Shown here: positions 1 to 64,000 of the stretch, one piece after another
Position numbering within the stretch: the stretch's first letter is position 1
How the letters are laid out: each line of letters opens with the position of its first letter
NCBI GenBank assembly: GCA_037951105.1
Contig: JBAMJV010000852.1
Span: forward strand, 62,001 to 126,000
Origin: Echinarachnius parma
Lineage: Eukaryota; Echinodermata; Echinoidea; Clypeasteroida; Echinarachniidae
DNA length: 64,000 nucleotides
Direction: 5' to 3'
Program-made: the position numbers and the translations under genes
The notes under the pieces: generated by a model
Database searches by the model: none
Told to the model about the DNA's origin: nothing
What the model saw: the letters and a program-made list of their open reading frames with translations, nothing else

Positions 1-152
1 CTATATATATATTTTATACCATATCAAATTAAAGCGAAAACCATACTATACCAGATAAAGTTCCCAGGAATACAACATGCCATAAATGACGATCCATCGC
101 CTGTTGCCATAATCTTGCATATTGGCTTCCCGCCACTATTTTATATGTTCTA
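1..152. other. AT-rich stretch, no gene seen
   Basis: If the candidate last exon at 153-421 is real, this would be its 3' untranslated region. I found no AATAAA on the minus strand here, so the end of the gene is not defined. Confidence 0.3.
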
Positions 153-421
153 TCAAAATAATTGCCGGTATACTTCAAGTTCGTTTGCCCACCATGTAAC
201 CTTCCTTAATTTCGTGTTATAATGACCGATATCTACATACAAGTCTGTACAATTTAGGTTGCAGTACTTAAATACTATCCAACTCTTGTTACAACCCTTC
301 TTTTGGAGACATAAGCCATTGGTACGTCGACGAACATGTTTGTCCGAGTGGATTCCTTCAAACACGCTTGGAAATATCCACTTCGACACAATTAATGGCC
401 GAATTAACATCAGTGGCACAA
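153..421 (-). CDS. Possible terminal exon of the CTLD gene
   Basis: On the minus strand a run of T, then ATCCCGAACTAAG, makes a plausible acceptor ending at 422. An open frame of about 89 codons follows, closing with TGA at 153-155. The phase (two bases completing a split codon) matches the phase-1 donor of exon C1 at 3260. The peptide has several cysteines (LCLQKKGC, KYCNLNC) but resembles no domain I know. It could equally be a chance open frame, with the true last exons lying outside the window. Confidence 0.25.
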
Positions 422-464
422 CTTAGTTCGGGATAAAAAAAAATTGTTTAAAAGACAGACACTC

Positions 465-1588
465 TCGCTGGGCAATTAAAAGGACTAATTGAGAGTATCG
501 ATAGCAAAATACGATACATACTTTTTTTGAAGAAAAAGAATTTTGGGCAATTATTTGTTTTAAATGCCAAATTCAGTAACTATGTTTAGTGAAAAGGTTA
601 GGTAGGCTTTATAGCTACCAAGTCGTTTAATTTGGCGTATGCTCAGTTCTTTTTAACGGAGTTATTTAAATACGCATTTCTTATATTGTCCTTATTACAC
701 ATGATATGATGCACCGATATCATGCATGTAAAAAGGACAATAATTATAGCCGTATTCACACGATGAAAGCCAAGTTCTTAAGAATTGCAACTCTTAAGAA
801 TTGCAAAATGTGTGTTCAAACGATGCCAATTCTCGAGAGTTGCAATTCTTAAGAATTAAAACCGGAAGTAGTGTGCGCGCCTTTCTCATTTGAGGTCACG
901 CGCACTCACTTGACTTGTTTTCACACCGGAAGCATATCTCGGTCATGAGGTCAACCCAAACCACGAGTCTCGAATCTGATTGGCCCGTATTCACAAAGGA
1001 GGTTTGGTGTTCAGACGTTAACAAAAATAGACTGCGCGCTCATTCTGCGCAAAATCTTACAAGTATCTTGTGGTTATCTTGTGGTTTGCAAACCACAAGA
1101 TAACCACGAGATTGCGCATATTTTGCAGTGCGCGCAATCTTGTGGTTTGCAAACCACAAGATAACCACGAGTTTTGCGTGTTCAAACGAGCGCTAACCAC
1201 AAGATAACCACAAGATATTCTTAAGAATTGCAAACCACAAGATAACCACAAGATAACCACGAGATTGGCTTTTATCGTCTGAATGCAGCTTATGCAATTG
1301 CCCTTTTACGCGCATTGACAATGCACAGCCAATGCGCGCGACGTGGCGCGATAATGGGCAACAAAAAGGGCAAAGTCCATTTTGTCCTTTTTGTTGCCCA
1401 TATCATACGCGCAATGTTTTCATTTTGTCCTTTTGTTATTTTTGATTTTCTCAAAAAGTAGGGCATATATGGGGATTCTAAATATATCATCGCATAGGTA
1501 TTTAAGTACTCTATCTGAAAATAAAATTTAAACAAAATCGATATTTAACGATAATATCGGCCAATTTGCCCTTTTAATTGCCCAGCGA
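465..1588. mobile_element. TIR DNA element, outer member of a nest
   Basis: The ends at 465-484 and 1568-1588 are inverted copies of TCGCTGGGCAATTAAAAGG. Internally there is another inverted pair built on GGGCAACAAAAAGG (about 1357-1406) and a second, complete TIR element at 751-1288. No coding sequence is seen, and no clear target duplication was found. Confidence 0.6.
751..1288. mobile_element. Nested TIR element packed with palindromes
   Basis: The ends are imperfect inverted copies of TATTCACACGATGAAAGCCAA (751-773 against 1264-1286, about 22 of 27 matching). The interior holds repeated palindromes: TTAAGAATTGCAA around 776-860, and CTTGTGGTTTGCAAACCACA units around 1064-1260. The short open frames here are repeats read through, not genes. 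Confidence 0.6.
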
Positions 1589-2040
1589 CGAATACCAGTA
1601 ACCGTTGAAACTGTTTTACATGTGGAATTTCACTAGCCCAATAATAGTTTCCATGTGCTACCGGAGATATTCAATTGTTTCTTGTCTTTATCCAGTCAAT
1701 TTTTTCTATTTCTGCTGATGCATGAAGCCAAAGTGTGGCTTGAGGTTTTTTGACATTCCAGTCATGAAAGTATAACCGGTTATCAGTTATATAATGACAT
1801 GGATGAACCAGGACGCAATATTATGGCTGACCCGTCATACTATATCTGGAATGTCAATTAATAAATATTTTTGTCTGGATATCGTTGCAGAGGGATTTGC
1901 AATGATATTGAAGACAAAATGCTTGACAAATTCCACAGGTGCGACATGGTTTAATCAGTTACTGGTAAATTATGTTGAGTTAGCCTGTTTTCCACTGATT
2001 TTATGCTTTACTACATAATATACTACCACTTCAACTACTA
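1589..2040. other. No feature recognised
   Basis: AT-rich intronic or flanking sequence with no coding similarity or repeat that I can identify. Confidence 0.5.
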
Positions 2041-2041
2041 T

Positions 2042-2138
2042 TAAGGAAAAGAGAAAACAGAAGAAAATGAATTATAGGAGAAAGTAAAAGAAGAAAAGGA
2101 AGAAAAGGAAGAAGAAGAAGAAGAAGTAGAAGAAGAAT
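2042..2138. repeat. Purine-rich AAG/GAA tract
   Basis: Nearly pure A/G sequence ending in a run of GAA triplets. Confidence 0.8.
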
Positions 2139-2474
2139 TGTTTTTTTACTTTTCAAATGATAACTCCTTTTACAAATAATCAAAGTCAAATGTTTACAAT
2201 AAAAGCATGGTACATAATATAACAAATTAAGTATATATGTATACACAGCAATACAAGAAAAACATGTTGTCAAGGTTAAAACCATATAGAAACTTTGCAC
2301 AGTGTTTAAGCAAAAATACAGTCATAAAGATCCTATAACTTGTTTCAAAGATAATTCGAAACAAGTGCATTAGCATATAAACGTACACTAACGCCCGCCA
2401 ACACCCGCTACGAGCGCCAACATACGCTAACAAAAACAAAAAGCCGGCAAGTTACATCACCAGCAAGGAGTAGA

Positions 2475-2526
2475 TGAAGAGGAAGAAGAAGAAGAAGAAG
2501 AAGAAGAAGAAGAAGAAGAAGAAGAA
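2475..2526. repeat. (GAA)n microsatellite
   Basis: About 17 GAA triplets in a row. Leucine-rich frames on the other strand are artefacts of this. Confidence 0.9.
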
Positions 2527-2589
2527 TGAAAATAGTAATTATAATAACACTAATAGTTTTAAGCTTAAAAGGATCTAGGAACTGGGTTG

Positions 2590-2912
2590 ACAAAATCAAA
2601 CAAAGGGTTGATAAAAATTGGTATTTCTGTGAATTGATATATACATTGAGTGATGTGTGAAAATTCAATGTTAAATGGATAGCATATTGCCACATAATGG
2701 TCGACAATTCATTTCTACACCGTTGAAACAGTCCCAGGAAGACTTTCAAATTCTAACATCATTATCATAATGATATATCTTTATAACGAAAATTTGAAAT
2801 ACCAAGACCTTTCTATGCAACTATTGGTAATACGAAAACAACAAGGTATGTGAGAACTGCTAAGGTTCGAAGTATGTTTTGTCGATGTTTACAATTGTAC
2901 TAGATCCCTGTA
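2590..2912. mobile_element. Degraded MITE, TTAA/ACTAGATCCCT family
   Basis: Contains GAGTGATGTGTGAAAAT and ends with ACTAGATCCCT, as in the intact copy at 23773-24157. The left end is lost, and the right end runs straight into a microsatellite. Confidence 0.4.
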
Positions 2913-2914
2913 AT

Positions 2915-3087
<173 letters not shown>

Positions 3088-3259
3088 TTAAAACATTGAA
3101 TTAACTATAATGACGTAAACATTACTTTTCAGCATTGTCATGACGTGGCCTGACTAATTAGAGCGGTGGGTATTTATCGTAATGTATGCAACATAAACTG
3201 AACAAAAAACTAAACATATATACACAACAACAACAACAAATCATTCGGAAACTAATTAC

Positions 3260-3477
3260 CTGGATATTGGCAGATGAAAAAGTGAACTTGATTGATATCG
3301 TTGCATGAATAGGATTCCCAAGTTGCACTGATGCTATCAATTGCACCACAACCGGAGAGGCTATCAAACTGATGGTAAGACAAGACGTTGTTCGTACCAA
3401 ACTCCACAGGGGTGTATGGGGGACTATTTCCAATATGCTGAGCTCCAATCCACGCCTGGATACTTGTGGCTGGATCT
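3260..3477 (-). CDS. CTLD gene exon C1: second half of the fourth CTLD
   Basis: The 218-bp exon starts after ...CGTTATAG (acceptor at 3479-3478) and ends at CCAG|GTAATT (3260|3259). It reads DPATSIQAWIGAQHI, then CGAIDS, WESYSCND and FFICQYP. These are the CTLD WIGA motif, the C2 and C3 cysteines, and the final C4 motif. It starts with the third base of a codon split with A1 (GG|A) and ends in phase 1. With A1 it forms a six-cysteine long-form CTLD. The EPN/QPD sugar-calcium motif is missing, so carbohydrate binding is doubtful. It is shorter than its paralogue C2 because the segment before CGAID lacks five residues. Confidence 0.85.
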
Positions 3478-3593
3478 CTATAACGCAATTTGAGGAATAG
3501 TTTGTCTTATGTTAACGAAAAGGTAAAGAAAGGTATATATGCGTGGTCACTTTCTTTCAAATATACCTTTTTGACCACAACTATTGTACAACG

Positions 3594-4086
3594 TTAAAGG
3601 GCAATGCAACTCAATAATAGAGTTTATCCTACTTTATATATCGTAATATACCTGTTTATTATATGTAACATTATTCCGACTCAGATTTCTGCTTTGGAAG
3701 AAATATGAGAAAACTCTATCGGGTATACCACTCTTCACGCGAACGCTGGAGGCCGCCATTATTAGGTTTGCACGGACTACATGCACTAATGAATTTCAAT
3801 AGCACCCATTCTAACCATTGTTAGCATGGTTAGAATACAAGTATTCTAAGAATGGTTTGAATGGGTGCTATTGAAATGCATTAGTGAATGTAGTCCGCGC
3901 AAACCTATATAATGGCGGCCTCCAGCGTTCGCGTGAAGAGTGGTACATTTTGTATACCCGATAGAGTTTTCTCATATTTCTTCCAAAGCAGAAATCTGAG
4001 TTGAAGTAATGTTACATATAATAAACAGGTATATTACGATATATAAAGTAGGATAAACTCTATTCTTGAGTTGCATTGCCCTTTAA
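3594..4086. mobile_element. Giant fold-back MITE with TTAA ends
   Basis: Nearly the whole 490 bp is one inverted repeat with arms of about 230 bp, from TTAAAGGGCAATGCAACTC to its complement. The centre is around GTTAGCATGGTTAGAATAC. Arms differ by only a few bases. TTAA sits at both ends (3594-3597 and 4083-4086). It has no coding capacity. It lies about 120 bp upstream of exon C1 in transcript terms. Confidence 0.85.
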
Positions 4087-4134
4087 CATGCGATTGAAAT
4101 GGGACAATTTTACAAGCTAGAAATCATGGGCGTA

Positions 4135-4378
4135 GGAGGCGGGGGCTGAGGCTGCAGCCCCCTCTGGAGTTTTGAAGACGGCAACATTCTTGCAAAAAGC
4201 ACCTCGGGCAAAACGTGTCATATTCGGGCAAATCAGCGACACATTTGGGCAAAATAAAGTAACATTTGGGCAAGCTCATGTCATATTCGGGCAAAGTCAT
4301 ATTACATTCAGGCAAACTCATGACATTTTAGAGCTAAACAACGTAATTTTCGGGCAAAACTTGTTTTCTGCAAATTAA
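4135..4378. repeat. Periodic TTCGGGCAAA repeat with G-rich leader
   Basis: A G/C hairpin (GGGGGCTGAGGCTGCAGCCCCC) leads into about eight imperfect units of roughly 24 bp, each carrying TTCGGGCAAA or a variant. In frame they read VIFGQ-like peptides, but the pattern is a dispersed repeat. Relatives occur at 20520-20640 and, inverted, at 40530-40640. Confidence 0.6.
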
Positions 4379-4381
4379 TTT

Positions 4382-4860
4382 GTGCATCAGAGAGCTTATG
4401 CCTCCGCTAACGAAGTGGCCGGAGGCATTATTTTGTTCGGGATGTCCGTCCGTCCGTCCGTCCAAGAGCTCAAAAATGAAGAATATATAATTACATGTAG
4501 CCAGTTTAAGCGAGGTTTGGTTATTTTGCTTAGTAATCCCTTACCTATTGTTATGTATGCGCGGGTCACGTAGCTAGCGCGGGTCACATAGGGGTCACGC
4601 ATAGCGCTGTGGCACTCCTTGAAATCCGTGAGCGAACTTTCTCGACGGGCGAATACACGTATACTGCACAATCAACCGTTGGACGATGGTTTATTAGATT
4701 TAGGTCTATAACTCCACGAAAAAGAGATTTCAAGCCCTAATTTTTTCAGTCATGCTATTAAATGACATTTTCTTTCATATAAGACATTAACCTCGCAACG
4801 TTTGAAATTTGGCTTGCAAAAGAGGGGCTATCCCTTTAAGTGTGTAAAATGGGACAGTGT
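4382..4860. repeat. Dispersed repeat with GCCTCCG hairpin and (GTCC)n
   Basis: The stretch GCCTCCGCTAACGAAGTGGC plus GGAGGC folds as a hairpin and is followed by a GTCC run (4443-4464), then GCGGGTCACGTAG repeats around 4560-4600. This looks like a transposon fragment; no coding similarity was seen. Confidence 0.4.
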
Positions 4861-5058
4861 AAATAACTTATTTCATTTAATTTTGTATCCTTGCCATAGC
4901 CGTTTCTACGAGAATTAATAATATATCATAAAACAATTTGTACTCATGGTAACGATAAACATTAAAAGGACTAAATGAGTGCACTTTTGCCATGTACATT
5001 TCCAATGAGACATCGTCTGCCAACACTTGATCTGCACCACTTGTTACGTCACTAGAAC

Positions 5059-5161
5059 GATCACAAGACGGGTGTGAAGATACGAGCACCTTGCTGAGCA
5101 TCGCTAGAGGTGTAAAGATCACAAGACGGGTGTGAAGATACGAGCACCTTGCTAAGCATCG
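5059..5161. repeat. 58-bp tandem duplication
   Basis: GATCACAAGACGGGTGTGAA and the following 25 bases occur at 5059-5103 and again at 5117-5161 with one difference. Related ACAAGATCC..GAGCAACG units follow to about 5250. Confidence 0.8.
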
Positions 5162-5379
5162 TTGGATAATACAGGAAACAAGATCCCAACCGGGTCGGGC
5201 TGAACATCGTTGGACTGGAAACAAGATCCAAACGGATCTTGCTGAGCAACGTGGGACTTGAGGCACAAAAGAAAACCCAGCGAAGCAGCGAACTTGGATC
5301 AGTCAAAACAAACATCAACCAACGGGGCGAGCAACGAGTGAAGTTCATCTCCAACCAACAGTGTGATATATCCGTCCTG

Positions 5380-5594
5380 TGCAGAGCTAACAGGTCGTAG
5401 ATTTCGACCAAACGGGTCCACAAACTACGTTCTCGGTTAATCTTGGCCGGAACCGGTGGCGTATTGAACAGTCTGCGAATTCGGCATCCTGAAATTTTTC
5501 GGAGAAACCGATTGTTGGATTTCCCGCCGTCCTTTTCAACAGAGTTCTACTGTGGTTCAGAACCGCGCCAATACCAAAAAAGGTGTTCCGCTAC
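5380..5594 (+). repeat. 5' LTR of a non-autonomous LTR retroelement
   Basis: Direct repeat of 7099-7323. Both copies share CAGAGCTAACAGG, GATTTCGACCAAACGGGTCC, GATTGTTGGATTTCCCGCCG and the end GGTGTTCCGCTAC. Their identity is about 85-90% by eye. Confidence 0.75.
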
Positions 5595-7098
5595 TAATGG
5601 TATCAGAAGTGGGATGACATTGGCTCAACTGGTACGGGGAAACTACACATCGAACAAGCAATGTGGAAACCAGACAACATAACAATCAATGCAGATCTGT
5701 GAATACCATTAGCGTGCAACCAGCTAATACAGCGGAGGTGATGCAACGAATTGAAACTTGTATGGTGGACATCTAACTACACATCGAACAAGCTAGGTGA
5801 AAGCCAGACAACATAACAATCAACGCAGATCTGTGGATGCCAATAGCGTGTAGCCATGGGGAGCATAGAGGAGTTAACATCCAGCAGCCTATGGGGTGGA
5901 ACGGTTGTCCACCGAGAACCGGTATGCAAAGGGCGTTTGCGGAGAACCAGGCTACGGGGATTGCGGAGGATTATTTTCAGACGTGCCATGGGAAGCATAG
6001 AGGAGTTAACATCCAGCAGCCTATGGGGTGGAACGATTGTCCACCCAGAAATCACCAGGATCGGTCGGGGGAGCCAGTGGAAGTAGAAATGGATTCTACG
6101 AGACGGGCAACAAAAGAAAAGGTGGCCCGGGTGATCGACGACGACGGTTGACCGATGGTGTATGCTTCCGATGCTGAAATTGGGGGCACATGAGGAGAAA
6201 CTACAAAGCTGTGCTGAGACAGGGGATGAGGAGACCAGCGACGATGACGGAGACATCAGAGGTTGGAGTACAAGCCGCCTTGTGTGGGCAGACTCGATGA
6301 TGAATAAGATGCGATGGGGAGACGGAGGACGCAAGCCGGGCAGCCTTGGGTAGGCAGACTCGATGATGAAGAAGATTTGATGGGGAGACGGAGGACGCAA
6401 GCTGGGCAGCCTTGGGTAGGCAGACTCGATGATGAAGAAGATTTGTTGGGGAGACGGAGGACGCAAGCCGGGCAGCATTGGGTAGGCAGACTCGATGATG
6501 AAGAAGATGTGATTCGAAGACGGAGGACGAGGAGACGAGTCGACGATGACAACCATACTGGGGAGCGGTGCGGATCCGGTCACTTCACATACGATGGTGA
6601 TGCAGTGTGGTGACGAGAAGACCAGCGGCGACGAGGACCGTGAGACCAGCGGCGACGAGGACCCTGAGACCAGCGACGATGACAACCATGATGAGGAGAT
6701 GGAGGACGAGGAGATCAAGTTGGGGGACGAGACGGAGAATCAACAAGACAACCGGAACAACGACGACCGGGGTGACGAAACGTCACCTCGGTGGCGCAAC
6801 GCATGCGCCAGCAGAAAGCAACGGGACAAATTATACATCAAGCCGGGTGATGAGACATCGCTTCGGTGGCGCAATGCTTGCGCCAGCCAGAATCAACGGG
6901 ACAAGACCAGCCAGATCAGCCAGAATCAACGAGACTGCACGATCGTCTGGGAGCAGCAAGTTCCCACACCAGCACGTCGAGGGACATGGGAACAGCCACC
7001 ACCTAGAGCAAGTCAACCAAGTCCCCCACAAGGTTTACGGGCAATCTTTTAGCGCCATGACCTCCACACCACCGGAAGAGCGAAGTCCATTAACCAGT
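5595..7098 (+). mobile_element. Interior of a pol-less LTR retrotransposon (decayed gag and tandem repeats)
   Basis: Directly after the left LTR, TGGTATCAGAAGTGGGA (5598-5614) looks like a tRNA primer-binding site of the kind used by Gypsy-type elements. At 6163-6207 a frame reads C-F-R-C-stop-N-W-G-H-M-R-R-N-Y. That is a gag CCHC zinc knuckle with a stop and the last Cys changed to Tyr. No protease, reverse transcriptase or integrase is present. The rest is internal duplication: a unit at 5645-5704 repeated at 5776-5850, one at 5856-5925 repeated at 5987-6050, and a 63-bp tandem array at 6300-6510. Strand is set by the primer site. Confidence 0.65.
6300..6510. repeat. 63-bp tandem array inside the LTR element
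   Basis: Three and a half copies of a 63-bp unit (GGGGAGACGGAGGACGCAAG ... GACTCGATGATGAAGAAGAT). Being a multiple of three, it repeats a 21-residue peptide (GRRRTQAGQPWVGRLDDEED) in one frame. Confidence 0.9.
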
Positions 7099-7323
7099 AC
7101 AGAGCTAACAGGTAGATTTCGACCAAACGGGTCCACAAACTACGAGCTCCGTTAATTCTTGGCAATGGGAACCGGTGGCGTATTCAACAGTCGGCGATTT
7201 CGGCATCCTGACAAAATTTCGGAGGAACCGATTGTTGGATTTCCCGCCGTCCTTTTCAACATGTTCAACGGGGTTCTACTGTAGTTCAGTACCGCGCAAA
7301 TACCAAAAAGGGTGTTCCGCTAC
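7099..7323 (+). repeat. 3' LTR of the non-autonomous LTR element
   Basis: Partner of 5380-5594, with a small insertion near 7260 (ATGTTCAACGGG). I see no obvious target duplication outside the LTRs. Confidence 0.7.
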
Positions 7324-7680
7324 AAAACTGTATACGTAGAAATAACATACAAAGTCGCCGGTCAGTGATCACATATTTTATAATGTAATTTTGATCGAAT
7401 ATTCCTTTGAAAAGGCGACAACTTTTGTTATTTTGACTGGTGAGGAATAAGAGGATTTTGTGGACTGTGTATGTGAGTGTGAACACATGAGCATGACGAC
7501 AAAGCCAAGAGGACAAAATCCCGGACCAAATACATGTAGATTGAATCATCTGATCTTGGAATGGAAGCTAGTGTGAACTGCGTGGGACTGAAATCACTTG
7601 AGAAGATTAAAGGTAAGGCAATGTGTATATACAAAAGGTGTTATATAAAGGAAATAATGTTTGATTTTTCCCGCGAGCGC
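7324..7680. other. No feature recognised
   Basis: Intron sequence without recognisable coding or repeat structure. Confidence 0.5.
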
Positions 7681-7683
7681 AGT

Positions 7684-7790
7684 CTATTTCACTCAGCGTG
7701 CAGCCTCGCCAGTACTATTGAACTCGCTACTTTGTAGCTCGTTCAATAGTACTGGCGAGGCCGAGTCTGCACGATTCGTGCAAATAGACA
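7684..7790. repeat. Strong hairpin
   Basis: A perfect 20-bp stem (7704-7723 with 7741-7760, CCTCGCCAGTACTATTGAAC) has a 17-nt loop. The stem continues imperfectly through GTGCAG/CTGCAC and TCTATTT/AAATAGA. Probably a small fold-back element. Confidence 0.75.
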
Positions 7791-8100
7791 TGCCTTTTCG
7801 CACGCAAAATCATTAATTTATATCCTTACTAGTGAATGAAATAAAAGCATGAATATGTTAACCTAATGTTGATCTTGGATTTGATGGTTTTGGCCCTGTT
7901 TAAAAAAAAAATTTGTCGACATACTTGAATTAGTTATCCCCAAAGTACTGCAATCATAGCATCGATATTACGAACATTATCTTCCTTCTAATGATCTTGA
8001 TGCTTGCTACTAATGACGAAATATGCAAATTTACTAATTATACTAATAATGATAATAATAATAACAACAATAATGGCCACTTATAGAGCGCAGACGTGTA

Positions 8101-9046
8101 TACTCCGCACAAAAAGAAACAGGACACTTATTTAAGACAACATATCTCATATTTTTTAAGGATAAAATATATGTCATTGTATATCAAGTTAAAGATAAAA
8201 TTACCCTCTTCGATATTAGCATAGAATCCAGGAAAACCCATTCATGCATGACTTGTCACGGTCAATTAACCACCGCAAGGTCTGTTTTCAAAAATAGCAA
8301 AAATGGAACATCTATTCAACCATTTCAATGTTGACAAGCATGATATAAACGTTATATCCATGCAATGGCATAATTATTTCATTACAAATGTGATCTTTTT
8401 TAGTTTCATCTGAATAGAAAAAGTGTAAATCAAGACCAATTGTGAACGTTATAGGTTTTATTTTCATCCAAATGTAAAAAAATGGGAAATTCCATGGCTA
8501 AGGTTTATTCGTCGAAACTACAGTTTGTGCCCTTATTTCAGCATGAAACTTGGTATAAATTCTTCTCAAGAATTCTACCGTAGTCCAAAAATCTTCAAAA
8601 TCTGATGTCACCCTTGGTCAACCATTTGGGCAGTCTCTAACATGTCAATTCTCTAGGTAACTATGGTTGAAATTGCAAGAGACACATGAAACAGACAAGC
8701 TTTATGCCTCAAAAACAGACCAATATGTTGATATTCCCATAACCTGGCCCTGTTTTATTGGAAAATGTGTATTTTTGGAGTTTGTTCATGACAATAAGGT
8801 TGAATGGTGTCAAGCAAGACGCTTACTCATTGCAGTCGAATGGTGCGGTCATCCATTGTTTTTGCTATTTTTTAAAACAGACCTTGCTATTGTTAATTGA
8901 TCATGGCAGTTCATGCATGAACGATTACACCTTTAATTTATATTCTGCCTGTAGAGGACTACATTTCCTTTAATATATGATAATGTACACGCTGTCGTAC
9001 ATAAAATTAATATTAAATAGTGTCCTGTTTCTTTTTGTGCGGAGTA
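8101..9046. mobile_element. TIR element with TA target duplication
   Basis: Inverted ends of about 30 bp, TACTCCGCACAAAAAGAAAC at 8101 and its complement ending near 9046, flanked by TA. This suggests a Tc1/mariner-type non-autonomous element. No transposase frame was found. Confidence 0.65.
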
Positions 9047-9694
9047 TATGTCGCAATGTGGCACTCCTGACGCTATTGTTATCTATGGTCAGGTCAAAGC
9101 CATATAATGATATTGTGTACTTTCTCTACTCCCCGGGGTGCATACTAGCCATATGCTGCCAATGCCGCATGGCTTATTAACACCCGACCATGGTACCCAT
9201 GTATACACGTGTATTCCCATAGACAAGCGTTGCACAAAATGGTTCGCGGATACCATAAGCTGCACTAAACGTTTACAAACCATTGCGAAGTATTTTACTA
9301 AGATTTTCTTTTACGTAAGTAAAAGTCTAAAATACGATTTGATCACGAGATAAGTACTGTTCTTAGCCTAGCTAATTGCTTAGCAAATGTCTTACGTAAT
9401 TTAAGTATATAATTTAATACCGACCCTGGGTAGAGAGCATCAATATAACGTTAATAAATGCTTCCGGGAAAAATGGCAACATGAGTCTAACAGATTCAGT
9501 ATCCGTTTCCAAAAACGTATACCATTTTCAAACCTTTAACGAATTTGAACAAAACAGATAATCAGAAAATGGTTAACCTGACTACGAGATCGGAGGCAAG
9601 ATATAGAATGTCCGCCATGACCAGCTCCAATAATACTACTAATACTATTTTTTGTAATACTAGTACTATCACCTCCACACCACTTTCTTCTTAC
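9047..9694. other. No feature recognised
   Basis: Intron sequence between a TIR element and exon A1; nothing identified. Confidence 0.5.
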
Positions 9695-9863
9695 CCAAGT
9701 GCTTTTAGATACGACTTGAACCCGTCATTCATGGCACTATCATCCACCACAGCTAACTCCAGTCCCCTTGCTGCGCACTCCGTGCTCGCCCCTTCTGCTG
9801 TACGCTTGAAGTGTGAAAACCAGAAGCATTCCCTCCCGTAGGGTAACATATTTGCTGGGCACA
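9695..9863 (-). CDS. CTLD gene exon A1: first half of the fourth CTLD
   Basis: The 169-bp exon follows the acceptor TTGTATCCTAG and ends GCACTTGG|GTAAGAAG. It reads CPANMLPYGRECFWF, then HFKRTAEGASTECAARG, then LELAVVDDSAMNDGFKSYL. This is the CP and EC pair of a long-form CTLD, the first helix with the C1 cysteine, and the second helix. It begins with two bases of a split codon (phase 1 entry) and leaves two bases (GG) that join the A of exon C1. Its length equals that of A2, and the two peptides differ at only about 12 of 56 positions, pointing to duplication of a D-B-A-C unit. Confidence 0.87.
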
Positions 9864-10974
9864 CTAGGATACAAAAAAAACATGACCTTGATCATAGACC
9901 TCCTGGGATAAGAAAGCTTCTTTACAATACGTCAGAATTAACCGACTCTTAATGGGGTCTCCATACTTCCACCTCATGTTGGTATAATACGGTATGTACA
10001 ACAACAATATACTAAAAGACACATCTATGAAAATTCTGAGTTTGAATTGTAAAACAAGTCACATGCAAATTAGTCCATATTAAGTTTGATTTAGCTGCAT
10101 AAAAATACACTAGTTTATTCCATCTGATCTGATAACCATTCGAGTAAATTATTTTTGTATTGTTTTGGATATGAGTAAATTTTGATAATATACATATATT
10201 ATACATTTGTATTTAATGAGATCAAAGTGATCTAGTAACTTTGTACAATTTCAACCAAAATCACTTGAAGCTTTCAGACTAATCCTGTACTTGTTGTTTG
10301 GCTAGTGGTCACAGAAGAATGAAATGGGTTTTGATCAGACATTGATTTTCTCTGTTTTAGCTAGGTAAAGTTTATACGTTTCCATGATATTCTCTCATTG
10401 CATTCTCAAGAATCTTAAACTGAAATTAGTATATGATTGAAGTCTCAAACATTGCTTTGGGGGAATATAAAGTTAATGGATCACTTTAAGCATTTTATTA
10501 AATTTTTGCCAATTTCAAACACCACACAAAATCTTTAACCGTCGAATAAAATTTATATGTCTTTTTCAGACATCTTTCTTATTTGCCTAGCTCTATTTTA
10601 ATGTGCACGCCTCCCTTTATTTTATTGCCATAATTTTGCTCTGCTTTACATCACTCTATACATAAAAGCAATATTGAAATATAGAGAATTGGCATTTTAT
10701 TTGTCAACAAATATTCTGGCAAAACTGAGATTTGTATACATGTCTATTTATAACTATTGTGTTCATTATTATGTTTCAAATTGTATATTGGTATTCACGC
10801 ACATGCATGTAAAGTTTGCGTTGCTCTTTAAAAAAAAAAAGATTAGATTAAAAATATGCAATTTATTTGTAATTCGGTTGTTAGACTGCAATCATGAAAC
10901 CGAATTTTACCAGATCTATCAATCATGTTTAATGTACCGTGTCTGTGCAAATTTCAGCAGAAAGTCCTGGATTA
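9864..10974. other. AT-rich intron, no feature recognised
   Basis: No coding similarity or clear repeat structure was seen between exon A1 and the dispersed repeat at 10975. Confidence 0.5.
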
Positions 10975-11230
10975 AAGGGGTCCACCAGGCAAAGAACAAC
11001 ACATAATTACATGTTTTGGTACCATTTTGTGATATCAAATAGATACCCAACATTTTGCAAAGGGTTGTGTAATTCATGAAAAGCAATTAATTACCACCAC
11101 CTACGGAACCACTATTATTCCCTGGTTCCGTACGGGCCAAACATTTGCGAGTGCGCCAATGCTATTCACGCGTAGGTTTGGAGACAATAGAGTCCCGGAC
11201 GATTCGTTCGCTCTGGACAAAGTAGTCTTC
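10975..11230 (-). repeat. Dispersed ~250-bp repeat, copy 1 (inverted)
   Basis: The reverse complement matches 50205-50455 and part of 63618-63736. Shared blocks are CTCTATTGTCTCC, GCGTGAATAG, TTGGCGCACTCGCA, GTACGGAACCA, GAATTACACAAC and TATTTGATATCA. No coding role was seen. Confidence 0.7.
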
Positions 11231-11640
11231 GTGCATGCAGACCTATGAACGCATGCTTTAGAATGGTGATGCGTTTTTTCTGAAAACATATTTTTGTAAA
11301 CTTATTGATGGAATGGACTACTAAAGATGTTACCTTTTATTTATAAGAATATTATTTTTGGGTGGTGGTACCCTTAATCTTTAAACACCGTCCGCGATTT
11401 TGTTTTCCTTTTTTTTCTAATTAATATCATATATCGTGTCTAATATAACTGGCTATACAGGTCTGAAACATAAGTAACAATGACCATATTGAAGACTTAA
11501 CCGCCTTGATGACATAAATTCCTCCGAATCCGTCGCAACACTCTCCCCCTGCAATCAGATGTTATTTGGAGTTGTCAACCTTCTCGTGGTGGATCTTGGA
11601 AACTGTACATCAGGCGAATGACAACAACTAGAGTCTATGA
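11231..11640. other. No feature recognised
   Basis: Intron sequence between the dispersed repeat and the non-LTR element. Confidence 0.4.
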
Positions 11641-14600
11641 CAGCGTCGTGACATCACCACATAGCTGCACCCTTACCCGCTTTACCTTGAGCACACCACT
11701 TCTGACCAACCCCACTTTGAAGCATGAAGCCTGGCGCCAACCCACAACACGCGCCCTTGTCAGGAAGGGCATCATCTGATGTCATACGGGACGGCATCAC
11801 CATCATGCAGCTGAATGTAGAAGGCTTCACTAAGGCCAAGATCAACATCATCGAACACCTTCTCCAAAAGCACAAACCTAGTGCTATACTACTACAGGAA
11901 ACTCATATTAAGGACATCTCCCACCGACATGACCTAAAGATCTCCGGATTTACCCTCCAGACTCCAGCCTGGAGTGGACGGCAACATTAGTCGAAGGAGT
12001 TACAGTCACCAATATCTACAAGCCCCCCCCCCCCCCCCCCCCCAGCTTTCAGCTTCCGGCTGACTCCATCACAACCTTCGCCCCACCCTGCATTTGTTTA
12101 CACAGGTGAATTAACTGCCGCAGCATCAACTGGGGCTACAGCAGCACCAACCATGATGGCGCTGCGCTCGAAGACTGGGCTTCTGCAACTGGCGTGCAGC
12201 TCATATTTGACCGAAAAGAACCGGACAGCTTTCACTCCGGCAGATGGAACACTTCAACAAACCCAGACCTAGCGTTTGCAAACATCAATGGCGCACTACC
12301 CCGTCGTACTATTACGGATCCTTTCTCAAGATCAGGCCATCAATGATCATCCCCTAAAGCCCCATAGAGCCGATTAAAACAAAACCCACTGAAGAGGTGG
12401 AACTTCCGCAAGGGCAGGTGGGACCAGTTTACCAACCTTGTGGAAATAGGAGTAGACAACCTATCCTTACCATCCTCCGCTAACTTGGACCAAGCCTATT
12501 CATCCCTCTGCAATCTCCTCATCACAGCAGCCAAGAGCGCCATACCACGTGGCTTCCGCCGCTGCTACATTCCCCCATGGGATGATGAATGCAATGACAT
12601 CTACAACGACTTCCTAAAGGCCGAACCCGGCGATGAAGCAGCTTCTAAGACAACACTTCTAATAGTCTATCTAGACAACAAACGTAGAGAGAGATGTGAG
12701 AAGACAGTTCAAGGAATTGACTTCACTCACTCCATCAGACTGGCCTGGAAAACGCCCAATCGCCTTACCGTCAGAAGTCCCAATCCAAAGCAATGCCCCG
12801 TGACTGCTAACTCGCGGAACAACGGAACAGCTCCTCGAGAACGGTCGCTTCAAAGACGCCGACAAGGACCACACCCGCCACATCAAACAAGAAACCTCAA
12901 AACTCTGTCAGCACCCTTCACTCCCGATGAGATCTCCACTGCTATTAAACATCTGAAAAGTGGAAAGGCTCAAGGACCAGACAACCTGCCCCCCGAGTTC
13001 CTACTGCACTGCATACCAAAATGCCTGGAATGGCTCCGCCTATATTTCTCATCCTGCCTCACCCACCAGTCCATTCCCAAGATATGGCGCAAGGCAACCA
13101 TCATCGCCTTACCCAATCCAAACAAGCCCTTAGACAACCCCAAGAACTACAGACCAATCTTTTTTCAGGCTACTCGAAAGAGTCCTCCTAGTCCAGCTTC
13201 CTGACGTACTTCCTGACGTACAAGCAGGTTTTCGCCGTGGCCGCAGCACCATCCAACAAGTAGTCAACGACATCGAGAGCTGTTTTGAGAGAGGCCACAA
13301 GGCTGGTGCCATCCTGGTCGACCTAACTGCAGCCTACGACACCGTGTGGCACCAGGGACTCACCCTGAAGCTCCTCCAGATGGTTCCCGACCGCCACCTA
13401 GTAGGACTCATATCCAACATGCTATCTAACCGCAGCTTTGTCCTGAAGACTAGTGATGGACAGAAACGGAGTCCCCCAAGGCTCAGTCATGGCACCAATG
13501 CTATTCAACATCTACATCAGTGATATGCCCAAGACTGCCGCACGGCTATGCAGACAACCTTGCCTTCTTCCACTCGGACAAAAACTGGTCAAAAGTTAAA
13601 GACGCCCTAACATCTGACATGGCCAAGATCGCGATCTACCTGAAGACCTGGAGATTAAAGATGAGCGCTACAAAAACAACTGCAACTGCCTTCCATCTCA
13701 ACACCAAGGAAGCAAACCGCCAGCTCAAAGTCAAAGTCAACGGGAACCCCCTGCCCTACATCCCCTCCCCAATATAATCTTGGAGTAAAGCTAGATAGAC
13801 AGCTGACCTTCAAACAACACCTTGATTCACTCCGTGCTAAAGTCTCATCTAGAAACAACCTACTCCGCCGCCTTGCAGGTACCACCTGGGGTGCTAAAAC
13901 TCCCATGCTCCGAACTGGCGCTCTCGCACTAGTGTACAGTGCTGCTGAGTATGCCGCCCCTGCATGGTGTCGCACCACACACACATCCAAATTGGTCACC
14001 ACACTCAACGAGACAATGGGGATCATCACAGGATGCCTCAGACCCGCACCAAGAGATCTCCTACCAGTCGCACCCTGGCATCACACTCCCTACCCTCCGC
14101 AGGGAACACTACACACATAAACTGGTAAACAAGGCCCTTCAAGGCCATACACACCCCTTACACCACACCACCCAGAACACACAACCGGGCCGCCAACGCC
14201 TACGCTCTCGCAGACCCTTCAGTCGCCATGTTGACACCCTGAGGGAAGGTACCCACAACACGCTTACCGCATTGAAGGACAGCTGGCAGCAGACCCCCAC
14301 ACCCCCCCCCCCCCCCCCCTCCCCACCAATTCAAAGTGACCCCCAACACAAAGCTACCACCAGGCGCGGATCTACCCCGTAAAGATTGGGTCACCCTCAA
14401 CAGGCTCCGCACAGGGGTCGGCAGATCTAATGCCAACATGCACCGCTGGGGACTTAGACCTTCCCCGGCCTGCACGTGTGGATCACCTGAGCGGACTGCC
14501 TCTCACATCATTGAAGATTGCCCAATCCTTCACCCATCCGGCCACCTAAACCCAGAACTAAACAACTTGGACCCCTACACTGTTCATTGGCTACAAAATG

Positions 14601-14660
14601 TGCGTGATGTTGCGTAGAAGCTGAGCTGCCTCATACACAAGAAGAACAAGAAGATGTAAT
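11640..14660 (+). pseudogene. Degenerate non-LTR retrotransposon (endonuclease-reverse transcriptase)
   Basis: Broken plus-strand ORF2 in an intron, antisense to the host gene. In order: an EEP endonuclease start (TIMQLNVEG, LLQETHI; about 11800-11990); further endonuclease fragments (12115-12360); linker (12440-12890); RT palm pieces (SGKAQGPDNLPPEFL, NPKNYRPI; 12900-13200), then VDLTAAYDTVWHQGL near 13320 and GVPQGSV-like sequence near 13470. YADN (usual YADD) lies near 13550. The end is a C-terminal knuckle (WGLRPSPACTCGSPERTASH) and stop (14615-14617), then a GAAGAACAAGAAGATG tail. Several frameshifts and two oligo-C runs (12024-12042, 14306-14320) inactivate it. The C-terminal CxC..HI..CP motif suggests the Jockey/I group. 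Confidence 0.85.
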
Positions 14661-14768
14661 TGACTTTGGAACTAATATCTAATTCTGACAGAATCATGTA
14701 ACTATGAATAATGAAATATTTCGTCATGGTGAGTGCTAGTTTTCGTGCCTCATTTTACTTCCTCTTTT

Positions 14769-15277
14769 TTAAAGGGGTAGTACAGTTTTGGTAAAGCTGA
14801 ACTTTAGTAACCAAACCTGGACAGTAACATTATAAACTAATAGTTATTACTCCGCCATGCTCGAAAGGTATACAAAACTACAAACGACTAAGTAAAAAGC
14901 CCATTATCATTCAAAAAGAGCCATTAAAACACAAGAGGGCGCTCACTAAAAGGATGCATGTGATGTTTTATTGAAATCATGATTAAATAGAGATCATCAA
15001 CAACTATTTAAAAAACGCTTTTGAAAATTTTTGAAAAAGTGTATGCATTTTTTTATTTTTTTGAAAAATTCATTTAATTATTTGGGCCCCAAATAATTAT
15101 AAGATCAGATATATTTATTGATATTTCAGCCGTTTCTGGACCGATTTTGACCAAATAAAGTTTGTTCTGCCATTAAAATTGCATGTTCTCTCAAATTCGA
15201 CACTCAGTTGTTCATTACCTCACAAAAAAATTGTGAAGTGCAGCGCCCTCTCTACCAAAACTAAACTACCCCTTTAA
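14769..15277. mobile_element. MITE, TTAAAGGGGTAGT family
   Basis: TIRs TTAAAGGGGTAGTACAGTTT and, at the right, the complement of TTAAAGGGGTAGTTTAGTTT, with TTAA at 14769 and 15274. It ends 30 bp from the donor of exon B1. Relatives are at 19296-19685 and about 18300-18507. Confidence 0.8.
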
Positions 15278-15307
15278 GGTGGTAATTATACATCGTAGTG
15301 TACTCAC

Positions 15308-15537
15308 ATGTTTGTTGATTGATTGTCGTGTTGACTATCTGGCAGACTACACCTCTAGTATCAGAGTCTGTTACGCTCTGCGTGAACCACTTCCGGTCGC
15401 TCACTTTCATGTGCGCGATTTGATTGGCAGTGTTATCAGGTTCACTATTCCATTTAGACCAGCTTAGCACATCATTGGTCATGACATCGCGGTATGTGTC
15501 TTGATCAGCTAAGTTGTTGATTCCGAGCCAGTAGTTA
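15308..15537 (-). CDS. CTLD gene exon B1: second half of the third CTLD
   Basis: The 230-bp exon runs from the acceptor TTTTTTTTCAG to ACAT|GTGAGTAC. It reads NYWLGINNLADQD, MTNDVLSWSKWNSEPDN, KWFTQSVTDSDTRGV and VCQIVN. These are the CTLD WLGI core, a position equivalent to the EPN motif (here EPD), and the last cysteine C4. The exon is in frame (76 whole codons plus split codons at both ends). The inner C2-C3 cysteine pair is missing and WND is absent, so calcium-dependent sugar binding looks unlikely or altered. Confidence 0.87.
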
Positions 15538-16174
15538 CTGAAAAAAAATAACATTATTGTTAGACTTTCCAATTTAATATACAAATGAAGTATAATGAAG
15601 ATACGAAGTCACGTGACTTTAACTTTGTTTTTGCATGTCAGCCCGAAATTGTGCAGTCTTAATGATTTGTGTACGAGACATAAAAAGGATTTTCCTAAAG
15701 AAAAAAGTAATTGGTTATTGTGATTCGTTTTAATTGTAAATGTTTGTATTGGGGCTCGAAATAGTTCAATAGTAAGGAATAAAGTAAAACAATACAAATA
15801 TTTTAATACGTGCTACATACGAAATGTTAAAATCCAATAGAAATTAAGAAATACGCAGTACGGTATCTTCCAACTTGTTGTATATTATTCCGATGGTGTT
15901 AAATAACTAGTAATTATTATGAAAACTAGTGTTCGGTATCATAAATAATATGACCGTATTTCCCCAAATAACCTAACATGACTTGATTTATTTTTTTACT
16001 TGACGTTCCGCATTATCTAGGTGATCGGGTCTTTCGTGGCAAAGATCCAAAGCCATAATATTGCCCTCGCGTCGGTAAAAATAACCAATCCTTGAAAAGT
16101 AATGTCCAGCTTTTGCAAGCTAAATTTCGAACGTTGCGATATTATTGACTTATATAAAGAAAAACAAACATTTA
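15538..16174. other. AT-rich intron, no feature recognised
   Basis: Nothing recognised between exon B1 and the MITE at 16175. Confidence 0.5.
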
Positions 16175-16616
16175 CAGGGGTCTAGTTATATTGCCCCCCC
16201 CCCCCCCCCAAACAGACTTACGCTAGAAATATTAAGTGGTTCTCTCATACTTCGATTAAATTTGTTTCTGATTTCACTTTCATTACAAAGATATTTACTA
16301 TTGAAATATTAGGATTTTTAATAATCTACTAGAAAGTTATAACTGTGTACATTTTTAGTGCAATGAGTCAGGGAATATCGATTTGCAATCTCGCTCATAA
16401 GCCGTTACAATAACGGGACCGGGACCGAACGTTGCCGAGACCGAGACCTCTAGTTGAGAGACGTGTATGGTGGGGGATGTCCATCACCAATAATTTTAGA
16501 TGGCCCAGACCGATAAAAAGTGGATCCACTTAACGTGTCACTTTCACAGTGGACATCAGATCGAGAACATTCACAATTTGTTGCATATTTCGTCAAAGTT
16601 ACTAGATCCCTATAAG
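16175..16616. mobile_element. Decayed MITE, TTAA/ACTAGATCCCT family, with insertion
   Basis: The left end ACAGGGGTCTAGTTATATTG and right end AAGTTACTAGATCCCTATAA match the ends of 23773-24157. An oligo-C run (16194-16210) and a block at about 16405-16545 with CCGAGACC and GATAAAAAGTGG interrupt it. Confidence 0.5.
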
Positions 16617-16804
16617 AATTAGTCTGAGAAGATTAGAACGTAAACATATCTTTTACTGGAATTAAATTGGTTTCGTAAGCTCGGAATAACAAACGGTCGC
16701 TGCGACCGCTTAATTAGTGTAGCATCATTCTGTAGACCCTCATGTTATATCAAACCTCAATTTGGGATATTTTGTAATGCAATGATGGTTGAAAATAAAC
16801 GTAC

Positions 16805-17009
16805 GTAGCAGGTTGTGGCAGCACGTCATCGAGGAAAGTTTTGAGGAATTGGGTTTCAGTTTCCTCAAAGAACGATGGCAAGTCTCCGTTGAAGGTGGTG
16901 CGGCAAAACTCCCGGGCCTCGAACCAGTTGTCTGTATCGGTGCCTTGCGTGCTGCAGTACCGGTAGCCAGTGGTGGGACTCTGTGTACTGCAATCCGCCT
17001 GCTTACCTC
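16805..17009 (-). CDS. CTLD gene exon D1: first half of the third CTLD
   Basis: The 205-bp exon runs from the acceptor CCTATTCATAG to GCTAC|GTACGT. It reads GGKQADCSTQSPTTGYRYC, then DNWFEAREFCRTTFNGDLPS, then TQFLKTFLDDVLPQPA. This gives the N-terminal cysteine pair of a long-form CTLD, the first helix with cysteine C1 (AREFC) and the second helix. Entry is phase 1 (GA completes G|GA) and exit leaves two bases, AC, that join the T of B1. It is open throughout, unlike its paralogue D2. Confidence 0.87.
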
Positions 17010-17195
17010 CTATGAATAGGGAAAAGGCAAAACGTATTCCAACTAAAGGGGTATCGTAAAGTCTGTTTGCGTATCTGTGCGGTGTACAAATATAATTTTA
17101 TATTCTTTTATACCAGATTTTTTAAAAATCCTATTTGAGATAATGTATGATTTAGTAGATTGTAGTATGCACTCGTTGTTGTAGGTTGAAAGGTT
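17010..17195. other. Intron, nothing seen
   Basis: Short stretch before the TIR element, with a possible MITE scrap (AAAGGGGTATCGTAAAGT) near 17046. Confidence 0.4.
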
Positions 17196-17197
17196 TA

Positions 17198-17678
17198 CAC
17201 TGTTAAAACGCTGTGTAAAAATGGCTGTTAAATCTTTTCATACAACTTTAGGTGTTGCATGATAAGTTGTACAAGGAAGGGTTGTGTTAAGCAGCCATTG
17301 TTCAAGCGCTGTTGAAACGTGTTAAATCACGTGATAGTTTCGACCGCAAAATCACCGCTTCAAAACCTCTTTTGTCCCTCCACAAACCAAGCGAACCGAG
17401 ATAGCGCGGTCAGTAGAGAGTGAGACTTATAACCCAAAGACCCCCGGTTCGAATCCCACCCTTGCCGCTTTTACATCTTGTTTTGTATCATGCTATTTCA
17501 ACAACGAAATTTATTCTAAACAACAGTTGTAGAATAAAGTAAAACAACAGTTGTGTAAACTTAAACAACTGGGGTTGTTGAATGTTTTCAACAATAGTTG
17601 GATGGTTCATATGTTAAACAGCGGTTGTTGAACAATTTCAACAAGTTGTTGAATTTGTTTACACAGCGTTTTGAGTGT
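17198..17678. mobile_element. TIR element carrying a tRNA-like sequence
   Basis: The ends read CACTGTTAAAACGCTGTGTA and, at the right inverted, CACTCAAAACGCTGTGTAAA, with flanking TA (TA target duplication, Tc1/mariner-like). The interior has TTGTTGAA/TTCAACAA repeats and a tRNA-like block at 17392-17470. Confidence 0.7.
17392..17470 (+). ncRNA. tRNA-like sequence (pol III A and B boxes)
   Basis: TAGCGCGGTCAGTAGAGAGT resembles a tRNA D-arm/A box, GGTTCGAATCC is a perfect B box, and TTTT follows at 17468. The anticodon stem does not pair well, so this is a tRNA pseudogene or SINE head rather than a working tRNA. Its place inside a TIR element is odd. Confidence 0.6.
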
Positions 17679-18299
17679 AGTTTGTTTATGTAGTTAATTT
17701 ATTCTTCCTTTTTTCTTTTTTTTATGCATGTAATTATTAGAATAACAATGTTGGTCCCTGTAATTTATAATTTATCATTGTAACATAACAATTGCTGAAA
17801 TTCATTGTCTGTTATATTTATCGCCATGGGACCCCATGGAAGACCAGCTATGTCTACAAAGACGGCGCCGAATGGGCCATTCCTACGAATTCATTTTATT
17901 TTGTTTACAGTGAATTAATTATGTACAGTTATTGTTCCTATTCTTTGTAATGTTTTTATTTTTTATTTCGGGAAAAAATTAATAAAAAACAAATAATATA
18001 AGTCAGATATACGATCATTTAAAAACTGGATAAATACAAAATCATCTAGGAACCAGTGAAATGTCAATAAATGATGTTGATTGCATAAGGTAAGATTTCG
18101 GGCATGTATTCACGATCTGCAATTTGATTTTTTGTTTTACACTATGCATAATGCCCACACATTAGTGAATTTTACATAGGTAAGGTTTAAAGAAAATCAG
18201 CGATATAAGTTGACTACGGAAATGAAACTTATACTTGAAAACAAAGGTGTGAAAGCTGATTTAGACTTGATGCAAATGATTACCGGAAATTGATCCCTT
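17679..18299. other. AT-rich intron, no feature recognised
   Basis: Nothing recognised. Confidence 0.5.
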
Positions 18300-18507
18300 A
18301 CCCCCAAATACTCTGGAATAATTGAAATATGCAAATTAGCTAATTATCTGTATAATGCCTGAACAAAAAATTGCCGAAGGTTGCCAAGGTTTGTCTGTAA
18401 GATCATACTATATATTTCAAATATTATACTTATTTTTTGTATCACCTCATAAAGAAATAATTTGTTGAAGCGCCCTCTCAACCGAAACTGTCACATATCC
18501 CTTTAAG
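18300..18507. mobile_element. Fragment of the TTAAAGGGGTAGT MITE family
   Basis: The right end (GAAGCGCCCTCTCAACCGAA ... CCCTTTAAG) matches the right end of 14769-15277. The left end is not recognisable. Confidence 0.45.
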
Positions 18508-18534
18508 TTATTTTATGGGCAACCCCCACCCTCT

Positions 18535-18728
18535 CCACCCCCCCCCCCCCCCCCCCCCTTTACACACACACACACACGCACGCACGCACACAACAACAAA
18601 CGCACGCACGCACACGCACACACACGCGCGCGCGCGCGCACGCACACACACACGCTCACACATACACACACCCACACACACACGCACCCACACACACGCA
18701 TACACACACATACAAACGTACACATACA
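18535..18728. repeat. Oligo-C run followed by (CA)n/(CGCA)n
   Basis: About 20 C, then a long CA-rich stretch with CG steps. It lies about 50 bp from the donor of exon C2. Peptides of repeated Cys-Val or Thr-His here are spurious. Confidence 0.95.
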
Positions 18729-18780
18729 TGCTAGGTTCACACGCATCCACAAAATGCACAACTGTAAACAGGAAGCTTAC

Positions 18781-19013
18781 CTGGATAGTTGCAGATGAAC
18801 ATGTGGACTTGACTGGGATCGTTGCACGGATAGTGTTCCCAAGATGCACTGCTGCGGTCGATTGCTCCGCACACGGGATCATCTGGACCGGTGTAGCTGT
18901 CGAACTGGTGGTAAGACAACACGTTGCTCGTGTTGAACTCCACAGGTGTGTAGGCTCCACTAATCTCGATCTGCTGAGCTCCAATCCACGCCTGAGTACC
19001 GGAATCCGACGCT
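18781..19013 (-). CDS. CTLD gene exon C2: second half of the second CTLD
   Basis: The 233-bp exon runs from the acceptor TGGCTTATAG to CCAG|GTAAGC. It reads ASDSGTQAWIGAQQIE, YTPVEFNTSNVLSYHQFDSY, DDPVCGAIDRSSASWEHY, then PCNDPSQVHMFICNYP. The WIGA core, cysteines C2 and C3, and the closing FIC motif are all present. It starts with the last base of a codon split with A2 and ends in phase 1. A canonical EPN/QPD motif is missing. The open frame is intact. Confidence 0.88.
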
Positions 19014-19295
19014 CTATAAGCCATTCAGAAATATAAAAGGTTTCTATAAAAAAAATAGGTCAAACAAGAATGTTTTTCATATACCTCTTAAACTTTCTGG
19101 AGAGGGCGGAAAACAAAACGTAGCAGAAGTATAACCCTTGAATATAAATTTCAAATTTGCTCAAACATAATCTTTGGGGTTTCTAAATTGCTGTCCTTTC
19201 AATCCATATTAATGGAATTTAAACACTTGATAATGTATTATAGGAAAAGTTATGATTAGGATAGGAAATAGATATATGAAATTAACTTGTCGGGC

Positions 19296-19685
19296 TTAAA
19301 GGGGTAGTTCAATTTTGGTATACAGGGCACTGCACGATGTTTTGTTGGTAAGATAATGAAAAACTGAGTATAATATTTGAAAGAGCATATATAAAATCTA
19401 ATGAATTCTAAAGAATAAACTTTACTTGATAAAAATTGGTTCAGAAATTGTCAAAATATTAAGAGATATATTTGATCGGAATAAATTTGAATTCGATGCT
19501 TTTTTAGAGAGCGCCGTTTTGTGTTTTAATGGGGCTATTTGAAAGATAACATGCTTTTTACTTAGTCGTTTGTATTTTTCTATACCTTTCAAGCATGGTG
19601 GAGTTATAACTATTAGTTTGTAATGTTATTGTGCATGGTTTGGTTACTAAAGCTCTTCCTTGCCAAAACTGTACTACCTCTTTAA
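19296..19685. mobile_element. MITE, TTAAAGGGGTAGT family
   Basis: Ends TTAAAGGGGTAGTTCAATTT and, at the right, the complement of TTAAAGAGGTAGTACAGTTT, with TTAA at both ends. It is AT-rich and non-coding. Confidence 0.8.
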
Positions 19686-19959
19686 GTAACCAAGGCATTC
19701 TTACAGAATTGTTATACAGTAATGTACATTTAATTACAAGTTTACTGACGGTGGATTGTTGTCGGGTTTTAGCACACGTCGAGGACAACATTATATTTAG
19801 ACCAATTCAGGCAAATAAGTATTACAAAGAAAAGGGCTAACATTGCCGAGAAAATGAATCGTCTCAAAAGGCTGATTTGAAAGGCTACCGTTTCCTCTAC
19901 CAGTTTTAGGTAAAAAGAATTATGTGAATTGAAAGGTTGCCTAAATACATTAACTGACG

Positions 19960-20136
<177 letters not shown>

Positions 20137-20217
20137 ATAACGTATACGTCTATCAACTGCAATATAAGTACTTGGCGTTCAATACAAAATTATACTTAGA
20201 TTTTATATATATATATA

Positions 20218-21519
20218 GGTTTTCCCGCTCAATTTCGCGATTGTGTCAATCGAATTGATAATAGGAGCAAACGAATTCGCGCGATTTGCGATCGCCGTAC
20301 CAAAGCATCATTCGAATTCGTTATTAGTCATTCAAAATCACGCCCGGAGCAAGTGAATTCGCACAAAGAGCATACCTTTTCATCAATGGTCATTGAAATT
20401 GACACGTAGATTACGTAGACGTCCCTTCGGTCAATCGAATTCGTGAAAGGGCAGGCAATTTTCAAATTACTGCTTTCGATTTAAGAAATGTAAAGATAGA
20501 TCAGCAATAGATTGGCTAAAAGCAGTGGCGTTTGTATTCAGGTAAACTTAAGTCATATTCAGACAAAGCATGTTATATTTGGGAAAATCAAGTCATAAAT
20601 TTATACAAAGAATATAATTTTGATAAGGGTAAATTTTGCTTGTCAGGTGAGAATGAGAAAAATGGAATTCGGGGAAAAGGACCCTGGCCCTCTGGAAATA
20701 AAAATTAAATGCTAATAAGCTTCATGCATATCTTTGTTTTTTAAAGATTCCCCTTTGGCTTATGATGTATTGTTTGTCAACTTATTGGGGGAGGGGAGGG
20801 GTGAAGTGCCTGCTATAGCTCCGTGCTAAAGCGTATATCAATGTTCCTTACACAATTGTTTTAAAGCTAGGCGGGGATGTAGATGACATTACAATTGAAT
20901 TACAATGAAAATCTTGATGATAGCAAAATATGTAAATACATAATTTTGTAAAAATGTTCAAACGTAACTAACCGCACAATGTCCTTTCCAGGGCAAAAGT
21001 AAAACATTATTGTTCTCAGTTTCGTGTGTCATATCATATATATGCATACAATTAAAACAGGAGGAAGACTTGTATGTATATTTACGGACGACTGAGAAAT
21101 GCATACATATGTGTGTCTCCCATGAAAGTCCAAGGCCCCGAAAGTGCCCCCTCCCCTACATGTACACAAATGTACATACATGTACACAGCATCTGCGTTA
21201 TCTAAATCGAATGAAAAAATGTTACAATTGCTTGCCCCGAAATGAAATCGAATGCTCCAAACGTGCTCATCAGGCATGACCGGCCATATGCCGCGTTAAA
21301 TTGTATGAACCAAGTTTACATTTGGCTGCACATTCGAGAAATCGATTGCCCATAAATGAACTTCTGTGTCTATTCACGAAAGCTTATGCGTATGCATGAA
21401 TTCGCTTGCACTTATTCGGAATTAGAAAAACCGATACCAACGATACTGCGGCAACGCGCGAATTCGAATGACCCTAAATGAATTCGATTGAAAAAAGTGC
21501 AAAATTGAGCGGGAAAACC
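20218..21519. mobile_element. 1.3-kb TIR element with GAATTCG subterminal repeats
   Basis: Ends GGTTTTCCCGCTCAATTT and its complement, flanked by TA at 20216 and 21520. Both subterminal zones are full of AATTCG words (GCGAATTC, TCGAATTCG, GAATTCGATTG). No transposase frame was seen. A similar right end, AAATTGACCGAGAAATCC, occurs at 36937-36954. The interior at 20520-20640 carries the GGCAAA-type repeat. Confidence 0.75.
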
Positions 21520-22092
21520 TATATTATAAATGATTAACAAAATATTGCATTGTTTCTATTTACAATGAAACAATACATAGCTGAGTATATAATATTTGAA
21601 TTAATTTGACGATATTTTAAAAAGCATATCCCGTTTTTTGTTTAATCCTGGGGAAATAAACTTTGTCCAAGGCAATGATTGTGTATAACAAAATGGTTAT
21701 ACAGACATCCATGCTAAATATGGTTGCGGCTGATCTATTGGAATCTCGTTTGTTTCAACTTTTTCTGCTTGTTAGCAGACAATGCTTTATCATGACTTTT
21801 CGAGCCAGCCTATGTAGATCCACGTGGAAAGGACCGTTTTCATTTTGTGATAAACGACCTCACATACACACCTACTGACTGATGTATAGTTTCTCAAGTC
21901 TTTACATCATGAGTTGGGTACAACAATTTGTGCATTTTACATTTAAAAATGGAGTGTACATTATCCGACACGACCACGTCCAGCAAAACTCACTGCCATA
22001 TTTTGCTTCAATATGAATAAAATGGCATACTGTTTTTAAACTAAATGTCCTACGTATAGGTATGATATCCTCTATTGCTACTTTATTCTCAC
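21520..22092. other. Intron, no feature recognised
   Basis: Nothing recognised between the TIR element and exon A2. Confidence 0.5.
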
Positions 22093-22261
22093 CCAACTGT
22101 GTATAGATAGGACTTGAATTCGTCATTCATGGCGCTATTATCGACCACAGCTAACTCCATTCCCCTTGCCGCACACTCAGCGCTCGCTCCGTCTGCGGTA
22201 CGTTTGAAGAGTGAAAACCAGAAGCAATCGGCGCCAAAAGGCAGCATATTTGGCGGGCACA
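22093..22261 (-). CDS. CTLD gene exon A2: first half of the second CTLD
   Basis: The 169-bp exon runs from the acceptor CTTTTTTCCTAG to GTTGG|GTGAGA. It reads CPPNMLPFGADCFWFSLFK, then RTADGASAECAARG, then MELAVVDNSAMNDEFKSYL. It carries the long-form CTLD cysteine pair, helix 1 with C1, and helix 2. Entry phase is 1 and exit leaves GG to join A of exon C2. It is the first intact CTLD exon after the signal peptide. Because its entry phase equals that of D2, the signal exon could splice here directly and keep the frame. Confidence 0.88.
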
Positions 22262-22626
22262 CTAGGAAAAAAGAACAGTGACATTTCGAATAAGTATCGT
22301 AAACAATCAGCAAACTTGAAAGTAACATTTGATAAAGTATTCGTGGTACATTATAGAATGTCAGGGACTGTCTGTTTTTTGTTCTATTCGCGCTCTCTAT
22401 GAAATGAAGAAAAAACGTAAGTCTGCATGACACCTGCTAAGGGATAGCAAAGTTGAGGTTGAGGGGCGCTTCAAGAAATAATGTTATGCAAGGTTGACTC
22501 TCCAGAAACAGCTTGAATATCTATTAAGTAATTTTAATAAAAGTCGCAAGCATTGACTTTGTTACGATATTAAATTTGATTCAACAAATGTTATAACCCT
22601 GGTCATTTTGAACCCATTGAAAACCT

Positions 22627-22985
22627 ATTTTTTCACTATTTTGGGTCTATTTTGGGGCTATTTTTCCACTAAATGGATGATTTTTGACTATTTTTTCAAA
22701 AAATAGTATAAAAATGGCCTATTTTTTACTATTTTTTTAAAATAGTAAAAAAAATAGGCTATTTTTTTACTATTTAAACAAAATAGCCAAAAATAGGCTA
22801 TTTTTTCACTATTTTTCAAACTTTAAAATCACATCAACAATTTGTTGGCTATTTTTTTCACTCTGAATTCCACATCAACTATTTTTTGGCTATTTTTTTC
22901 TCTCTGAATAAAACATCAACTATTTTTTGGCTATTTTTTGCACTTTGTTAGAACAATCAACTGTTTATTTCCTATTTTCCACTTT
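22627..22985. repeat. GGCTATTTTTT minisatellite
   Basis: Repeats of ACTATTTTTTGGCTATTTTT with an approximately 59-bp period carrying CATCAACT near 22830-22960. Confidence 0.8.
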
Positions 22986-22998
22986 GTAATTAAAAAAA

Positions 22999-23391
22999 TG
23001 TACACACACACACACATACAAAAAAAACACGCACATACATGTACGCACACAAACAAACAAACTTACACACATACAAACACACACACGTACACACAGTCAC
23101 ACACACACATACAAACAAACATACGCACACACATACATGCACACAGACACATACACACAGGCACACATACATACATGCACGCACGTACAGACACAAACAC
23201 ACACACTTGCGTACACGTACGGACACAGGTACAGACACAGCATACATACATACATACACATGCATGCACACATACACAAACGTGCACGCACAGTATGCAT
23301 GCTCTCTCTCACACACACACACCGTGACGCACGCACACACACACACACACACACACACATACATACACACATACACACACACACACACACC
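22999..23391. repeat. (CA)n-rich tract
   Basis: About 390 bp of CA repeats mixed with CATACA and CACG. It gives long spurious frames on both strands. Confidence 0.95.
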
Positions 23392-23398
23392 TACTTAC

Positions 23399-24187
23399 GA
23401 CCCGGTCGCGTCTTTTTTTTCCGTACCGTTAATGCGTCGCAACTCGTGAAAGCGCGCTGGAAAGCCAAGACTAGCTGGCGTGTGTTGATTTACACGCAAG
23501 CCTAGCTATTTTCTCAATAAAATCGTGGCTTAATTCACACACCATGATGACTGTGAGTGTGATAGTTATACGCCTTGATGAATGTTCCTAGTCTCACTGT
23601 CGTGGTCGTAGACCGCATCGACATCGGCCACTAATTAATGGTCACCCTTGCCCTTGGACTTGTCTTATCTAGTTCGATGTCGCAGAGCCGCAGATTTTGA
23701 TACATAATAGCAGCGGGGCTAGTCTTGGCTTACCAGCGCGCTTTTACGAGTTTTTGAGGAAAAGCGACGCATTAAAGGGACTTAGTAACATTGTCCAAAT
23801 CCTCAAAATCAAATTCTAATTCTAGCGGTTCCCTTATACCTTGTTGTATTCGTATTAACAATAAAATCACGGGACAGGTTTTGGTTTTTCAAATTTCCCT
23901 TTCGTTACAAAGATATGTATGATTGAAGTATTCAGATAAGAAAAACTCCGGGCGAGTTTTTCTTCTGTGTACAAAGTGAGTGCAGTGAGTTACTGAATAT
24001 CACTTTGCATTTTCGCTCATTACTTGGCCATACAATGTCCATTTGACTTGAAATTTTCACACAATACCCTGTGGACATATGAGATAACAACAATATACAT
24101 TGCATCAACCATTCATCACTTTTTGCACATGTCGACAAAGTTACTAGATCCCTTTAATGGTACGGAAAAAAAAGACGCGACCCGGTC
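23399..24187. mobile_element. TIR element interrupted by a MITE
   Basis: The left arm, GACCCGGTCGCGTC then T-run, CCGTACCGTTAATGCGTCGC ... AAGCGCGCTGGAAAGCCAAG, is mirrored on the right (GGCTTACCAGCGCGCTTTTA ... GCGACGCATTAA). The right arm is cut at TTAA by the MITE at 23773-24157 and resumes TTAATGGTACGG ... GACGCGACCCGGTC. Confidence 0.75.
23773..24157. mobile_element. Intact MITE, TTAA/ACTAGATCCCT family
   Basis: Ends TTAAAGGGACTTAGTAACAT and, at the right inverted, TTAAAGGGATCTAGTAACTT, with TTAA duplicated at both borders. The uninterrupted arm at 23428-23431 shows the same target with a single TTAA. About seven relatives, mostly partial, lie elsewhere in the window. Confidence 0.85.
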
Positions 24188-24236
24188 ATATTGCATGCAC
24201 ACACAGACAGCTGCAACATTTGTACATCATAATATA

Positions 24237-24366
24237 CAGTCAAACCTGTGTATAGTGGCCACCCAGGGAGACAAGAAAAGTGGCCACTGTAGACAGGTTC
24301 CACTACACTGTTTTTCCTCTGCGGGACGGGAATTAATTTGGTGGCCACTATAGGCAGGTTTGACTG
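24237..24366. mobile_element. 130-bp MITE with CAGTCAAACCTG ends
   Basis: TIRs CAGTCAAACCTGTGTATAGT / ACTATAGGCAGGTTTGACTG, flanked by TA on both sides. GTGGCCAC repeats lie inside. The ends resemble pogo/Tigger-type mariner elements. Confidence 0.75.
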
Positions 24367-24369
24367 TAG

Positions 24370-25079
24370 TTCAATGTGTACAAATTGAAATACAGAAAGA
24401 AAAAAGCATGGCCATCTCTCATTGGTTAGTTTCTGTCATGTGATATCCCATCATGCAATATTCACAGCCATTTTGTTTTGAGGAAGAGCATGCCAGCTAG
24501 CTTGTTACTACTCATTTTTGGGGATATTTTGCAGTTTTGGGTGAGAAAATGGTGCTTTTTAATAATATTCATTGCATGCATGCATCACTAACTATTGTTC
24601 ATTACTAATTTACTGAAATGTATTTCCCTAATCAACACTAACTATCAAATGACCAGAGTTAACTGTTGTGAAATCAGACCATGCTGGCATGCATGGCAGT
24701 CCCATCTATTCAAATTTGTGTGTGCTCACATAATTTTTGATGGGATGTAAAATATACACTCTTCTGCTTATATGCATGTGCACTGAATGATTAAGGGATA
24801 TTATTTTTATTTCCTTTCCATGCAATTATCACTGGCTTATTTGTTGAAACCTAGCTCTATATTCAGAAAAACAATTATACTCATCAAATTTTGATTAAAT
24901 CAATTTAACTATTTGTTGGCTAATTGGGCCTTTCAAGTCAAACAGCTTAATAAAAAATGCAAACATGCATGATCTATATGTTTTTCCTCATTCAAATAGC
25001 TTAAGTAATTCATGACACGAACATAGCAAAGTGTAATTAGTGTGTTACTTTGAATGAACATTAAAAGACAATTTCAAAA
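24370..25079. other. AT-rich intron, no feature recognised
   Basis: Nothing recognised. Confidence 0.5.
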
Positions 25080-25345
25080 TATAGTTTCAAGAAAAATAGC
25101 CAAAAATCGTTTTTCAAGATTTGTCTGAAAAAATAGCCATAAAATCTATTTTTAGGCTGTTTTTCTCCTTCAAAAATAGTATAAAAATAGCCAAAAAATA
25201 GCCTAAAAATCTATTTTTCCCTATTTTCTTCATAAAAATAGCCAAAAAAAACATTTTATTTATATTGATTTCGCGTTCCAAATATCGATAGTAAAAATTT
25301 TATTTTTTTGGCTATTTTTTGGCTATTTTTTGGTTATTTTTTTTT
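25080..25345. repeat. AAAATAGCC / GGCTATTTT repeats, mixed orientation
   Basis: First inverted (25095-25245), then direct (25290-25345) relative to 22627-22985. Perhaps the remains of the other end of the same element. Confidence 0.6.
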
Positions 25346-25643
25346 CAAGCAGGGAAGGCCGTCCATTTTAACACTTTTGTCATTCAATTTCATTAATTTG
25401 TACTTCAATTTTGTCCCGAGAAATCAACAGACCATCAACAGGGCATAATGCCGACAGTGAAAATAACAATAATAATGTCAAAAAGGCCATGAAAGCGATA
25501 GATTTGTCGATCTACATAAATCCCAACTTCATTTTCGTCAATTATCAATCTAATTAGTCATTTGTCAATCAATTTCAAACACTTCGCATTCAAAATCGTC
25601 ACTTGGCATGGAATTCGTCTCCGCCGCGGAGCGAGTGGTGAAT

Positions 25644-25821
25644 GAAGAAGAAGAAGAAGAAGAAGAAAAAGAAGAAAAAGAAGAAGAAGAAGAAGAAGAA
25701 GAAGAAGAAGAAGAAGAAGAAGAAGAAGAAGAAGAAGAAGAAGAAGAAGAAGAAGAAGAAGAAGAAGAAGAAGAAGAAGAAGAAGAAGAAGAAGAAGAAG
25801 AAGAAGAAGAAGAAGAAGAAG

Positions 25822-25851
<30 letters not shown>
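25644..25851. repeat. (GAA)n array, about 207 bp
   Basis: Uninterrupted purine strand except for early AAAAAG changes. It lies in the intron between B2 and A2 and would be transcribed as UUC repeats. Poly-Glu, poly-Lys and poly-Ser frames are spurious. Confidence 0.97.
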
Positions 25852-25852
<1 letters not shown>

Positions 25853-25869
25853 GGCGTAATACCCCAAAT

Positions 25870-26719
25870 GATAAGATAAAAACAATAAAAAACAACATAA
25901 TGAGATGACTGTGTAATTAATAAGGAATAAAAACATATGGTGAGCCCCTAATAATTCGGGTGTCCCCATCCACCCCTCCCTATTTAGTCCAAATGCGATA
26001 CGGGACGCTACGCCAGTCATATACAATGTGTGTACGATCTAGAAGAAGTCTGTTTAATTTATGACAAGTTTTTTTCCAATTTTCATCATTAGCACAGGTT
26101 TTAATGGGTAGCTAAATTTAACAGATTTTGTAATGTTTTTGCTTGTTTGGGGCCACCATTTTTAGTTTTCGGGCAACTTGAATTTGAAAAATCTTGTTTT
26201 ACTTGCCCGACTTGGCCAAACGGCAAAACAGTTAATTTATTCATTATACGATCAAACAAAGTTCATGAAATGAAAGAAAATCAAGAGATTCATTATGAAT
26301 GACGATTGTGGGAGCATTAAACGTCTTTAATTGACTCGGATTGTTCCTAGTCCTCCATGAAAGACCGAGACACGTATACTCAAGAATATAATGTTATTCA
26401 GGCTGTATTAGATCCGTATAATTTTTAAGATCATTTTCTGCTGCTGGGTTTACACTCGTTATTTTTTTACAATCATCATGTGTCCAAGTTACAAGCTAAT
26501 AATTATGCCTGATTCTCTCGTCATTGTTAATTTCTCTTTGGGGGAGCTGTGTGATCAGCAGGGGCGAACTTCAAAAACACCCCAACCCCTCTCCCTCCCC
26601 CCTCCCCCTCTCCCTCCCCCCTCACACATACACAATGTCGTTGTCTCTTTGCCGTAATTTCATGTCATTGGTTTTGGGGGTACTACCGGTAATATATAAC
26701 AATTGTTGGTTGTACTTAC
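25870..26719. other. Intron, no gene; small scraps of dispersed repeat
   Basis: TTCGGGCAACTTGAATTTGA ... ACTTGCCCGA near 26167-26210 resembles the GGCCAGTAAAATTTGAAAAT unit at 54124-54145. Nothing else was seen except C/T-rich 26577-26625. Confidence 0.4.
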
Positions 26720-26960
26720 GTGTTTGACGATTGACTGTCGCGTTGATTATCTGGCAGACGACAACCGTACTCAGTGCTTCCAAGTGGCACCGCATGTCGA
26801 CCACTCCTCGTTACTCAGTTGCATGAGTACAACGTCTTTTTCAGAATGGCTATAACTTGGTTCATTGTTTCCCCATGTGTTGAAGCTTATTACGTCGTTG
26901 GTCATGACATCCGGAAGGTGCCTCCCTTCATCTAAGTCGTTTATTCCGAGCCAGTAATAA
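26720..26960 (-). pseudogene. CTLD gene exon B2: frameshifted second half of the first CTLD
   Basis: Splice sites are intact (CTTTCTTTAG acceptor; CAAACAC|GTAAGT donor). It reads YYWLGINDLDEGRHLPDVMT, VISFNTWGNNEPSYSHSEKD, VVLMQLSNEEWSTCGATWKH and then TGA. The expected end, STVVVCQIINATVNRQT, continues in another frame. Between the shared TGG and GTCTGCCAG there are 41 bases against 39 in B1, so the exon (241 bp) is out of frame. Either a real disabling indel, a sequencing error, or a different splice site. Confidence 0.8.
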
Positions 26961-27016
26961 CTAAAGAAAGATAAGACATCATTACCCTTCCCGTTAATTG
27001 GATCTAAACCAAATAC

Positions 27017-27062
27017 AAAAAGTAACCCCCCCCCCCCCCCCCCAAAAAAAAAAAAAAAAAAC
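27017..27062. repeat. Oligo-C then oligo-A run
   Basis: About 18 C directly followed by 18 A. Confidence 0.95.
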
Positions 27063-27079
27063 ATGTTTATAATTTCATG

Positions 27080-27690
27080 ACCAAGAATCGTTTCAAGATT
27101 CCGTCTCGCCAATATATTTCTTATGGTAGTTAGGGATACATTACTTCATAGTTGAGTAGGCACAAATTAAGAGAAAATTTCACAAAGGTAATACTGATCA
27201 TCATTGCAGTTTATTGAGTATTGGGGAAATTTCAAATTGCACCTGTTTTATAATCAGCAATAAATGCATTTAACCACATCTGCCATTAAAAAGGCAAAAT
27301 GGATGTTATTTTCTCACAGCATTGTTTCACAGACCAATGAGACCATAATCAATGCATTCAAAAATGTGCTATTTCGCAAACATAATCAATGTATTCAGCC
27401 ACATGTGCTATTTTGTACAACTATGTACACAGGCAAGCGCAAGTTCTTGTGTCTTTGATTATCTTTGCTCATTCAGGCCATGAAGTGATGGATATCTCTG
27501 ATTTTCACACAAAATGTACAAAACAATTGTAGAAATATATAGTAAGACTCATAACTTTATTTTGAGTTATACTGGGTAAGAGGACATCTTGAAACTATTC
27601 TTGGTTTTGAAGTTGTGTTAGGTTTAGTAACTTCAATAACATGTGCCTCAACTGATGATGGGTTGATGAAATGTGTATTTCTGTGATCAA
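27080..27690. other. Intron, no feature recognised
   Basis: Nothing recognised. Confidence 0.5.
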
Positions 27691-27693
27691 GGA

Positions 27694-27841
27694 CCCGTTG
27701 CAGAAAGAGATACAATCGATTGTAAGTCAGAAAATTTGCGCGTTTCAACCAATCGGGATTTGCGCATTAGGAACACCTGATCTGAATTACAATTAAGTGT
27801 AACTTACAATCGATTGTAGGCCTATCCCTTTCTGCAACGGG
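27694..27841. mobile_element. 148-bp MITE with CCCGTTGCAGAAAG ends
   Basis: CCCGTTGCAGAAAGAGAT ... ACAATCGATTGTAAGT at the left is mirrored by ACTTACAATCGATTGTAGG ... CTTTCTGCAACGGG at the right. Confidence 0.8.
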
Positions 27842-27844
27842 GCT

Positions 27845-27990
27845 CTGATATGTTGAGTGATGTGTGAAAATGCCATGGTAAATGAGTGTCATAGACCAAG
27901 TCATGAGCGAATATGCAAAGTGATATTCGCTCTCTCATTGCCCAAACTTTGTACACAGTTATAATTTATCCACTAGATAATTAAAAATCT
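27845..27990. mobile_element. Partial MITE, ACTAGATCCCT family interior
   Basis: Shares GAGTGATGTGTGAAAAT, GAGCGAATATGCAAAGTGAT and the following stretch with 51980-52140 and 23930-24100. Termini are missing. Confidence 0.4.
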
Positions 27991-28124
27991 GATTAATTCA
28001 ATCATACGTTTATTTATAACAGAAAAGAAATTTGAAAAACAAAAGAAAAATGCACGTGAAAGTTGATTTAAAGGTAAAACAAACAAAAAATATATAAACA
28101 GAGCATAATCTCAAATTAATTGGA

Positions 28125-28183
28125 GGCACAACCCCCCCCCCCCCCCCCCCCCCCGTGCCTCCGTAGCTATATACGCCACTGAT
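28125..28183. repeat. G/C-tract element end
   Basis: An oligo-C run of about 22, then GTGCCTCCGTAGCTATATAC and GCCACTG. Read on the minus strand it begins CAGTGGCGTATATAGC, like the ends at 30735, 34700 and 35603. Confidence 0.55.
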
Positions 28184-28296
28184 CACTGCCAACAAAGTTA
28201 ACACATTCAAATAGGAATGGAATTAACACTGATTCTAGTTTTGACATGCCAGAGTACGTGAACTTACATGGCAGTGGGTGAAAGAAGTAAACGTAC

Positions 28297-28492
28297 GTTG
28301 CAGGTGACGTCAACCCGTCGAGGAAGTTTTTGATGAATGTGTACTCAGCATCGTCTAGAAACGACGGCAAGTCTCCGTTGAAGGTGGTGCGGCAGAACTC
28401 TCGGGCCACGAACCAGTTGCTTTGATCGGTACCGGATGTGCAGTAGATGTAGCCTTTGTCGGGCTAGGGCCACATGCAATCCACTTGTCCTC
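28297..28492 (-). pseudogene. CTLD gene exon D2: first half of the first CTLD, with in-frame stop
   Basis: The 196-bp exon has a good acceptor (TTTTCTTATAG) and donor (GCAAC|GTACGT). It reads GGQVDCMWP, then TAG at 28464-28466, then PDKGYIYCTSGTDQSNWFVA, REFCRTTFNGDLPSFLDDAE and YTFIKNFLDGLTSPA. Apart from the stop it is open, in phase and closely similar to D1. The stop aligns with a Ser codon of D1. It directly follows the signal peptide exon in the model, so inclusion would end translation about 32 residues from the start. Confidence 0.82.
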
Positions 28493-28499
28493 CTATAAG

Positions 28500-29335
28500 A
28501 AAATAACAGAATTCAGGCTCAAATTTAGAATTTGTACATTTTTCGAGCTAAGAGTGTGAGATAAAGTCGCAATGCTTCTAAGGAAACGGTCCTCACAATC
28601 AAAAACAGTGCAAAGATGCTGGTTAATTCACCGTATCTACGTTTTTTATTGAATCATTTGCTGCCTGAACATGGCAAATTGCAGTCAAACAACAAATGAC
28701 ATAATAATTAAAAAACATACACAGATGACAATAATCAGGTGAGGTGGGGTGGCTTGTATAATTATCCCCCAATATGTGGAGTACTGGAATATTAAAATGA
28801 AGGGACATTACCCCTCCTCATTAAAGAGGACGTCCAGACGAATTCAAGCTTCTAATGATTGAAAGACAGATTATTGTAGGTCACTAAGCACAATTTTGTA
28901 TGAAAAAAATATGATGAAAGTATGTGGGTTCTTATAATAGGGTTTGACATTCTAATTACACACAATCGCGAACGAGCTTGTTCTTTCCCCTATTGCATCA
29001 CTGTGTGACGTCAGTGCCTCACTATGCGGCCTATCTAGGTTTTTTTCACTGCATCAAATCTTTTGATCGGACCACTACAATGCTCGATCAAGTATAGTTT
29101 TCGGCTGGATAATTCTTCTGGTTTGGTAAATCTATACTTGTTTCCCTCCTGTCATACTAATATATCCCATGCAGTTACAGAAGATTAACAACACGCCAAG
29201 CGGAGGGTCCTTTCCAAAAGGTGACCCCCCAGATTTCTTGACACCCCTGACACCACTATTCTGACACCATTTTTCCCCGCCGATACAATACATTCTCGTC
29301 AGTTCGGAAATATGCAAGCGCGCGCGTAGCAATAC
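28500..29335. other. Intron 1, no gene recognised
   Basis: Some low-copy-looking sequence. TTAAAGAGGACGTCCAGACG near 28819 may be a transposon end. Confidence 0.4.
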
Positions 29336-29336
29336 A

Positions 29337-29339
<3 letters not shown>

Positions 29340-29407
<68 letters not shown>

Positions 29408-29446
29408 ACACACCACACACACACACACACCACACACACACACACA
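29340..29446. repeat. (CA)n microsatellite
   Basis: About 107 bp of CA with a few ACAC breaks. Confidence 0.95.
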
Positions 29447-29569
29447 TCTAGCTGCACGCGCTTTCCCAATCCCAATTAGCTCTCTTCCCCTCTCTCTATT
29501 ACGGCCCTCTCTCGCTCACTCTCTCTTTCTGCCTTTGTAAAACACCAAAAGATCGGGGCAGACATTGGG

Positions 29570-29697
29570 CCGTATGCATAAAAACAAGCAATTGCTTATA
29601 AGCAATTGTTTTTTAAAGCACAAGCAAGAGCTTGTCAGCAAAAGATCAAGTTCAAGCAATTGGTTGAATTCATATGCACAAGCTTTTGCTTGTGCTG
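29570..29697. repeat. Small AAGCAATTGCTT-rich inverted repeat
   Basis: CGTATGCATAAAAACAAGCA at the left and TTCATATGCACAAGC ... GCTTGTGCT at the right, with AGCAATTGCTTATAAGCAAT inside. A short TIR-like element. Confidence 0.45.
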
Positions 29698-29702
29698 AAA
29701 CC

Positions 29703-29945
29703 ATAGGCGCCGGAAATGGGGGGGCAGGGGGGGCGGCCGCCCCCCCAATCCAAAAAGTGGGGGGGCAAAACGCGTTTTTTGCCCCCCCAAAAAAGCCCCC
29801 CCCCCCTCAAAAAAAAGGAAGAAACAAAGAAAGAAAGAAAGAAAAAGGAAAAGAACAAATTGAATGTATCAGCCCAATACTTGTTAATTCTAACGTTTAA
29901 AAACTGAGTATTCATCCATATAAAATGTTGATGTTGGATCATACA
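29703..29945. mobile_element. G/C-tract element, copy A (inverted partner at 32412-32647)
   Basis: Starts TAGGCGCCGGAAATGGGG, then GGCCGCCCCCCC, AATCCAAAAAGTGGGGGG, an A/G run and AACAAATTGAATGTATCAGC. The same sequence occurs inverted at 32412-32647. Confidence 0.7.
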
Positions 29946-30099
29946 AATGTGGCATATGGTTTATGTTTTTATGCCCCAGATTGCATAATTTGAAGTATAA
30001 AAATGCAAAATCTTCCCCATGGGAGGGGGGTTTGGGGGTTCAAACCCCGCCCTTGACCCAAAAATGGCTGTTTTGGAGGGTTTGAACCCCCCCCCCCCT
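29946..30099. repeat. Single unit of the 31.4-32.3 kb satellite family
   Basis: Shares GTGGCATATGGTTTATG, AAAATGCAAAATCTTCCCC and CATGGGAGGGGG with that array, in inverted orientation. Confidence 0.6.
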
Positions 30100-30342
30100 T
30101 TAATATTTTAGCCGGCCTCGAGACTACTTTTAAGCGGTCTCGACCGTCTAAAACCTGGTCTTGGCCCCAAATATCTCTGATCTCGGCCTCGAAAATTTTG
30201 AAAGCACTTGATCTCGGCTTCGAAAATCTTCTACGGCCCCCCCCCCCCATTGAGAGAGGTTTTCAACTCTGAAGGTACTTGTTCTCGGTCTCGAAAATTT
30301 TGACAGTACTTGGTCTCGACTTCGAAAATTTTCTACGGACAC

Positions 30343-30378
<36 letters not shown>

Positions 30379-30740
30379 ACTGAGAGAGGTTTTCAACTTT
30401 GAAGGTACTTGTCTCGGTCTCGAAAATTTTGATTCGAAAATCTTCTACGCCCCCCCCCCCACCGCCCCCCCCCCCCCCCCCCCCCACTGAGAGAGGTTTT
30501 CAACTTTGAAGGTACTGGTCTCGGTCACGAAAATTTGGAAAGTACTTGGTCTCGACTTCGAAAATTGTCTACGGACACCCCCCCTCCCCCCCCCCCCCCC
30601 CCCTCCCCCCACTGAGAGAGGTTTTCAACTTTGAAGGTACTTGGTATCGGTCTCGAAAATTTGAAGGTACCTTGGTCTCGGCTTGGAATTTTTTACAAAA
30701 TAACCCCCCCCCTTAAAAAAATCCTGGGTACGCCACTGCA
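30100..30740. repeat. Tandem array of GGTCTCGGCCTCGAAAATTT / oligo-C units
   Basis: Five units of about 110-150 bp. Each has CACTGAGAGAGGTTTTCAAC, GGTACTTGGTCTCGG, CGAAAATTTT and a C run. It ends in AAAAAATCCTGGGTACGCCA CTG. Relatives are at 34507-34700, 35365-35603, 48890-48990 and 60190-60280. Confidence 0.85.
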
Positions 30741-30840
30741 ACCCTGTAAGTGTGGTCGGGCATGAGCCCCTAAACACATAAATCGTGAGCCCCCTTCGGG
30801 TTTTGCCCCCCCAATCCAAAACTGCTTCCGGCGCGCCTGG
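30727..30840. repeat. Inverted partner of 31283-31380
   Basis: GGCATGAGCCCCTAAACACA ... AATCCAAAACTGCTTCCGG here is inverted at 31283-31380. Confidence 0.8.
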
Positions 30841-31140
30841 CTGAAACCTTTGCTTGCACTACCTAATGCTGTCGTCACACATAAGCCACGCTCTCTCTGC
30901 GTTCTCGTACACGCTCTCCGTACGCTTTGGACGCTTTCCGAGCTATTCACTGTGCACGCTCCGTGTATCTTTAACAATAGCTCATAACAATGAGACGAGA
31001 CCATTTGCTCTACGCTCTCGACACGATCTCGACACGCTCTCTGCGATCCTATACCATGCACACATGTAGTTGAAAACACTCAGTGCGTTTCCTACTAGCA
31101 CACTACGCATGCTCTTGGCGTAGATCTGTTTTGAAAACTG
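30841..31140. other. CACGCTCTC-rich stretch
   Basis: Repeated CACGCTCTC/ACGATCTCGACACGC words, similar in style to 33380-33500. Possibly the subterminal zone of a DNA transposon; no end was identified. Confidence 0.35.
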
Positions 31141-31187
31141 GGGTGGAGGGGATGGGGAGGGTTATTATTGTTCACTATCATTATTAT

Positions 31188-31278
<91 letters not shown>
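31188..31278. repeat. (TAG)n microsatellite
   Basis: About 30 TAG triplets. Confidence 0.97.
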
Positions 31279-31282
31279 CAGG

Positions 31283-31380
31283 AGCGCCGGAAGCAGTTTT
31301 GGATTGGGGGGGGGGCAAAACCCTAAGGGGGCTCACGATTTATGTGTTTAGGGGCTCATGCCCAACCACACTCACATGGT
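31283..31380. repeat. G-run element fragment, inverted partner of 30727-30840
   Basis: Begins GCGCCGGAAGCAGTTTTGGA and an oligo-G run. Confidence 0.75.
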
Positions 31381-31439
31381 TGCCAACTTTGAGCCAAAGG
31401 TGAGAGTGAGACATTGCTAGGATAAAGCGACTATAAGCC

Positions 31440-32290
31440 TGAGGGAGCGAAGTGACTGAGGGAAGTCCCCCGTCCCTCGGTAGGGAGCTTCCCGGGGGAA
31501 GTTATTGCATTTTGGGACTTGAAATTGTGCAATCTGGTGAATAAAAACATGATCCAACAACATATAGCGTACAGCCAAAAATTAGTCCCGAGGGAGCGAA
31601 GCGACCGAGGGCTGGGGCAGAGCCAGAGGGGGAGGATTTGGGAGGGGGTATCCCCCTCCCACGGGGAAGATTTTGTATTATATATACTTGAAATGGTGCA
31701 ATCTGGTGCATAAAAATATAAACCATATGCCACATTTGTATGATCCAACATCATAGCTTACAGCCCAAAATGAGTCCCGACGGGAGCGAAGCGAGGGGGG
31801 GATGGGGCAGAGCCAGAGAGGGAGGGTTAGGGAGGAGGTATCCCCCTCCCACGGGGAAGATTTTGCATTTATATACTTGAAATGTTACAATCTGGTGCAT
31901 GAAAACATAAACCATATGCAACAATTGTATGATCCAACATCATAGCTTACAGCCCAAAATGAGTCCCGACGGGAGCGAAGCGACCGAGGGATGGGGCAGA
32001 GCCAGAGGGGGAGGGTTTGGGAGGGGGTATCCCCCTCCCACGGGAAATATTTTGCATTTATATACTTGAAATGGTGCGACTTGGGATCTGGTGCATAAAA
32101 ACATAAACCATATGCACATTAGATATAATCCAACAATATACCGTAGCTTATCCTACAGCCCAAAATCGGAGTCCCGAGGGAGCGAAGCGACCGAGGGCTG
32201 GGGCAGAGCCAGATCGGGAGGGTTTGGGAGGCCTGGGGTATCCCCTCCCATGGGGAAGATTTTGCATTTATATACTTGAAATAGTGCCAT
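31440..32290. repeat. Tandem satellite, unit about 185-210 bp
   Basis: Four full units start with AGTCCCGAGGGAGCGAAGCG (about 31587, 31772, 31961, 32170), with a partial unit before them. Each unit also has GGCAGAGCCAGAG, TATCCCCCTCCCACGGG and GATCCAACATCATAGCTTAC. A diverged unit is at 37575-37700. Confidence 0.9.
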
Positions 32291-32411
32291 AGCAATAACA
32301 GCCTACACAGGAACTACGTGGACCGGTAGAGAAAACCCCACCCCAGACGTACCATATGCAATTTACACAACACCAAAACTGAGATTATTTGTTTGCGAAA
32401 ATTTTAAGTAC

Positions 32412-32647
32412 ATGTAAGGTAACTAAGTTTTTAAACGTTGGAATTAACAAGTATTGGCTGATACATATATTTGTTTTTCTTTTTCCTTTTCTTTCTTTCT
32501 TTCTTTTCTTTTTTTTTTCTTTTTTTTTTTGAGAGGGGGGGGGGGCTTTTGGGGGGGCAAAAACGCGTTTTGCCCCCCCACTTTTTGGATTGGGGGGCGG
32601 CCGCCCCCCCCCCCCCCTGCCCCCCCCCCCCACTTCCGGCGCCTATG
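32412..32647. mobile_element. G/C-tract element, copy B
   Basis: Inverted copy of 29703-29945, from TTTTTAAACGTTGGAATTAA to CACTTCCGGCGCCTATG. Confidence 0.75.
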
Positions 32648-32752
<105 letters not shown>

Positions 32753-32759
32753 TTGTCAT

Positions 32760-34410
32760 AATGATTGTTAGTATGCAATTCAGACAAATGTAATTTGGAA
32801 ACATAACTTTTGGGGAAATGGGGGTGTCTGTACCATCGATATACAAATTGGGGAAATCTGTGTTCATAATGCATATATAGGGTGTGCGCATGTCCCCGTT
32901 CATTGGAGCCTCATATAATTTGTATGCCGCCATGCCACGTTTTAGCCAGGACATGCCATTTTAAATTGTGACATCATTTTACCTATAGTTGAAACGTGTC
33001 AAACTTCGCAATCTATAGCCTAGGCTATAGCGTCCACTAGCAGAAGTGCTGGAATAGATCTGCAAGAATGTCTTTTGTTCAACTTGGAAATGAATGAGAA
33101 GATTATGACACTTGTGTGAAAAGATATCCTCCCATGCATGTACATACAATAGCCCCTGAACAAAAGAGTAGATCGCCGAAGACCCAAGTTCGTTTTCAAC
33201 ATGTCCAAAGCGAACGCCGAGCTCCTACGTCCTGCTCTTTTGTTCATCGAGCTATTGACTGTGCATTCATGGAAGGATATCTATTGACGCATGTGAGATA
33301 ATCTTCCCATTCATTGCCCACTGCGTTGCCAATTTGCTAATTTAACGCAGCGCGAGCGCCGCAAGAAAAGTGTACGATCTAAACAATAGCGAACAATGAA
33401 CGCCGCTCTCCCCACGATCTCCACACGCTCTCCCCACGTCCTCCACACGCTTCCAATTTTATGAATGGGGATTAGGAGCGGCGCGAGATCGGCGCGAGAG
33501 CGTAGCTATCAGCCCATTCGCTCCGTCCCGAAAAGCCTTCTAGATTATCGTACACGTATTCATAATATCCGTACTTTGGGGCTGAAAACCGTGAAAATGA
33601 ATATTCATGAGCTCATGACAATTTTTTTTGTCTCGCTATTTAACAGGCAAATCTGCCACTGAGAATCATGGTTTTTATATCATTTGAAAGAAGAAGAACT
33701 ATATTTATAATACTTTCTCATCATTATAATCACGATTTCTTAGATATTTGTAAAAAGGAGAAATTGTGGCCTAAACTGAAATTTAAAATGCATATTTTAC
33801 TCATACTTTACGCTTTCTTATAAGGGCTTAAAAACACTTTTGATGCCCACAAAGCAACTCAAAAATTATATATGATATAAAAATATATGTTTTGTACTAA
33901 AATTAGTCTAAAGTTTTTAAATTTAATCTTCGAACGGGTCACGTAGAAAGAAAAACTGGCCTTTTGTATATTTAATTTTGTCAAAAATGCAACGTTCGGA
34001 GGCAGCCGATAGTTTACGCATCTGATTGGTCAATTTGGGATTTCGTCGATCGTCTTTTCGCCAAGTGCTTTTCTAATCGTACGCTGAAGCATCCCATGAA
34101 TTTCTCCTTTGAAGACTTTCTGCTTCGGTGAAACACAATTGACGATACTAACCAGAACAATGGTAAGCGATGCACTGCAGCAGGCCCGTTAACCCGTTCA
34201 GGACGGACTGATTTTGCTATAACATGCATCTTCCATAGAAGTAATAAGTCCCACCGAGAGATTATGTATATAACTATTTAGGGCCAAGTGTAAAACGGGA
34301 GGGGAAACTATTGTGGTCAGAGACTAAGGTCACTGTCCAGCATTTGAACGGGAATTCGCCTAACTATGTATTACTTATCTTTGGGACCTAACAATATTAC
34401 CCTTTAAAAC
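32760..34410. other. Intron 1, no gene recognised
   Basis: CACGCTCTCC repeats near 33395-33450 look transposon-derived. The rest is AT-rich without recognisable coding signal. Confidence 0.4.
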
Positions 34411-34512
34411 GCAATTATATAACACGAACATACCCATACAATTATATTGAAACAAATGGCAATTTCAGATGTTAAATTGCTAAAGTTTCAAAGCTCGCTC
34501 CGCTCGCTCCCC
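34411..34512. repeat. GAGCGGAGCGAGC repeat, inverted to 36990-37080
   Basis: AACACGAACATACCCATACA ... AGCTCGCTCCGCTCGC matches the reverse of the block at 36990-37080. Confidence 0.6.
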
Positions 34513-34700
34513 CCTCCCCCCCCCCCCCCCCCCCCCCACTGAGAAGGGTTCTCAACCAATGGTCTTGGTCTCGGCCTCGAAAAAATTTGACGGACCGTGG
34601 TCTCGGTCTTGAAAATTTTGAAGGTACTTGGTCTCGGCTTCGAACATTTTACAAAATAACCCCCCCCCCCCCCCTTGAAAAAATCCTGGGTACGCCACTG
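34513..34700. mobile_element. G/C-tract element ending GGTACGCCACTG
   Basis: Oligo-C, CACTGAGAAGGGTTCTCAAC, GGTCTCGGCCTCGAAAA, oligo-C, then TTGAAAAAATCCTGGGTACG CCACTG. Read inverted the end is CAGTGGCGTACCCAGG, resembling hAT-type termini. Confidence 0.55.
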
Positions 34701-34835
34701 TGTGATCGTGATCGTGATTGTAATTGAGATGGTGATTAAGATTGTGACTGAGATGGTAATTGTGACTGTGATCACGATCGTGATTGGGATCGTAATTCAG
34801 ATTTTGATTGTGATTATGATTGTGATTGAACTTAT
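34701..34835. repeat. Degenerate GTGATC/TGATTG hexamer array
   Basis: About 22 imperfect hexamers with GATCGTGATTGTAATTG-like words. Confidence 0.8.
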
Positions 34836-35069
34836 CCTCATAGATTGTTCTTAACGTGTTCAATACAGACTAAATGTAATGTACACAAATATAAATGGTC
34901 TCAAAGAGATTACGAACATCGAATAAATTATCAAAAACAAAACCAAACAAAACATGAAAATAAATCAATGTATAGAGTACTGATACCCCCCCCCCCCCCC
35001 CCCCCCCACCACTCCAATAAATACAATTGTAGTGGCTTGGTACGAACAGTCACGTCACGTTCACGTTCA

Positions 35070-35186
35070 CGTCACGTGAAGGTTTTGTACCTTTTGTGAA
35101 ACAGGTCACCCAAATCTACGAAGTGTCACGTTCAGGTTCTGTACCTTTTGTGAAACAGGTCACCCAAATCTACGAAGTGTTGGGTT
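35070..35186. repeat. Tandem duplication in the left MULE arm
   Basis: GTACCTTTTGTGAAACAGGT plus CACCCAAATCTACGAAGTGT occur twice, about 57 bp apart. Confidence 0.85.
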
Positions 35187-35364
35187 ACGTGACCCAACAG
35201 TTTGTAGATATACTGTATGCAATTCATGAAAGCTCACGTAAATTGGCGCTTGCGTAAAACAAATTAATGTAAATTGTCGTTGAGAAGAGACTAATTCTCG
35301 GTAAATTTAATCGTGAACGAACCCGTCCTACCAATACTGTAATATACAATTAAAGGCGAACACA

Positions 35365-35603
35365 GGCCTGGGGGCTGGGGGATGGACACCCCCTACCCCC
35401 ATCCCCACCCCCTTACATAATTCAAGAAATGTCTTGGTCTCGGCCTCGAAATTTGTGACCGGTCCTGGTCTCCTCCTCGGCTGCGGTCATTTTCTACGGA
35501 CACCCTCTACCCACACTCCCCCCGCTTACTTCAATTTGTCTGACGAAATATCCCCCCCCCCCCCTACACCCACCCCTTGAAAAAATCCTGGGTACGCCAC
35601 TGC
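35365..35603. mobile_element. G/C-tract element nested in the MULE
   Basis: AGGCCTGGGGGCTGGGGG ... GGTCTCGGCCTCGAAATTTG ... oligo-C ... AAAAAATCCTGGGTACGCCA CTG, the same family as 34513-34700. Confidence 0.55.
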
Positions 35604-36639
35604 CTACAAGTAGCTAGTTCGAATGTCAAATAAATTAATTGATTTATTTAATATTGATTGGTTGGTGTGATTGTTTCATTATAATGATTGACTGATTAAT
35701 TGATTGTTTATTAGATTAAATGACTGACTTATAGATTGACTCGATTCAATAACCATAAATAAAAACTTTTAATCAAATCATTGTTTTATTACTTTTAAAC
35801 TCATTGATCACTGCTGCCAGTCACTCACTCACTCACTCACTCACTCACTTTCACAGGCATGCACATACAACGCCGTTAAGGGCCAGTACGCGCAGACGTC
35901 GAGCACGGGAACTTCAGGCGTATGCGAACTGAATTGTCCACTGCGTGTAGCAATTCAGCTGGAAATCAACATTTGCCAAAATCCACGCACGACACGTCTT
36001 TAGAAATACTCCAATAACAAGACAAATAATGCAAGTGGTATGGTTGTACATTACCTAAATGACAGAACTGCATATTATCGTCTCAGATTACTCTGAATTA
36101 TGCACGTACATATTATAAACATAATGATTGAAAAGATTTGATAAGGGGGTATCGGCATTTTCGTCGACATTTTTAAATCTCTTTGTGCGTGTATGTCTAG
36201 TCTTAGTAACAAGCGTTTGCAATTTAAAAAATCTTGATTAAACGCTCACGTCACGATTTGGTTAACGCGACACTTCGAGTTTTACCGGCATGGAAAACGA
36301 CAAATTGTTGGGCCACTTTACCCTACACTTCGTAGATTTTGGTGACCTGTTTCACAAAAGGTACAGAACCGTTCACGTGATGTGAACGTGAACGTGACGT
36401 GACTGTTCGTACCAAGCCAATTGTAGTCTGTAAACACACACTTTGCATGCACTTATATCATTGCATATTCATAAAAAGACACTTGCTTAGTTCCATGCTA
36501 ATTCTATATCGATGATGTGGCTAGGTTATATCTACTTAACACATGATCGTTGATTTAGTGGATATACACCCCTAGTGAGGACAAGTAAAAATGGAAATGG
36601 ATTTAGCGTGGAACTAAGCTTGCGGGGTTCTATGATCAT

Positions 36640-36960
36640 ACTGGGTGAGATTAACATGTTTAATTTGTCTGCAAAACGTGTGAAATTGTATGCAAAGAAA
36701 CGAATTTGAATTCACGGAAGACGTTACTACGCAATCGCGAATCGTCTCGCTTTAAATTGAATGCAAATTTTACGAAAAAGAAACACGTTTTAATTCGAAT
36801 GAAAACAAAATGTTTTTGAATGATCGATTTATGAATTAAAATGCCAAAAAACGAATTTGAACGAAAAATAACAGCTGCGGTGACAGAATCGGCGAAATTG
36901 AATGAACACAAAATGAATTTGTTCGGCTTACTTACGAAATTGACCGAGAAATCCTATATA
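36640..36960. mobile_element. Half-copy related to the GAATTCG TIR element
   Basis: Many CGAATTTGAA and AATTCG words, ending AAATTGACCGAGAAATCCTA, close to the right end of 20218-21519. Confidence 0.45.
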
Positions 36961-36989
36961 TAAACACCTGAGGTTGTGAAATATTATGT

Positions 36990-37395
36990 ACGCGAGCGAG
37001 CGGAGCGAGCTTGAAAATTTTAGCAATTTCACAGCGGAAAATTTGTTTCAATATTATTGTATGGGTATATTCGTTTTATTACTTATGATATGGCGTTATA
37101 TATTATAAAAATCCGAGGTTGTGAAATATCATGTATGCAAAATGTTCGCAATTTCACATCGGCAAATCCCAAAATCCCGGAGAAAATGAGGGAGAAAAGA
37201 GGGGAAAAGAATAAATGAAAAAAGGGACCCATGTCTAAGGGTTTTTTTTTTTAATGTGACCCATGTCTAAGGATTTTTAAAATGAAAACGGGACCCATGT
37301 CTAAGGATCTTTCTTGAAAAAGTCACCCTTCCCAGCGGCACATCCCCGTATACCCAATATACGTGAGTACCCCCCCCCCCCCCCGGGGTGCGTTA
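36990..37395. repeat. Mixed dispersed repeat with GGGACCCATGTCTAAGG units
   Basis: GAGCGAGCGGAGCGAGC, then three units of about 44 bp with GACCCATGTCTAAGG (37225-37305), then TATACCCAATATACGTGAGT and oligo-C. Confidence 0.65.
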
Positions 37396-37574
37396 GTGCG
37401 TCATCATCGTCATGATTCTTAACCAGAAGAGGTTATGATTGATTCGTGAAGTTAAACAAAAATGCACCCCAAAATAATATTCGCAAAGTGACATATTCAG
37501 TTCAAACAGTGCATCAAAAGCATTATTTTATGACAAAACATGAATATTGTATTCCAGACGTATACAAGACCGAT

Positions 37575-37700
37575 TCCCGAGGGAGCGAAATGATAACCGA
37601 GAGGGGGAAGGGTGATGGGAGGGTGTGATGGTAGGTGGGTGCACGGTAAAGGTGCTTTTGCAATGTTTTAATTGAAATTATGCAATCTAGTGCATACTTG
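37575..37700. repeat. Diverged unit of the 31.4-32.3 kb satellite
   Basis: CCCGAGGGAGCGAAATGATAACCGAGAG and TTATGCAATCTAGTGCATAC match the satellite unit. Confidence 0.55.
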
Positions 37701-37749
37701 GGAAGGAAATTTGACTTGACATGAAGTAAGATCTGAGTTTTCTTGTCTA

Positions 37750-39870
37750 TTCAATAAATACTTTAATAATATCGGACCAAATTTAGCTTCTAAAATAATT
37801 AATAAAAAGGATGATTTTTTGATATACTTAAACGATAATGTTAATCAATCCTTATTTTTTAATCCAACAAATATTCACGAGATTTTAGAAATTGTACGTT
37901 CCTTAAAATGTAGTAAATCTAGCGGCTATGATGAATTAAATGTATTTTTATTAAAACAAATAATTCACTTTATAGCTTCCCCGTTATTACACATTTTTAA
38001 TTTATCTCTTTCTCAAGGAATTTTCCCCGACCCACTCAAAATTGCGAAAATAATTCCGATATATAAAAAAGATGATCAATCTAATATTGCAAACTATCGC
38101 CCAATTTCTTTATTACCAAGCATTTCTAACATTTTAGAAAAAATAGCATATAAACGATTATATTCTTTCTTAAATATGAATAATTTATTGATTCCTAATC
38201 AATATGGATTCAGAAAGAATCATTCTACTGATTACGCCATTGTAAAATAATTGATTCCATTGCTAAACAAGAACACACTGTAGGTGTTTTATGGACTTAT
38301 CGAAGGCATTCGATACTATGGACCATTGTATATTAATTCGTAAATTAAAAACATATGGAGTTAGAGGAACTGTACTTTCTTGGTTTGAAGATTATTTGCG
38401 TAATAGACAACAATATGTTATTTTTAAATCTAAAATTCTAATATTTCCACTGTGAAGTGCGGAGTACCACAAGGCTCTATTTTAGGTCCCTTATTGTTTT
38501 TAATATATATGAATGATATTGTAAATGCATAACCACTCCTAACATACGTTTTGTTCGCAGATGATACTAACGTATTTTATTACAACCCTCAATCTAGAAT
38601 TAAATAAACTATCACCTTGGTTCAAATCCAATAAACTCTCTCTAAATATTAATAAAACAAATTGTATGTATTTAAAAAATATACACTCTAAATATGCACC
38701 TTATTTTAATATTTTAATAGATAATATGCCCATAATTGAAAAAGAAGTTACTACATTTTTAGGTGTAATGATTGATTCAAACTTAACTTGGAATAGTCAT
38801 ATTAATAACATTTGTATGTTAGTCTCGAGAGGCATAGGCATTCTATATAAATTAAAATATTGTCTTTCACAAAAGTCACTATTTATGCTTTATAATTCTC
38901 TCATTTTGTCACATATATCTTATTGTAACATTGTATGGGGGAATAATAATAAGATGAAAATTATGTTAATTTATCGTCTTCAAAAGAAAGCACTCCGTAT
39001 TTGTACACAATCATATTATATAGCCCATACTGATCCAATATTTTATGAACTAAAAACATTACAAATTGCTGATATTCACATTTTTCAAACTGCAATCTTT
39101 ATGTATAAATTTTGGATAAATACTATACCATTAGCATTTCGAAATATGTTTGTGTACAATTGTAGTATACACTCATATCCTACACGACACTCATCCGACT
39201 TCCATTTAACTAACCCAAAAATTATTATGGCCTATAAATCAATAAGACACCATGGTCCAGACATTTGGAATGCTTTACCTGACAAAATGAAACACTCTGC
39301 ATCTCTTTATTCATTTAAAGCTTCGATGAAAAAATATTTAATATCCAAATATTCATAAACATAATCAGGGTCTAAATTATTGTAATTGTTTCTTTATATT
39401 GGCTAAATTTAAGATAACCAGTTCATAAAAAAAAAATCAAACACTTATTGCACATGCACTCACCCACATGCACACACTTGCATTTTGTTTTTTCTTGTTT
39501 TTCTTTCTTTCTTCCCATGTTTTTTTTTTTTCAGATACTTTCTGAAAAATGACTTGTGCGTGACACTCTATTTTATTATATACTCCAATAACAGCGCCAT
39601 GTACCCCCTCCCCTCCTGACTGCTATCGACTCAAGCATTCATGCTTATGATAGTTTGCTCCTGCATTTATTTTGATTATTTGCATTACATTCAACTGATT
39701 TAAGTTCTGAATTATATATATATATATATATGTATTTTCTTTTGATATCAAATGTCACATTTTATGTTAATCAATTATGTTATACACTTGTATTGTTATT
39801 TGAATATGTTGATTTTGATTTTTCTTTAATAAATGCAGAAAAACATCTGCTAAAAAAAAATTGTTAAAAA
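37750..39870 (+). pseudogene. 5'-truncated CR1-like non-LTR retrotransposon (reverse transcriptase)
   Basis: AT-rich RT coding sequence with few breaks. In order: KCSKSSGYDELNVFLLKQ; PIYKKDDQSNIANYRPISLL; PNQYGFRKNHSTDYAI (end of first frame, 38250); then frameshifted [45 protein letters not shown] (catalytic ADD near 38560). A long frame at 38561-39358 follows, with KTNCMYLKN, FLGVMIDSNLTWNSHI and IWNALPDKMKHSASLYSFKA. The endonuclease is absent (5' truncation). The 3' region ends at TTAATAAATGCAG and an A-run near 39860. It sits in intron 1, antisense to the host gene. CR1/L2-superfamily by motif. Confidence 0.87.
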
Positions 39871-39924
39871 TACTCTTTTCTTTCAATCACTGTTATCGAA
39901 TTAGATAAAAGCCATGATTTGAAT

Positions 39925-39985
39925 TGATTTTGGGGGGGGGGGCAAGCGCCCCCCCCCCCCCCCCCCCCCACCAGTACGCCAGTGT
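39925..39985. repeat. G/C-tract element end
   Basis: Oligo-G, CAAGCG, oligo-C of about 20, then ACCAGTACGCCAGTG. Inverted it reads CACTGGCGTACTGGTGGG. Confidence 0.5.
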
Positions 39986-40350
39986 ACTCCAATAATCTTT
40001 GTGGCTATTTTGCATGGACGGTTCATTTGATTCTTTTCCTCCTGTGACATGTTTCCATATATACAAATCAGATTGAATGCCAAAAACGCTCACTACTACA
40101 TTCTGATAGAACAGTTTCAGAATCGTTGTCATCAACATGAAATGTATTCAATTCCGGAGAAAGAACATTCTTTGATTTGCTTTCTTCACCAACATTTTAG
40201 TGTTTTCTTTCCAACTCAACTTCTCATTTATGATTGTCCCCAAGTATTTGAAACTATCTACTCTTTTAATCGCCTTGCCATGTATAAACAGTGGCTCATG
40301 GTTTGAGTCTGCACGCCGAAAATCAATTACCATTTCTTTACGGGTACTTT
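39985..40350 (-). pseudogene. Fragment of another non-LTR reverse transcriptase (C-terminal part)
   Basis: Minus-strand frames read STRKEMVIDFRRADSNHEPL, IKRVDSFKYLGTIINEKLSW and KKANQRMFFLRN. After frameshifts come ILKLFYQNVVVSVFGI and MSQEEKNQMN..CKIATKIIGV. This is the typical region after the RT palm (fkYLG..i; fyqs..sv; iv..a.kIIG). Both ends are lost. It differs from the 37.75 kb element in sequence and strand. Confidence 0.7.
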
Positions 40351-40397
40351 TTCCGTATTTTCCATATTTCCATATGTTCCATATTTCCATATTTCTT
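40350..40397. repeat. Short CCATATTTCC tandem
   Basis: Four to five copies of CCATATTTCC-like decamers. Confidence 0.7.
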
Positions 40398-40529
40398 TTT
40401 CTTTTCGCCTGACAATCAAAGGGGGAAAAGAGGCGCTCACCACAGAGCTGCCCGGAAAGTATATATACTTTCTATGATTTTACCTGAGTATGAGGTAATT
40501 TTGTGCAAAGTTGTCCGACTTTACTGAGT

Positions 40530-40720
40530 AAGATATGACATTCTCTTGCCCAAATATAGTATGATTTTGCTCGAATATGATAGAATTTGCCCAAATAAGA
40601 CATGCTTTTGTTCAAAGTTGGCGTTCTTTAGCCCGAATATCACCGACTTCAAAAATCTCACTGGGGGGGGGGGGGGGGTGCGGCCCCTAGCCCCCCCCCC
40701 CCCCCCCACGCCTCCCCTGA
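40530..40720. repeat. Inverted TTTGCCCGAATATG repeat with G/C tracts
   Basis: Units of roughly 24 bp with TTGCCCAAATATAGTATGAT and TAGCCCGAATATCACC, then CACTGGGG and oligo-G/oligo-C. It mirrors 4135-4378. Confidence 0.6.
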
Positions 40721-40796
40721 CACTTACGTGTACGGTTTTGATGGTGTAAACTGACTTAAAAAGAAAGTGTTATCATCTAAAGTGAGTCACATCATC

Positions 40797-41078
40797 AAAG
40801 TATTCCGAAGGTTCGTTAATCCGAAGGTTCGCTATTCCTAAAATGAAATCGGGTTCGTTATTCCGAAGGTTCGTTATTCCGAAGGTTCTTTATTCCGAAG
40901 GTTCGCTATTCCTAAAATGAAATCGGGTTCGTTATTCCGAAGGTTCGTTATTCCGAAGGTTCTTTATTCCGAAGGTTCGTTATTCCAAAGGTTCGCTATT
41001 CCTAAAATGAAATCGGGTTCGTTATTCCGAAGGTTCGTTATTCCGAAAATGAATTAGGGTTCGTTAATCCGAAAATTG
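40797..41078. repeat. GGTTCGTTATTCCGAA array, left arm
   Basis: About a dozen 16-bp units GGTTCGTTATTCCGAA with interspersed CTAAAATGAAATCG. Inverted partner at 42013-42205. Confidence 0.9.
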
Positions 41079-41079
41079 A

Positions 41080-41124
41080 ATAGGGTGTGTGTGCGTGTGT
41101 GTGTGTGTTTTTTTTGTGAGTGAG

Positions 41125-41165
<41 letters not shown>

Positions 41166-41400
41166 ACTGGCGTAGTGGTGGTGGGGGGGGGGGGGGGGGT
41201 GTCATGGGCCCCCTCCCGAATCAATTTAAATAATTAATAAAGCATAAACATGCATGCATGAAGGAATCATGAACATTAAAAAGGGAACAATCCCCCCCCC
41301 CCCCCCCCCCCCTTGGGCTGCCAAGTGAAAATGTGATGTGGAAAACATCACTTGCGGGGATTCAAAATAGCAAACCCCCCCCCCCCCCCCTGCCCTTAGA
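41080..41400. repeat. (GT)n and several G/C runs
   Basis: GT microsatellite at about 41085-41165, then CACTGGCGTAGTGGTGGTGG oligo-G (41165-41200), and oligo-C at about 41292-41313 and 41374-41391. Confidence 0.85.
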
Positions 41401-41613
41401 TGCTATTTATGATGAAATACTACAATTCAGACAAATAAAATGTGATTTTGGACTGATATCAACCAGCAAAATCTAACTTTATGACATAATTATAATTATA
41501 TCAAATTGATTTGGGTTTTATTTCATGTTTTTTTTTACATGAGAAAGATATAAATATATATATCTCATTCTTATTGCACTGTTTTACAAAGAAAATAAAA
41601 TACAATTTGACTA

Positions 41614-41873
41614 GAATTGAAGAGCCTAGTTCCAAAAGGCGCTAAATCCATTTTCCTTAAACAAAATTGTTAACGATATCAGTACATTAATAAGCTACGT
41701 AGCTTTATAGAAATCAACATTTTAAGACAAATTACAGAATCAAAATCAAAATATAGAACGTTCCATTTTTCATATTTCCAAAAGGCATGTGGACAAATTT
41801 GGACAAAGAAACCTGCGTTTATCCAAAGTTGAAAAAGTGGATTTAGCGCCTTATGGAATTAAGCTCTTCAATT
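41614..41873. mobile_element. 260-bp MITE with GGCGCTAAATCCA TIRs
   Basis: AATTGAAGAGCCTAGTTCC ... AAAAGGCGCTAAATCCATTT is mirrored by AGTGGATTTAGCGCCTTATG ... AGCTCTTCAATT. TA occurs on both flanks. Confidence 0.75.
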
Positions 41874-42012
41874 GTAAAGCCACTCTTTGCCCCCCTCCCC
41901 TTCTCCCCCACCCCCCATGCAGCCACGGCAATTAGAGTAAGATTGATCCCCTTTCCCAAGTCCACACTGCTCAAAATCAAATCAACTCAATTCTTTTCTA
42001 CGTCGTATTCAT

Positions 42013-42205
42013 TTAATTTTCGGATTAACGAACCCTATTTCATTTTAGGACTAACGAACCTTCGGAATAACGAACCCGATTTTATTTTCGGATCAACGAA
42101 CCTTCGGAATAACGAACCTTCGGAATAACGAACCTTCGGAATAACAAACCTTCGGAATAACTGAACCTTCGGAATAACGAACCTTCTGAATAACGGACTG
42201 TAACC
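42013..42205. repeat. TTCGGAATAACGAACC array, right arm
   Basis: About ten units of the complement of GGTTCGTTATTCCGAA, making a 1.4-kb structure with 40797-41078. Confidence 0.9.
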
Positions 42206-42209
42206 CGTT

Positions 42210-43230
42210 AAATGTCGAGAGAATAGAAAAACAATTACAGGTGGCATTTCAGCGTTCTTGAAAGCGCCTTACACAAGTTGTGATGTATATTTTGTTTATA
42301 AAACATATATATGTTTGAGGGGGATAAAAGTTAGACAAGAAAATTATACCACATGGTGTGTTTGTTTGTTTGTTTGTTTGTTTGTTTGTTTGTTTATTTG
42401 TTTGTTTTTTGGGTGCAAATAATAAATGAATAGTATATATATAGTTCTGGTTTAATAGAGAACGCTTCAAAGAAATGTGAGGTAGAGGAAAAGTGAGTGT
42501 AGGAACTGCCAGACCACAAACATTTCGAAACCAACTTTTTTTGATCGAAAACTATTCAGAAACAATCGAAATATCAAGAAATGTATGCTGGCAGAAAATG
42601 CATTTCAGACCCAACATTTATCCGATAATTAAAGAATCATTATTTATAAAGCCTTCACATTTCTACAAATATACACAAATGCATGTGTTGACCGTCTGTT
42701 TGTTTTGTTGTTTTACAATATATTAATATTTTAACCCAAAAAAATCACAATCACAATCACAATTTTTGATTAAAATGCTCGAAACTTTTAGGTGTCTGAA
42801 AGGTGCCTTTTAGCATTAACGGCTACTATTTGAAAGAAAACTCAACCTTCTAACTTAGCCGTCAATACGTCTTTCTACCATTCAATTATATTTGAGTTAT
42901 ACAAATTGTTTTTATGATAGCGTTCAAGTTTTAGTTACTAATATTCAGTTTTACCAGAACTGTATAAACTTATAAACAATATGAAAAACACTCAATGTTA
43001 ACATAATTGTTAAAATTTGGAATTAAAAGATTTTATGAAAACTTTGTAATAGCGGGATGTTTCAAAAAGATCCCAAGTCGAACTTAACACTAAGTTGGAC
43101 TTAAATAAATGGAAATCCATGCATTCATAGCTTCGCAATTAAACATATTCAAAAGCCCAAATGCGAATATTTGACACTTTCCACAAAATTTCACATCAAT
43201 AACTTAATTAGCCATTAGTTTCTTTGTAAA
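42210..43230. repeat. 1-kb direct duplication, copy 1
   Basis: From ATGTCGAGAGAATAGAAAAA to CACATCAATAACTTAATTAG, repeated at 43393-44400 with over 90% identity by eye. Includes a (TTTG)n run at 42355-42412. Confidence 0.9.
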
Positions 43231-43392
43231 AAAAAACTCTTTTTGCAGCTGCTTTCTTGGAACTGGATAATTGTTACCCTTAGGGTAGATAGTAGATTAC
43301 ACTATGCTAGTTCTCTCAGTGATTCCATCATTATAGTCTCCGTTAAAAAATATTAACCATACTTTATTCATCTTTTGAGTAAATGTTCAACA

Positions 43393-44400
43393 AATGTCGA
43401 GAGAATAGAAAAAACAATTACAGGTGCCATTTCAGCGTTCTTGAAAGCGCCTTACACAAGTTGTGATGTATATTTTGTTTATAAAAATATATATTTTTGA
43501 GGCGGATAAAAGTGAGACAAGAAAATTAAGCCACACGGTTTGTTTGTTTGTTTGTATGTTTGGGTGCAAATAATAAATGAATAGTATATATATAGTTCTG
43601 GTTTAGTAGAGAACGCTTTAAAGAAATGTGAGGTAGAGGAAAAGTGAGTGTAACCACAAACATTTCGAAACCAAACAAACGTTTTTTTGATCGAAAACTA
43701 TTCAGAAACAATCGAAATATCAAGAAATGTATGCTAGCAGAAAATGCATTTAAGACCCAACATTTATCCGATAATTAAAGAAAATATTTATAAAGCCTTC
43801 ACATTTCTACAAATATACACAAATGCATATCTGTTTGTTTTGTTTTTTTTACAATATATAATATTTTAACCAAAAAAATCACAATCACAATCACAATCAC
43901 AATTTTTGATTAAAATGCTCGAAACTTTTAGGTGTCTGAAAGGGGCCTTTTAGCATTAACGGCTACTATTTGAAAGAAAACTCAACCTTCTAACTTAGCC
44001 GTCAATACGTCTTTCTACCATTCAATTATATTTGAGTTATACAAATTGTTTTTATGATAACGTTCAAGTTTTAGTTACTAATATTCAGTTTAGCCAGAAC
44101 TGTACAAATTTATAAACAACATACCTTATATAATATATTTGCAATTATATGAAAAACACTCAATGTTAACATAATTGTTACAATTTGGTATTAAAGAGTT
44201 TCTAAAAACTTTGTAATAGCGGGATGTTTCACAAAGATCCCAAGTCGAACTTAACACTAAGTTGGACTTAAAAATAATGGGAAGCTTCATTCATAGCTCC
44301 GCAATTAAACATATTCAAAAGCCCAAATGCGAATATTTGACACAAAATCCACAAAATTTCACATCAATAACTTGATTAGCTATTAGTTTCTTCTTAAAAA
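43393..44400. repeat. 1-kb direct duplication, copy 2
   Basis: Same as 42210-43230 with small indels; the TTTG run is shorter (43541-43558). It ends in the left half of the fold-back MITE. Confidence 0.9.
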
Positions 44401-44637
44401 TTGATAAACAAGTTATTTAAACAGGCCTATATAATTTTAATAAAAAATAATTAACATTTTATTTTCTCAAAGAGACTTCAAGTTATTAATGTGAAATCTT
44501 GTGGAAAGTTTTAAATATTCGCATTTGGGCTCTTGAATATGCCTTATTCCGAAGCTACAAATGGTTTTCCATAATTGTTAAGTCTAACTTAATTAGAGTT
44601 AAGTTCGACTTGGAATCTTCGTGAAACATCCCAAATA
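44218..44637. mobile_element. Fold-back MITE next to exon 1
   Basis: GGGATGTTTCACAAAGATCC ... AAGTCGAACTTAACACTAAG at the left is mirrored by CTTAATTAGAGTTAAGTTCG ... CGTGAAACATCCC at the right. ATTCGCATTTGGGC arms lie inside. Only the left half is present in copy 1 (43048-43230). Confidence 0.75.
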
Positions 44638-44658
44638 TAAGTAGAGGAATGCACTTAC

Positions 44659-44725
44659 CAACTACAGAGCAAACCAGGCTAAGCATACACAGAGCGAGTA
44701 GGTATGCTGGTCTTCCCCAAGCCAT
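44659..44725 (-). CDS. CTLD gene exon 1: start codon and signal peptide
   Basis: ATG at 44725-44723 opens MAWGRPAYLLALCMLSLVC, then SVV, and a split Gly codon at G|GTAAGTGC. It has a short positive N-region (Arg), a hydrophobic core of about 12 residues and small residues near a likely cleavage after VCS or VVG: a classic secretory signal. Phase 1 at the donor fits D2, A2 and D1 alike (all enter with two bases). The fold-back MITE at 44218-44637 ends only 21 bp into the intron. A TATA-like box lies about 65 bp upstream of the ATG. The start was chosen because it is the only ATG giving a signal peptide and a consensus donor. Confidence 0.8.
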
Positions 44726-44786
44726 GATTAAGTCATACCGACTATCAATCCGCCTCGGAAAAAAAGGTGTTAAAACAAGCAGGAAA

Positions 44787-44797
44787 CTATATATAAG
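44787..44797 (-). promoter_or_regulatory. Probable TATA box of the CTLD gene
   Basis: Minus-strand TTATATATAG is about 65 bp upstream of the ATG, which would put the start site near 44760 with a leader of about 35 nt. A second candidate, GGGGCTATATATGC, is at 44911-44924. Confidence 0.45.
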
Positions 44798-45029
44798 CTG
44801 ACGCTGTCTTGTATAGAATCGTTGACTTAAATTCTCTTTGATACTACAATTGCGGTGAAGCGAACTTCACTAACACTTGTAGAACTGTGGTGCTTCGCGA
44901 GAAAGTCTCCAGCATATATAGCCCCTTGAGTCCAAACTAAGAAACCCCGCATATTTTTTTCTATTTAATCCATCGATTCTCAATTTGCGATTCGTCCTAT
45001 ATAGCCTACTGATCTAACGCGCGGTCAAC

Positions 45030-45346
45030 CTCATGCCAAACATAGCAGGGGGGTGTCACTGCTGCCAGAGTGCAGCGATTTTTGCTCACCGGAAGAGCCT
45101 ACAACTGGTTGCATTATGGGCTGCTTGGGAACTACAGTTAACCAATCACAGAGTAGTTCAAACGCGTCGTCACGGGATCGAGGTCAATAAAACAAGTTCA
45201 TATGCATACGTCACAATGGCTCCCATTGTTCTCATAAGCGTGATGAAATCTAGGACAGTGCGCAGGAAAATAGGCGCGATAGTCTACGCACTGCATTAAT
45301 AAATTTCATTTCATTTCATTTCATTTCATTTCATTTCATTTCAGCA
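45030..45346 (+). mobile_element. Probable retroposon 3' end with (ATTTC)n tail
   Basis: TTAATAAATTTCATTTCATTTC: a polyadenylation-like motif followed by nine ATTTC pentamers (about 45302-45346), typical of non-LTR or SINE tails. The body upstream is not recognised. Confidence 0.45.
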
Positions 45347-46850
45347 TGATGATTGGTCAAGTATTTCTAGGTCACTACGCGATGACGTAGAGAAGTAGGC
45401 TACGGGAGCTTCAAAAATCGGTTCACTCCGCCATGTTGCCCATGTACAAAGCTAATCTATGGGACACGTGACTTGCGCGCGTTAAGTGAGCCTTCTAGTT
45501 ATAAACGAGTTGGTTTGAAACGGGTTGGTTTGTTTATTCATACTTCTATGAAACATAGCCGGTTAATACGCAGGTTGCACACCGACGTCACACTCAGCGT
45601 CACTCACAATATGACAGTATATCTGAAAATAGAACTGTTTAATTAATTTTCTTTAAATCAATATTATAATCCCATCACTATCAAAGGTGCAATAATGATA
45701 TCCTTCACCACTCTTCAGAGCGTATATTAATTAGCTCCAATTTTCTTTGCTCATTATTCTTCATTAAAAAAACATGGAATATAAATATTTTTGCTTCTCA
45801 CACTATTATATTGTAATAAATTATTACGTGTCTACGGTCAACTTCATAACAACTGTCAGTATTCCCCTTTACAATAATCAGTCAGCATAAATTGTTTCCG
45901 TTATAACTATTTAACCCGTCGAGTCTACGATTGACTTTTTTTTCTGATTGTTCTATTAAAACACGATTCTAACGTGTCTAACAAGACAATTAGCGAGTTT
46001 GCCGATGTCCTGAATTTCAGCGATACCACACAATACGTGACGTGTTACCATGCCAATCAGTCCGGAAGGTACGAGGCCAGCATCGAAATATCGACGTTTC
46101 AAAAAGTGTTTAATTAATCTCCCTGCTATTCTTTCGATACCCATTCTTATATTGAATCAATTTCATTACGCTTTTCGACCATGATCATCATATTAAACCT
46201 AAAACAAGTCCGTGGGGGCCAAAATGCCGGCAACGGGTGAAAATGTCGCCCCGTATGATTCTTTTTCGTTTTTCAAGTCTTGCGCTTCTTTGAAAACCAA
46301 GGTTAAAGGAGAAGTTTCCCCATCTTCAATTTACTTCTGATTATGTTCTAAGTTCTCAGAGGTCGTATCATCTTACAGCTTCAGGATGCATTCATGGAAA
46401 GGGCCATGACAATGCAACACGCATCCTTTTAAAGTCAGAATGACATTTATCTAAGTTTACGTTAGAAAGTGCACTATATTTTAACACGAGGGACACCTTC
46501 GGGCAAATCATGATTTAGGTGGTTTACTTTTCTCCCTGCAAAAGGGAAGTATATTACATTTTCCAGGTTGTCGAAAACTTACATAATTGAAAATGATGGG
46601 AAAATGACAATTGATCTTCATAGGCAACATACATTCTGAAGTTAAACACATAATAATAATAATCTAGTTATAAAGTTCCTCCAAAGAAAGGGTATCGTCT
46701 TTTCTTCTGTATGGGCACCACCAGCAAAAGGGATATTCATCGGCAATATAATGCACCGTTTAGGGGGGAAATATGAATGATTTAGTTTCTACCCAGAACA
46801 AATTCTGCATTGGGGGCATTGAGAAGAATTTCCATTCAAATGACATATCA
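45347..46850. other. Upstream flank, no gene recognised
   Basis: No convincing coding sequence on either strand. Confidence 0.5.
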
Positions 46851-46907
46851 AATAAGTAATCCGTAGGTTTTGAGGATTTTGACAATGTTACTAGATCCCT
46901 TTAAAGA
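46850..46907. mobile_element. Right end of an ACTAGATCCCT MITE
   Basis: GAGGATTTTGACAATGTTAC TAGATCCCTTTAA matches the terminus of the family at 23773-24157. A possible left end (TTAAAGGAGAAGTTTCC) is at 46303. Confidence 0.45.
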
Positions 46908-47975
46908 GGGAAATATCATGCAATTTATATAAGTTGCATCTTCCGGAAATTTCTTTTAAACTCTCATCGCTTGGTGGTTCAAAAAGCGAGGGGCCGCGTC
47001 ACGACGTCCTTGCACTGACGTAACATAAGTCCTTGTGGACATGATAAAACAAGTAAAGTGTAACAAAACAAAAATCGAAATTGTCACCCAAAAAAGGCTG
47101 AAATTCTTTTTATAAACATTCTCAGCGTGAAATCCTATCCATGCAGAGGTAAAAGGGAAGCAGGAAAGAAAACGTGATATTATTTTATGATAATAATAAG
47201 CGACCTACATCTACCCTAACGATCTGAACAAAATATATGTTTCAAATTGAATTTATTACTTGAGCGTATCGATTTAAAAGAATAAAAGTATCAGGCAATC
47301 ATAATTAATGACACGCGTAATATGCTGAAATTGTCGAGCCAAACAGCAGATCGATATGATCGATATGATACGATAGTAGATACCTATTGCTAAAATGCAT
47401 AATTATTAAACATCCATCTCTTAGAGCTTTACTGTGACCTTGGACACAGGATACATATGATAGTGTCGTTCCATTAAGTGTTCATTCAACTCCCTTACGA
47501 GCATTTCATCCATGCAGACAGACAAAAGTAACATAGGCCTAAAAAGGTGCATACAGTGGCATTATTTTGTAACGCGCTTCAAGCCTACCACCCCATTTAC
47601 TATAAACCTCGATAGAGGGCAACATGTGAGGGTAAAGGTCCTTGCTAAGCAGACACACAGTTGTGCATCGAACCTATTAGCTCGCACTTAAAGGCGGAAA
47701 CCTTTGTAGGCCTACCAATATACCGCGACAGTCACTGTATCCTTTATTACCATGCCAATGTTGCCATGTCAACGGTACCAAACAATCTACTTTAATTAAT
47801 CGTGGAATCATTAACCGTGATGCGAATAAGATTATGTATGATTCAGAGAACAATTGGACAAACAACATCAATATTTATTGGAAATCAGAATACTGTGAAG
47901 GACATGAAGGAAAATATGATCAGATGGACCAAGCTTATATGGAAGGCAAATTTGGACAAAATAATATTAGTACAT
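46908..47975. other. No gene recognised
   Basis: AT-rich flank without identified features. Confidence 0.5.
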
Positions 47976-48143
47976 TTCAGTTCAGTTCAGTTTATTTTAC
48001 CAATATAAAAGAATAATACATACAACATTCTAACAATATGAAAAATACATTTCATTTACAGTTTTGCATGGCAGATTGCATGTACAAATAAAAAAGCTAT
48101 TACTTTAAGAGGGGTTGCAACCAAAAAGGAATCGGGTCCTTAT
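47976..48143 (-). mobile_element. 3' end of a minus-strand retroposon, (CTGAA)n tail; copy of 57530-57629
   Basis: On the minus strand AAATAAACTGAACTGAACTG ends the element. Inside, CATTTCATTTACAGTTTTGC ... CAACCAAAAAGGAATCGGGT is repeated at 57535-57628. Confidence 0.6.
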
Positions 48144-48396
48144 CATGCGGTCGACCCATTGATATAAAACATAACGTTGTACATACAATTAAGATTTATA
48201 TGAATATAATGAAATTCAACATTCTAATTCCAAATGATTAACAAAAACAAAAGAACGCCTAACAAACAGAGAGAAAACGTTTACATAATAAGCATATAAT
48301 ATTCGTCAAGTTAATAAATGTTTTCCCGGCCAATTTCGTAATTTTTCATACGTACATTATGTATATACAATACCATACCTACAAGGCTACATGCAT

Positions 48397-48434
<38 letters not shown>

Positions 48435-49009
48435 CCATACTTGAAATGAATAAACATCATCTTCAGACGTATGAATAAAATAAGCTTGCTTCTCAGATGT
48501 CAGATTATTTCTTTTTTTCACCAATGTTCAATGGAAAATGCTCGTTCATCCGTTGTTCAGTTCACGGGCAAGACATCTGGGCAGGTATAGACCTGGGAGT
48601 GGCGATACCACTGCCCGCACTTTTCCTATGTGATGGCATCAAGGTTTCTCCTCCTTTCCTACTGCACCAGGTCGCACCTCCACTGATGTAGGTTGACCCC
48701 TGCTTCCCGCGCTGCTCCTCGGTCGCCGTCAGTCTCCTGCCAGTCGGTACCCCCCCCCCCCCCCCCCTCCCCGCATCCAGTTCAAGTTCCTGCCGCCAGA
48801 TTCCCCTTTCCTGAACCCAACGGAAATGGCGCACTGCTTTCAATGCTGCGGTCAAGAGGGAGGGGGGGGGGGGGGGGGGGGTGGGGGGTGTCCGTCGCCC
48901 AAAAATGTCGAGGCCGAGGCCAAGACCACTGTTGTTTAATCATGGGGAGGGGGGGTCCAAGACCATTGGTTTAGATTGTCGAGACTGATAAAAAGTGGAC
49001 TCACCTTTC

Positions 49010-49055
<46 letters not shown>

Positions 49056-50205
49056 GGGGGGGAGGTGCGTATGCACTCAACGCACCCCCCCCCCCCCCCC
49101 CTGGCTACGGGCCTGTATCGCATGATTAAATAAGTGCCTATAAGAGCAACGAACCCGAACAAATCATTGTTTGCACTATAGATGAACAATCTCTAAATGT
49201 TTGAGAATAAGAAAATTATTGCTCTTTGGAAATAGCCATTTATTTCTACGAGTGACTCAAATTGGCAACGCACTCTAGCAAAGTTGTGCACAACTCCCCA
49301 TACGATTATGTAGAATTTCATTATTTTTTTTTCTTCATTTTTCTAGAAATATATGTTTACCCTTTGTTTGAGATCTACCGATATTTATTTTAGAATACAT
49401 TTGTACACAACATATTATCACGAGTTTTTGGAATGGAATGTGTGACTATAAGGAAAAACAGAGATTAGAAGGAAAACGTGTGCACAAAACGTATGGGGAA
49501 TTGTCCACAAACTTATCAGAGTCGGTGCTTATCCACTTTCAGTCCCCTATCATGTCTTTAGAAATAAATCGTCCATAGTCTTTTTGTTTATTGCCTGATC
49601 ATGCTCTAACTTTCAGGGATTATTTCTACCAATCTCTTAGAATATGAACTCAACAATTTGCTTGGGTCCATTCTCCTTTAAATTTAGCCTAGGGTTAATC
49701 GAGTCGTTTCATATAAGTCACAATAATTTCGTCATATTTTTAGCAGGCGGGTTAAATTCAACCTGATTATTGGTCGTGAGAGAAATTCATTTCCCCCTTC
49801 ACCAACCCTGGAACCATATTCACTATTATCAAATAAGCAATATTATATAAGAACGATTTGTTTCTTTTAAAGTTAGCATCATTAATAAAAAAAAATTAAA
49901 ATACCACATGATTTGAGCAATGTAACGCATACTTATGGTTTCATAGTACAAATAAGCTGTTTATCATGTTTATTGTTGGATTCTGTTGTTTGCAAAATAA
50001 TGTGTTCATCTCTTTTAAAGGGAACCACCACCCAAAAATAATATTCTTATAAATGAAAGGTAATTGTTTTGGTAGTCCACTCTACCTACAAAATCAGAAA
50101 AATTGGCTTCCAGATAAAAATGTAATAATTAGAAAACTAATCACCTTACTAGCGTAAGTGTTCATGGGTCTGCATACGAAGATTCCGGCTATATTATAGG
50201 ATGTG
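48397..50205. repeat. 1.8-kb dispersed block, copy 1
   Basis: From a CA run and TACTTGAAATGAATAAACAT to ACGAAGATTCCGGCTATATT. It matches 59630-61455 over its whole length at about 90% or more by eye. Includes G/C runs at 48750-48768, 48860-48882, 49055-49063 and 49085-49101, a T run (49012-49054), and CCGAGGCCAAGACCACTG. No coding sequence. Confidence 0.88.
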
Positions 50206-50455
50206 TACGTGTCTTCGAGGCTCTATTGTCGCCGAACGTATATCGCGTGAATAGAGTTGGCGCTCTCGCAGACAATTGGCGCATGCGAAACCGGAACCAT
50301 CAGACCCTAATGGTTCCGTAAGTGTTGGTGATTAATTGTAATGTTTATGAATTACACAACTCTTTAAAAAGTGTTGTACATCTATTTGATATCAAACACT
50401 GATACCAAAACATATATGACTGTGTTGTCCTGTGCGTGGTGGTCAGATTTTCGAG
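50206..50455 (+). repeat. Dispersed ~250-bp repeat, copy 2
   Basis: GTACGTGTCTTCGAGGCTCT to GTTGTCCTGTGCGTGGTGG, matching 10975-11230 (inverted) and 63618-63736. Confidence 0.75.
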
Positions 50456-50895
50456 ACCATGACATTCTAATGTACTACCAGCAAAGGACTAACTAGTGAC
50501 TGTTCTTAATGCGACCTCGTTTCTTGGTTAACTCTGCTAACATACTCACCGTAAATAATGTATTCAAGGATTTATATTCTTAATTAAAAAACCTAAAATT
50601 AGCGTGTCATAATAATTATGTAGAATGATAAGAAAAATAATATGTTGCCGCATCACACTAATCGATTGATTATATTGAGGATTATTCGTCGAGTTGTTCA
50701 TTATGCGCGATCATCCACGTATATTGATTGCGTCTAGTCCTCAAAATGGACGGTTCATAAAAAAGAAGGACAAAATATTTCTCACACGTACCGAATTACG
50801 TCATCAGAAACTTCCACAATGAAAGAAAACGTTTAATTGGCGATATTTTGTATACTTACATATATATAAAGGGAATCAGACGTTATTTAAATTAT
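50456..50895. other. No feature recognised
   Basis: AT-rich flank. Confidence 0.5.
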
Positions 50896-50898
50896 CAG

Positions 50899-51290
50899 GC
50901 CCGTACGTAGCCGGGGGGGGGTGGGGGGGGGGGGGGGGGGAACTATGAAAACATAAGTATGCGTTACATTGTTCAAATCATGCGGTGTTTTTATTAATAA
51001 TGCCAACTTTAAAACCACAAATAACAAATGAAAATAAAAAATGTAAATACATAAATAAATGAAATAATAAATAAATGAAGGTCCACTTTTCATCAGACTC
51101 GGTCATCGGTAACCATGCTAACATTGTTCGCGGTCATGATATGTATTGGGGGATCACCCCCCCCCCCCCCCCCCTGGTTGCATGACTAAACCAGTGGTCT
51201 CGGTCTCAGCATGTAATGATTGATCTTGGCTATGATCACCCCCCCCCCCCCCCCCCCCCTTGAAAAATCCTGTCTACGGGCCTGATTATG
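50899..51290. repeat. G/C-tract elements
   Basis: CAGGCCCGTACGTAGCCGGG plus an oligo-G run (50913-50940), and GGTCTCGGTCTCAG with oligo-C runs (51158-51175, 51238-51259) ending TTGAAAAATCCTGTCTACGG GCCTG. Opposed CAGGCCCGTA-like ends at 50899 and 51285 suggest one 390-bp element. Confidence 0.6.
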
Positions 51291-51769
51291 ATACATGTAC
51301 AAAATTGCTCTGAAATTGACGAGGGAAAAAGCATGGACAAAAGGTAAAATACTCTAGGCCTACTAACTTTATCTGAATCGACCAAACTCACTCGCTGGTT
51401 GGTTTCCTCTTAATAATATAAGTATGAATCCATTTGTTCTACTTTGTTATTGAGATATTTATAATTTTAATTTAAACAAATTCTAGCCTGCATTTGCCGT
51501 GTACAACTGAATGACCGAAGAATCGATTAAGTATTGAAATTTTCTTTAAACTTCCGATGTATTCCTTAGTTCTTTCTTTCTTTTGAGATTGTTATGTTGT
51601 GGCATGCACGGCTTTCTTGGGAATAAGTTCAACATAGTTGTATTCTGACAATGAAAGTGGCCGAAATGTAGTCAATTGAAGGGAGGATAATATGGGTGTC
51701 ATGGGTGTCATATATGCATACTCATCTAGCTACTGGAAACTTTTCAGATGATTTGTAAATAGCGGACAC

Positions 51770-52243
51770 TAATAAGTAAGCAATGATTTTCGCTTACTAG
51801 TTGGCCATAATATGACATTCATATACTTAACATTGAATTATCACACATCACTAAGTGGACATATTAGATCACAGAAATGTACATTTTATTACATCTACTA
51901 GTCCCTTCAAATGGATCTATTAACTACGTGACATGTACAATAACTAGCAAATTGTTGATAAAATGTGTGTGTTTTTATATGTCCACTGAGTAATGTACGC
52001 ACATGTCACGTTAAATGGATGTTGCATGGCCGAGTAATGAGCGAAAATTCACATTGATATTCGCTAACTCATTGCACTGACTTTGTATAAAGTTATAATT
52101 TTCCAGTGGATAATTATGAATCTGAACACTTCGGTCATAAACATCTTTTTAAACATAAGGGAAATTTGAAAAACCGAAACCAGTTTTAACTATTAGAGTT
52201 CTTAGTAAGTTTTGTGAATTTGGACAATATTACTCGATCCCTT
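51770..52243. mobile_element. Two partial ACTAGATCCCT-family MITEs
   Basis: ACTAGTCCCTTCAA at 51898-51911 ends the first, and ATATTACTCGATCCCTTTAA at 52225-52244 ends the second. Interiors share GAGTAATGAGCGAAAATTCA with 24010-24030. Confidence 0.5.
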
Positions 52244-52244
52244 T

Positions 52245-52965
52245 AAAGTAATATATTAAAAATTCAAAACTATCACTTGGAGCTTTCACACGTAATTACA
52301 AATGAATTGTTGTTTGGGTAATGGTAACAGAAAAATGGAATAGTGTTAGATCTGACAAAGCTTTCTAAATTTTGTATGCGTTGACAAACTTGACAACGTT
52401 CTTTTTACATAAAGCTGCATTTAAAATTAATCTAACAAGGCTATTGGTAGGTATGATTGAAGTCTGAAATTTAACTTTGGACAAATCTAACTTAATTGAT
52501 GATCACTTTTAAGGACACAACTGTTTCTATTGTTTCAAATGAACATAAGCAAAAACATAAACAATAAACATTTAAAAGCAACCGTGTTGTTCTCATCTCG
52601 TAATGGTGTGAATATTTATACCTGTGCTAACAATTCTCTGTAGTGGTTGTTTACGAAGCATATGACAATTTGACATAAACTTTATAATATAGTTAGCATT
52701 TACAGGAGGACGTATGCCAGGAATAGTGAACATTTTACTCCAATAATAATCATGTGTTACTCCGAATACGAAGTGACACCACCGGGGAAATATTTGGTTA
52801 TATTTGGTTCTGATTTGTTTTCTCTACCCAACCTTATTTACATTCCTAATCCAGTTACAATGTTCAATAAAGGTTTCATTATATCTTTCTTATGGCATTG
52901 TGAATGTTTTAGTTAACATATAATGTTAAATTTAAGGGAAAATTGGTTTATAATGAAGGAGTGCA
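52245..52965. other. No feature recognised
   Basis: AT-rich flank. Confidence 0.5.
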
Positions 52966-52966
52966 A

Positions 52967-53390
52967 ATGGCAATTCACACGGCGTAACACCCGTAACGAA
53001 AATGTAACACCCGTAACGCACCTTCAAGACATGATCATTAAACAATTGGTGCTTTAAGATAAAAAAAAAACAAATATGGACTATATTCACTGTCCATACT
53101 CTATCTTTTAAAGTAAAAGAAAACATCATTGTCCTTTAAACTTCACAGACTTTTTGACATTAAGGTGGTTAGCAGAAAAATTGTACTCTGTGTGCCGTAA
53201 CACCCTTAACGGTAAAATACAAGCTGATATTTAAAAGTTGAATACAAACTTTTGCTGCTTTTTGTGGGTCCTGATACACCATTTGGACAGATTCAATTTC
53301 TGTGAACACTCATTTTGTTTTTCCTAGGGGAGGGTTTAAACTGCTAAAGTTGGCACTGAAACGTAACACCCGTAACGTGGAATTGCCCAT
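52967..53390. mobile_element. TIR element with GTAACACCCGTAACG repeats
   Basis: ATGGCAATTCACACG at the left and, inverted, ATGGGCAATTCCACG at the right. GTAACACCCGTAACG or a variant occurs four times (52985, 53006, 53194, 53362). Confidence 0.6.
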
Positions 53391-54320
53391 ATATCCATAA
53401 CAAATAGCCCAAGCCCAAACTCATAGGCATGCTTTCATTTCATACTGTCTTTTTATGACATTTCACACCGCGATTCTGAAAATATTCGGCAATCGAACAA
53501 GCCTCGATGGGAGTAGCTCAAGTTAGAATAATCATCAACTTCTAAAGGCTTTTCTGGTTTAATATTGTACTGGTCTTTCTCTCGTCCAGTCTTTGCTTGT
53601 TTTTTAATTTGTTACATTGTCTTTCCCTTTTTGCCCCTTTCTTATCTTATAATAATGTTGATTCCTTTTAGATTTTTACTTTCTATTTAATCTTCCTTCA
53701 TAATTGTCTTCTTACATGTCAAAATATCAAAATTTCAAATGTAAAAGGCAAAATTGTAAACAGTAAACAGGACAAAAAAATCAAACAGTAGACAATTATG
53801 TAACAGACCTGAATTAAGAAGTTGTACAGAAGTGCCTTCGTGAAGGGAAATAGAACTTTCTATGTGTAAATTTCTTTAAATTCTTATAAAGAAATAAACA
53901 GACATAGACACAGAGTACATGTATTTGCTTAATTTTATTTGAAGTTTATTTCATTTATCTCCCAAACAAGCAAATTTAGATAAATGTTCTAAGTTCATGA
54001 CTTACATAAATTCAACATACATGTAAGCGTAAACATAAAGGAAGAGATCGAGAAAGCCAAAGGCTTCTATACAAATGTCCTAGAAAAAAATGACAAATTG
54101 TGTAATGTTTTTCTTTGTTTTTTCGGGCCAGTAAAATTTGAAAATTGAAGAATCTACTGGCCCAAAAGGGCCAGTAAAACACAATGTGAGTGTAGAACCC
54201 TGAATTAGTGCATATGTGACACACATATAGGGTTAATCACTTGATTGAGTGATAGATCAATTGCATTTGGTAAAGAAAAGGAATAAATGTAAAATTAAAT
54301 TAATACAAAACAAAAAAGAG
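53391..54320. other. No gene recognised
   Basis: Contains a short GGGCCAGTAAAATTTGAAAA / ACTGGCCC inverted pair near 54125-54172. Otherwise unremarkable. Confidence 0.5.
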
Positions 54321-54365
54321 TTGGACTCGGACTCGGATGGTATGGACTCGGACTCGGATTCGGAT
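54321..54365. repeat. (GGACTC)n array, 3' side of the L2 insertion
   Basis: GGACTCGGACTCGGATGG and further hexamers, directly abutting the L2 tail. Confidence 0.9.
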
Positions 54366-57348
54366 AATAATAATAATAATAAACCATTTTTATATAGCGC
54401 ATAATCACAAAAAATAAATTTAAGTCTCTAAGCGCTTTAGAGGATTGAAAATATAAAAATAGAATAACAGACAGGGAGCGAAGAAAAGACAAGGTGAAAT
54501 GAAAAATGACAAAACTTTGACATACAGTGATTTACAAATTAAACAAATACGTTTTCAAAAGACTCTTAAAATCATTTACTGTGTCAACATGCTTGAGATG
54601 GCTCGGTAATTTATTCCATAACTCTGCGGCTGCCAGTTGGAAAGATCTTGCACCGTAAAAATTTGTTGATATTATGGGGGTGACTAAAAGAGATTTTGAC
54701 TGAGAGCGAAGGTTTCTTGCTGGACAATATTTTATTATCAACTGTTGTAAATAAGCAGGGCCTAATTCTTGCAAGCACATAAAAACCAATATTAAAATCT
54801 TAAAATCAATTCGCTGCTTAACCGGGAGCCAATGCAATTGTCGTAAGACTGGACTTAAATGCTCATTGAGTCGAGTGCGAGTAACCAACCTAGCCGCAGA
54901 GTTTTGTATTCGTTGCAACTTTTGAATCTCATTGTTAGGCAGACCATACAAAATACCATTACAAAAATCAAGCCGAGACATAACGTGGGCATGAACAAGC
55001 ATCTCTGTCGACTTTTTAGAAAGAAAGGGACGAATTGTTCCAATCTTGTGCAAGGCAAATGAAGCAGCTTTGCATATTTGATTTACATGAGTTGACAGTG
55101 TCAGATGCTTGTCCAGTCTCACACCAAGGTTTCTAGCAGAGTCAACAGTTTGCTTCGAAGTACTACCAAATTAAATACTATCGATCCTACCACACTGCCT
55201 AAATTTACTAGTAAAGTGAAGAACTTCAGTCTTATCTTCATTTAGTTTAAGACCATTATGCGCTGACCAATTCTTAATGTCAGCCATACAAGTCTGGAGT
55301 TGCTCGATTGCTTCAGTCTGATGACCCTTTTCTACCAAAATATAAACTTGTGTATCATCAGCATACATCATACCATTTAATTTATGTTTGCAAATAATAT
55401 CATGCAACGGGGCAACATAAAGGCTAAAAGCAATCGGGCCAAAAACCGACCCTTGCGGGACCCCGAGTGAAGATAACTTAACATCTGACTTGCAATTATC
55501 AATTACAACCGTGTGTGTCCTATTCTCAAAATATGATTTTATGAGTTCAAGAGCTGTACCACTAATACCATATCTATCATGCAAACGAGATAACAATGTT
55601 TCATCTGCAATCGTGTCAAATGCTGCTTTATAGTCAAGTAGAAGTAGAATTGCCTCTTCGCCTTTATCAAGGCACAGGAGGATATGATACTGTCTGTAGG
55701 CAGACTGAATCGTGTCATACAAGCTGTTGCCCTCAAGGTAACAAGTCAACTGATGAACCATGATCCTTTCAATTGTCTTGCCAAGAAATTTTAGATGTGA
55801 AATCGGTCTGTAATTTTTTAAGTCATCAGGATCAAGTCCAGTTCCCTTGATAATAGGTGAAATATGAGCCCCCTTGAGTGAATCAGGGAAGCGTCCACTT
55901 GTCAGCACCAAGTTAACTATCCTTGTGATGATTGGAGCCAGTTCATTAATGCAACTTTTTAGTAAATCAGTTGGGATTGGGTCCAATTCGCTAGTGGATG
56001 ATTTTGAGCGGGAAATAACTGTTTCAACCTGCAATGGAGATACATTTTGAAATTCATCAAAACGTAGATCAGTCCTCTGGAACATGACGTCATCGACTTC
56101 AGGACAAGATGAAGGATCAAGAGATGAAACAATGTCAGCAGTTTTGTTAGCAAAGAAGGTACTAAAGCGGTCAGCTAAAGAAGGCCCATCAACATCATTT
56201 TTTGGCAATGTTTTTTGAGATTTCTTACACATGTTATTGACTTTGTGAAAAAATTCTCTCGGACCACAGCCTTCTAGTTCCGTTGAGTAAAAGGCTCTTC
56301 TCGCTCGGATTAAGACTGAATTATAGACTGATGCCTCCTCTAGAAATATCTGATGATCAATTTCTAGCTTTGATTTCCGCCAACGTCTCTCAAGTCTTCG
56401 GAGTTTCCGTTTTGCACCACGACACTCATTAGTATACCAAGGCGACCCAGGTCTGGCAGTAATTGTCCTGATGGTAAGAGGAGCGTGATGATCAAGTATA
56501 CCTCGTAGTGTAGATTCATACTGTTCAATCAAGTCATCGGTGTCAAGTTCTGTGTGACGCATGCATAACTCTGAGCTTACAATATCCAATCGAAAAGTGT
56601 AAAGATCAATATCCTTTAACTTTCTAAACCTAATCTTAGTCCTTACAGGATCAGGTTTGTTGACTGAAAGTTTGCACAGAACTGCCGAATGGTCTGAAGG
56701 CAGATAACTGGTGCACGAGATCTGGGAGATGATGTCATCTGAAGCTCGAGTTATTATCAAATCCAGGGTGTGCCCTTTGAGATGAGTTGCAAAGTCTATG
56801 TGCTGAAGCAAATTGACTGATGATATCAGATCAGAGAAGGCAGCAGCATCACGGTCGTTAGGGTCATTGATATGGAAATTAAAATCTCCTGCAATGACAA
56901 GTTTGTTGGGCTCTGTTATAAGTTTCTCTAGGAGAATGGCAAATTCTTCGAAGAATTTTGGGGTCGTAGATGTACGATCTTTTTTCCTTTGAGGCCGGTA
57001 TACAACAACCAACCGAAGAGGTTTCTGATCCTTGCTTGAGATAAGGATGTCCATATACTCAAAAGAGTCAGGCTCACGTTGTTTTTGTTGTTGTACTACG
57101 GTGAAGTTCTTGTGAAGAAAAATGCCAATGCCCCCACCAGCTCTATCCTTCCGAGGTAAGTGTATGAGCTGGTGACTGGGTACGGATGAACTCACATCTG
57201 CCAAGCAACGGTTGTCCCTCGCATCACCAGTTAGCCAGGTTTCAGTTAGGGCTAGTATGTCAATGTGTTGAGCATTAACAAGATCGGATATCATGTGAGA
57301 TTCATTTTTGACCGATCTCGCATTCCATAATGCAAATGTCGAAAGAAC
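54366..57348 (-). mobile_element. L2-like non-LTR retrotransposon, nearly intact ORF2
   Basis: The ORF2 reading frame runs from 57348 to the stop near 54532, interrupted only by TAA at 55171-55173. It begins with an EEP endonuclease: LWNARSVKNESHM, ALTETWLTG, AGDFNFH and SDHSAVLC. RT follows with NYRPISHLKFLGKTIERIM, LLLDYKAAFDTIADE, GVPQGSVFGPIAFSLYVAPL and the catalytic MYADDTQVYI. After the TAA come NLGVRLDKHLTLSTHV, LRQLHWLPVKQRIDFKI and AELWNKLPSHLKH. The 3' end has AGCGCTTAGAGACTT, GCGCTATATAAAAATGG and (TTATTA)n, as in L2/CR1 elements. ORF1 is missing (5' truncated just before the endonuclease). It reverse-transcribes its own RNA at the target site if active; the stop makes that doubtful. 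Confidence 0.9.
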
Positions 57349-57490
57349 TGGACTCGGACTCGGTCTCGGACTCGTACAGTCTAGACTCGGACTCGGTCTC
57401 GGACTCGGACTCGGTCTCGGACTCGGATATTCTGGACTCGGACTCGGACTCGGACAGTCTGGACTCGGACTCGGATTGGGTGGACTCGGA
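57349..57490. repeat. (GGACTC)n array, 5' side of the L2 insertion
   Basis: About 22 hexamers with a few variants. Read in frame with the L2 ORF it adds a spurious Pro-Ser N-terminus. Confidence 0.9.
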
Positions 57491-57529
57491 TACAACACTG
57501 TAAAATACATACAAAATTATAAGAATATA

Positions 57530-57629
57530 AAAATACATTTCATTTACAGTTTTGCATGGCAGATTGCATGTACAAATTAAAAGTTATTATTTGAAGAGGG
57601 GTTGCAACCAAAAAGGAATCGGGTCCTTA
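57530..57629. repeat. Copy of 48043-48142
   Basis: CATTTCATTTACAGTTTTGC ... GGAATCGGGTCCTTA. It continues into the copy-2 block after the Harbinger insertion. Confidence 0.85.
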
Positions 57630-59322
57630 TGCGGCGTTCCCACTGTCGTGCGATTGGTCATTCGTAGCTGATCGTGGAACTTCTCTGAAATTTCAGGTTT
57701 GGATACGAGGAGATGCGAGTCGATACGTTCTGGTGAGACACGATCTGTCACGATCTGGTTTCCCATTAAGATACGATCATATACGTTCCGATAAGATTGT
57801 CCCGATTGAGTCCACGATTGGGTCTCGATGTGACACGATCATCACGATCGGGGTCCCCGATTTGGGACGATCGGGTACGTGCAGATACGTTCGGATACCT
57901 TCCGATACGTTCATCACTAACCGATACGCTATGTTGCGATAGGATACGAGTGTGGTCGCGATGTCTTTCACGATGAAGATCGAGAGTGATCACGATTTGA
58001 GCTACGATTAGACCCCGACGGATACACCGGCAGTCTGTACTACAATTACAAAGGCTTTTTTCTTATACCACTCCTGGCTATGGTGGATGCTTGGTGGAAA
58101 TAACACATGTCAGATGCTCAGATATTGGGCGACTCTGAGCTGTACAACGGCCTGGAAGAGGAAGCCCTAGAACTCCCACACCCTGCCCTCTGACTGCAAG
58201 CCCTGATGACCACCAAGACATGTCCTTCGTCATCCTGGGGGATTACGCCTTCGCACTCAGGAACTACCTCATGAAGCCATGCGGCACTTGCTGCTGCTGC
58301 AAAAGAGGCCACATTTCGGGCATCCACCGTCTCAATGTGAGGGATAACAAAAAGAGAACTTCTCCCACACCCACTTCTCTGTGCTGTTCATGTCAGTAAT
58401 GGCATCTCCTCCTGATCCACTCTTCTTGGCGCGTTTCTTCAGCCGGCCCATCATGGTCCTCATGCTTGTGTACCTAATTTTAATATTGGCAGCCTGTGCA
58501 GCCCATAGTATAGATCCCCCTTCTGGGTGACATCTTTGAAACCCGCAAGGCATTTGCTGTAGCGGACCTAATTTCTCATGTGGAACTTAATGATTTCCTC
58601 CTTTTGCTCTTCAGTAAAGGCAGTTACTGTTTTCTTTCTCTTGGCTTTCTGGATGGGGTGGTCTCCTCTGCCTCCTATGGTGCCGGCTCTGACTGGACTG
58701 GTTCAGGCTCAGGGGGTGGGACAGTCTGGCCCCTTTCCATTCTTGCGGTGGCATCTCTCAAAGGCTCCAAAAATTACTAGCGAAAGCAAGTTGACAGTAA
58801 AGATGTTCTGTCTTCAAGACAGATCGATGAATGAGGCGCATTCAATCTTGTCTGGTATATATATGGGCGCGAGAACTCCGTAACAGATCGTGAACGTCCG
58901 TGAAAAAACATGACATCTCTACTCTACTCGCATTTACTCGCATCTACTCGTATCAACTCCTATCTGCTCGTGAGTTATTCGTGTCAGGTCGTGAGCAATG
59001 GTACCCGACAGAGCGCCACATATCGTGACAGATCGTGGGAGATCGCAGCACATCTCAACAGAGCGTGGTGTTTGATTTGTCCAAGGTTGATCCCGATCAC
59101 CACCATTTGGAAGCACGATTAGATGCGCTTTGTTACGATCCAATACGATCCGATGCGATGATCACGATTGACAAGTAATCGTGTTGATCGTAGAAATGTT
59201 TTGAACCGTTCCAAAAATGTCCTACGATCAACACGATACGATCACCACGATTACTTCACGATCAGCTACGAATAGCCAATCGTGGCGATCGTAACTAATC
59301 ACACGACAGTGGGAACGCCGCA
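57630..59322. mobile_element. PIF/Harbinger-like element with TTA target duplication
   Basis: Perfect terminal TGCGGCGTTCCCACTGTCGT at both ends (inverted), with TTA at 57627-57629 and 59323-59325. Subterminal zones are dense in GATCGT/ACGATC words. The interior holds a decayed MADF-type gene on the minus strand; no DDE transposase is seen. A 3-bp TWA duplication and an accessory Myb/MADF gene are typical of PIF/Harbinger. Confidence 0.82.
58118..58690 (-). pseudogene. Decayed MADF/Myb-like gene of the Harbinger element
   Basis: The minus strand reads KAKRKKTVTAFTEEQKEEII, KFHMRN, stop, VRYSKCLAGFKDVTQKGDLY, then MRTMMGRLKKRAKKSGSGG, STEKWVWEKFSF. After a frameshift come VIPHIETVDARNVASFAAA and SSRPLYSSESPNI, then a stop. 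The order (EEQ..I..., Y.K....Y.D, R....R.KK..SGS, W....FSFL.P) fits a MADF DNA-binding domain. At least one stop and one frameshift. Confidence 0.6.
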
Positions 59323-59626
59323 TTACCCATTGGGTCCTTACCCATTGGGTCCTTTTTTTTTTTTAAGTGATTTTTATTCCTCCAAATTAAAACATTTACA
59401 ATTGAATATACATAAACAAATATATGTCCAATGTGAACATCTTAAACAGAGAATAGAACAAATTACAATTCTAATGAAAGAAAGTATAAATAATTACCTT
59501 ACATGCATAATCAATTACAAATCTTACTATAATTATTAACTACAAACGAATAATGATAATTGGAGGTTTTTAAGCTATGATAAAAAGAAGAAAAAACAAA
59601 ACAAAACAAACACCCTCTACCCCCTA

Positions 59627-59629
<3 letters not shown>
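59323..59629. other. Flank of the Harbinger insertion
   Basis: ACCCATTGGGTCCTT is duplicated at 59325-59352, followed by a T run and AT-rich sequence. No gene. Confidence 0.5.
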
Positions 59630-59708
<79 letters not shown>

Positions 59709-59733
59709 ACACACACGCACACACACACACACA
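59630..59733. repeat. (CA)n microsatellite
   Basis: About 100 bp of CA, longer than the same site in copy 1 (48397-48432). Confidence 0.97.
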
Positions 59734-61455
59734 TACTTGAAAAGAATAAACATCAACTTCAGACGTATGAACAAAATAAGCTTGCTTCTCAGATGTCAGA
59801 TTATTTTTTTTTTTCATCAATGTTCAATGGAAAATGCTCGTTTATCCGTTGTTCAGTTCACGGGCGAGATATCTGGGCAGGTAGACCTGGGAGTGGCGAT
59901 ACCACTGACTGCCCGCACTTTTCCTATGTGATGGCATCAAGGTTTCTCCTCCTTACCTGCTGCACCATGTCGCACCTCCACTGATGTAGGTTGACCCCTG
60001 CTTCCCGCGCTGCTCCTCGCTCGCCGACTCTCTCCTACCAGTCGTACCCCCGCCCCCCCCCCCCCCCTCCTCCCCTCCCCTCCGCGCATCCAGTTCCTGT
60101 CGCCATATTCCCCTTTCCTGAACCCAATGGAAATGGCGCACTCAGCTTTCAAGGCTGCGGTCAAGATGGAGGGGGTGTCCGCTGCCAACAATTTTCGAGG
60201 CCGAGGCCGAGACCACTGTTTAAGTTGTTTAATCATGGGGGGGGGGGTCCAAGACCATAGGTTTAGATTGTCGAGACTGATCAAAAGTGGACTAACCTTT
60301 CTGATTTTTTTTTTTTTTGGGGGGGGGGGGAGGGGGGGGGGGGAGGTGCGTACGCAACCACCCCCACTGGCTACGGGCCTGTATCGCATGATTAAATAAG
60401 GGCCTATAAGGACAACGAACCCGGACAAATCATTGTTTGCACTATAGATGAACAATCTCTAAATGTTTGAGTTCGATCGGTCAAGAAATAAGATAATTAT
60501 TGCTCTTTGGAAATAGCCATGTTCTACGAGTGACTCAAATTGGCAACGCACTCTACCAAAGTTGTGGACAACTTCCCACACGATTAGTATGTAGAATTTC
60601 ATTATTTTTTGTTTTCATTTTTCTAGAAATATATGTTTACCCTTTGTTTGAGATCAACCGATATGTATTTTAGAATACATTTGTACACAACATATCACGA
60701 GTGTTTGGAATGGAAATGTGTGACTATAAGGAAAATCTGAGATTAGAAGGAAAACGTGTGGACAAAAGGTATAGGGAATTGTCCACAAACTTATCAGAGT
60801 CGGTGCTTATCCACTTTCAGTCCCCTATCATGTCTTTAGAAATAAATCGTCCATAGTCTTCTTGTTTATTGCCTGATCATGCTCTAACTTTCAGAGATTA
60901 TTTCTACCAATCTCTTAGAATTTGAAATCAACAATTTGCTTGGCTCCATTGTCCTCTAAATTTAGCCTAGGATTAATCGAGACGTTTCATATAAGTCACA
61001 ATAATGTCGTCATATTTTTAGCCGTCGGGTTAAATTCAACCTGAATATTGGTCGTGAGAGAAATTCATTTCCCCCTTCACCAACCCTGGAACCATATTCA
61101 CTATTATCAAATAAGCAATATTATATAAGCACGATTTGTTTGTTTTAAAGTTGGCATCATTAAAAAAAATTTAAAAACGCATGATTTGAGCAATGTAACG
61201 CATACTTATGTTTTCATAGTACAAATAAGCTGTTTTATCATGTTTATTGTTGGATTCTGTTGTTTGCAAAATAATTTGTTTATCTATTTTAAAGGGAATA
61301 AATGAAATAAATGAAAGGTAATTGTTTTGGTAGTCTACCTACAAAATCAGAAAAATTGGCTTCCAGATAAAAATTAAATAATTTGAAAACTAATCACCAT
61401 ACTAGCGTAAGTGTTCATGTGTCTGCACACGAAGACTCCTGCTATATTATAGGTA
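59734..61455. repeat. 1.8-kb dispersed block, copy 2
   Basis: Matches 48433-50205: AATAAGCTTGCTTCTCAGAT ... GCACTATAGATGAACAATCT ... CTAGCGTAAGTGTTCATG. Carries G/C runs near 60055-60067, 60238-60247 and 60319-60342. Confidence 0.88.
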
Positions 61456-61990
61456 GTCCAGATTCAGGACGTGATTTGTGAACACACACCACCTACATGC
61501 ACACCACACAGTACGAATCAGAGCTACGGGCGCTAACGCTACTATCGTTACGTCCGTAATTCCCCTTTCCTAGCTCAAAAATAACGTCCTGACGTTTCCG
61601 TGGGAATTGGGCGTGGAAAAAATCACCGGTTCGCAGCGCACGTCAATCATTATTCATGAGCATGCAGCATTTTGTATACGATTGCCACAGTCATCGCGCT
61701 ACGTCATAATACCCGCAGCCAATCACGTTTGGCTAGTTGCCAGCTAATTAACATCATGCTTACGTTCGCGGAGCAAAAGATACAAAAGCGACCGAACCAT
61801 CTGCAGGTTCTAATATTACATACGGCAGCTATCAGCTGCGTGAGCGCTAACGGCAGCTATTGGCTGAGCTGAGCTAGCTATGTGCAGGCGGTTCGGGGAG
61901 CGAACTATATTATAGGACGTATTATATCCTACATGAATGAAATCCTGTTCAGTGATTGGTCTACATAGCGTCATGTGACCAAACATAGTA
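61456..61990. other. No gene recognised
   Basis: GC-richer than its surroundings, with AGCTATCAGCTGC-type words near 61829. No coding signal. Confidence 0.4.
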
Positions 61991-61994
61991 TGAA

Positions 61995-62729
61995 GGTGTG
62001 TCCCAACTTCGCGCACGAAAATTTCGGATTTTTTCAAAGTGGCTTAGGAACAAGAAAATTACAGTAATCTCAATGAAACAATCATAAATTAACCCTCAAA
62101 TTCTGAGGATTCGATTTATCTTCATCAATTTCATTTTAAACTCACAATTCGTGGTTATAACGGACCTTTTCCGTGACCATGTCATATCAGAAAGAACTTC
62201 GTCACAGAGTACGGTAGTCTCCATACTTCGCGCGTACATACCTAGGGCATCCTGCCATTGACTTAACACGTATCCCTGTGTAGCAAACTGTAACACGCAT
62301 TTCAATGGCAGTGTGATGATGCAAACATTTTGCGCGCATTAGCATGTTAGCACGCGCGCCGTTGTCAAGCTATCTACGGAGATTGCGCGATCCGAAAGTA
62401 AATTTGAAGGGTAGGTCGAATAAAGGAGCATTTTGCGCAGCCTTTCGATGACAACAAATATGTTCTACTGGCACGATTTCCGATTAATTTGCTTGATTCT
62501 TCCTCCATAATTTTGTTGAAACACCAAAGTTGTGATTACAAAAAAAGACCCCAAAAAGTGAGTATTTCTCCAGAAATATCGCTCTTTATTTTCTAATTTT
62601 TTGGTTGATGAGTAATTGATGTGTGCTCTTTCATTTGACATTGAAAATTTCCGTCGCCGTGTCCGTGTTCTAATTTGTGCGTATCTCGCCTATGATGCGC
62701 GAAGTTGGGATACGCGCGAAGTTAAGACA
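61995..62729. mobile_element. TIR element with AACTTCGCGC ends
   Basis: GTGTGTCCCAACTTCGCGC at the left; the right end inverted reads AGTGTCTTAACTTCGCGCGT. ACTTCGCGCG words recur inside (62225). No transposase was seen. Confidence 0.5.
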
Positions 62730-62767
62730 CTTGTCCATAATGCCCATGGAGAAAAATGTGCTATGCG

Positions 62768-62813
62768 TGACGTCATTCATGGAATAGTAAATGCTATTCC
62801 ATGAATGACGTCA
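62768..62813. repeat. Perfect 20-bp palindrome with 6-nt loop
   Basis: TGACGTCATTCATGGAATAG pairs exactly with 62794-62813. Each arm carries a CRE-like TGACGTCA-type core. Confidence 0.9.
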
Positions 62814-62814
62814 T

Positions 62815-63480
62815 AGACGCCGGGTGATCATATTGAGCCCATAGAGATGCGTGTTATAAAACTTCCCTGCGAGCAGAGGTCTTGTTTTAGCTTGCGAAAG
62901 ATGCTCGACGAGATTTCTCAAAGAGTTTTAAAAAAAAGAAATACAGCATATTTTCACCCGTGAATATCAATAAGTTCCAAAGAATATTCTAGAGATGCAT
63001 TTCATGTATAACGTAGCGGTATTCGAATTTTAAAAATACGACAATGGTGCACATTGTGCATCGTTGTCCTTCTGTGGTCGTGACACTATTTCGTCATGTA
63101 ACAATCGGCCGCGGGCCGGTGTGCACTGCACTAGCTGTATGTGTAATGTATTTTCTCCATACAATTACACGTGTGTAGTATGTAAAGCAGGCTAATTATT
63201 CACTTTGATGCGCGCGTTTTGCATTTGGGTGCGCATTAGTTGTTAAGGCGCGTAACCATGAATGGAAAGATAGCGCAATACGCGCTCTGCGCTAGGACTA
63301 TAATTGCGCAAAGGGGGTCAGTGTCACAAACAGAACATAGTCAGTGCAGTGATGGTTCCATGATCAATGTTGAGTTTTTCTTTATATTTTTCTTTAATTG
63401 AATTGAAATCATTTGTTTTTGCGATGATTATGATTATGCGAAGGATATAAAACAAATATATTATGCATTATTTCGAGCCA
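62815..63480. other. No gene recognised
   Basis: Nothing recognised. Confidence 0.5.
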
Positions 63481-63481
63481 C

Positions 63482-63591
63482 TAGTGAAATTATGGATTCC
63501 TCGGTGACAGAAAAAGCACTATGTTCTTCGGGTCTACGACCCTCAGAACATAGTGCTTTTCTTGTCACCTCGGAATCCATAATTTCAACTA
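63482..63591. repeat. 110-bp hairpin
   Basis: Arms of 46-47 nt (TAGTGAAATTATGGATTCCT ... AGCACTATGTTCT) with a 17-nt loop and very few mismatches. Confidence 0.85.
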
Positions 63592-63617
63592 GAGGCTCTC
63601 AGTGCATGGTATATTTG

Positions 63618-63736
63618 TTTACGGTACGTGTCTTCGTGGCTCTATTGTCTCCGAACGTACGCGTGAATAGAGTTGGCGCACTCGCAGACAATTGGCGCAT
63701 ACGGAACCATGAGGCCCTAATGGTTCCGTAAGTGTT
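63618..63736 (+). repeat. Dispersed ~250-bp repeat, copy 3 (truncated)
   Basis: GTACGTGTCTTCGTGGCTCT to ATGGTTCCGTAAGTGTTGTT. The second half is replaced by the retroposon tail that follows. Confidence 0.75.
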
Positions 63737-63738
63737 GT

Positions 63739-64000
63739 TGATTCAATGTTCAATGTTCAATGTTCAATTTTATTTCATTTTCAACAAGAAGGTACATATA
63801 TTTACAATGAATAATTCACAACAACATTTGTGAAAGTATAAACAATAAATTATAAACATTGGCAATCAAAATGCATGTTGATATAATAATTGATTAAAAT
63901 ATAATGAATTAAGATACTACGAAATTTTTAGATTTTTAAATAAGGTACAATTCAATTTTGACATTTAGAAATAATCATATTATAAAAGCGGAAACAGAAA
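63739..64000 (-). mobile_element. 3' end of a minus-strand retroposon, (ATTGAAC)n tail
   Basis: The minus strand ends AAATAAAATTGAACATTGAA CATTGAACATTGAA. The AT-rich body runs off the window. Confidence 0.5.

Follow-up and report, generated by a model that had tools for sequence, protein, structure and literature searches.

This locus raises the question of what becomes of a lectin gene when both exons of its first CTLD are broken while their splice motifs remain in place. The window analyzed here is a stretch of 64,000 nucleotides, positions 62001-126000 of contig JBAMJV010000852.1 (C851) in the 1.2-Gb, 14,790-contig assembly of Echinarachnius parma. The sequence-only reading of this window had offered two answers, namely that the damaged module is skipped in the mature mRNA or that the gene copy is dead, and we examined the gene and its relatives with both in view.

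Architecture of the lectin gene

The gene lies on the minus strand and extends beyond the window, with five repeated D-B/A-C units reaching to about C851:39300. Each CTLD is encoded by two exons, either a D-B or an A-C pair, and by similarity the gene has about ten CTLDs. The damaged module D2-B2, which directly follows the signal exon in gene order and is the outermost CTLD, is one of these ten or so, rather than one of four (Table 1). The C1 donor presumably continues to unit 0, outside the window. The fifth unit (C851:45854-39341) is diverged and gave weak matches (E 3e-4 to 4e-6), and it also reads open. In units 2 to -1 each CTLD is interrupted by a phase 2 intron and its module begins and ends in phase 1, and hence a single module can be removed as a D+B or an A+C pair.

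Table 1. Exons of the lectin gene, in window coordinates unless C851 is named
Feature	Position	Strand	Remarks
Signal-peptide exon, coding part (MAWGRPAYLLALCMLSLVCSVV + first base of split codon)	44659..44725	-	donor GTAAGT at 44658, phase 1
Exon D2, N-terminal half of first CTLD	28297..28492	-	acceptor TTATAG, donor GTACGT, phases 1 and 2
Exon B2, C-terminal half of first CTLD, frame broken	26720..26960	-	acceptor CTTTAG, donor GTAAGT
Exon A2, intact	22093..22261	-	phase 1 acceptor; could accept signal donor in frame
Exon C2, intact	18781..19013	-	donor GTAAGC, phase 1
Exon D1, intact paralogue of D2	16805..17009	-	
Exon B1, intact paralogue of B2	15308..15537	-	
Exon A1, intact	9695..9863	-	
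Exon C1, intact	3260..3477	-	donor GTAATT
Unit 0 (C851 coordinates)	D 61827-61626, B 60995-60763, A 60140-59972, C 58140-57908		
Unit -1 (C851 coordinates)	D 55618-55420, B 52840-52605, A 51038-50870, C 48310-48075		

The first intron spans 16.2 kb, and tblastn detected no further CTLD exons between the signal exon and D2, on C851 to the right of the window, or in the first 2 kb of the contig. A scan of both strands at a donor threshold of 5.5, under which the known signal donor (5.0) also falls, returned no other signal exons, a negative that thus carries no weight. At about C851:38450-37950 we noted a Thr/Ser/Pro-rich reading frame, a possible stalk of the lectin, and at about C851:37530-37300 a frame with a hydrophobic C-terminal end, a possible anchor; we infer that these two frames are 3' exons of the same gene. 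The protein encoded by this gene, the 5' part of which lies in the window, is probably secreted or surface-bound and probably has a Thr/Ser/Pro-rich stretch after its CTLDs.

With exon junctions that are approximate, D1-B1, A2-C2 and A1-C1 scored 46.3, 34.1 and 22.7 bits against Pfam PF00059 (cut-off 22.6 bits). The D2 and B2 parts (56 and 62 aa) were scanned separately and did not match this profile; by tblastn they are clear paralogues of D1 and B1 (E 1e-21 and 1e-8). Sugar-binding CTLDs with a calcium site have an EPN or QPD motif together with WND. Inspection by eye of the translations of units 2 to -1 showed this combination in none of their eight CTLDs, and D1-B1 has EPD without WND.

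Among the other features of the window is an open frame of 781 aa at 55174-57516 (-), upstream of the lectin gene, in which Pfam recognizes endonuclease and reverse transcriptase domains and which is predicted to be a LINE-type element. The B2-A2 intron contains a 208-bp GAA array (25644-25851) and a region of CTATTTTTTGG-based repeats (22636-22995). The window had no match to viral contigs, and neither Rfam at its gathering threshold nor a tRNA scan with the bacterial code found anything in it.

Lesions in the first module

The in-frame stop reported earlier for D2 held up: the TAG at 28466-28464 (-) lies in the frame which both continues the phase 1 signal exon and encodes the CTLD half-domain. 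Translated in the frame of the signal donor, D2 reads GGQVDCMWP*PDKGYIYC followed by a normal half-CTLD, and the protein from a transcript including it would end at 31 residues, of which the signal exon supplies 22 and D2, with the split codon, 9. Close inspection further revealed that a 10-nt block of D2 (CCTAGCCCGA) recurs in the most similar open D exon (C5947:150.8k) with its register shifted by one base. This is suggestive of an origin of the TAG through small compensating indels rather than a point change, and if the TAG does conceal two indels then the lesions number more than two.

The frameshift claimed for B2 was likewise borne out, with 41 nt between TGG and GTCTGCC where B1 has 39 nt. 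In units 0 and -1 the B exon keeps its frame across the same stretch, which makes B2 the odd copy. Its offset is +2 or -1, and its 41-nt stretch has no runs of more than two equal bases. We also noted that the in-frame reading of B2 reaches a TGA at 26773-26771 (-), which the sequence-only reading had not listed. The 14 CTLD exons of units 2 to -1 besides D2 and B2 (2901 of 3338 nt), the D and B exons of units 1, 0 and -1 included, are free of stops and frame breaks.

In-frame stops are uncommon among the D relatives in the assembly: 25 of 28 matches to D exons had none, the stops being in D2 of C851 and on C6010 and C3988, and all 27 matches to A exons were likewise free of them, these counts being blind to frameshifts such as those of C5604 and C9777 among the 25 D matches and of C9777 among the 27 A matches. 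Gaps not divisible by three were considered as additional lesions and rejected, given that an open B exon of a sister gene (B2', described below) shows 2 to 7 of them against five relatives. Such frame-disrupting gaps averaged 5.5 in B2, compared with a mean of 1.48 among 21 intact pairs less than 85% identical, and 3.67 in D2, hardly different from the 2.98 in 50 intact pairs under the same limit.

Splice sites and exon phases

Both damaged exons retain their splice motifs and phases, as had been noted earlier, and their scores resemble those of intact copies. On a scale based on general consensus position frequencies that were not fitted to Echinarachnius parma, the acceptors scored 8.6 for D2, 8.3 for D1, 3.8 for B2 and 4.3 for B1, the D2 acceptor being the best of the eight splice sites scored. 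The corresponding donors scored 0.8, -0.7, 4.3 and 5.0, with 5.0 also for the signal exon. Rescue by another splice site appears unavailable on the same scale: the four in-phase candidate acceptors in D2 beyond the TAG all scored -0.7 or lower, none of them being usable, and no alternative donor above 0 was found in B2 or within 120 nt beyond it.

The signal donor, the D2 acceptor, the B2 donor and the A2 acceptor are all in phase 1, and therefore omission of D2 and B2 together preserves the reading frame. Thus, the first half of the earlier alternative stands as a mechanical possibility allowed by phase, while a long-dead gene copy is opposed by the 14 lesion-free CTLD exons in four units and by an omega of 0.26 for A2-C2.

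The sister gene and other relatives

Reading C9950:41295-75537 as a whole uncovered a sister gene in which both counterparts of the damaged exons are open. These exons, D2' (about 74894-74696) and B2' (about 46444-46206), have splice motifs and phases that fit, and they precede A2' (C9950:42965), which has 95% aa identity to A2. D2' would be spliced to B2' across a 28-kb intron. The DNA search alone gave no close B2 on C9950, and a loss of D2-B2 from the sister gene was rejected upon reading C9950:44466-63000, where the open B2' was found. Across the genome, DNA searches recovered 17 matches to D2 and 9 to B2, with only the window's own copy identical in each case, and these searches of the assembly found no second haplotype copy of either exon.

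Exons of the D0 and D-1 types recur on C851, C9950, C5947 and C8862, and those of the D1 type on C851 and C9950, with no stop in any of the matched parts. A second signal exon lies at C851:16175-16107 (91% at the aa level, with 94% over 618 nt for the surrounding DNA) and is accompanied by a TATA-like motif; a tandem sister gene would begin here and continue beyond the left end of C851. Given that the 16.1 kb from this exon to the contig end plus 0.6 kb on C9950 resembles the 16.2-kb first intron, the left part of C851 and the right part of C9950 may belong to one sister gene.

On C5947 the most upstream D exon found (150828-150616) is open and consists of a D2-like head joined to a D-1-like tail. 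Downstream of it are a D fragment without its front half (149589-149503) and a B exon of the B1 type. The hybrid and the fragment together look like products of gene conversion or unequal crossing over, as judged from their mosaic structure. Damage was also seen in a D-B pair at the start of C5604 (about 1009-2065), where the frame of D is broken and B contains a TGA; the A and C exons that follow are open. On C9777, which carries a near copy, the D, B and A exons are all broken in frame, and the D exon of C6010 contains several such breaks.

Selection and age of the damage

Comparison of D2-B2 with D1-B1 over 130 codons gave a dS of 0.73 (0.46-1.18), a dN of 0.31 and an omega of 0.42 (bootstrap 0.24-0.71), and that of A2-C2 with A1-C1 over 129 codons gave a dS of 0.75 (0.46-1.20), a dN of 0.17 and an omega of 0.23 (0.12-0.39). 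The similar dS of the two pairs is consistent with the joint duplication of a two-CTLD unit. We rejected the raised protein change in D2-B2 (0.42 versus 0.23 for A-C) as a proof of decay: the intervals overlap, and the excess emerged as a general trait of D-B modules once intact D-B units served as outgroups. D-B modules evolve faster as a class, and D2-B2 does not stand out among them.

In branch models that left out the D2 stop codon and the stretch of the B2 break, the D2-B2 branch had an omega of 0.51 against 0.56 elsewhere with four units (LRT 0.04), and 0.46 against 0.60 after addition of the sister-gene module (LRT 0.37), for which three topologies were within about 1.1 log units of each other. 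An omega of 1 on this branch was not rejected at the 5% level with four units (LRT 2.81) or with the added module (LRT 3.73). For A2-C2, an omega of 1 was rejected (LRT 11.8), indicating purifying selection, with the value of 0.26 being an average over the time since the unit duplication.

Nine assumed rate settings predict some 8-39 disabling lesions for a D2-B2 branch that was neutral throughout. Entering the two observed lesions puts the part of the branch that was neutral at about 0.05-0.24, the limits being wide (0.01-0.85). Given the lack of an excess in omega and lesions far fewer than the neutral expectation, the lesions are probably recent, or else not real. Since an omega of 1 was not rejected on this branch, the decay may also be older. 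With a decay so short, the intact splice sites are unsurprising, the calculation giving all eight splice bases a 65-80% chance of being untouched.

A proposed recent module loss and its alternatives

The explanation we favor, in which we place about even confidence, is that D2-B2 is a recently pseudogenized module in a gene that otherwise can code, and that transcripts join the signal exon to A2. The encoded protein would have a signal peptide followed by five repeated two-CTLD units and then, probably, the Thr/Ser/Pro-rich stretch. Small mutations, namely the TAG in D2 and the net frameshift in B2, would recently have removed the coding ability of D2-B2. Direct splicing of the signal exon to A2 would keep the frame and leave nine CTLDs in the protein, whereas transcripts including D2 would be expected to be degraded on account of their early stop. 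Three elements of this explanation are inferred: presence of the lesions in the animal, skipping of the module, and expression of the remaining exons. Recent pseudogenization of one module in a tandem array would in itself be an ordinary event.

The most serious rival, which we consider rather unlikely, is that the lesions are local consensus errors of the assembly and that D2-B2 is intact in the animal as the first of ten CTLDs. Its weight derives from the indels of C9777 and from the out-of-register block that contains the D2 TAG. Over 1790 aligned nt, C9777 and C5604 differ by 19 mismatches, and C9777 has 16 single extra bases where C5604 has only 2. Over four aligned pieces of C9777:17992-22808 and C5604:901-6200, one-base insertions number 37 in C9777 against 6 in C5604, which looks like unpolished assembly. 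Hence, either one-base indels reach about 1% in stretches of the assembly, or C9777 decays in an oddly one-sided manner. Errors of this kind would be in keeping with lesions that can both be read as small indels, with a substitution pattern in D2-B2 no different from that of intact sister modules, and with the open state of the corresponding D-B pair of the sister gene. However, the 2901 nt of the other 14 CTLD exons on the same contig are without a single frame lesion, and the error rate would therefore need to be special to the 437 nt of D2-B2. Moreover, the B2 offset is +2 or -1, while +1 dominates in C9777, and the affected stretch lacks the longer runs of equal bases. The clustering of the lesions is weak evidence, since two random lesions would share one of eight modules about 1/8 of the time.

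A gene copy that is dying as a whole, being not needed or not expressed, might merely have taken its first hits in the first module. Exons 94-100% identical in DNA to A2, D1, D0, D-1 and B0 exist on C9950, and one copy may therefore be redundant; nevertheless, the signal exon is open with a consensus donor and the other CTLD exons of four units are undamaged. With the constraint on A2-C2 also opposing it, even as an average since the unit duplication, we regard a dying copy as improbable. Far less probable still is the retention of D2 as a poison exon, whereby inclusion would introduce a stop and lead to removal of the mRNA and omission would give the protein. The symmetric phases and the strength of the D2 acceptor would suit such a switch, but the stop is not conserved, with the D exon of the sister gene open and 25 of the 28 D matches in the genome lacking an in-frame stop, and the separate lesion of B2 would be superfluous.

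A broader possibility concerns the position of the module. The first modules of the two sister genes differ by 24-26%, with D2 and D2' 76.3% identical over 190 aligned nt and B2 and B2' 74.4% identical over 227, while the five other exons compared differ by 0-6%. The identities between C851 and C9950 for these are 94.1% for D1, 97.5% for D0, 97.0% for D-1, 100% for B0 and 94.3% of 209 nt for A2 with its flanks. This contrast makes it conceivable, if distinctly doubtful, that the outermost CTLD is the variable end of the family, with later modules homogenized by gene conversion and the tip replaced, diversified or discarded, D2-B2 being a discarded tip. In the same context belong the D2-like/D-1-like hybrid as the most upstream D exon of C5947 and the damaged related pair of C5604. 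The D tree leaves D2 and D2' unresolved as direct counterparts, and hence fast change and replacement by an older module are equally likely. The divergent first module beside nearly identical later ones would, given a few more genomes, make gene conversion and tip diversification testable in a multi-CTLD family.

If the recent loss of D2-B2 is real, the locus would show cleanly, and on a small scale, how a protein built of repeats can lose a module: symmetric exon phases allow the outermost domain to be shed by small mutations alone. Gene models here risk truncating the protein after the signal peptide or silently omitting D2-B2.

Comparison with known systems

A literature search returned no report that we recognized as describing this locus, which is a weak negative. 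Serial CTLDs after a signal peptide are found in the mannose receptor family, whose members have ricin-type, fibronectin II and transmembrane parts besides the CTLDs. D1-B1 weakly matches macrophage mannose receptor chains (E 0.0066 and 0.007), and the Echinarachnius parma gene resembles mannose-receptor-like proteins in having serial CTLDs behind a signal peptide. It differs from them in its ten CTLDs by similarity, in the phase 2 intron that splits eight of these (units 2 to -1), and probably in its Thr/Ser/Pro-rich end.

Both the loss of single duplicated exons through stops or frameshifts and the expansion of invertebrate lectin repertoires are already known. In the chemoreceptor genes of Drosophila (Gr39a and others), stops, frameshifts and deletions have degraded single duplicated exons in some species, or have led to their loss, and the loci as a whole stay under purifying selection (PMC2204066). 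The likeness lies in the degradation of a single copy among duplicated exons of one gene. However, the chemoreceptor copies are large alternatively spliced exons joined to shared small exons (PMC2204066), whereas the lectin copies are serial modules of one long protein, for which alternative use is putative. Expanded C-type lectin repertoires have been named for some echinoderms, lancelets and bivalves (PMC10140915), and the at least 150 Lectin_C matches scored in this genome, from 619 candidates, accord with such invertebrate expansions. Unlike that account of expanded repertoires, the main text of which has no mention of pseudogene (PMC10140915), the present case concerns damage inside one gene.
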